From positions 20,524 through 67,852 of the forward strand of contig NZ_JYFN01000039.1 in assembly GCF_000948395.1 (NCBI RefSeq): a stretch of 47,329 nt of DNA. The letters run 5' to 3'. Below the pieces are notes generated by a model. That model was not told the origin of the DNA and did no database searches. It saw only the letters and a program-made list of their open reading frames with translations. The translations under genes were made by a program, and so were the position numbers. Shown piece by piece: positions 1-47,329 of this stretch. Position 1 is the first letter of the stretch. Each line of letters begins with the position of its first letter. The DNA is from Frankia torreyi (GTDB lineage: Bacteria > Actinomycetota > Actinomycetes > Frankiales > Frankiaceae).

Positions 1-191
1 GGAGTTCCATAGCGGTGGGTGCGCCCGCGACCGTGACGCTGCTCGACCCGTCACCGTGGCGGGTCGTCGAGGCGGACACGCTCGCCAGCCGCAGCCGCAA
101 CACCCCCTATGCGGGGCGGTCTCTGCCGGGAGCGATCCGCGCCACGTTCCTGCGAGGCCGACCCACCGTGCTCGACGGGAAGGTCGTATGA
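1..191 (+). CDS. pyrC: Dihydroorotase, C-terminal end (partial)
   Basis: Only the last 62 codons are present, read in the frame starting at base 3 and ending in TGA at 189-191. The peptide resembles the C-terminus of bacterial class I dihydroorotase: a beta strand region giving TVTLLDPSPW, then S-R-N-TPY-G, then a terminal strand ending in LDGKVV, as seen where the small beta-domain closes the amidohydrolase fold. The enzyme cyclises carbamoyl-aspartate to dihydroorotate in pyrimidine synthesis. The metal-binding residues lie upstream of the window. The stop overlaps the next start as ATGA, so it is translationally coupled to the downstream gene. Position just before carA-carB supports the call. 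Confidence 0.88.
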   Translation, partial: SSIAVGAPATVTLLDPSPWRVVEADTLASRSRNTPYAGRSLPGAIRATFLRGRPTVLDGKVV

Positions 192-1389
192 CTGTCTCGC
201 TGGCAGCCGCCTCGCCGTTCGCCGCCTCGCCGTTCGCCGCCTCGCCGTTCGCCGACTCCTCCTCCGCCACCGGACCGGTGGTCCTCGCCGCCGGCCGGGG
301 ACCGGACCGCCTGGGCCTGCACCTGCTGCTCGTGGTGGGCCTGCTGCTGCTGTTCGTCGCGGTGGTGGGGGCGATGCTGCGGGCCTGGCGCACCAAGGCC
401 GACCAGCAGGAGGAGGACCTGCCCGAGCTGCCCGACCCGCCGGCCGAGCCCGGCACGGTCTTTGCCGCCCCGCTGCGCGGGATGTACCTCGGCACCGTCG
501 ACGCCGGCCACTGGCTGGAGCGGATCGCCGCGCACGGCCTGGGCGGGCGCACCGGCGGGTACGTCAGCGTCTATGAGACCGGCGTGCGGGTGGACCGCGG
601 CAGCGACGCGTTCTGGATCCCCCGGGACGCCGTGCGCGGCGCCCGGCTGGAGCGGGCCCACGCCGGCAAGGTCTCCGCGCCGGGACGCCTGATCGTGATC
701 GCCTGGTCGTACGGCGGGCACGAGCTGGAGACCGGCTTCCGCGGGGAGGACCGGGCGCGCCAGCCCAAGGTGGTCCGCGCCGTGCACGACCTCATCGGCC
801 CACCGCCGGCCCACCTGGCCTCCGGTGACGTCACCTCGCCGCATGCCGTGCCGCGGATGCGACCCCGGTTGCGCCCGCGGGCCGCGGCCCCGGGACCGGG
901 ACCGGGCGGCCCGCCGCCCCGGCCGGGCTCGGGCCAGCCCACCGAGGAGATGCCGGCGATCCGCACCGGTCCGCGGCTGCGCCGCGGCGAGCGCGGTGCG
1001 GCCCGCGGGGAGCGGCCGGGCGCCGCCGACCGGTCCGACTACCCGCAGCGGCGCCGGGACCCTCGCCATTCTGACCCTCGCCACCCTGACCCCCGCTACC
1101 AGGACGCCGACCAGCCGGATCCCCGCCGCGGCGGGCCACGCCCGGCCGATCCCGGCCGCGGTGACCCGCGCCGGGCGCCCGGTCCCGCCGACGCCCGCCA
1201 CCCGGAGGCCCGCCACCCAGACCCCGGCTGGCCAGCCTCCCGCCAGCCCGACCCTCGCCCTTCTGACCCCCACCCGGCGGACCCGCGCTACGGCGACCGG
1301 GGCCGCCCCGAGCAGTCCGACCCCGGCCGGTCACCGGTCGACCCGTTGACCTCACCACTGGGTGAGGTGCGCAGGCTGAAGGAGGATCG

Positions 1390-1393
<4 letters not shown>
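188..1393 (+). CDS. Membrane-anchored PH-like domain protein of the pyrimidine operon
   Basis: 401 aa. The ATG at 188 is chosen because it overlaps the pyrC stop (ATGA). Residues 1-42 are Ala/Ser/Pro-rich with three copies of a five-residue ASPFA repeat. One hydrophobic segment (about 43-65) should be a transmembrane helix, followed by an acidic juxtamembrane stretch (QQEEDLPELPD). Residues about 90-205 form a compact beta-rich domain (MYLGTV, GYVSVYETGV, FWIPRDAV, LIVIAWSYGG) like the PH-like 'export/transporter' proteins found between pyrC and carA in other actinobacteria. The rest (about 215-401) is Pro/Arg/Asp-rich, with DPRHPDPRY-like repeats, and is surely disordered. Biochemical role is unknown. 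The gene ends in a GTGA overlap with carA, so it belongs to the same operon. Confidence 0.75.
206..250 (+). repeat. 15-nt in-frame tandem repeat (x3)
   Basis: Three exact copies of gccgcctcgccgttc run head to tail at 206-220, 221-235 and 236-250. They encode AASPF units in the N-terminus of the PH-like membrane protein. Confidence 0.95.
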
Positions 1394-6424
<5,031 letters not shown>

Positions 6425-6428
<4 letters not shown>

Positions 6429-7243
6429 GTGCCGTGTCCCGCTTCACCCCGCGCTCCGGTCGGGCGCCGCTGGCCGTCGCGCTCGACGCCCCGGACGGCG
6501 CGACCGCGCTGCGGTGGGCCGCGGCGGTCGCGCCGCACGCCGCCGTGCTCAAGATCGGGATGGAGCTGTTCTACCGGGAGGGGCCGGCGATCGTGACGGC
6601 CCTGCGCACGGCCGGCCTGCTCGCCGAGCCCGCTGGGGGAGCCGAGCCCGCTGGGCTCGTTGAGGCCGGCACGGCGCCCGAAAGGGCGACCGGTGGTCCG
6701 CCCGAGCTGTTCCTTGATCTCAAGCTGCACGATATTCCGGCAACGGTCGCCGGTGGAATGCGGTCGGTCGCCACGTTGCAGCCTCGATTCGTCACCGTGC
6801 ATGCGGCCGGGGGAGCGGCGATGATACGTGCGGCCATCGCCGCGGCCCCCACGGTCGAGGTGGCCGTTGTGACCGTCCTCACCTCGCTCGATGCGGCCGC
6901 GCTGACCTCCGTCGGGCTCGCCGGACCGCCGGATGATGCCGTCCGCCGCCTCGCCGTGCTCGCCGTCGAGGCGGGGGCGCGCACCCTTGTGTGCAGCCCA
7001 CGGGAGGTCCGAATGGTCCGTTCGGAGCTCGGTGACAACGTGACTCTCATCACGCCCGGCGTGCGTCCGGAGGGGTCCGAGGTGGCCGACCAGGCGCGAA
7101 TCGCGACTCCGCGGGAGGCACTGGAGGCGGGTGCGGACCTGGTCGTAGTGGGCCGTCCCATCACCCGAGCCACCGATCTGGGCATAGCGGCGAAGGTGGT
7201 CGCAGATAGTATTTTCGCAGGTCAGACGCCTGCGTCTCGCTGA
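6425..7243 (+). CDS. pyrF: Orotidine 5'-phosphate decarboxylase (type 2)
   Basis: 272 aa; GTG start in GTGA overlap with carB. It decarboxylates OMP to UMP, the last step of pyrimidine synthesis. The N-terminus [11 protein letters not shown] begins the TIM barrel. The catalytic segment [10 protein letters not shown] (about residues 96-105) carries the Asp-Lys-Asp active-site pattern, and the C-terminal phosphate-binding strand reads [10 protein letters not shown]. Length fits the longer actinobacterial type-2 family. An Ala/Glu/Pro-rich insertion with a duplicated EPAGG/EPAGL unit (about residues 70-90) interrupts the region before the active-site strand. pyrD, which neighbours pyrF in some actinobacteria, is absent. 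Confidence 0.95.
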
Positions 7244-7313
7244 CGGCCGTGGTCAGGGCGGGGTGTGTTCGTCCTGGTGCGGTACGAAGCGGTACGGTGG
7301 GGCCGTCGTAGAC

Positions 7314-7348
7314 CGAAAGGGTGCGGCACGAGCGGGCCACCCCTTTCG
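7314..7348 (+). terminator. Probable terminator hairpin downstream of pyrF
   Basis: The left arm CGAAAGGGTG (7314-7323) pairs with CACCCCTTTCG (7338-7348), with one bulged C and a 14-nt loop. It lies about 70 nt after the pyrF stop and closes the pyrimidine operon. There is no long U-tract, as is usual in high-GC actinobacteria. Confidence 0.5.
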
Positions 7349-7369
7349 TCCCGTCAAAGCCTTCTCTTG

Positions 7370-7388
7370 TGCGGACAATATGTCCGCA
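7370..7388. promoter_or_regulatory. Perfect inverted repeat upstream of mihF (candidate operator)
   Basis: TGCGGACA-ATA-TGTCCGCA is an exact 8-bp inverted repeat with a 3-bp spacer, unusually AT-rich at its centre for this genome. It lies 87 bp before the mihF start, in the only sizeable gap after the pyrimidine operon. The symmetry suggests a dimeric DNA-binding protein; its identity cannot be told from sequence. Confidence 0.45.
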
Positions 7389-7474
7389 TCAGAGTGTTGT
7401 GGCCAAGGCTGGACCGAGGAGCCACTTCCTCGCTAGTTTGCGCGGCGCGATCACCGAATTGAGGAGGCGTACCC

Positions 7475-7792
7475 GTGCCCCTGCCGCCCCTAACGCCCGA
7501 GCAGAGGGCCGCCGCCCTCGAGAAAGCCGCGCTGGCTCGTAAGCAGCGCGCGGAACTCAAGGAGCGGTTGAAGAAGGCGGAGACCACTCTGGCCGCCGTC
7601 TTGGAACAGGCCGAGGCCGATGAGGTCGTCGGCAAGATGAAGGTTTCGGCTGTTCTGGAGTCGCTTCCCGGAGTTGGGCGCGTGCGCGCCCAGAAGATCC
7701 GAGAACGGCTCGGGATCAGTCCGACCCGCCGGCTGAGAGGGCTCGGCGCGAAGCAGCGCGCCGCGCTCCTCGAGGAGTTCGGAACGGCCTGA
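7475..7792 (+). CDS. mihF: Actinobacterial integration host factor (mIHF)
   Basis: 105 aa, GTG start preceded by a strong ribosome-binding site (gaggagg, 7 nt upstream). It is a nucleoid-associated DNA-bending protein specific to actinobacteria and unrelated to proteobacterial IHF. The N-terminal half is a charged amphipathic helix (EKAALARKQRAELKERLKKAE). The C-terminal half contains the helix-two-turns-helix DNA-binding module, including LESLPGVGRVRAQKIRERLGI and RLRGLGAKQRAALLEEF. It has the conserved location immediately before gmk. In related bacteria it is abundant and essential, affecting supercoiling and development. Confidence 0.95.
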   Translation: MPLPPLTPEQRAAALEKAALARKQRAELKERLKKAETTLAAVLEQAEADEVVGKMKVSAVLESLPGVGRVRAQKIRERLGISPTRRLRGLGAKQRAALLEEFGTA

Positions 7793-7798
7793 TCCGGC

Positions 7799-7817
7799 GG
7801 AGTGGGAAATCCACTCC
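7799..7817 (+). terminator. Hairpin after mihF
   Basis: GGAGTGG (7799-7805), loop GAAAT, CCACTCC (7811-7817): a perfect 7-bp stem a few bases after the mihF stop. It has no U-tract and may be a terminator or a 3'-end stabiliser. Confidence 0.4.
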
Positions 7818-7858
7818 GGCAACCGGAGTAGGGCCTTGGCGGGACGCGGCGTCGCCGG

Positions 7859-7876
7859 GTGAGTGGTCTCACTCAC
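7859..7876. promoter_or_regulatory. Perfect inverted repeat in the mihF-gmk gap
   Basis: GTGAGTG-GTCT-CACTCAC is an exact 7-bp inverted repeat. The 245-bp gap 7793-8037 also holds a second small hairpin, ATGGGA (7955-7960) with TCCCAT (7967-7972). Either could be an operator or leader structure for gmk; no factor can be assigned. Confidence 0.35.
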
Positions 7877-8024
7877 GTTCTTCCGGCGAAGCCGCGGTAC
7901 CTTCCGAGCGGATCGGGGGTCGGAATTCTTTACCGGCCCTCGATCCGAAAGTCCATGGGAAACAAGTCCCATCCTGGGCATCCACGGCCGGATGACCGCT
8001 GTGCGGCAGCCGTCCCGGAGGCCC

Positions 8025-8030
8025 TAGGGT
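8025..8030 (+). promoter_or_regulatory. Candidate -10 box for leaderless gmk
   Basis: TAGGGT ends exactly 7 nt before the GTG start of gmk, and no Shine-Dalgarno sequence is visible. This TAnnnT-N7-start arrangement is typical of leaderless actinobacterial transcripts. No convincing -35 box is seen. Confidence 0.4.
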
Positions 8031-8037
8031 TGGGGCC

Positions 8038-8583
8038 GTGGGTCTCACAGTGCTGTCCGGGCCGTCCGGCGTCGGGAAGGGAACGGTCGTTGCGGCCGTC
8101 CGCGAGCGTCATCCCGAGGTCTGGGTCTCGGTCAGTGCCACCACCCGGGCTCCCCGGCCCGGGGAGACCGACGGTGTCGAGTACCACTTCGTCGACGCCG
8201 AGGAGTTCGCCCAGATGGTCAAGGCCGGCGAGTTCGTCGAGCATGCGATGTTCGCCGGGCACGCCTACGGCACTCCGCGGGGTCCCCTGCAGGAACGGCT
8301 CGCCGCCGGCGTCCCGTGCCTGTTGGAGATCGAACTGCTCGGGGCCCGCCAGGTGCGTTCGGCGATGCCCGACGCCCGGTTCGTCTTCCTCGCGCCACCC
8401 ACGTTCGAGGAGCTGGTCCGGCGGCTGACCGGCCGGGGGACCGAGTCACCCGAGGTCATCGCCCGCCGGTTGGACCGGGCTCGCATCGAGCTCGCGGCCG
8501 AGACGGAGTTCGACCACGTGGTCGTCAACGACGATGTGCGGGCTGCGGCCGCCCGATTGGTAGCATTGATGATCGGCTCCTAG
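8038..8583 (+). CDS. gmk: Guanylate kinase
   Basis: 181 aa. It phosphorylates GMP to GDP with ATP. The P-loop [11 protein letters not shown] is at residues about 7-17, followed by the GMP-binding region ([20 protein letters not shown], then the [15 protein letters not shown] segment) and the lid region with [10 protein letters not shown]. Length is slightly shorter than the usual 190-210 aa, mainly from a short N-terminus, which fits a start right at a leaderless transcription start. It sits between mihF and rpoZ, the standard actinobacterial order. Confidence 0.96.
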
Positions 8584-8735
8584 GTGCGGGTCCGCTCGTA
8601 CCGCGCCGCGAAGCCGCACTTCACGCGCCTGAGTCCGGGCGCAGGCGGCTTGGCGGCCTGTGCACGCGGCCCTGTGCGCGGGAGCACGGTCCGGACGGCG
8701 GCCGCCGCCCCGGACGTTCACCCCGGAAGGACATC

Positions 8736-9020
8736 GTGGCCGGAACCGTAGCCCACCCCGAAGGCATCACCAACCCGCCGATCGACGAGCTGCTCGAGGC
8801 CACCGACTCGAAGTACAGCCTGGTCATCTACGCGGCCAAGCGGGCTCGCCAGATCAACGCCTACTACTCGCAGCTCGGCGAGGGCCTGCTGGAGTACGTC
8901 GGGCCGCTGGTCGAGACGACCAACGCCCAGGAGAAGCCGCTGTCGATCGCGCTGCGCGAGATCAACGCCGGCCTGCTCACCCACGAGACCGTCTCCGACA
9001 GCCTCCCGCCGGTCGCCTGA
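8736..9020 (+). CDS. rpoZ: RNA polymerase omega subunit
   Basis: 94 aa; GTG start with ggaagg 6 nt upstream. The small omega subunit helps assemble and stabilise the beta' subunit of RNA polymerase. The core motif [18 protein letters not shown] and the following helix match the family, as does the actinobacterial C-terminal stretch with [15 protein letters not shown]. It follows gmk, as in most bacteria, and is 7 nt upstream of coaBC, so is likely cotranscribed with it. The 152-nt gap before it shows no other gene. Confidence 0.96.
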
Positions 9021-9027
9021 CCCGGCC

Positions 9028-10335
9028 GTGACCGACGAGCCCATCGGCGCCGCGGGCGCCTCGGCCCGGCGGCCCCGGGTCGTGCTCGGCGTGGCCGGGG
9101 GCATCGCCGCCTACAAGGCGGTCGAGGTGCTGCGCCGGTTCACCGAGTCCGGGCACGAGGTGCGGGTCGTGCCCACGCCGTCCGCGCTGCGGTTCGTCGG
9201 GGAGACGACCTGGGCGGCGCTGTCCGGCAACCCGGTCACGACCGATGTCTGGAGCGACGCCGACGAGGTCGCCCATGTCCGCATCGGGCGGGAGGCCGAC
9301 CTCGTCCTCGTCGTCCCCGCGACCGCGGACCTGATGGCCCGCGCGGCCGCCGGGCGGGCGGACGACCTGCTCACCGGCACCCTGCTCACGGCCACCTGCC
9401 CCGTGGTCTTCGCGCCGGCGATGCACACCGAGATGTGGCAGCATCCGGCCACCCGGGCGAACGTGGCCACTCTGCGGGCCCGGGGCGCGGTGGTGCTGGA
9501 TCCGGCCGTCGGCCGGCTGACCGGGGCGGATTCGGGGCCGGGCCGGCTACCGGAGCCGGCGGAGATCGCCGCGCTCGGCATGGCGGTGCTCGCCCGCGGG
9601 GCCGACGGCGTCCGTCCGGACCTCGCCGGCCGGCACGTGCTGGTCACCGCCGGAGGTACCCGGGAGTACCTCGATCCGGTCCGCTTCCTCGGCAACGCCT
9701 CCAGCGGGCGCCAGGGCTACGCGGTGGCGCGGGCGGCACTCGCCCGCGGGGCCGCGGTGACGGTGGTCGCGGCCAACGTCGCCCTGCCCGCGGTGGCCGG
9801 GGCGCGCACGATCGCGGTCACCTCCGCGGCCGAGTTGCGGGAGCGGGTGCACGAGGTGGCGCCGTCCGTGGATGTCGTCGTGATGGCGGCCGCGGTCGCC
9901 GATTTCCGGCCACAGGCGACACAGGCGTACAAGATTAAGAAAGAATCCGCGGCGCCCGACTCCATTGCCCTGGTGCGAAACCCTGACGTGTTGTCCGAGT
10001 TGGTGGCGAACCGCCGCCCCGGGCAGGTCCTGGTCGGTTTCGCCGCCGAGACGGGCGGTCCCGACGGGGGAGTTCTCGACCACGCCCGGGCGAAACTCGC
10101 CCGCAAGCCCGTCGACCTCCTCGTCGTCAACCAGGTCGGCGCCGGGCTCGGGTTCGAGGTGGCGGACAACGCCGCCGTGGTCCTGGCCGCCGACGGCCGC
10201 GAGACGACCATCGAACGCGCAAGCAAGGATCTGGTCGCGCACCGGATCCTCGATCTCGTGGTGGAGTTCCCGATCGGTCACGGGGACGGAACGTCCAGCG
10301 AGGCAGTGCGGGTACCCGTGCGGACGCCTCGGTAA
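9028..10335 (+). CDS. coaBC: Bifunctional phosphopantothenoylcysteine decarboxylase / phosphopantothenate-cysteine ligase
   Basis: 435 aa. It carries out two consecutive steps of coenzyme A synthesis. The N-terminal FMN-dependent CoaC domain shows [13 protein letters not shown], the HVRIGREAD segment with the catalytic His, [12 protein letters not shown] and the PAMHTEMW active-site loop (His where many proteobacteria have Asn, as I recall also for mycobacteria). The C-terminal CTP-dependent CoaB domain begins at [18 protein letters not shown], with AAVADFRP and the YKIKK lysine motif. GTG start 7 nt after rpoZ. Within the block 9890-10060 the sequence is a little less GC-rich than its neighbours, without sign of disruption. 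Confidence 0.96.
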
Positions 10336-10376
10336 GCTTCGTCGGAATCAACCGGATCTCCCAGGGGGTTAGACCA

Positions 10377-11573
10377 GTGGCGACGCGCCTGTTCACGTCC
10401 GAGTCCGTCACCGAGGGACATCCGGACAAGATCGCTGACCAGATCAGCGACTCGATCCTCGATGCCATGATCAAGGACGACCCGAAGAGCCGGGTCGCGG
10501 TGGAGACGCTCATCACGACGGGCCAGGTCCACGTCGCGGGTGAGGTCACCACCAAGACCTACGTCGACATCGCCGCGGTCGTCCGGGAGCGCATCCTGGA
10601 GATCGGCTACGACTCGTCCAAGAAGGGATTCGACGGCGCCTCCTGCGGGGTCAGCGTTTCCATCGGCGCGCAGTCCGCGGACATCGCCCAGGGCGTCGAC
10701 ACCGCTCACGAGACCCGCGTCGAGGGTTCCAGCGAGGACGAGCTCGACCGTCAGGGCGCCGGCGACCAGGGTCTGATGTTCGGGTTCGCCTGCGACCAGA
10801 CCCCCGAGCTCATGCCGCTGCCGATCGCACTGGCGCACCGCCTCGCCCGGCGGCTGTCCGCGGTCCGCAAGGACGGCCAGGTCGGCTACCTGCGCCCGGA
10901 CGGCAAGACCCAGGTCACCATCGAGTACGCCGACGGCAAGCCCGTCCGCCTCGACACGGTCGTCGTGTCCACCCAGCACGCCGCCGACATCGACCTCGAC
11001 ACGCTGCTCGCACCCGACATCGCCGAGTACGTCGTCGAGCCGGAGCTGGCGCTGCTCGAGATCTCCACCGAGGGCCGCCGCCTGCTGGTCAACCCGACCG
11101 GCCGCTTCGAGATCGGCGGCCCGATGGGCGACGCCGGCCTGACCGGTCGCAAGATCATCGTCGACACCTACGGCGGCTACGCCCGTCACGGTGGCGGCGC
11201 CTTCTCCGGCAAGGACCCGTCCAAGGTCGACCGCTCGGCCGCCTACGCCATGCGCTGGGTCGCCAAGAACGTCGTCGCCGCCGGCCTCGCCAGCGCCTGC
11301 GAGGTGCAGGTCGCCTACGCCATCGGCAAGGCGCACCCGGTCGGCCTGTTCGTCGAGACCTTCGGCACCGGCACGGTCCCCGAGGAGCAGATCCAGGACG
11401 CCGTGACCCAGGTCTTCGATCTGCGCCCGGCCGCGATCATCCGCGACCTGGACCTGCTGCGCCCGGTCTACGCCCAGACCGCCGCCTACGGGCACTTCGG
11501 CCGCCCCGAGCTCGACTTCACCTGGGAGTCCACCTCGCGCGCCGAGGCGCTCCAGCGCGCCGTCAAGGGCTGA
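10377..11573 (+). CDS. metK: S-adenosylmethionine synthetase
   Basis: 398 aa, GTG start with agggggt upstream (about 10357-10370). It makes AdoMet from methionine and ATP. Family signatures are present in order: [13 protein letters not shown] near the N-terminus, [13 protein letters not shown] in the central region, and [16 protein letters not shown] in the C-terminal third. Length is standard. Codon use is strongly biased to C/G-ending codons, consistent with high expression. No SAM riboswitch was recognised in the 41-nt gap before it. A strong terminator follows. Confidence 0.98.
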
Positions 11574-11595
11574 CGCCCCGACCGCACGCTCCTGG

Positions 11596-11641
11596 GAAGC
11601 CGGGTCGGTCCGCATCGCCGAACCGACCCGGCTTCGCCTTT
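11596..11641 (+). terminator. Strong intrinsic-type terminator after metK
   Basis: GAAGCCGGGTCGGT (11596-11609) pairs perfectly over 14 bp with ACCGACCCGGCTTC (11622-11635), with a 12-nt loop, followed by a short T-containing run (gccttt). It is 22 nt after the metK stop and separates the mihF-metK block from priA. Confidence 0.85.
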
Positions 11642-11752
11642 CCCCGCCGTCCTGCCGTTCGCCGTGGCCGTGGGCCGATCGCGGTGGGTTGATCGCTGCG
11701 GGGGGCTGACCCGGGCTGACCGCGGCCGGCCGGTCCTGTCGGAGGTGCCTGG

Positions 11753-11758
11753 TACTAA
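11753..11758 (+). promoter_or_regulatory. Candidate -10 box for leaderless priA
   Basis: TACTAA ends exactly 7 nt before the priA ATG in an otherwise GC-rich leader without a ribosome-binding site. The final base departs from TAnnnT, so support is modest. Confidence 0.35.
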
Positions 11759-11765
11759 TGCCCTC

Positions 11766-14324
11766 ATGACCGAACAGCCCGCCACGATCGCCGGTGTCGG
11801 CCCGGGGCCGGCCGGGCGGCCGGGCGAGGCTCGCGGCCGCGCCACGCCCGCGAGCGGGGAGGGCGCGGATCGGCCCGCGGCGGCGGGCGGTCCGAGACCG
11901 GCCTCCCCGCCGGGCGAATCCGCCGCGTCGGCGCCGCGGCCGGGTCGGGGTTCGGCGGCGCGCGCAGGTTCGGGTACGCGCGGGGGCTCGGGGCGGGCCC
12001 GCGGTCCCGGCGCGCCGTCCCCGCTGGCCGCGGAGCTGCCCGTGGCCAGGGTCGCGGTCGACACCCCGCTGACCCACCTCGACCGTCCCTTCGACTACCT
12101 CGTCCCGGCCGATCTCGCCGCGGCGGCCGTGCCCGGCTCCCGGGTCCGGGTCCGCTTCGCCGGCCGGCAGGTGGACGGTTTCGTCCTGGAACGGCGGGCC
12201 GTCTCGGAGCACCCGGGCCGACTGGCCCCGCTGGAGCGGTCGGTCTCGCCGGAGCCCGTGCTGTCCGATTCGATCGCCCGGCTCGCCCGCGCCGTGGCGG
12301 ACCGCTACGCCGGCACGCTGGCCGACGTTCTTCGCCTCGCCGTGCCACCACGCCACGGCCGTACCGAGAGCGCCCCTTCCCCGCCGGAGGAAAGTCCCTC
12401 CCGACCGGCGACCGCCGCCGGTGTCTCCGAGGAGGCCTCCCCTCCGCCCGAGGCCGCTGCCACGACCTCCGAACCCGTCGCCCCCCGGCCAGAGGTCGCC
12501 GCTGCGCCGGAGAGCACCCAGCCGTCGGTCCCGACCCCGGTTCGGATGACCCCCGGGGCTGCGCCGTCGGCGCCGGCGGATGGTGCTGCCCACGACGGGC
12601 GGCCGGCGGAGTGGGCGCGCTATCCCGCCGGGCCGTCGATGCTCGCGGCGCTGGCCGCGGGCCGATCGCCGCGCGCGGTGTGGTGGGCGCCGCCCGGCCC
12701 CGCGTGGCCGGCGATGATCGCCACCGCGGTCGGCGCCACGGTGCGGTCGGGCCGTGGCGCGGTCGTCGTCGTTCCCGACCATCGCGACGTCGACCGGGTC
12801 GAGGCCGCGCTGGTCGAGGTCATCGGACGCGAGACCACCGTCGCCCTGCGGGCCGACCTCGGCCCGTCGCGCCGGTACCGCGCCTTCCTCGCGGCCAGCC
12901 GCGGGCAGGCGCGGGTCGTCGTGGGCACCCGTTCCGCGGTCTTCGCCCCCGTCGCCGACCTCGGCCTGCTGGTCGTGTGGGACGACGGGGACGAGCTGCA
13001 CGCCGAGCCGCTGGCTCCCTACCCGCACACCCGAGACGTCGCCATGCTGCGCGCGCGCCAGGACGGCTGCGCCCTGCTGATCGGCGGTTTCTGCCCAACG
13101 ACGGAGGCCGAGGCGCTCGTCCGCAGCGGCTGGGCCCATCCGCTGGTGCTGCCCCTGCCCGAGGTCCGGGCGCTCGCCCCCCGGGTCGAGGCGACCGGCT
13201 CGGACCACGAGTACGCCCGAGATCCGGCCGCCCGCGCCGCTCGGCTGCCGTCGCTCGCGGTCCGCACGGCCCGCCAGGCCCTGGCCGCCGGTGCCCCGGT
13301 GCTGGTCCAGGTGCCCCGGCGCGGCTACCAACCCTCGCTGGCGTGCGCGGACTGCCGGCGTCCCGCCCGCTGCCGGCACTGCCAGGGTCCGCTGGGCCGC
13401 TCCTCCGGCGCCGGCGTGCTGTCCTGCCAGTGGTGCGGTCGCCCGGTGCCCGCCGCCCCGGGCGCGCTGGGAGCCGCCCCCGCGCCCGAGCCCCGAGCCC
13501 CCGAGCCCCGGGCCGTTGCCGCCGCGGGTGGCGCGGCCGGCGTGGCGGTCTGGCGATGCCCGTCGTGTTCGAGCCCGCGGCTGCGGGCCTCGGTGACGGG
13601 GGACCGGCGCACCGCCGAGGAGCTGGGCCGGGCCTTCCCCGACGTCCCGGTGCGGACCTCGGGGCGCGACGGCGTGCTCGCCGCCGTTCCCGCCGAGCCG
13701 GCGCTCGTCATCTCCACCCCTGGCGCCGAGCCGGTCGCGGTCGGTGGGTACGGCGCCGTGCTCCTGCTCGACGGCTGGGCCCTGCTCGGCCGCCCCGACC
13801 TGCGGGCCGCCGAGACGACCCTGCGGCGCTGGGCGGCGGCGGCGGCGCTGGCCCGCCCGGCGCCACGCGGCGGGCGGGTCATCGTGTCCGCCGACGCCGG
13901 GCTCCCGGTCGTGCAGGCCCTGGTCCGCTGGGATCCCGCGACCTTCGCCGCCCGAGAGGCCGACGAGCGCGCCGAACTCGGTTTCCCGCCGGCGACCCGG
14001 ATGGCCACCGTGGAGGGCAGCGCCGCGGCTGTCGCCGAGCTGCTCGCGGTGACCCGCCTACCCGAGGGGGCCGACCTGCTGGGCCCCGTGCCGCTGCCAC
14101 CCGCACCCCGCGCACGGGCGGCAGCGACCCCGGGCGGCGGGCCGGCGTCGGTCGGCGGCCCGGGCGCTGGCGAGGGGGGCGAGATCGAACGGTTGCTCAT
14201 CCGGGTGCCCCGCGAGCGCGGCGCGGCCCTCGCCGCCGCCCTGCACGAGGCTCGCGGCGTCCTCGGCGCCCGCCGGAGCACCGCCGGCCTGCGCGTCCAA
14301 CTCGACCCGCTCGTCATCGGCTGA
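11766..14324 (+). CDS. priA: PriA-like primosomal protein N' lacking helicase motifs
   Basis: 852 aa. PriA restarts stalled replication forks. The N-terminal 3'-DNA-binding domain is recognisable (VAVDTPLTHLDRPFDYLVP, GSRVRVRFAGRQVDGFVLER) after a disordered leader of about 90 residues. A second Pro/Ala/Ser-rich insertion follows at about 195-275. The zinc cluster is kept: CxxC pairs beginning around residue 527, continuing through LSCQWCGRPVP and WRCPSCSSP. The helicase core is degenerate: where a Walker A GxGKT is expected there is WAPPGPAWPAMIA, and no DEAD/H Walker B is seen. This is the known actinobacterial variant, probably structural rather than a helicase. ATG at 11766 is chosen over upstream codons for lack of conservation before it. 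Confidence 0.9.
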   Translation: MTEQPATIAGVGPGPAGRPGEARGRATPASGEGADRPAAAGGPRPASPPGESAASAPRPGRGSAARAGSGTRGGSGRARGPGAPSPLAAELPVARVAVDTPLTHLDRPFDYLVPADLAAAAVPGSRVRVRFAGRQVDGFVLERRAVSEHPGRLAPLERSVSPEPVLSDSIARLARAVADRYAGTLADVLRLAVPPRHGRTESAPSPPEESPSRPATAAGVSEEASPPPEAAATTSEPVAPRPEVAAAPESTQPSVPTPVRMTPGAAPSAPADGAAHDGRPAEWARYPAGPSMLAALAAGRSPRAVWWAPPGPAWPAMIATAVGATVRSGRGAVVVVPDHRDVDRVEAALVEVIGRETTVALRADLGPSRRYRAFLAASRGQARVVVGTRSAVFAPVADLGLLVVWDDGDELHAEPLAPYPHTRDVAMLRARQDGCALLIGGFCPTTEAEALVRSGWAHPLVLPLPEVRALAPRVEATGSDHEYARDPAARAARLPSLAVRTARQALAAGAPVLVQVPRRGYQPSLACADCRRPARCRHCQGPLGRSSGAGVLSCQWCGRPVPAAPGALGAAPAPEPRAPEPRAVAAAGGAAGVAVWRCPSCSSPRLRASVTGDRRTAEELGRAFPDVPVRTSGRDGVLAAVPAEPALVISTPGAEPVAVGGYGAVLLLDGWALLGRPDLRAAETTLRRWAAAAALARPAPRGGRVIVSADAGLPVVQALVRWDPATFAAREADERAELGFPPATRMATVEGSAAAVAELLAVTRLPEGADLLGPVPLPPAPRARAAATPGGGPASVGGPGAGEGGEIERLLIRVPRERGAALAAALHEARGVLGARRSTAGLRVQLDPLVIG

Positions 14325-14344
14325 CCGCGCGCCCACCGCCGGCG

Positions 14345-14366
14345 GCCGGCCCCCGCCGGGGCCGGC
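14345..14366 (+). terminator. Hairpin after priA
   Basis: GCCGGCCCC (14345-14353), loop CGCC, GGGGCCGGC (14358-14366): a perfect 9-bp GC stem 20 nt after the priA stop. There is no U-run. The remaining gap to fmt (14367-14564) shows no gene or clear promoter. Confidence 0.5.
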
Positions 14367-14564
14367 GTCTGTCGCCGGGGCCGGCCGTCCGCCACAGCGG
14401 TGCCCGCCCGCGGTACGGTCGGGCAGCGGCAGGCTCGAGGACGCCGCCCGTGTCCCCGTTCCGGGTGCTGGCGGACGGTCCCCGGCCTGGCCAGACAGCT
14501 CGGATCTTGCCCCCGTAGACGGCCGCGGCGTCCGCATGGCGTCGCGGCGGATCGGTGCTCGCGT

Positions 14565-15632
14565 ATGCGTCTTGTTTTCGCCGGCACACCGGCGGTCGCC
14601 CTGCCCAGCCTGCGGGCGTTGATCGACAGCCCGCGCCACGACGTGGTCGCGGTCGTCACTCGCCCCGACCGGCCCGCCGGCCGAGGCCGGAAGATCAAAC
14701 CACCTCCCGTGCACCTGCTTGCCGATGAGGCCGGCATCCCGGTGCTCAGCCCGGAGCGGCCGCGCGACCCGGATTTTCTCGCGGCGCTCGCCGGACTGGC
14801 GCCGGACTGCTGCCCGGTCGTCGCCTACGGCGCCCTGCTGCCCCGGGAGGCGTTGGCGATCCCCCGCCACGGCTGGGTGAACCTGCACTTCTCGCTGCTA
14901 CCGGCCTACCGCGGCGCGGCGCCGGTGCAGCGCACGGTGCTCGCCGGCGACGACCTCACCGGCGCCAGCGTGTTCCAGATCGAACCGGCGATGGACTCCG
15001 GCCCGGTGTTCGGCGTCGTCACCGAGCGGGTCCGCCCCACCGACACCTCCGGTGACCTGCTCGACCGGCTCGCGGAGTCCGGGGCGCACCTGCTCGCCGC
15101 GGTCATGGACGGCATCCACGACGGGACCCTGCAGGCAGTGCCCCAGCCCGCCGAGGGGGTGTCGTTCGCACCGAAGCTGACCGCCCAGGACGCGTTGATC
15201 GACTGGACCCTGCCGGCGGTCGCGGTGGACCGGCTGACCCGGGCGGCGGCACCCGCGCCCGGAGCCTGGACGGTGTTCCGGGACCGACGGATCAAGATCG
15301 GTCCGGTGCGTGTCGGGGCGCAGAACGTGCCGGCCGAGCTGGCGCCGGGCCGGCTGGCGGCGCTCGCCGACGGCGCCGTCGCCGTGGGCACCGGGACGGC
15401 GCCGGTGCTGCTCGGCGAGGTGCGGCCCGAGGGCCGCGGGCCGATGGAGGCCGCCGACTGGGCCCGAGGGGCGCGGCTGACCGCCGAGGACGTCCTGCGT
15501 GCGCCGGCAGAGCAGGTGTCGCCGGCAGAGCAGGTGTCGCCGGCAGAGCAGGCGTCGTCGGCAGAGCAGGTGTCGCCGGCGGAGCAGGTGTCGTCGGCGG
15601 GGAGGCTGTCCGGCGGCGGGGGAGCCGCATGA
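14565..15632 (+). CDS. fmt: Methionyl-tRNA formyltransferase
   Basis: 355 aa. It formylates initiator Met-tRNA with 10-formyl-THF. The start ATG gives the family N-terminus [19 protein letters not shown]. The catalytic region shows [19 protein letters not shown] with the conserved Asn/His, followed by [16 protein letters not shown] with the catalytic Asp. The C-terminal OB-like domain follows. Beyond the normal end (LTAEDVLRA) there is a tail of five 18-nt repeats encoding AEQVSP-like units and a Gly-rich end, not part of the family. The stop overlaps rsmB (ATGA). Confidence 0.96.
15504..15596 (+). repeat. 18-nt in-frame tandem repeat (x5) in fmt tail
   Basis: Five tandem copies of a ccggcagagcaggtgtcg-type unit with single-base variants encode [12 protein letters not shown] units at the Fmt C-terminus. 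The unequal copies suggest slippage followed by drift. Confidence 0.9.
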
Positions 15633-17161
15633 GCCCGGCCGGATCACCGGGCACCCGCGGCGCCCGCCCGCCCGCCGCCGTCGACCGGCCCCGACTGCTG
15701 GCCTGGGAGGTGCTGCGCGCGGTCGACGAGCGTGGTTCGTACGCCAACCTGCTCCTGCCCTCGCTGCTCGCCGGCAGCGGGCTGCCGGCCCGCGATCGCG
15801 GCTTCGTCACCGAGCTCGCCTACGGTGCGCTGCGCGCCCAGGGCACCCTCGACGGGCTGCTCGATACGGCCACGAGCCGACCCGTGCACGACATCGACCC
15901 GCCGCTGCGCGACGCGCTACGGCTCGGCGCCTACCAACTGCTGCGCACCCGGGTGCCCGCCCGCGCCGCGGTGGCCAGCACCGTGGATCTCGTCCGGGCG
16001 ACCAGCGGCGAGCGTCCGGTCCGGTTCGCGAACGCGGTGCTGCGTCGGGTGGCCGCCCGGATCGCGGAGACGGGCGGGGATCTCGCCGCCCTGCTCGGCG
16101 CTCCCCGCTTCGAGACGGACCCGATCGGCCACCTCGCGGTGGTGACGACCCATCCGCGCTGGATCGTCGAGGTGGTGGCGGAGGCGCTCGGGGACGACCT
16201 CGACGAGACCCGCGCCGCGCTCGTCGCCGACGACGCCCGGCCCGCGGTGCACCTGGTCGCCCGTCCGGGCCGCACCGATCGGGACCGCCTGCTCGCCGAG
16301 GCCGCCGGGGAGGGGCTCGTGGCGGCACCCGGCCCCTACTCGCCGTATGCGGTGCGCCTCGACGGCGGCGATCCCGCGCGGCTGCCGGCGGTGGCGTCCG
16401 GGGCCGCGGCAGTGCAGGACGAGGGCAGTCAGCTCGTCGCGCTCGCGCTGGCCCGGACGGCTACGGTCGGCCGGGACCGTGGGCTGACCGTCGACCTGTG
16501 CGCGGGCCCCGGCGGCAAGGCGGCGCTGCTCGCCGGCCTGCTCACCGATCGCTCGGGCGGCGGGCCCGGGTTCTCGTCGGGTCTCGAGGCGGCATCGGGT
16601 CTCGAGGCGGCATCGGGTCTCGAGGCGGCGTCGGGTCTCGAGGCGGCGTCGGGTTCCGGCGCGAGCCTGCTCGCGCTGGAACCGCGGGCGACCCGAGCCG
16701 GGCTGGTGGCCCGGTCGCTGGCGGGAGAGCCGCGGGCCTGGGTGGTGCGCGCGGACGGGCGGGCGGCTCCGCTGCCGGCGGGCAGCGTCGACCGGGTGCT
16801 CGTCGACGTCCCCTGCACCGGGCTCGGGGCGCTGCGGCGCCGCCCGGAGGCCCGCTGGCGGCGTATCCCTGGCGATCTGGCCGCTCTCGTGCCGTTGCAG
16901 AGCGCCCTGCTCGTCGCCGCGCTGGACCTGGTCCGACCCGGCGGGGTGGTTGCCTACGCGACCTGCTCCCCGCATCCGGCGGAGACCGTCGAGGTGGTTC
17001 GCCAGGTGAGCGGCCAGCGGGTCGATGTCTCCGTGCTCGACGCGCGGCTCGGCCTGCCGGAGGTCGACGGACTCGGATCCGGTCCGTTCGTCCAGCTCTG
17101 GCCGCACCGGCACGGCACGGACGCGATGTTCGTGGCGCTGCTGCGCCGCAACCCGGACTGA
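15629..17161 (+). CDS. rsmB: 16S rRNA (cytosine-967-C5)-methyltransferase RsmB
   Basis: 510 aa, ATG in ATGA overlap with fmt. The N-terminal NusB-like RNA-binding domain ([43 protein letters not shown]) is followed by the Rossmann methyltransferase domain with [16 protein letters not shown] (AdoMet binding), the motif IV cysteine in [19 protein letters not shown] and the motif VI cysteine in [10 protein letters not shown]. It modifies C967 of 16S rRNA. Four tandem SGLEAA repeats (nucleotides 16577-16648) lengthen the loop just after the AdoMet-binding glycine loop, a place where relatives have a short turn. The fmt-rsmB pair is a conserved translation-related unit. Confidence 0.95.
16577..16648 (+). 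repeat. 18-nt in-frame tandem repeat (x4) in rsmB
   Basis: Four tandem copies of tcgggtctcgaggcggca (with a/g variants at the last base) encode SGLEAA x4 inside the methyltransferase domain of RsmB. Confidence 0.95.
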
Positions 17162-17171
17162 GCCCGGGCGG

Positions 17172-17209
17172 GGGCAGGCGCCGGCCCCGCGACCGCCGGC
17201 CGCCTGCCC
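17172..17209 (+). terminator. Hairpin after rsmB
   Basis: GGGCAGGCG (17172-17180) pairs with CGCCTGCCC (17201-17209), with further CCGGC/GCCGG pairing inside. It begins 11 nt after the rsmB stop. It is terminator-like, without a U-tract. Confidence 0.5.
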
Positions 17210-17328
17210 GGGGGCCGGCGCGCGGCGGAGGTACCGGGCGCGGCGGTCCCGAGCGGGAAGGCTCCCAGCGGAGGAGGTGTCGACCGCGAAGGTGTCGAAA
17301 CGGGTCGGGGCGTGGGTCGTTCGGTCGA

Positions 17329-17334
17329 TAGTCT
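17329..17334 (+). promoter_or_regulatory. Candidate -10 box for rpe
   Basis: TAGTCT ends 6 nt before the rpe GTG with no ribosome-binding site between, so a leaderless transcript is possible. No good -35 box was found. Confidence 0.3.
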
Positions 17335-17340
17335 CGCGGG

Positions 17341-18051
17341 GTGGCAACCGCACAGATCTATCCCAGCCTGCTCGCCGCGGACTTCGGCCGACTGGCCGAC
17401 GCCGCCCTCGCGGTCGAGGGTCGAGCCGACTGGCTGCACGTCGACGTCATGGACTACCACTTCGTCCCGAACCTGGCGTTCTCCCCGGACGTGGTGACGG
17501 CGTTGCGGTCGACGACGCAGACTCCGCTCGACTGCCATCTCATGATCGACAACCCGGACCGCTGGGCCGCCGACTACGCCGAGCGCGGCGCGGCGAACGT
17601 GACCATTCACGCCGAGGCCGTGTCCGACCTGCCGCGGACGACCGCGGCGATCCGGGCCGCCGGCGCCCGCACCGGCCTCGCCGTGAAGCCGAACACCCCG
17701 GTTGAGCGCTACCTCGACGACCTGCACCGCTTCGACCTGCTGCTGCTGATGACGATCGAGCCCGGTTTCGGGGGTCAGAAGTTCATGACCGAGGTGCTGC
17801 CGAAGATCGAGGCGGCTCGCCGCCTGATCGACGACCGCGGCCTGGACCTGTGGCTGCAGATCGACGGCGGGGTCAACGAGGACACCGTCGAGCAGGCCGC
17901 GGCCGCCGGGGTCGACGTCTTCGTCGCCGGCACGGCGGTCTTCGGCGCCGACGATCCCGGCGAGGCCGTCGAGAAGCTGCGCGCCCAGGCACTGCGGGTC
18001 GCCCCCCGGCTGACCCCGCCGGCCTCCCGATCGGTCGGCGACCCGGCGTGA
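17341..18051 (+). CDS. rpe: Ribulose-phosphate 3-epimerase
   Basis: 236 aa. It interconverts ribulose 5-phosphate and xylulose 5-phosphate in the pentose phosphate pathway; ribulose 5-phosphate is also a substrate for the RibB step encoded downstream. TIM-barrel signatures: [13 protein letters not shown] at the N-terminus, [17 protein letters not shown] (metal/catalytic Asp), [27 protein letters not shown] and [12 protein letters not shown] (second catalytic Asp). The GTG start gives the normal length. The stop overlaps the next gene (GTGA). Confidence 0.97.
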
Positions 18052-18632
18052 CGACGCCCGGCTCGCCGCCTCCCGGTGGTCCGCCCCCAGGGCACGTCGG
18101 GGACCGGTACTGGCTGGCCCGCGCGGTCGAGCTCGGGCGTCGCTGCCCGCCGTCGTCCACGGCGTTCTCGGTCGGCGCGCTGATCGTGGCGGCCGACGGA
18201 ACCCTGCTGGCCGACGGCTACTCCCGGGCGGAGGAACCGCACGACCACGCCGAGGAGGTCGCGCTGCGCCGCCTCGCCGCGCGCACCGACTCGCCGGCCG
18301 CCCGCAGCGGTCGGGCCGCCGGTGCCGGTCGGGCCGCCGGTGCCGACCCCGGTGCCGCCGGTGCCGACGCCGGTGCCGGCGTCGATCCGGCGGGGGCGAC
18401 GGTGTACAGCTCGTTGGAGCCGTGCAGCGCCCGGGCGTCGCGGCCGCGGACCTGCACGGAGCTCATCCTCGCCGCCGGCATCGGCCGGGTGGTGTTCGCC
18501 TGGCGCGAGCCGTCGCTGTTCGTCGACTGCGACGGCGCCGAACGGCTGGCCGCGGCCGGCGTCGAGGTGGTCGAGATCCCGGCGCTCGCCGCGGACGTCC
18601 GCGCGGTCAACAGCCACCTCCCGCTCGGCTGA
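18048..18632 (+). CDS. RibD-type deaminase domain protein without reductase domain
   Basis: 194 aa, GTG start in GTGA overlap with rpe. It is a cytidine-deaminase-fold enzyme: HDHAEE (about residues 64-70) supplies the zinc His and catalytic Glu, and [15 protein letters not shown] (about 123-137) supplies the two zinc cysteines with the longer spacing typical of RibD. It should deaminate the pyrimidine intermediate of riboflavin synthesis. Bifunctional RibD/RibG is about 350-380 aa; here the protein ends after the deaminase fold, so the reductase must be encoded elsewhere. A Gly/Ala/Asp low-complexity loop ([20 protein letters not shown]) sits between the two zinc motifs. It lies upstream of the FMN riboswitch and so is not obviously under it. 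No symbol is given because the full RibD is not present. Confidence 0.82.
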
Positions 18633-18750
18633 GGGCCGCGGGGGCGCATCCGACCTGGTGTTTGACCGGCAGGCATGACCTCGGTCACATCGCCGGGTGC
18701 GGCGTGTGGCCGCTTCGTATGTCAGACTTGGGGGCAGTACAACCAGCAGC

Positions 18751-18880
18751 ACGCGCGCTCCGGGGTCGGTGAAACTCCGAGCCGGCGGTGATAGTCCGCG
18801 ACCCGTCCGCAGGTACTGGGACGGCTGATCCGGTGGAATTCCGGGACCGACGGTCAAAGTCCGGATGGGAGGACGCGCGC
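18751..18880 (+). ncRNA. FMN riboswitch (RFN element)
   Basis: The conserved RFN blocks occur in order: a GCGCGC closing stem (18753-18760 with 18872-18880), cggggtcggtgaaactccg (about 18761-18779), ggcggtgatagtcc, then ctgatccggtggaattccgg, ccgacggt and caaagtccggatgggag before the closing strand. It precedes ribE by about 128 nt. It senses FMN and shuts down the ribE-ribBA-ribH unit. It lies after the deaminase gene, in a 375-nt gap (18633-19007). A TTGACC at 18662-18667 could belong to the promoter, but no matching -10 is clear. Confidence 0.93.
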
Positions 18881-18959
18881 GGGCCCAGTGTCCGTGGGTG
18901 GCCGTCGCCGTCCGCGGGCGCGCGTCGGCGTGCGCATGCCGACAGGTCCCGCGTGGCAA

Positions 18960-18977
18960 CTCCCCGAAACCGGGGAG
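18960..18977 (+). promoter_or_regulatory. Expression-platform hairpin of the FMN riboswitch
   Basis: CTCCCCG-AAAC-CGGGGAG is a perfect 7-bp stem between the aptamer and the ribE ribosome-binding site (gaaggg, 18992-18997). The lack of a U-run suggests control of translation or Rho-type termination rather than simple intrinsic termination. The assignment is inference. Confidence 0.45.
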
Positions 18978-19007
18978 CGGTGCCCGGGACCGAAGGGCGC
19001 GAGTCGG

Positions 19008-19759
19008 ATGTTCACCGGCATCGTTGAAGAGCTCGGCGTGGTGGCTGCGGTGGATGCGCGGCCGGAGTCGGCGGCGCTCACCATTGCCTGTCAGACCGTA
19101 TTGGCGGACGCGACCCACGGCGCTTCCATCGCCGTCAACGGCGTGTGTCTCACGGTGACCTCCTTCCAGCGGGCCGGCTCCGATCCGGCTGGCACTGATC
19201 TGGCTACCGCTGATCTGGCTACCGCCGATCCGGGCGGCGGCGTGCCGGCCGGGGGCGCCGGTCGTGCGGGGCCTGCCGGCACAATCGCGGCGTCCGCGAC
19301 GTTTACGGCTGACGTGATGCGCGAAACCCTCGTGCGGTCCTCCCTCGGCGAGCTCGCCGTCGGTGATCCGGTGAACCTCGAACGGCCCGTCCGGCTGGCC
19401 GACCGCCTCGGCGGCCATCTGGTCCAGGGGCACGTCGACGGCGTCGGCGTCGTCGTCGACCGGCAGGCCGACGAGCACTGGGAGGTCGTCCGCATCGCCC
19501 TTCCCGCCGGCCTCGACCGCTATCTCGTGGAGAAGGGCTCGGTGACGGTCGACGGCGTCAGCCTGACCGTCGTCGAGGTCACCCCGGCCGGGGGTGACTC
19601 CCCGGCGACGTTCACGGTCAGCCTGATCCCCACCACCCTCGACCTGACCACGCTCGGCCGCCGCGCACCGGGTGCCCGGGTCAACATCGAGGTCGACGTG
19701 CTGGCCAAGTACGTCGAGAAGCTGCATGCCGGCACCATCGACCCGAACGGACTGTCCCG

Positions 19760-19763
<4 letters not shown>
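19008..19763 (+). CDS. ribE: Riboflavin synthase alpha subunit
   Basis: 251 aa; ATG with gaaggg 10 nt upstream. It dismutates two lumazine molecules to riboflavin. The two homologous lumazine-binding barrels are visible: [12 protein letters not shown], then [16 protein letters not shown] in the first, and [12 protein letters not shown], then [16 protein letters not shown] in the second. Typical length is about 200-215 aa; the excess is a Gly/Ala/Asp-rich insertion (about residues 52-85) with a duplicated TDLATAD unit after the first substrate loop. It is directly downstream of the FMN riboswitch and overlaps ribBA (ATGA). Confidence 0.96.
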
Positions 19764-21714
<1,951 letters not shown>

Positions 21715-21769
21715 CCGCAGCGGCTGACCCCGCCGGCTGACCTCCCGCCGGCGTCGCCGAGTGCCATCC

Positions 21770-21798
21770 GGCCACCGTCCCCGCTGGGGGCGGTGGCC
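21770..21798 (+). terminator. Strong hairpin ending the rib operon
   Basis: GGCCACCGTCCCC (21770-21782) pairs with GGGGGCGGTGGCC (21786-21798) over 13 bp (one G-T pair) with a 3-nt loop, 56 nt after ribH. It has no U-tract but is very stable, and is the likely terminator. Confidence 0.75.
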
Positions 21799-21877
21799 GT
21801 CCGCATCCTCATGTCGCACGGACGGTACGAGCCCGATCCGTCCCGGTGACATGGCCTCGGTATGGTGTTGCCATCGC

Positions 21878-22009
21878 ATGGCGATTCGGAGTGGATCGAG
21901 TGTGCCGGTGGTGTGTTCGCTGCTCGTGGGTCTGTTTCCGGCTATCTGGATCATCTCGGAGCTCTTGTCGGGGCAGTGGGTGACGCGAGACCGTGATGCC
22001 ACGCCGTAG
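21878..22009 (+). CDS. Small single-pass membrane protein (hypothetical)
   Basis: 43 aa from ATG 21878; ATG 21851 or GTG 21902 (with gga 5-8 nt upstream) are alternatives in the same frame. The peptide contains a 20-residue hydrophobic stretch (VVCSLLVGLFPAIWIISELL) followed by a short hydrophilic end (SGQWVTRDRD), a plausible N-out or N-in single membrane helix. Base composition here is visibly less GC-rich than in flanking genes. The gap 21799-22065 contains nothing else. No family was recognised; it could be spurious, so confidence is low. Confidence 0.4.
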   Translation: MAIRSGSSVPVVCSLLVGLFPAIWIISELLSGQWVTRDRDATP

Positions 22010-22065
22010 CGGTTGCCTCGCGCTCCGGTGTCGTCCAGCGGAGTCGGTCCGGAGATGGGGGCGGG

Positions 22066-24963
22066 GTGGCACGGATGGCGGGTCATGGTGGGAGCCGGGA
22101 CGATGACGACACCGCGGCGCCGGTCGATCCGTCCGGGGCCGACCGGGACGGCCTCGACGTCTCGGCCCGGTCCGCCGATCAGGAGGCCCCCGGCGCGGGC
22201 GGCGGGGATGCCCGCCCGATCTCCCTGCTCGGCCTGCGCCTGACCGAGCCGCAGTCGCCGCGCAACGCCCTGGTCACCCGGCGCCCCACCCGGACGCGTC
22301 CCGGCGTGCCGCGGGGCGAGCCCGGCAGTGGGCTTCCCGGTGGGACGCCCGGGGGGCTGCCCGGAGATCGCGCGCCTGGTCCCCTGCCGTCCCCTCCCGC
22401 CTCGACGGCCGCCCGACTCGGGCAGACCCGGCCCCCGCAGACCCGGCCGCCCGTCGATCGGACCTCCCCGCCCGCCCGTTCGCCGGAGGTCCGCCCCTTC
22501 GCGGATCGGACCTCACCGCCTCCGCTGCCCCCGTGGTCGCCATACCCTGCGCCGTCCGACGGCGGGGAGGCGGCCGCGTCCACCACGGATGGTCCGCCGC
22601 TTCCGCCGCTTCCGCCGCTTCCGGCCACCGGCACCGGCACCGGCACCGGCACCGGCGATCCGATCCCGCCGGCCGGTGGCTGGGCACCCACGATCGGCGG
22701 CGGCTGGCCGACCGCGACCGACGGACCCCCGGCGACGTCCCCGGACCGGCCGGGCTGGGGTCTCGGCGCGCCGGCCCCAGGCCCGTCCGGGTGGACGCCC
22801 GACCTCGCCGTCCCGGCCCACCCGTCGCCGTCCGGCGAGGCCGCGACACCGGCCGGGGCCACCGGCCGCCCCGCCGCCGCGCCGGCCCCCGGTGGCCTGG
22901 TCCTCCCGCCGGGGACGGACGCTGCGCCGCCCGTCGGCGCTGCTGGCGGGGTCGTCCCGTTCCTTCCGGTACCTCCGCCGCCCAGTGCCACGGTGCTGCC
23001 GCCGAACGTCTCCCCGCCGCCTCCCACAGCTCCGCCGCCTCCCACGGTTCCCCCGTCTCTCACGATTCCGCCGCCTCCCGCGGTTCCGCCGCCCGGTGAG
23101 AGCTGGGGCAGCATGACGGTTCTCGTGCCCGCGGCGGGCTCGCTCCTCCCGCCGGGTGCCGCACCCGCCGCCTCAAGACCGGATCGCCCCGAAGATGCCG
23201 ACGGCGGCTCCGCCGCCGAACAACCCGGTCATCCGTGGGCGGGAGCGCCCCGCCCCACGCAGATCGACCCGGCCTCGGCCGGGCCCGTGCCCATCGAGCC
23301 GTCCCGGGCCGCGCTGCCCCTGCCGTATCCGGACGTCACACCGGCATCGCCGGCCGACCTGCCGGCCCCTGCCTATTTGTATCGGCCGGCCGACCCGCTG
23401 TTCGGCCCCTCCGGAGCCGAGTACGGCCCGGCCGCCGTCCCCCCTGCGGCCCCCCTCTACCCGGCTGCGGCCCCCGTCGGGCCGGAGCTTCCGCCGCTGC
23501 CCTCGTCCACCAACCCCGCCGCGCCCTGGCAGGTGCCGGAGGAAAGCCCATCGGCGCCGGGCGTGCCCGACCCGCCCCCGCCCGCGACCGCGACCGCGGA
23601 GTCCGCGCCCCTGCACCGGGGCGAGATGAGCCGTTTCGACGTCACCCGCCCGGGCGCGGCCCTCATGCCAGCCCAGCCGCCTCAGGTCCAGCCGCCTCAG
23701 GTCCAGCCGCCTCAGGCCCAGACGTCCCAGGGCCAGACGTCCCAGGGCCACACCCCGGACCCGACCCGGACCGGTCTGTTCCCCCCGACCGGCGGTGCCA
23801 CCCCGACTCGCGATGCGACTCGAAGTGATGACATCGCCGGGTTCGGTGACGGCGCCGCGGCCGATCCGGCCGCCGGCGCCTCCTGGCGGGCCGCCGAGGC
23901 GTCCGCCGCCGCCGGCCCGTGGGCGGAGCCGATCTCCACAGCGCCCGCGCTTCCCCCACCCCCGCCGAACATGCCGGTCCGGCGGGTTCCCGCGGCGCCG
24001 GTCCGACCGGCGGGTGCGGTCATCGCGCCTCGGGCAGCTGGAGCCGTCCCGCAGCCCGCGCCCGCCACGGCGGCGAGCGCGGCGCCGGTGGGCGCCGACG
24101 GCCTGGTCTACCAGCGTCCGCGGGCCGGGGGCCGGCGTGTACTGATCGGCGGGTTCGGCGGCGGCGGCGGACGGACGACCGTGGCCGCCGGGCTGGGCCT
24201 GGCGATGGCTGCGCACCATGGCCACCGGGTCGTCGCCGTCGACGCCTCCCCGGACCAGTGCGGGCTGCTCGCGCACCGGGTCGGCCTCATGCCCCCGGGG
24301 GTCGGCCTGCGGGAACTGGCCGGCGCCCGCCCGCCGGTCTCCTCCCTCGAGGACGTCCGCCGTTTCCTGGCCTCCGACGGGTCGGGGGGGCTGGAGGTGC
24401 TGGCCGGGATGCGCGACCTTGCCGGCCCCGGCCTGCTGCCCGAGGAGCTGGCCTGGGCGTTGGACCTGCTCGGCCACTGGTACCCGGCCGTCGTCGCGGA
24501 CGCGCCGCCGGGCTGGAACCAGCCGGTCCCCGCCACCCTGCTCGCCCGCGCGGACCTGCTCGTGCTGACCGTCCGCGCCGGGGAGGCGGAGATCGCGGGT
24601 GCGGACGACGCGCTGACCGCGCTCACCGCGGCCGGCCGCGGTGACCTCGTCGCCACCGTCATCGTCGCCATCGTGGAGACCTACCCGTCCCGGCTCAGCC
24701 GCGGCGCCCGGATGCGCCTGGACCATCTCGAGGATCGGGCGTACATGACGGTGCCGGTGCCGTTCGACGCGGCGCTGGCCGACAGCCGGCCGATCAACTG
24801 GTTCCGCCTGCGCAGGCGGACCCGGTTCGCCTTCCAGCGTCTCGCCGGTGCGGTCGCCACCGCCCCGCTGCCCGGTTCCCAGCCGGCGGCGGCCCTCGCC
24901 CGCCCCGCTCTCGCCGCCGCCGATCCACAGGCTCGCATCGCTGCCTGGCCCTCGGGGGCCTGA
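22066..24963 (+). CDS. Proline-rich MinD/ParA-fold protein, EspI-like
   Basis: 965 aa, GTG start (ATG three codons on). Residues about 1-680 are low-complexity Pro/Ala/Gly with runs such as TGTGTGTG, PPPPTAPPPP and tandem QPPQV units. Residues about 685-940 form a MinD/ParA-type NTPase fold: RRVLIGGFGGGGGRTTVAAGLGLAM in the P-loop position, VVAVDASPDQCGLL, then VVADAPPGW in place of Walker B, and LLVLTVRAGEAEI. The architecture resembles the ESX/type VII secretion-associated EspI and related actinobacterial ATPases, but no other type VII component is in the window. Both lysines of the deviant Walker A (KGGxGKT) are absent (GGGGGRT), so ATP hydrolysis may be lost or altered. Role unknown; membrane/cytoskeletal positioning or secretion are guesses. 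Confidence 0.65.
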   Translation: MARMAGHGGSRDDDDTAAPVDPSGADRDGLDVSARSADQEAPGAGGGDARPISLLGLRLTEPQSPRNALVTRRPTRTRPGVPRGEPGSGLPGGTPGGLPGDRAPGPLPSPPASTAARLGQTRPPQTRPPVDRTSPPARSPEVRPFADRTSPPPLPPWSPYPAPSDGGEAAASTTDGPPLPPLPPLPATGTGTGTGTGDPIPPAGGWAPTIGGGWPTATDGPPATSPDRPGWGLGAPAPGPSGWTPDLAVPAHPSPSGEAATPAGATGRPAAAPAPGGLVLPPGTDAAPPVGAAGGVVPFLPVPPPPSATVLPPNVSPPPPTAPPPPTVPPSLTIPPPPAVPPPGESWGSMTVLVPAAGSLLPPGAAPAASRPDRPEDADGGSAAEQPGHPWAGAPRPTQIDPASAGPVPIEPSRAALPLPYPDVTPASPADLPAPAYLYRPADPLFGPSGAEYGPAAVPPAAPLYPAAAPVGPELPPLPSSTNPAAPWQVPEESPSAPGVPDPPPPATATAESAPLHRGEMSRFDVTRPGAALMPAQPPQVQPPQVQPPQAQTSQGQTSQGHTPDPTRTGLFPPTGGATPTRDATRSDDIAGFGDGAAADPAAGASWRAAEASAAAGPWAEPISTAPALPPPPPNMPVRRVPAAPVRPAGAVIAPRAAGAVPQPAPATAASAAPVGADGLVYQRPRAGGRRVLIGGFGGGGGRTTVAAGLGLAMAAHHGHRVVAVDASPDQCGLLAHRVGLMPPGVGLRELAGARPPVSSLEDVRRFLASDGSGGLEVLAGMRDLAGPGLLPEELAWALDLLGHWYPAVVADAPPGWNQPVPATLLARADLLVLTVRAGEAEIAGADDALTALTAAGRGDLVATVIVAIVETYPSRLSRGARMRLDHLEDRAYMTVPVPFDAALADSRPINWFRLRRRTRFAFQRLAGAVATAPLPGSQPAAALARPALAAADPQARIAAWPSGA
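23670..23753 (+). repeat. 15-nt in-frame tandem repeats in the EspI-like gene
   Basis: About three cagccgcctcaggtc-type units are followed by two cagacgtcccagggc-type units, encoding QPPQV/A then QTSQG repeats in the disordered region. Confidence 0.8.
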
Positions 24964-24971
24964 CGCACCCA

Positions 24972-24997
24972 CCGCCGGCCCCGGGTGGTCCCGGCGG
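24972..24997 (+). terminator. Hairpin after the EspI-like gene
   Basis: CCGCCGG (24972-24978) pairs with CCGGCGG (24991-24997), 9 nt after the stop. It is terminator-like and GC-rich without a U-tract. Confidence 0.35.
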
Positions 24998-25071
24998 CGG
25001 GGCGGTGATGGGGGGCGGCTGCAGGCCGGTCCGGCACCGGCGGCCGCGGGGCCGCCCGGCGCTGCGGCGTT

Positions 25072-25077
25072 TAGGCT
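25072..25077 (+). promoter_or_regulatory. Candidate -10 box for leaderless sseB-family gene
   Basis: TAGGCT ends exactly 7 nt before the ATG at 25085, in a GC-rich gap with no ribosome-binding site. This is the same geometry as at gmk and argC. Confidence 0.4.
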
Positions 25078-25084
25078 GCGGGGA

Positions 25085-26134
25085 ATGGCACGCCATCTGC
25101 TGACTCCGGCCGGGCAGGGAGACGACGGGGCGGCCGACGAGGCCCTCGTCCGGGTGCTCGCCGCCGGCGGCTCGACCGGTCGCGTCGATCCTGCCGCCCT
25201 GACCGCCGCCCTGCGCCGCGCCCGGGTCTTCGTCGCGATCGAGGCCATGCTCACCTCGGCCGACGCCACCACCGGCGCCGACAAGACCAGTGAGATGGCG
25301 CTGGCCACTCTGCGCACCCCGTCCGGTGCCACCGCGCTGCCGATCTTCTCGAGCGTGGCGACGCTCGCCGCCTGGCGTGGGGCCGCCCGCCCCGTGCCGG
25401 TGGCCGCCCCGGACGCCTGGGCGGAGGCGGTCCGCCTCGGCCTCGACTCGGTGGTGATCGACGTCGCCGGTCCGTACCCGACCAGCCTGGAGGTCGGTCC
25501 CGGCGGCGCGGACATCCCGGTCGGTCCGGATGCCGCCGCCGATGCCGATCGAGCCGACCGCGCGGTCGCCGTCGATCGTGCGGGTGCGGTCGATCGTGCG
25601 GGTGGGGCCGATCGTGCGGATGTCGCCGGTGGTGGGGATGCGCCGGTGGGCGTGGGGCGGACGGATCCGTCCGTCGACATCGCCCTGACGGCGCTGCGGC
25701 GGCCGGCAGCCCCCGACGGACCGCTGGCCCGTCCCCGAGTGCGGGTGGCCCTGCGGGCGATCACGGAACGGGTCGAGGCCTGGCCGGCCGAACTGGTGGA
25801 GCCCGGCGCGACGGCGCCGCGACCCGTGCTCGCCGTCGCGGTCCACGGCTCGGTGGGGGACACGCCCGCGACGGGGGAGTCGATCGCCCGTCGACTGTCC
25901 CAGCTCCTGGCGACGGCTTCCGCAACCAGCGGCTCGGCCTCGACGGCTCCGACGGCCTCGACGGCCTCGACGAGCCCGGCGGGTGGGGCTGGCCAGCTCG
26001 GCGCCCCCGAACCCGCGGCCGCGCGCGCGGTGGCGGTGCTGCTGGTCGGGTCGGGACAGGCTCGGGCGGTGCGTCGGCTCCTGGGCCGTGGCCTGCGCTC
26101 CGAGCGGCGCTGGGGGTGGCGGCCGCCCCGCTGA
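25085..26134 (+). CDS. SseB-family protein
   Basis: 349 aa. Residues about 15-150 match the SseB N-terminal domain seen in many actinobacterial proteins: VRVLAAGGSTGRVDPAALTAALRRARVFVAIEA, ALPIFSSVATLAAW and AVRLGLDSVVIDVAGPY. A repeat-rich linker follows (DRAGAVDRAGGADRAD-like, nucleotides about 25558-25626), then a C-terminal domain that may be a second SseB-like module (ALAVAVHGSV, VAVLLVGSGQARAVRRLLGRGL). The family name comes from a Salmonella secretion chaperone region, but no secretion role is implied in actinobacteria. Its place just upstream of infC is conserved in related genomes as far as I recall. Function unknown. Confidence 0.75.
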   Translation: MARHLLTPAGQGDDGAADEALVRVLAAGGSTGRVDPAALTAALRRARVFVAIEAMLTSADATTGADKTSEMALATLRTPSGATALPIFSSVATLAAWRGAARPVPVAAPDAWAEAVRLGLDSVVIDVAGPYPTSLEVGPGGADIPVGPDAAADADRADRAVAVDRAGAVDRAGGADRADVAGGGDAPVGVGRTDPSVDIALTALRRPAAPDGPLARPRVRVALRAITERVEAWPAELVEPGATAPRPVLAVAVHGSVGDTPATGESIARRLSQLLATASATSGSASTAPTASTASTSPAGGAGQLGAPEPAAARAVAVLLVGSGQARAVRRLLGRGLRSERRWGWRPPR

Positions 26135-26162
26135 GCCACCCCGCGGCCGCGCGGGTCCGGGT

Positions 26163-26185
26163 CGCGGGGCGGATCGCTCCCCGCG
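26163..26185 (+). terminator. Hairpin after the SseB-family gene
   Basis: CGCGGGG (26163-26169) pairs with CCCCGCG (26179-26185). It sits 28 nt after the stop, at the start of the 480-nt gap before infC. Confidence 0.35.
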
Positions 26186-26296
26186 GGCCGGCCGTCGCCC
26201 GGATCGTCCCTGTCTGTCGGCTCGCGGATCGCGGTCGCCGCGCCCGTTCGGGGCGGCCGGTCGCCGCCGTGATCGTCCTGCCCGGCGGTGTGGTGC

Positions 26297-26302
26297 TACT
26301 CT
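26297..26302 (+). promoter_or_regulatory. Candidate -10 box for the infC operon
   Basis: TACTCT stands out in the 480-nt gap 26135-26614. If used, infC would have an mRNA leader of about 300 nt. No clear -35 is seen. No gene could be supported in this gap. Confidence 0.25.
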
Positions 26303-26541
26303 TGGCCTCAGACCGATTGCCGGTTGGTTCCACCCATCCGATGGTGCCGTCGTTCGTGACGGCCCTGGCGAGGGCACGGAGCCTGTCCGGCAGGACCAAG
26401 CGGGGGTTCGCCCTCCACCCGATGTTGCCGACTGGCGCCGCCTCCACGGGGTGTCAGAGTGTCGACCGGCCCGAGTTCCGGGCCGTGGCCACGGCAGCCG
26501 GGTCGCCGGTCGGCCGAGCCGTTCCCGCGGTTGTCGGCCGG

Positions 26542-26562
26542 GAGCCTGGTGCGGCCAGGCTC
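26542..26562 (+). promoter_or_regulatory. Stable hairpin in the infC leader
   Basis: GAGCCTGG (26542-26549), loop tgcgg, CCAGGCTC (26555-26562) is a perfect 8-bp stem ending 52 nt before the infC start. A regulatory leader function (attenuation or IF3/L20 feedback) is plausible by analogy with other infC-rpmI-rplT operons but is not shown. Confidence 0.45.
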
Positions 26563-26614
26563 GGTGCTCCGCTGCGGTGAGGTCACGCCCGCGCGTCGAG
26601 CAACGGAGGAACAC

Positions 26615-27166
26615 ATCAGCACAGAGTCCCGTATCAATGACCGGATCCGCGTCCCCGAGGTACGCCTCGTCGGCGCGGAAGGCGAGCAGATCGGCATCGT
26701 TGCGATCGGCGAGGCTATGCGCATGGCGCAGGAGGCCGATCTCGACCTCGTGGAGGTCGCGCCGACCGCTCGCCCTCCGGTCTGCAAGCTGATGGACTTT
26801 GGAAAGTTCAAGTACGAGTCCGACCAGAAGCGTCGGGAAGCTCGGAAGAACCAGGTCCAGACCGTCATCAAGGAAATGAAGCTGCGGCCGAAGATCGATC
26901 CGCACGACTACGAGACCAAGAAGGGTCACGTCGTGCGGTTCCTGCGAGCCGGTGACAAGGTAAAGATCACCATCATGTTCCGCGGTCGGGAGCAGTCCCG
27001 GCCGGAGCTTGGCATCCGCCTGCTCCAGCGGCTGTCCGCCGACGTGGCCGACCTCGGCTACGTGGAGGCCCAGCCCAAGCAGGACGGCCGGAACATGACG
27101 ATGGTGATGGCCCCGCACAAGGGTTCCAAGCCGCAGCGGCTGCCGGAACCGGCTGGCCACGTCTGA
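26615..27166 (+). CDS. infC: Translation initiation factor IF-3 (probable ATC start)
   Basis: 183 aa if read from ATC at 26615. IF-3 prevents 70S association and checks the initiator codon. The conserved N-terminus ([19 protein letters not shown]) starts right after this ATC, which has a textbook ribosome-binding site (cggagga, 26604-26610) 4 nt upstream. The nearest ATG/GTG codons upstream in frame would add a non-conserved extension of up to about 50 residues and place the ribosome-binding site inside the gene. A rare non-AUG start is a known autoregulatory device of infC. Both IF-3 domains are present ([52 protein letters not shown]). Confidence 0.93.
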
Positions 27167-27262
27167 CCCGACGTCGGTGGGTCCGCGCGGTGGTGTCCCC
27201 ACCGTCCGGACCTCACCGCGCCGACCGCTCGACCACCCCCCGTAAACCGTCAGGATGTCGAC

Positions 27263-27457
27263 ATGCCCAAACAGAAGTCCCACAGCGGCGCGAGCAAGCG
27301 GTTCCGGATCACCGGCTCCGGCAAGGTGGTGCGCCAGAAGGCCAACCGCCGCCACCTGCTGGAGCACAAGTCCAGCCGCCGCACCCGCCGGCTGGCCGGC
27401 GTGGAGCCGCTGACGAAGGCGGACGCAGGCCGAATCAAGCGCCTTCTCGCCCGCTGA
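27263..27457 (+). CDS. rpmI: 50S ribosomal protein L35
   Basis: 64 aa, ATG start. A small basic protein of the large ribosomal subunit. [21 protein letters not shown] and the Arg/Lys-rich region ([18 protein letters not shown]) are diagnostic. Standard length. It lies 96 nt after infC in the universal infC-rpmI-rplT order, so is very likely cotranscribed. Confidence 0.98.
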
Positions 27458-27566
27458 GCGCGCCCCGCTGACGAATCCGGCCCCGGTGACACCGGCGCGC
27501 CCTGCGCGGTGATCGATCCCGGTCCGGCCGGCCGGATGCACCCGAACGAAGGAGACAGGTGCCCTC

Positions 27567-27947
27567 ATGGCACGCGTGAAGCGGGCGGTCAACGCCCAGA
27601 AGAAGCGCCGTACGGTCCTCGAACAGGCCAGCGGCTACCGGGGCCAGCGCTCGCGGCTCTACCGCAAGGCCAAGGAGCAGATGCTCCACTCGATGACCTA
27701 CTCCTACCGGGACCGTCGCGCGCGCAAGGGCGACTTCCGGCAGTTGTGGATCACTCGGATCAACGCTGCGGCGCGCGCCAACGGCATGACGTACAACCGC
27801 TTCGTGCAGGGTCTGAAGCTGTCCGGCGTGGAGGTGGACCGCAAGATCCTCGCCGATCTGGCGGTCAACGACGCCGCGGCCTTCACCGCTCTGGTCGAGG
27901 TGGCCCGGGCGGCCCTGGCGGCGGCGCCGGAGCCGACCGCCGCCTGA
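27567..27947 (+). CDS. rplT: 50S ribosomal protein L20
   Basis: 126 aa, ATG with aaggaga about 12 nt upstream. L20 is an early assembly protein of the large subunit that binds 23S rRNA; in several bacteria it also represses its own operon. [38 protein letters not shown] is the family N-terminus (shown here in parts: [15 protein letters not shown], then [17 protein letters not shown]), and the C-terminal globular part ([15 protein letters not shown]) is intact. A short Ala/Pro tail follows. Confidence 0.98.
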
Positions 27948-27967
27948 GCCCGTCGCGACGCCGACCC

Positions 27968-28834
27968 GTGCCCGCCGCCCGCGTGCTCCCGCCGCCCGAT
28001 CGTGGGCCGGTCGCCGGGCTGCGGTCGGCTCGGGTCGGTGCCGCCCGGCGCCTGCGGCGCCCGGCGGAGCGCCGGGAGCAGGGCCGCTTCCTCGTCGAGG
28101 GGGCGCAGGCCGTCGGCGCGGCCGTCGCCGCGGGCGGCCTGCTCGAGGTGTTCGTGGGCGTGTCGGCGGCGGGCCGTCACGACGATCTGCTGCGCGCCGC
28201 CGCGGTGCCCGTCCGGCTCGTGACGGACGAGGCCGCGGCGGCGCTGTCCGAGACGGTCACCCCCCAGGGGCTCGTCGCCGTCGCCGCCCTGCCGGGTCAC
28301 CGGCTCGTCGACCTGGCCGCACCCCGACTGGTGGCGGTGTGCGTGGGCGCGAACGATCCGGGCAACGCCGGCACCGTGATTCGCAGCGCGGACGCGGCCG
28401 GGGCGGACGCGGTGGTGTTCACCGGCGGCGGCGTCGACCCGTTCGGCGGGAAGTGCGTGCGGTCGTCGGCCGGTAGCCACTTCCACCTCCCGGTGATCGT
28501 CGAACCGACGCTCGCCGACGTGGTGGCGGGGTTGCGCGCACGGGGGTGCCGGATCGTCGCGACCTCGGGTTCCGCGCGGCGTGATCTCGACACCGCGGTG
28601 GACGCCGGCGAGCTCGACGGGCCCACTGCCTGGTTGTTCGGCAACGAGGCGCACGGTCTCGATCCCGCCGGTCTGGCCGCCGCGGACGCGGCGTTGCGGG
28701 TACCGGTGTACGGTCAGGCCGAGTCCCTGAATCTTGCGGTTGCGTCCGCCCTGTGCCTATACGCATCGGCGCGGGCGCAGAGAACGGGTAGGTCCGGTAC
28801 TGACGGCACCGGAGGAGGTGGTCGGCGGTGGTGA
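27968..28834 (+). CDS. SpoU/TrmH-family RNA 2'-O-methyltransferase
   Basis: 288 aa from GTG 27968 (GTG 27983 is an alternative). A SPOUT-fold enzyme that methylates a ribose 2'-OH in rRNA. The N-terminal substrate-binding domain contains RREQGRFLVEGAQAV. The three SPOUT motifs are clear: NDPGNAGTVIRSADAAGADA (motif 1), WLFGNEAHGL (motif 2) and VPVYGQAESLNLAVASALCLY (motif 3, forming the AdoMet knot). It is in the usual place after rplT, where related actinobacteria carry a 23S rRNA methylase (TsnR/RlmB-like). The exact target nucleotide cannot be told. It overlaps the kinase gene by 7 nt. Confidence 0.92.
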   Translation: MPAARVLPPPDRGPVAGLRSARVGAARRLRRPAERREQGRFLVEGAQAVGAAVAAGGLLEVFVGVSAAGRHDDLLRAAAVPVRLVTDEAAAALSETVTPQGLVAVAALPGHRLVDLAAPRLVAVCVGANDPGNAGTVIRSADAAGADAVVFTGGGVDPFGGKCVRSSAGSHFHLPVIVEPTLADVVAGLRARGCRIVATSGSARRDLDTAVDAGELDGPTAWLFGNEAHGLDPAGLAAADAALRVPVYGQAESLNLAVASALCLYASARAQRTGRSGTDGTGGGGRRW

Positions 28835-30111
28835 ACACCGTCGCATCGACATCCGAACAGGCGCCGACCACGCAGCAGCCGCCGGCTCCCGCCGGTGCAA
28901 CCGTTCCCCCGGCGGGCGGCTCGGCCGGCTTGCCCACCACCGCCGCCCCGGCATCAGGCGAGGCCATGACTGCTGACGACGAGCCCGTGCAGGATCACGG
29001 CGTACCGGCGGACCCCGCCGAGGCCGACGGCGGCGACGGCGCCGGCTCGGCCGCGCTGGACGGGCCACTGCCCGCGGCCGCGTTCGATCTGCTGCCCGAT
29101 GCGGTCGTCGTCACCGACGCCGCCGGCACGGTCGAGGTCTTCAACCGGGCCGCGGTCCGCCTGATCGGCGTGCCCGTGCCGGCCGCGGTCGGCCGGCACC
29201 TCACCGAGGTGCTCCCGCTGCTGGACGAGCGCGGCAACGACTGGTGGGAGTGCTCCGCGCTCAGCCGGGAGCTGCCGAGGGTCATCGGGCAGCCCGAGCG
29301 ACGGCTGACCTATGCCGGTCCGGTGCACGATCGCGACTTTCACGTCACCGTCCGCTTCACTCGGGTCGCGGGTCGGCTGGCCCGGGTCTCGCTGTCGCTG
29401 CGCGACACGCTGAGTCGGGAGCGGCTGGAGCGCAACCGGGCGGACCTGGTCGCCACCGTCGCCCACGAGCTGCGCTCGCCGCTGACCAGCGTGAAGGGCT
29501 TCACGGCGACGCTGCTGGCCAAGTGGGACCGGTTCACCGACGAGCAGAAGAAGCTCATGCTGAACACGGTCAACACCGACGCCGACCGGGTCACCCGCCT
29601 GCTCGCCGAGGTGCTCGACGTCTCCCGCATCGACTCGGGCCGCATCCAGGTCCGCAAGCAGATCGTCGACCTGCCCAGCCGGGTGCGCTCGGTGGTCGAC
29701 GGCAAGATCGCCGCCGGGGCGGCGGGCGCCGAGCGGTTCAACGTCCGCGAGGAGGGCGAGCTGCCCGAGATGTGGGTCGATCCGGACAAGATGGAGCAGG
29801 TGCTCCACAACCTGGTCGACAACGCGCTGCGCCACGGCGCGGGTACTGTGACGGTGCTGCTGCGCGGCAGCGACACCGGCACGGAGGTGAGCGTGGCCGA
29901 CGAGGGCGAAGGCGTGTCCGAATCGAACGCCGCGCGCGTGTTCACGAAGTTCTGGCGCGGTGCCAGCCGCGGCAACGGCACCGGTCTCGGGCTCTACATC
30001 GCCAAGGCACTGATCGAGGCGCATGGGGGCACCATCTCGGTCGGCCGGGCCGCGGGCGGCGGCGCCGAATTCCGATTTTTCGTGCCCGCCGGCGGTCCGG
30101 TGTTCGGCTGA
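28828..30111 (+). CDS. Cytosolic orphan PAS sensor histidine kinase (OhkA-like)
   Basis: 427 aa, GTG start with ggaggagg 9 nt upstream. There is no transmembrane segment. Residues 1-80 are Ala/Pro/Asp-rich. A PAS domain spans about 83-160 (LLPDAVVVTDAAGTVEVFNRAA). The HisKA domain has the H-box TVAHELRSPLTSVKGF with the phospho-accepting His near residue 213. The HATPase domain has the N-box LHNLVDNALRHG (about 328-339), G1 DEGEGVSE (about 358) and G2 GNGTGLGLYIAKAL (about 383). No response regulator is adjacent, so it is an orphan kinase. The same slot between the methylase and pheS is held in Streptomyces coelicolor by the orphan kinase OhkA, which affects development and antibiotic production; orthology is inferred from context. 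Confidence 0.9.
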   Translation: MVNTVASTSEQAPTTQQPPAPAGATVPPAGGSAGLPTTAAPASGEAMTADDEPVQDHGVPADPAEADGGDGAGSAALDGPLPAAAFDLLPDAVVVTDAAGTVEVFNRAAVRLIGVPVPAAVGRHLTEVLPLLDERGNDWWECSALSRELPRVIGQPERRLTYAGPVHDRDFHVTVRFTRVAGRLARVSLSLRDTLSRERLERNRADLVATVAHELRSPLTSVKGFTATLLAKWDRFTDEQKKLMLNTVNTDADRVTRLLAEVLDVSRIDSGRIQVRKQIVDLPSRVRSVVDGKIAAGAAGAERFNVREEGELPEMWVDPDKMEQVLHNLVDNALRHGAGTVTVLLRGSDTGTEVSVADEGEGVSESNAARVFTKFWRGASRGNGTGLGLYIAKALIEAHGGTISVGRAAGGGAEFRFFVPAGGPVFG

Positions 30112-30207
30112 GGCCGAGCGTCACGATCGACCGGCGGGCGCCCCGGGCAGCCGACGGGCGGCATCGAGCGCGGACCGCGCCGCCGCCGCGGCTGCCTCCC
30201 GGCCTCC

Positions 30208-30240
30208 ATCGCCCGCCGGGCCCCTTCCGGGCCGGGCGAT
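30208..30240 (+). promoter_or_regulatory. Hairpin between the histidine kinase and pheS
   Basis: ATCGCCC (30208-30214) pairs with GGGCGAT (30234-30240), with GGGCCC/GGGCC pairing inside. It could end the kinase transcript or form a pheS leader structure, since it lies 43 nt before the pheS start. No leader peptide rich in Phe and no T-box was seen in 30112-30283. Confidence 0.45.
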
Positions 30241-30283
30241 CACTCCGGCCGGGCGACCTCATGCCCAGCGAAACGATACGAGG

Positions 30284-31396
30284 ATGAGCACCGTGCCCGC
30301 CCCTGGAGAGACTGTCGACCCGTCCCGGGTCCACGCCCTCGACCCCGACCAGCTCGCCGCGGCCGTCGCCGCGGCCCGGGAGTCGATCCGCGCCGCCACC
30401 GACCTCGACGCGCTGGCCGCCGCCCGCACCGCCCACGTCCACGGCGCCGCCGCCCCGTTGGTGCTGGCCCGCCGGGAGCTCGGTGCGCTGCCGCGCGAGG
30501 AGCGTGCCGACGCCGGCCGTCGGCACAACGCCGCCCGCGCCGAGGTCCAGGCCGCCTACGACACGCGCCTGGCCGAGCTGACCGCCGAACGCGACGCCCG
30601 GGTGCTGCGCGAGGAGCGCGTCGACGTCACCCTGCCCGTGGCGCGCCGTCGCCGCGGCGCCCGCCACCCGCTGTCCTCGCTGTCCGACCGGCTCGTCGAC
30701 GTGTTCGTCGCCATGGGCTACGAGGTCGCCGAGGGACCCGAGATCGAACACGACTGGTTCAACTTCGAGGCCCTGAACATGGCCCCCGACCATCCGGCCC
30801 GCAGCGAGCACGACACCCTCTACGTCGAGCCCACCGCCTCCGGCCGGGTGCTGCGTACCCACACCTCGCCGGTGCAGGTCCGGGCCCTGCTCGACCGGCC
30901 GCTGCCGGTGTACGTCGTGTGCCCGGGGCGGACGTACCGCAACGACACCATCGACGCCACCCACTCGCCGGTGTTCGGCCAGCTCGAAGGGCTCGCCGTC
31001 GACGAGGGCATCACCATGGCCGACCTGCGCGGCACGCTGGAGGTCTTCGCGCAGGCGCTGTTCGGCTCCGGGTTGTCGACGCGGCTGCGCCCGTCGTTCT
31101 TCCCGTTCACCGAGCCGTCCGCCGAGCTGGACGTGCAGTGCTTCGCCTGCCGCGGCGAGGCGGCCCGCCAACCCTGCCGGGTCTGCTCGGACGAGGGCTG
31201 GATCGAGATCGGCGGCTGCGGCATGGTCGATCCGAACGTGCTGCGGGCCACCGGGGTCGACCCGACCCGCTACAGCGGCTTCGCCTTCGGCATGGGCCTG
31301 GAACGGGCCGCGATGATCAGGCATGACGTCCGGGAGATCCGCGACTTCGTCGACGGTGACGTCCGGTTCAGCCTCCCGTTCGGAATCGAGGTCTGA
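30284..31396 (+). CDS. pheS: Phenylalanyl-tRNA synthetase alpha subunit
   Basis: 370 aa, ATG start with weak cgagg upstream. PheS carries the class II catalytic core of the alpha2-beta2 enzyme. The N-terminal coiled-coil arm (about 20-110) is followed by motif 1 (HPLSSLSDRLVDVFVAMGYEVAEGPEIE), motif 2 (GRTYRNDTIDATHSPVFGQLEGL) and motif 3 (YSGFAFGMGLERAAMI). Between motifs 2 and 3 the sequence CFACRGEAARQPCRVC supplies two CxxC pairs, a possible zinc knuckle seen in some bacterial PheS lineages. The downstream gene pheT starts 4 nt after the stop. Confidence 0.97.
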   Translation: MSTVPAPGETVDPSRVHALDPDQLAAAVAAARESIRAATDLDALAAARTAHVHGAAAPLVLARRELGALPREERADAGRRHNAARAEVQAAYDTRLAELTAERDARVLREERVDVTLPVARRRRGARHPLSSLSDRLVDVFVAMGYEVAEGPEIEHDWFNFEALNMAPDHPARSEHDTLYVEPTASGRVLRTHTSPVQVRALLDRPLPVYVVCPGRTYRNDTIDATHSPVFGQLEGLAVDEGITMADLRGTLEVFAQALFGSGLSTRLRPSFFPFTEPSAELDVQCFACRGEAARQPCRVCSDEGWIEIGGCGMVDPNVLRATGVDPTRYSGFAFGMGLERAAMIRHDVREIRDFVDGDVRFSLPFGIEV

Positions 31397-31400
31397 GCAG

Positions 31401-34022
31401 ATGCTGATCGTGATGTCCTGGCTGCGGGAGTACGTCGAGGGGCTGCCGCCCACCCGGGCGGTCGCCGACGCGCTGATCCGCGCCGGTTTCGAGGTCGAGG
31501 GGCTGCGCGGCGTCGGGGGCGATGTCTCCGGCGTCGTCGTCGGGGAGATCGTCGACTTCGAGATCGTGGAGACGAAGAAGAAGGACGTCCGCTGGTGTCA
31601 GGTCCGCGTGGCCCCGCAGCCGGCCGGCGAGTCGTCGGGTCTCGGTGTGCGGGGGGTCATCTGCGGCGCGCACAACTTCGCCGTCGGCGACCGGGTGGCC
31701 GTCGCGCTGCCCGGCGCGGTGCTGCCCGGCGGGTTCGCCATCACCGCCCGCAAGACCTACGGCCATGTCAGCGACGGGATGATCTGCTCCGCCCGGGAGC
31801 TGGGCCTCGGCGAGGATCACGACGGCATCCTCGTGCTCCCGCCGTCGGCCCCGATCGGCGCCGACGTCACCGAGCTGCTCGATCTCGTCGACGAGATCCT
31901 CGACATCGCCGTCACCCCCGACCGCGGCTACGCGCTGTCGGTGCGGGGCATCGCCCGGGAGGCGGCGACCGCCTTCGCGCTGCCCTTCACCGACCCGGGC
32001 GTCCCACGGTCCGGGCAGGTCGAGGCCGGGCAGGTCGAGGCCGGGCAGGTCGCGGCCGGGGAGAGTGCGGCCGGGGAGGCGTATCCGGTCGTCGTCGAGG
32101 ACACCGCGGGCTGCGACCGGTACGTCGCCCGGGTGGTCACCGGCGTCGACCCTGCGGCCCGCACGCCGCTGGGCTGGTCCCGGCGGCTGTCGTTGGCCGG
32201 GATGCGGCCGATCTCCGTGCCCGTCGACGTCACCAACGCCGTGCTGCTCGGGCTCGGCCAGCCGCTGCACGCCTTCGACCGGGCGAAGCTCACCGGCGCC
32301 ATCATCGTGCGCCGGGCCGAGGCGGGGGAGACGCTGCGCACCCTCGACGGGGTCGAGCGCATCCTCGACCCCGAGGACCTGGTCATCGCGGACGACACCG
32401 GCCCGATCGCGCTGGCCGGGGTGATGGGCGGCGCGAACACGGAGATCTCCGCGCAGACGACCGACATCGTGCTGGAGGCCGCGCACTTCGACCCGATCAG
32501 CGTCGCCCGCACCGCGCGGCGCCACCGGCTGTCCTCGGAGGCCGCGCGGCGCTTCGAGCGCGGCGTGGACCCGGCGCTCGCCCCGGTCGCGGCGGCGACG
32601 GCCGTCGACCTGCTCGTCGAGCTCGCCGGCGCCCGCCCCGCTCCGGGGGTGACCGACCTCGACCACCGACCGACTGCGGCGCCCGTGCTGCTGTCCCTGC
32701 ACGAGCCCGAGCGGCTCGCCGGCCGGCCGTACTCCGCCGAGGTCGTCCGCCGCCGCCTCGCCGACGTCGGCTGCGTGGTCGCCGCCAGTGCCACCTCGGA
32801 CATCACCGACTTCACCACGGATGTCACCGGCGCCACCACCGTCGGTGGGGTCACCACCACCGTCGTCGGTGGTGATGTCCTCGTCGTCACGCCGCCGTCG
32901 TGGCGGCCCGACCTGACCCGGCCCGCGGATCTCGTCGAGGAGATCATGCGGTTGGAGGGGTACGACACGATCCCGGTGACCCTGCCGCTGCTGCCCGCCG
33001 GCCGCGGCCTGACCCCGGCGCAGCGGATGCACCGGGCGGTGGGCCGGGCGCTGGCGTACGCCGGCCTGGCCGAGGTGCTGACCCTGCCGTTCGTGGCCGC
33101 GGACGCCGCCGACGCGCTCAGCCTGGTCGCGGACGACAAGCGGCGCCTGGCGGTCCGGGTCGCCAACCCGATCGCCGAGGACGCCGCCTACCTGCGCACG
33201 ACCCTGCTGTCCGGGCTGATCGCCGCCGCGGTGCGCAACATCGGCCGGGGCCAGCAGGACCTGGCCCTGTTCGAGGTCGGTCGGGTCTTCCGGGAGCAGC
33301 CCGGCGCGCCGGTGCGGGTGCCGACGCCGCCGGTGGACCGCCGTCCGTCCGCGGAGGAGATCGCCGCGCTGGACTCGGTCCTGCCCGGGCAGGACCGTCA
33401 CGTCGCGGCGCTGCTCACCGGTCGCCGCGAGCCGACCGGCTGGTCGACGCCGGGCCGCGAGGCGGACTGGGCGGACGCCGTCGACGCCGCGCATGTCGTC
33501 GCCGAGGCGGTCGGGCTCACGCTGACCGTCACGGCCGGTGACACCATGCCGTGGCATCCCGGCCGCTGCGCGGAGCTGACCGTCGGCGGCCGCCTCGTCG
33601 GCTTCGCCGGGGAACTGCACCCGCGGGTGCTCGGCGACGCCGGCCTGCCGCCGCGCACCGTCGCGATGGAGCTCAGCCTCGACGTCCTCGTCGAGGCCGC
33701 GACGGCGGCGCCGCCGGTCGTCGCGCCGGTGATCTCCACCTACCCGCCGGCGGACCGGGACGTGGCGCTCGTCGTCCCGAGCCGGGTGCCGGTCGCCGAG
33801 GTGACCGAGGCCCTGCGCGAGGGCGCCGGCGACCTGCTGGAGTCGCTGACCCTCTTCGACGTGTTCGAGGGCGCCCAGGTCGGCGCCGGGCAGCGCTCAC
33901 TCGCCTTCGGTCTGCGCCTGCGGGCGGGGGACCGGACGCTGACCGCCGCCGAGGCGAACGCGGTGCGCGACGCGGCCGTCGAACTCGCCGCGCAGCGCAC
34001 CGGCGCCGCCCTACGCGCATAG
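31401..34022 (+). CDS. pheT: Phenylalanyl-tRNA synthetase beta subunit
   Basis: 873 aa from ATG 31401 (ATG 31413 would give the classical MSWLREYV start). Domains in order: N-terminal region, tRNA-binding EMAP/OB domain (VVVGEIVDFEIVETKKKDVRWCQV, VICGAHNFAVGDRVAVALPGA), B3/B4 editing domain (MRPISVPVDVTNAVLLGLGQPLHAFD, TLDGVER, LAGVMGG, SSEAARRFERGVDP), B5 DNA-binding-like domain, catalytic-like core and C-terminal ferredoxin-fold anticodon-binding domain (PPADRDVALVVP ... LFDVFEG). A GQVEA/GQVAAGESAAGEA tandem repeat (nucleotides 32013-32080) and a Thr/Val-rich insertion (about 32790-32880) lengthen loops. Confidence 0.97.
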   Translation: MLIVMSWLREYVEGLPPTRAVADALIRAGFEVEGLRGVGGDVSGVVVGEIVDFEIVETKKKDVRWCQVRVAPQPAGESSGLGVRGVICGAHNFAVGDRVAVALPGAVLPGGFAITARKTYGHVSDGMICSARELGLGEDHDGILVLPPSAPIGADVTELLDLVDEILDIAVTPDRGYALSVRGIAREAATAFALPFTDPGVPRSGQVEAGQVEAGQVAAGESAAGEAYPVVVEDTAGCDRYVARVVTGVDPAARTPLGWSRRLSLAGMRPISVPVDVTNAVLLGLGQPLHAFDRAKLTGAIIVRRAEAGETLRTLDGVERILDPEDLVIADDTGPIALAGVMGGANTEISAQTTDIVLEAAHFDPISVARTARRHRLSSEAARRFERGVDPALAPVAAATAVDLLVELAGARPAPGVTDLDHRPTAAPVLLSLHEPERLAGRPYSAEVVRRRLADVGCVVAASATSDITDFTTDVTGATTVGGVTTTVVGGDVLVVTPPSWRPDLTRPADLVEEIMRLEGYDTIPVTLPLLPAGRGLTPAQRMHRAVGRALAYAGLAEVLTLPFVAADAADALSLVADDKRRLAVRVANPIAEDAAYLRTTLLSGLIAAAVRNIGRGQQDLALFEVGRVFREQPGAPVRVPTPPVDRRPSAEEIAALDSVLPGQDRHVAALLTGRREPTGWSTPGREADWADAVDAAHVVAEAVGLTLTVTAGDTMPWHPGRCAELTVGGRLVGFAGELHPRVLGDAGLPPRTVAMELSLDVLVEAATAAPPVVAPVISTYPPADRDVALVVPSRVPVAEVTEALREGAGDLLESLTLFDVFEGAQVGAGQRSLAFGLRLRAGDRTLTAAEANAVRDAAVELAAQRTGAALRA
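32013..32080 (+). repeat. 15-nt in-frame tandem repeat in pheT
   Basis: Units of gggcaggtcgaggcc, the first three near-exact, then two degenerate copies, encode AGQVE-type units in a surface loop of PheT. Confidence 0.85.
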
Positions 34023-34052
34023 GCAGGCAGGTTTTCGGCCGGATGGCGGCCA

Positions 34053-34114
34053 GATCGTGCCGAGGCATACTCACGGTTCTGCGCCCGCAATCGCGACCAA
34101 GCCTCGGCACGATC
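34053..34114. terminator. Long inverted repeat between convergent pheT and MNIO genes
   Basis: GATCGTGCCGAGGC (34053-34066) and GCCTCGGCACGATC (34101-34114) are a perfect 14-bp inverted repeat with a 34-nt loop. It lies in the 182-nt gap between two convergent genes and could serve as a bidirectional terminator, though the loop is long. Within and after the loop a degenerate direct repeat occurs: tcacggttctgcgcccgcaa (from 34071) and tcacggttccgcacgcaa (from 34113). This hints at a small repeat element. Nothing else is visible in 34023-34204. Confidence 0.55.
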
Positions 34115-34204
34115 ACGGTTCCGCACGCAACTGGTAGCAGAAGGACGCGACGGTTCCGCAGGGAACATCATGATCACTGGTCCTGGTCCTGGCGGCCGCC
34201 GGGT

Positions 34205-35734
34205 CTAGCCGTGCCCGCGCCGGCCGAGGACGAGCAGCCCCACCAGGGGCAGCCGGATCAAGACGAGCAGCCCGCCGCGTTTTCCCGCCCCGGCCGGGAC
34301 CGGTTCGTCGCGGTCCGCCGCGGGAGGGGTATCGGCCCCGGAACCACCTCCACCGAGGAATCGGTCCGTGCCGGGGCCGCGCAGGCACGCCGGAAGGCGG
34401 CCCGGTCGGCTGCACGCCAGGGCGAAGCGCCGGCCGGCCGTGCACGCCACGAGCAGCTCCGCGCGGGCGTCGACATCGAGCATGTCGTAGTGCTCCCGGG
34501 CGTACGCGTGGGCGTCTGCCCAGGTCGTCGTCGGTGGGAGCCACGCGGCGACGGCCGCGAACCCGGCGCGGAAGCCGGGGGTCCGCGCCAACGCGGGCCA
34601 GTGCTCGACCACTACCGACCGGCGCTTGTCGATCAATGCCGCGCGGGTCGCCTCGATCCGGTCCGTGGCGAAACCGGGCGGTGGGCCGTCTCCCGCCGTG
34701 AGCGCCCGGACCAGTGCGATCTGCCCGGCAAGTAGCTCCCCGTCGGCCCGCGCGTCGGCCGGCTCCAGACCCGCGCGGGCGGCCCCCGTCTCGGATCCCC
34801 TCCCGGCCCCCGTCCCGGATCCCGGCACCGATCCCGCCCCGCTCGCCGCCGCGCCGGTCGTCGTGCTGATCGCTGTGCTGATCGCTGTGCTGATCGTCGC
34901 GCGGGTCAGGCCCGCGGCGCGGGTGACCGCGTCGAGCTCGGCATGGAACTCGGCCACCGGCGGCAGGTGGGTGTCCCGTTCCAGCAGGCAGGGCAGCGGG
35001 CCCGGCCAGTGGTCGACGGCGGTGCGCAGCAGCTCGAGGACCTGTGGGCGAACCGGGTGGGCGTGCGAGTCGTGGTACAGGCCGCCGGCGGTGACGCCGC
35101 CGGCGACGTGCAGGTAGGCGACCCGTTCCCAGGGGATGGCGGCCAGGAACCGGTCGGGATCGGTGCCGTGGTTGACCACGTCGCCGTACAGGTTGGCGAC
35201 GTCGAGCAGCAGCATCACCCCGGTCTGCTCGGCCAGCTCGGTGAGGAACGCCGCGGAGTCCAGCTCGTCGTCGGGCCAGCGCAGCAGCGCCGCCGGGTTC
35301 TCCACCGCGAGCGGAACGGACAGCTCCGCGCTCAGCGACCGGATGTTGCGCGCCAGCACCCGCAGCGCCGCGCGGGTACGCGGCACCGGCAGCAGGTGCC
35401 CGGCCTCGACCCCGCCGGCCCGGACGAACGCGGCGTGCTCGCTGACCAGTGGGGCGTCCAGACGCTGCGCGACACGGACGAACCGGTCGACGCGGGCGCG
35501 GTCCAGCGGCTCGCTGCCCCCCAGCGACAGCCGGACGCCGTGCGGCACCATCGGCACGTCCAGCTCGGTCAGGGCGACCGGCAACGGCCGGTCGGGGTCG
35601 ACGCTCTCCGCGATCAGTTCGACGAACGCCAGGTCGCCACGCTCGGCGATCGCGGCGGCGAGGGGCGGGCGCCAGCCCACCCCCAACCCGGGTGGCAGCG
35701 GCGAAGTCGGTCGGGACGGTCGGAGCCGGGCCAT
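34205..35734 (-). CDS. DUF692 / MNIO-family iron enzyme with C-terminal extension
   Basis: 509 aa from the ATG at 35734-35732, which overlaps the upstream stop (TGATG). The GGAGG for this start lies inside the last Gly codons of the upstream gene. Residues about 12-280 are a DUF692/MNIO TIM barrel (the MbnB/TglH family of multinuclear non-haem iron oxidases that modify cysteines in peptides). Candidate metal ligands: H65 (PHGVRLSLGG), E99-H100 (SEHAAF), H113, E145 (ENPAALL), D178 and N181 (LLDVANLY), H209 (LHVAGG), D222, H224 and H226 (HDSHAHP), E252 (LLERD). A repeat-containing linker (ISTA x3) leads to a helical C-terminal domain (about 345-450: RSVVVEHWPALA, TTTWADAHAYAREHY) and a short hydrophobic end. 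Core homologues are about 280-300 aa. The substrate is probably the Cys tail of the coupled upstream gene (inference). Confidence 0.88.
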   Translation of the reverse strand: MARLRPSRPTSPLPPGLGVGWRPPLAAAIAERGDLAFVELIAESVDPDRPLPVALTELDVPMVPHGVRLSLGGSEPLDRARVDRFVRVAQRLDAPLVSEHAAFVRAGGVEAGHLLPVPRTRAALRVLARNIRSLSAELSVPLAVENPAALLRWPDDELDSAAFLTELAEQTGVMLLLDVANLYGDVVNHGTDPDRFLAAIPWERVAYLHVAGGVTAGGLYHDSHAHPVRPQVLELLRTAVDHWPGPLPCLLERDTHLPPVAEFHAELDAVTRAAGLTRATISTAISTAISTTTGAAASGAGSVPGSGTGAGRGSETGAARAGLEPADARADGELLAGQIALVRALTAGDGPPPGFATDRIEATRAALIDKRRSVVVEHWPALARTPGFRAGFAAVAAWLPPTTTWADAHAYAREHYDMLDVDARAELLVACTAGRRFALACSRPGRLPACLRGPGTDRFLGGGGSGADTPPAADRDEPVPAGAGKRGGLLVLIRLPLVGLLVLGRRGHG

Positions 35735-36780
35735 CACCCCCCGCCTCCACAACCCCCGCCGCCGCACCCTCCGCCGCCGCATCCCCCGCCGCAGCTACCC
35801 CCTCCGCCGCAACTACCCCCGCCGCCGCAGCCGCCACTCGAGGTGGTGTCGAGGCTTCTTCTCGATCGGGCGGTGCCTCGGGGTCGCGGCCGAACGGCGG
35901 GCGCGAGCAGCCCGAGCTCGGTGGCCAGTTTCCGGTCGGCGCCGCCGAGCGCCTCCGGTCCGAACAGCGCGACCGCGAGCGCATGCTGCCCCGGCAGACC
36001 GCCGCCGGCCAGTCCGGGCAGGCGCCGCCGGGCCTCGACCGCCACCGCCCACCCGGCCGCGGTGGTCTGCGGCGTCTGGAGGCGGACGCCGAGAACGAGG
36101 GCGCCGACCTCGCCGAGCGACAGCACGAAGACGGCGCTGCCGTCGGGCGAGCCGACGTCCGCCACCAGCAGGATGATCCCGCCGACGAACAGGGCCAGCG
36201 CGGCGGCCCGGCACCAGCGCAGCACCCGCTTCTGCCGGACGGTGGGCAGGAGCCCCTCCTCGCACAGCCGCTGGCGCGTCGCGGCCAGCGCGGGGGTGCC
36301 GGCGAGCCACCGACCGAGCTCGGCGATGCGGCGCCCGCCGTGCGCGTCGATCTCCTGGTGGATGGCGCAGCGCAGATCCTGATCCGCGCAGACCGCGGGG
36401 CGACGGGAGATCACGGTCCCCGGGGTGGCGCCCGGCCCCACGGCTTCCGATTCGTTGAGCGCGACCACCGCGACCAGCGCCGCCAGATCCGGGCCGCCGT
36501 CGAGCAGGGCCAGCTCCTCGGCCTGCTCCGGCCGCGGTCCCAGGCCGTCGGCGTCGAGTCCGAAGCGGTCGACGACCGATCTGGGTGCGGTCAGGCGAGT
36601 CGCGGCGCGCCCCCTTCTCGTGCCGTCCCCGTCGGTGCCGTCTCGCCCGGCGTCGCCCGCTCCCATGCCGACCCGGTCGGGGGCGGGCGCGGGTGCGCCG
36701 CGCTGGGCCGCCCGCCACGCGGCCCACGTGCCGATCCACAGGACGATCACCAACGCGACATAGCCGATCGCGATCACCAT
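35734..36780 (-). CDS. TIGR04222-like membrane protein with Gly/Cys-rich C-terminal tail
   Basis: 348 aa. ATG at 36780-36778 is chosen because gaggag sits 9 nt upstream; a longer start at 36804 is possible. One helix at residues 3-22, a cytoplasmic-type loop with a Glu/Leu-rich helical region (EQAEELALLDGGPDLAALVA), two more helices (about 191-208 and 217-234), then AVALFGPEALGG, which resembles the TIGR04222 'near low-complexity' domain. The last 34 residues consist almost only of Gly, Ser and Cys, with Cys at 318, 324, 330, 334, 339 and 344 spaced by 3-5 Gly/Ser. The last Gly codons contain the ribosome-binding site of the MNIO gene. It looks like a membrane-tethered substrate protein for that enzyme, possibly for metal binding; this is inference. 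Confidence 0.8.
   Translation of the reverse strand: MVIAIGYVALVIVLWIGTWAAWRAAQRGAPAPAPDRVGMGAGDAGRDGTDGDGTRRGRAATRLTAPRSVVDRFGLDADGLGPRPEQAEELALLDGGPDLAALVAVVALNESEAVGPGATPGTVISRRPAVCADQDLRCAIHQEIDAHGGRRIAELGRWLAGTPALAATRQRLCEEGLLPTVRQKRVLRWCRAAALALFVGGIILLVADVGSPDGSAVFVLSLGEVGALVLGVRLQTPQTTAAGWAVAVEARRRLPGLAGGGLPGQHALAVALFGPEALGGADRKLATELGLLAPAVRPRPRGTARSRRSLDTTSSGGCGGGGSCGGGGSCGGGCGGGGCGGGGCGGGG
35737..35838 (-). repeat. Gly/Cys repeat tail (putative modified peptide region)
   Basis: The region encodes about 34 residues of (G)3-5-C or GGGGSC repeats ending directly at the stop codon. On the plus strand it reads as runs of ccgcc/ccccgcc. Six cysteines occur at near-regular spacing, with no other reactive side chain except Ser. 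Confidence 0.85.
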
Positions 36781-36849
36781 CCGCCGCTCCTCACTGCCGT
36801 GCATCGTCCGAGGACAGTGCGTGATATGTGCGGCCCAGGATGGGAGGGC

Positions 36850-36879
36850 GCGGTACCTTCAGCGTCAACGTGAGGTCAA
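36850..36879 (-). promoter_or_regulatory. Possible MerR-type promoter for the MNIO cassette
   Basis: On the minus strand TTGACC (36879-36874) is followed after 18 bp by TACCGC (36855-36850). The spacer and flanks form an imperfect dyad, ACCTcac...gaAGGT (36855-36876). This resembles MerR-family promoters with an over-long spacer and operator between -35 and -10, but the symmetry is weak. It lies about 70 nt before the cassette start. No merR-like gene is in the window. Confidence 0.3.
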
Positions 36880-36990
36880 CCGCCAGGTCAGGCGGTCGAC
36901 GCCCGGCGCGGAGGGGGCGCGGACCGACGTCTGCGCCCGCGACCGACGCGGCCGCGCTGCCCGCCGCGCCGCCCGCGTTCGCCGAATGTC

Positions 36991-37008
36991 GTTGCATGCC
37001 CATAAGCT
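36991..37008. promoter_or_regulatory. ARG-box-like site 1 upstream of argC
   Basis: gttgcatgcccataagct: the left half (TTGCAT) fits an actinobacterial ARG-box half site and the right half (CATAAG) is weaker. It overlaps the -35 hexamer TTGCAT (36992-36997) of the argC promoter, where ArgR would block RNA polymerase. Confidence 0.5.
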
Positions 37009-37020
37009 CGTGTGTATAAC
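36992..37020 (+). promoter_or_regulatory. argC promoter, leaderless
   Basis: TTGCAT (36992-36997), 17-bp spacer, TATAAC (37015-37020), then 7 nt to the ATG at 37028. Both hexamers are good for an actinobacterial housekeeping sigma factor. The distance implies transcription starting at or near the A of ATG. It overlaps both ARG-box-like sites. Confidence 0.7.
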
Positions 37021-37028
37021 CTTGCACA
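37011..37028. promoter_or_regulatory. ARG-box-like site 2 at the argC start
   Basis: tgtgtataaccttgcaca is 18 bp with TGTG/CACA outer symmetry. It matches about 7 of the 10 fixed positions of the general ARG box (TGAAT-N4-ATTCA pattern). It covers the -10 hexamer and the first base of argC. ArgR is encoded in the same operon. Confidence 0.5.
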
Positions 37029-38056
37029 TGGGAGTGACCGCAGCAGTGGCAGGGGCGAGCGGGTACGGCGGCGGGGAGCTTCTCCGCCTGCTGCTCGCCC
37101 ACCCGGAGATCGAGATCGGCGCGCTGGCGGCGAACACGTCGGTCGGCCTGCCCGTGACGGACGTGCACCCGAACCTGCCCGACCTGTCCGGCCGCGTCTT
37201 CACCGACGCCGAGACGCTCGCCGCGGCCGAGGCGGACGTCGTCTTCCTCGCTCTGCCGCACGGGCAGTCGGCGGCGGTGGCGGCCACCCTGCCGAGCACC
37301 GTGCGCGTCGTCGACCTCGGCGCCGACCACCGCCTCGCCGACCCGGAGGCGTGGCGACGCGCCTACGGCGGCGAGCACGCCGGCACCTGGACCTACGGCC
37401 TGCCCGAGCTGCCCGGGGCGCGCGCGCGGATCGCCGCGAGCCGCCGGGTCGCGGCGCCGGGCTGCTACCCGACGGCCTCCACGCTCGCCCTCGCGCCACT
37501 GCTGGCCGCGGGCCTCGTCGAACCGCAGGACCTCAACGTCGTCGCCGCCAGCGGCACCTCCGGCGCGGGCCGTTCGGCCAAGGTCAACCTGCTCGGCAGC
37601 GAGGTGATGGGCGACCTCACCGCGTACAAGGTCGGCACCCACCAGCACCGTCCGGAGATCGTGCAGGCCCTGTCCGGCGTGGCCGGGACCGCGGTGAGCC
37701 TGTCGTTCACCCCTGTGCTCGCCCCGCTGCCCCGAGGCATCCTCGCGACCTGCTCCGGGCGGGCCACCCCCGGCACCGACGCCGACGCCGTGTACGAGGC
37801 GCTGCGCTCGGCGTACGCGGGCGAGCCGTTCGTCCGGGTGCTGCCGCCCGGGCGTTGGCCGCACGCCGCGGCGACCCTCGGCGGCAACGCCGTGCACGTG
37901 CAGGGCACCTTCGACGCCGAGTCCGGGCGGGCGATCGTCGTGTCCGCCATCGACAACCTCGGCAAGGGCGCGGCCGGCCAGGCGCTGCAGTGCGCCAACC
38001 TCATGCTCGGCCTGTCCGAGACCGCGGGCCTGACCGCGCAGGGCATCGCGCCATGA
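37028..38056 (+). CDS. argC: N-acetyl-gamma-glutamyl-phosphate reductase
   Basis: 342 aa, ATG at the end of a leaderless promoter. It reduces N-acetylglutamyl phosphate with NADPH (third step of arginine synthesis). The Rossmann motif is AAVAGASGYGGGELLRLL at the N-terminus. The catalytic cysteine is in VAAPGCYPTASTLAL and the conserved His in KVGTHQHRPEI. Standard length. It is the first gene of the arg operon. Its stop overlaps a small ORF (ATGA). Confidence 0.97.
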   Translation: MGVTAAVAGASGYGGGELLRLLLAHPEIEIGALAANTSVGLPVTDVHPNLPDLSGRVFTDAETLAAAEADVVFLALPHGQSAAVAATLPSTVRVVDLGADHRLADPEAWRRAYGGEHAGTWTYGLPELPGARARIAASRRVAAPGCYPTASTLALAPLLAAGLVEPQDLNVVAASGTSGAGRSAKVNLLGSEVMGDLTAYKVGTHQHRPEIVQALSGVAGTAVSLSFTPVLAPLPRGILATCSGRATPGTDADAVYEALRSAYAGEPFVRVLPPGRWPHAAATLGGNAVHVQGTFDAESGRAIVVSAIDNLGKGAAGQALQCANLMLGLSETAGLTAQGIAP

Positions 38057-38214
38057 CCGGACGTTCCTTGCCTATCCAGAGGGACGAAACGGACATCGCC
38101 GCCTCGGGATACGCAGTAAAGGCGACCGCCGGTCGTCGAGCGAGCGACGTGAACGGCACAGACAGCGACGTGAACGGCACAGACGTGGACAGCAGACAGG
38201 AGTGGCCGAGGTGA
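38053..38214 (+). CDS. 53-aa ORF bridging argC and argJ (hypothetical)
   Basis: 53 aa: the ATG overlaps the argC stop (ATGA) and the TGA overlaps the argJ GTG (GTGA), so the ORF exactly fills the 154-nt gap in the operon. The peptide is hydrophilic ([19 protein letters not shown] near the start) and contains a duplicated SDVNGTD unit. It has no hydrophobic segment and no recognised domain. It may be a real small protein, or a coupling ORF that carries ribosomes from argC to argJ. Base composition (more A) is unlike the flanking enzymes. Coding status is uncertain. Confidence 0.45.
38143..38184 (+). repeat. 21-nt exact tandem duplication
   Basis: A 21-nt unit beginning agcgacgtgaacggc occurs twice head to tail (38143-38163 and 38164-38184). 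It keeps the frame of the 53-aa bridging ORF (SDVNGTD twice). Confidence 0.95.
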
Positions 38215-39371
38215 GCGTGACCGCCCCCAAGGGCTTCCGGGCCGCCGGAGTCGCGGCCGGGTTGAAGCCGTCCGGGCGTCCGGACGTGGCGCTCGTCGTG
38301 AACGACGGGCCGTCCGACGCCGCCGCCGGCGTGTTCACCCGCAACCGGATCCAGGCCGCGCCCGTGCTGTGGACCCGCCAGGCCCTCGCCGACGGCCGGC
38401 TGCGCGCCGTGGTCCTCAACTCCGGCGGCGCCAACGCCTGCACCGGGCCGGCCGGCTTCGCCGACACCCATGCCACGGCCGAGCACGTCGCGGCCGGCCT
38501 CGGCCTCGGCGCCGGGGACGTCGCGGTCTGCTCCACCGGGCTGATCGGCGTCCGGCTGCCGATGGACACCCTGCTCGCCGGGGTCACCAGGGCCGTCGCG
38601 GACCTCGCCGGCACCGGCGGCGACGACGCGGCCGAGGCGATCCGCACCACCGACACCGTCGCGAAGACCGCCGTGCGGAGCTCCACCACGACGCCGGGAG
38701 TGACCGTCGGCGCGATGGGCAAGGGCGCGGCGATGCTGGCCCCGTCGCTGGCGACCATGCTCGTCGTCGTCACCACCGACGCCGTCGCCGACGCCGCGAC
38801 CCTCGACCGGGCGGTGCGCCAGGCGTCCCGGGTCACGTTCGAGCGGGTCGACTCCGACGGCTGCCTGTCCACCAACGACACCGTGCTGCTGCTCGCCTCG
38901 GGCGCCTCCGGGGTGACGCTGCCCGAGGCCGAGCTCACCGGGCTCGTCGCCGAGGTGTGCGACGACCTGGCCCAGCAGATGCTCGGCGACGCCGAGGGCT
39001 CCACGAAGACCATCGCGATCACTGTCACCGGGGCCGCGAGCGAGTCCGACGCCCTGGAGGTCGGCCGGTCCGTCGCCCGCAACAACCTGCTCAAGTGCGC
39101 CCTCTACGGCAAGGACCCGAACTGGGGGCGCGTCCTCGCCGCGGTCGGCACCACCCAGGCCGCCTTCGAGCCCGACCAGCTCGACGTGTCGATGAACGGG
39201 GTGCAGGTCTGCCGGGCGGGTGCGCCAGGGGAGGACCGCGACCTCGTCGACCTCTCCGACCGGCGGATCGACATCCTCGTCGATCTGCACGCCGGCGCCG
39301 AGGAACTCACCGTCTGGACGAACGACCTGACCGACGGCTACGTCTACGAGAACTCGGCCTACTCCACATGA
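38211..39371 (+). CDS. argJ: Bifunctional glutamate N-acetyltransferase / N-acetylglutamate synthase (ornithine acetyltransferase)
   Basis: 386 aa. GTG 38211 is preferred over GTG 38202 because aggag (38198-38202) is then 8 nt upstream and the N-terminus becomes the usual [19 protein letters not shown]. ArgJ recycles the acetyl group from N-acetylornithine to glutamate. The self-cleavage/catalytic Thr is T182 in [16 protein letters not shown]. Other motifs: [11 protein letters not shown] (oxyanion/substrate region), [10 protein letters not shown]-type C-terminal stretch (here [22 protein letters not shown]). Presence of argJ means a cyclic acetyl pathway, and no argA is needed. The stop overlaps argB (ATGA). 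Confidence 0.97.
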
Positions 39372-40404
39372 CCGACACCGCCCCCACCACCGCCGGCGCC
39401 GGCCGGGGCCCGGCGGCGACCGCCCGCGGGCACGCGGCGCTGGCCAAGACCCAGGTCCTCATCGAGGCGCTGCCGTGGCTGTCCCGCTTCCAGGGCGCCA
39501 CGATCGTCATCAAGTACGGCGGCAACGCGATGACCGAGCCCGCGCTGCGCGCCGCGTTCGCCGCCGACATCGTCTTCCTGCGCTACTCGGGGCTGCGGGT
39601 GGTGGTCGTCCACGGCGGCGGCCCGCAGATCACCGCGCACCTGGCGCGCCTCGGCGTCGAGTCGACGTTCGTCGGCGGCCTGCGGGTCACCACGCCGGAG
39701 ACCATGGACGTCGTGCGGATGGTGCTGCTCGGCCAGGTCAACCGGGACGTCGTCGGCCTGGTCAACGACCACGGCCCGTTCGCCGTGGGCCTGTCGGGCG
39801 AGGACGCGAACCTGTTCACCGCGCGCCGACGCCCCGCGATCGTCGACGGGGAGGAGGTCGACGTCGGCCTCGTCGGCGACATCGTCGAGGTCCGGGCCGA
39901 GACGGTCAACGCCCTGCTCGACTCCGGCAAGGTGCCCGTCGTCGCGTCGGTCGCCCGCGGGATCGACGGCGGCGTCTACAACGTCAACGCCGACACGGCC
40001 GCCGCGGAGCTCGCCGTCGCCCTCGGCGCCACCAAGCTCGTCGTCCTCACCGACGTCGAGGGGCTGTACGCGGACTGGCCGACCAGCGACGAGGTGCTCA
40101 GCGAGCTGAGCATCACAGAGCTCGAACAGCTCCTGCCCACGCTCGCGGCCGGCATGATTCCGAAGATGGAGGCGTGCCGGCGGGCGGTGCGCGGCGGCGT
40201 GCCGCAGGCGCACGTGCTCGACGGCCGGGTGCCGCACGCCGTGCTGCTGGAGATCTTCACCGACGACGGCATCGGCACCCTGATCACTCCCGATCGCGAC
40301 CTGGCCGGACCCGCCGCCGTCCCGACCGCGCCCCCGCCCCCCGCACCGGCCGCCGTGCCCGCACCGGCCGTCGGACCAACCGCCCACGAGACCGGAGGAC
40401 GGCC

Positions 40405-40408
<4 letters not shown>
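39368..40408 (+). CDS. argB: Acetylglutamate kinase
   Basis: 346 aa, ATG in overlap with argJ. It phosphorylates N-acetylglutamate; in organisms with argJ it is usually the arginine-feedback step. The amino acid kinase fold shows [10 protein letters not shown] (phosphate loop), [39 protein letters not shown] in parts, [17 protein letters not shown] and [13 protein letters not shown]. The N-terminal helix before the kinase core ([18 protein letters not shown]), present here, is typical of arginine-inhibited hexameric enzymes. A Pro/Ala tail of about 35 residues is extra. Confidence 0.97.
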
Positions 40409-43390
<2,982 letters not shown>

Positions 43391-43402
43391 GGAGTAAGTC
43401 CC

Positions 43403-44601
43403 GTGACCGAACGCGTCGTGCTTGCCTACTCGGGCGGCCTCGACACGTCCGTGGCCATCGGCTGGATCGGCGCCGAGACCGGCGCCGAGGTCGTCGCGCT
43501 GGCGGTCGATGTCGGCCAGGGCGGCGAGGACCTCGAGGCCATCCGCCAGCGCGCCCTCACCTGCGGCGCCGTCGAGTCGATCGTGGTTGACGCCCGCACG
43601 GAGTTCGCCGAGTCCTTCGTTGCCCCGGCGATCCGGAGCAACGCGCTGTACATGGACCGGTACCCGTTGATCTCGTCGCTGTCGCGGCCGATCATCGTCA
43701 AGCACCTCGTCGCGGCCGCCCGCGAGCACGGCGCGGACGCGATCGCCCACGGCTGCACCGGCAAGGGCAACGACCAGGTGCGGTTCGAGGTCGGCGTGTC
43801 GGCGCTGGCGCCCGGGCTGAAGGTGCTGGCCCCGGTGCGCGACTCGGGCATGACCCGGGACAAGGCGATCGCCTTCGCCGAGGAGCGCGGGCTGCCCATC
43901 GACGTGTCCAAGCGCTCGCCGTACTCGATCGACCAGAACCTGTGGGGGCGCACCGCCGAGTGCGGCATCCTCGAGGACCCGTGGGCGCAGCCGCCGGAGG
44001 ACGTCTTCGTCTACTCGGCGGACCCGACGGTCGCCCGGACTCCCGACGAGGTGACGATCTCCTTCACCGACGGCATCCCGACCGGTCTGGACGGGCGTTC
44101 CCTGCCGCTGGCCGAGCTCGTCGCCGAGCTCAACACCCGCGCGGGCGCGCACGGCGTCGGCCGGATCGACCTGATCGAGGACCGCCTGGTCGGGATCAAG
44201 AGCCGGGAGATCTACGAGTGCCCGGCGGCGATCACCCTGCTGACCGCGCACCGTGACCTGGAGGACCTCACCCTCGAGCGCGACGTCGCTCGGTTCAAGC
44301 GGGGCGTCGACCAGCGCTGGGGCGAGATCGTCTACGACGGTCTGTGGTACTCGCCGCTCAAGGCCGCCCTCGACGCCTTCGTCGACTCGGCGAGCGCCGG
44401 GGTCACCGGGGACGTGCGGCTGCGGCTCGCGGGCGGGGTCGCCCAGGTCGTCGGCCGGCGCAGCCCGGGCAGCCTCTACGACCACGCCCTGGCCACCTAC
44501 GACGCCGGCGACCAGTTCGATCAGGGTGACGCGCGCGGGTTCATCGAGCTCTGGGGCCTGCCGACGAAGGTCTGGGCGGCCCGTGAGCAGCGGCTGAACC
44601 C

Positions 44602-44605
<4 letters not shown>
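43403..44605 (+). CDS. argG: Argininosuccinate synthase
   Basis: 400 aa, GTG start with a strong aaggag 11 nt upstream (43390-43395). It ligates citrulline and aspartate using ATP. The PP-loop is [14 protein letters not shown]; other motifs are [32 protein letters not shown] and [13 protein letters not shown]. Standard length and intact. It is 12 nt after argR. The stop overlaps argH (GTGA). Confidence 0.98.
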
Positions 44606-46112
<1,507 letters not shown>

Positions 46113-46128
<16 letters not shown>

Positions 46129-46859
46129 CGGGGACTCCCGAGCCCCCTGAGGGTCCCGGGCCGGCCACCGACGTGGCCGGCCCGGCGCCGTATCCGGCGG
46201 GCTTCTTCGACCGGCCCGTGCTGGCCGTGGCACCGGATCTGCTCGGTGCGACGGTCCGGCACGGGCCGGTTGCCGTTCGGATCACGGAGGTCGAGGCGTA
46301 CGCCGGCCTGGGCGATCCCGCCTCCCACGCCTTTCGCGGGCCGACCCCGAGGGCTGCGGTGATGTTCGGGCCGCCGGGCCGGGCGTACGTGTACCTCAGC
46401 TACGGCCTCCACTGGTGTCTCAACATCGTCTGCGGGCCGGTGGGGGAGGGGTCCGCGGTGCTGCTGCGGGCCGGCGAAGTCGTCGCCGGCCGCGAGGCGG
46501 CGCAGGCCCGCTGGCCGACGCTCGCCGCCCGGGACCTGGCCCGGGGGCCCGGGCGGCTCGGGCGGGTTCTCGGTGTCGCCGCGTCGCTGACCGGAACTCC
46601 GGTGACGGGCGGCGGGCCCCTTGTCGTTCTCCCGCCGGCGCCTGCGGCCGCCGGGCTCGGTGGCGGACCGGCAGTGGGCGAGGGGCTGGCAGTGGACGAG
46701 GGACCGGCAGTGGAAGGTGCGAGGCCGGGGACGCCCGGCCAAAGGATCGAACGAGGCCCACGGGTGGGGATCAGCGCGGGCGCCGAGCGTCCGTGGCGCT
46801 TCTGGTTGGCGGGTGAGCCGTCGGTCAGCAGCGCGCGGCCAAGCCGTCGCCGCAGGTGA
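46113..46859 (+). CDS. mpg: 3-methyladenine DNA glycosylase (AAG/Mpg family)
   Basis: 248 aa from GTG 46113. It excises alkylated purines in base-excision repair. The AAG fold shows [40 protein letters not shown] (catalytic Glu), [18 protein letters not shown] and [11 protein letters not shown]. The late stretch [16 protein letters not shown] is also typical. A Gly/Val/Glu-rich repeat insertion ([17 protein letters not shown]) precedes it. The start is a choice among poor options: the first ~25 residues are not conserved. It may be cotranscribed with argH by overlap. Confidence 0.93.
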
Positions 46860-46970
46860 CAGAGCTGCGGACAGATGTGGACGGACGGTGCGCCGCTCTC
46901 ACCTGGGCAACTTGGCCCAGACCACCAAGCCTCCCATATCAGAACATCACAACGAACCTCTCTGCGAGTG

Positions 46971-46988
46971 GTGTGACATAGGTCACAC
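46971..46988. promoter_or_regulatory. Perfect CRP/GlxR-type operator upstream of the rrn promoter
   Basis: GTGTGAC-ATAG-GTCACAC is an exact 7-bp inverted repeat. Its core TGTGA-N6-TCACA equals the CRP consensus and, with central TA, also the GlxR form TGTGANNTANNTCACA. Its centre is about 64 bp upstream of the start point predicted from the rrn promoter, the position of class I activators. Confidence 0.75.
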
Positions 46989-47007
46989 ATCTGATCGGGG
47001 GATTGAT

Positions 47008-47037
47008 TTGACGCCCACCGTCATCCACCCGTAATGT
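47008..47037 (+). promoter_or_regulatory. Promoter of an rRNA operon
   Basis: TTGACG (47008-47013), 18-bp spacer, TAATGT (47032-47037): the best sigma-70-type promoter in the window, in an AT-richer stretch after mpg. It points toward the end of the window, where rRNA leader sequence is found. The gap 46860-47329 holds no protein gene. Confidence 0.7.
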
Positions 47038-47043
47038 TCTCTC

Positions 47044-47329
47044 TGTCAGCGCAGCACGGCAGACGCCGAACAGGGCGGCTCCACTCGCTGGCAGAGCCCC
47101 TCTCCGGAGGGCGCTCGGGTAGAGCAGGTGCGAGGCGGCCCCTTCTTGGGCGTACTGACGAGCACTGCTCCAAAAAACTTCGTAAGTGGCTAGGAATATG
47201 CACGAGTGCGACATCTCCGGATGTAACCTCGTTCGCGCCTGCTCCTTGAGAACTCAACAGCGTGCCGATTGTCAGTGCCAATTGTTTTACCCCGTTCATG
47301 GCCTGGCTGGTTGTTCTTCGCGCATCGTT
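47044..47329 (+). other. rRNA operon leader (16S gene beyond the window)
   Basis: The sequence cttgagaactcaacagcgtg (about 47244-47263), containing the palindrome TTGAGAACTCAA (47246-47257), is characteristic of the leader just upstream of actinobacterial 16S rRNA genes, where processing and antitermination elements lie. The following ccccgttcatggcctggctg region fits the same. The 16S sequence itself (GAGTTTGATCCTGG) is not reached. Confidence 0.65.

Follow-up and report, generated by a model that had tools for sequence, protein, structure and literature searches.

In the 47,329-nucleotide stretch of Frankia torreyi DNA analysed here (the window), two adjacent genes of the minus strand were found to encode a TIGR04222 membrane protein, which ends in a Gly/Ser/Cys tail, and an MNIO (DUF692) enzyme fused to a partner-like domain. 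We consider it probable that the two genes form a cassette in which the MNIO, together with its own partner domain, would oxidise the Cys residues of the Cys-Gly tail and thereby produce a cytoplasmic tag that stays fixed to its carrier. The enzyme was tracked by the tail and not by the carrier, as the same tail was found on unrelated proteins beside the same enzyme clade. That the modification takes place, and its chemistry, its metal and its physiological role, are what we infer from the gene pair and its relatives. The pairing of MNIO and TIGR04222 was already published as a prediction, and the carrier swap is what the relatives add to it.

Organisation of the gene pair

The first gene (positions 35734..36780 of the window, minus strand) encoded a protein of 348 aa, which matched TIGR04222 with 82.6 bits against a cut-off of 43 and thus belongs to that family. 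In this protein the predicted helices covered residues 2-26, 181-208 and 216-233. The AlphaFold2 model had a pLDDT of 76.5, and no match to it was found in the PDB by Foldseek. The last 34 residues (residues 315-348; 35737..35838, minus strand) were Gly, Ser and Cys, and are the predicted modification target on the basis of the translation, the codon pattern and the relatives. The six tail Cys that the initial annotation had placed at residues 318, 324, 330, 334, 339 and 344 were found at exactly these positions in the translation, and each was followed by Gly. The second position of the tail codons was invariant (entropy 0), the third position was free (1.75 bits), and all four Gly codons were present. 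The fixed second position and the free third position argue for selection on the protein and not for a bare DNA repeat. Motifs of three TGYGGNGG units were as frequent in the genome as a reversed-pattern control (23 occurrences each), so the argument for the tail rests on its frame, position and conservation. Other Gly/Cys tails sought in the Frankia genome by this DNA pattern were rejected, as the matches equalled the reversed control in number. The strongest candidate outside the window, in the same Frankia genome (G000:C91:31261-31343, locus L210), was a 15-bp tandem array, one frame of which reads CGGGG; it was set aside as a tandem repeat with no convincing tail protein.

The second gene (34205..35734, minus strand) encoded a protein of 509 aa, which matched the MNIO/DUF692 family PF05114 with 251.5 bits against a cut-off of 25, and its AlphaFold2 model had a pLDDT of 86.9. 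The MNIO TIM barrel covered residues 16-274 (34913..35689, minus strand), and Foldseek matched the MNIO model to 3bww, to TglHI (8hci/8hi7) and to MbnB (7fc0/7tcr). The candidate iron ligands H65, H100, E145, D178, N181, H209, D222, H224 and E252 were invariant in 58 relatives. The candidate base D254 was likewise invariant in the 58 relatives, and its motif suggests that it is the counterpart of Asp249, the published catalytic base of FonB. An MNIO TIM barrel with a full set of candidate ligands, as the initial annotation had read it, was therefore present. The barrel was not bare, however, and residues ~328-505 (34220..34753, minus strand) were found to form a second conserved domain.

In the model, this partner-like domain contained six helices and three beta strands, with a helical bundle at residues 328-431. 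Its homologous 87-aa core was present in all 77 of the 77 sampled loci of the window MNIO clade, fused to the MNIO in 37 and encoded by a separate next gene in 40. The position and domain order of the domain fit a PME-type 2 partner; the comparison of its profile with six DUF2063 proteins encoded in bufferin operons gave an hhalign probability of 0.3%, which is not significant. A PDB search with the domain profile returned nothing reliable, and no match to DUF2063 was found anywhere in the whole genome.

The two genes are coupled by a TGATG stop/start overlap (35732..35736, minus strand), and their earlier description as a coupled minus-strand pair (34205-36780) was exact. In the window sequence, argC was divergent from the TIGR04222 gene and pheT was convergent with the MNIO gene. 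A search of the genome found a single TIGR04222 and a single MNIO, which are the window pair. The closest named relatives of the genome were Frankia sp. QA3 and F. gtarii. The pair had been taken as inserted between pheT and the arg operon; as a private event this was rejected, because the pheT-argC slot contained the cassette in many Frankiaceae and was empty or held a decayed cassette in others. No copper gene was found near the pair. No protease or exporter was seen beside the pair, but the earlier statement that no leader, protease or exporter lay nearby overlooked the partner-like domain that the enzyme carries as a fusion.

Co-occurrence of the two families and carriers of the tail

The co-occurrence was counted in 296 Actinomycetes genomes, with TIGR04222 taken over the cut-off. 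TIGR04222 was found in 81 genomes, MNIO in 75 and both in 61 (p = 5e-32, a descriptive value that ignores the kinship of the genomes), and the two genes were adjacent in 53 of the 296. Both the co-occurrence of DUF692 with TIGR04222 and the neighbourhood of the two genes that the initial annotation expected across relatives were thus present. Cys-tailed TIGR04222 was found in MNIO genomes in 48 of 50 cases, versus 35 of 55 for the tailless form (p = 3e-5). One exception (G101) had an MNIO end at a contig edge (locus L120), and the other (G180) looks like a spurious frame. Cys-tailed TIGR04222 was therefore essentially confined to MNIO genomes. One further genome (G017) contained an MNIO locus without a tail protein, and a Cys-tailed TIGR04222 was present elsewhere in that genome.

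MNIO loci without TIGR04222 were found to contain the Gly/Cys tail instead on short one-helix proteins or on a soluble protein. The one-helix carriers were present at seven loci, and more distant ones at another three; those read from end to end were ~80-120 aa long. The soluble carrier, found beside the MNIO at two loci (L167 and L168), was ~450 aa long, had no hydrophobic segments and gave no Pfam or NCBIfam match. In three genomes (G030, G033 and G021; three sites), a one-helix carrier filled the pheT-argC slot itself. In the MNIO tree, a quick tree with support by SH-aLRT only, the one-helix label required three or more changes on starred branches, and the loci with the soluble carrier formed one clade. 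The description of the product as membrane-anchored held for the window locus, but not for the relatives in which the same tail was on the soluble protein.

The tails of the different carriers were alike in their Cys pattern. Gly came directly after Cys in 224 of 257 instances in the TIGR04222 tails and in 55 of 57 in the tails of the other carriers, and the spacing of the tail Cys was usually 4-7 residues across carriers. The Cys-Gly preference agrees with the strong need of FonB, a 5-thiooxazole maker, for a small residue after Cys, where only Gly or Ala was tolerated (PMC13097082). Since the enzyme follows the tail across unrelated proteins, the tail is the likely target, and we are fairly confident that it is the substrate of the MNIO. 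Should the enzyme recognise the tail itself, the isolated tail and the small one-helix carriers would be tractable substrates, and the action of MNIOs on proteins as well as on peptides would become directly testable.

Predicted position of the tail and alternative readings

The AlphaFold model of the TIGR04222 protein contained three transmembrane helices only. In 46 of 56 TIGR04222 proteins, the positive charge after helix 3 was higher than that of the external loop, and in 34 of 56 the positive charge before helix 2 was higher than that of the loop between helices 2 and 3. In nine representative one-helix carriers, the N side of the helix had 0-1 positive residues and the C side 4-7. When the established positive-inside rule is applied to the charge pattern of the carriers, this pattern, the three-helix model and the soluble carriers together point to a tail in the cytoplasm, and on these predictions we hold the cytoplasmic side to be likely. 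There the tail would be within reach of the MNIO, which has no signal peptide. A cytoplasmic tail differs from the prediction of Antoine et al. 2025 (PMC12452194), who place the tail in the periplasm; the same pair would then present its modified Cys residues in the periplasm or outside, as in bufferins. The conserved hydrophobic stretch 266-273 could form a fourth helix in some members and so favour export. In the AlphaFold model of the window protein, however, this stretch was an 8-residue helix inside the confident fold. The charge bias of both the TIGR04222 proteins and the one-helix carriers, and the lack of an export topology in the one-helix and soluble carriers, also argue against an exported tail, which we regard as unlikely.

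The cassette is dispensable. The pheT-argC slot was empty in three Frankia genomes, with ~75-150 bp between the genes, and in two others (G010 and G006) it contained a decayed cassette with deletions in both genes. In G010 (L176, ~1140-2178, upstream of argC), the TIGR04222 N-terminus was found to run straight into an MNIO fragment. In G006 (L177, 1554-2300), a deletion fused the Gly/Cys tail to what is left of the partner domain and most of the MNIO was gone; a second MNIO, apparently N-truncated, was present elsewhere in that genome (L191). A TIGR04222-MNIO-partner cassette with signs of tandem TIGR04222 copies was found in a plasmid record of Tsukamurella tyrosinosolvens (NZ_LR134462.1).

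The Cys tail was also found to be lost where the enzyme was kept. One Streptomyces clade (96* support) retained the MNIO and the partner domain with a TIGR04222 without the Cys tail, usually beside DUF4142. Eight loci of the Streptomyces type (family f18) contained an MNIO-partner fusion, DUF4142 and a Cys-less TIGR04222. In F. gtarii (L062/L020), the TGATG coupling and the MNIO were intact and the tail (~3330-3380 of L062) contained no Cys, for which a repeat collapse in the draft assembly is a possible cause. The rule that ties the tail to the enzyme is therefore not absolute, and the earlier expectation that the enzyme would never be kept without the tail failed in this clade and in F. gtarii. 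The same two cases favour another reading, in which the tail, left unmodified, would serve as a metallothionein-like metal or redox element, with the MNIO acting elsewhere, on another part of the protein or on a peptide in trans. However, Cys-tailed TIGR04222 was almost never found without an MNIO, and the tail followed the enzyme across unrelated carriers, which leaves this reading little probability. A tail serving as a RiPP core, which an unlinked protease would cut off for export as a small metallophore, with the carrier only as leader, would match the characterised MNIO products, which are RiPP peptides (PMC12452194, PMC13097082), but it is improbable with no protease or exporter seen beside the pair and with carriers of 348 aa, or soluble ones of 400+ aa, as unusual leaders.

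The modification of the neighbouring Cys tail by the MNIO, which the initial annotation had proposed, fits the co-occurrence and the carrier swap, but the Cys-less Streptomyces clade and F. gtarii speak against a strict link. In this mechanism, the MNIO would be a di/tri-iron oxidase with a built-in substrate-binding partner domain, and the oxidation would occur at the Cys of the Cys-Gly motifs in the flexible Gly/Ser/Cys tail at the C-terminus of the TIGR04222 protein. The product would most plausibly be 5-thiooxazoles, as in captophorins and bufferins, although we give this product about an even chance. It would be a tag fixed to its carrier and exposed at the membrane on the cytoplasmic side, with no released peptide, and the tag would probably bind a soft metal (copper); a role of the cassette in copper biology is a tentative and rather doubtful suggestion. 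On a wider reading, which we put forward with some reserve, the Gly/Ser/Cys tail may be a portable cytoplasmic tag, and one MNIO-partner clade may modify unrelated carriers to give metal-binding heterocycles that are permanently bound to proteins, and not RiPP peptides. A cytoplasmic, protein-bound thiooxazole tag would, if true, be a new use of MNIO chemistry.

Comparison with known MNIO systems

In the literature search, a single paper was found on TIGR04222 together with MNIOs. Antoine et al. 2025 (PMC12452194) reported more than 3,500 TIGR04222 proteins, mostly from Actinomycetota, with frequent MNIO neighbours and Cys-bearing Ser/Gly C-terminal tails, and some of these proteins were proposed as MNIO substrates. 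The description of the system as undescribed could therefore not be kept, as Cys-tailed TIGR04222 proteins are given there as putative MNIO substrates. The window locus contained a Cys-bearing, Ser/Gly-tailed TIGR04222 directly beside an MNIO gene, and it thus belongs to the published group of predicted substrates. The membrane family, the Ser/Gly/Cys tail, the adjacent MNIO, the occurrence mostly in Actinomycetota and the predicted substrate role are common to both. PME-type 2 partners were reported in at least 10% of the MNIO-TIGR04222 clusters, whereas here none of the sampled loci of the clade lacked the partner-like domain. Neither an MNIO-partner fusion nor a tail on one-helix or soluble carriers is described in the available part of that paper, and both were seen in our study.

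The bufferins and captophorins (BufB, HvfB, FonB; PMC13097082) resemble the window system in the homologous MNIO with its conserved ligands and candidate base, in Cys-Gly sites 4-7 residues apart and in the need for a partner protein. However, the window enzyme scored 182.4 bits against 310 for BufB and 148.2 against 360 for HvfB, and was thus under both NCBIfam equivalog cut-offs. The window system also contained no signal peptide, no DUF2063 partner and no DoxX, and its predicted substrate is the C-terminal tail of a larger protein. Two other systems, TglHI (pearlin) and MbnBC (methanobactin), are similar in the TIM barrel, as found by Foldseek, in Cys-directed oxidation and in the presence of a partner protein, whereas they differ in their small peptide precursors, in their separate partner subunit and in sequence, with an identity of ~20%.
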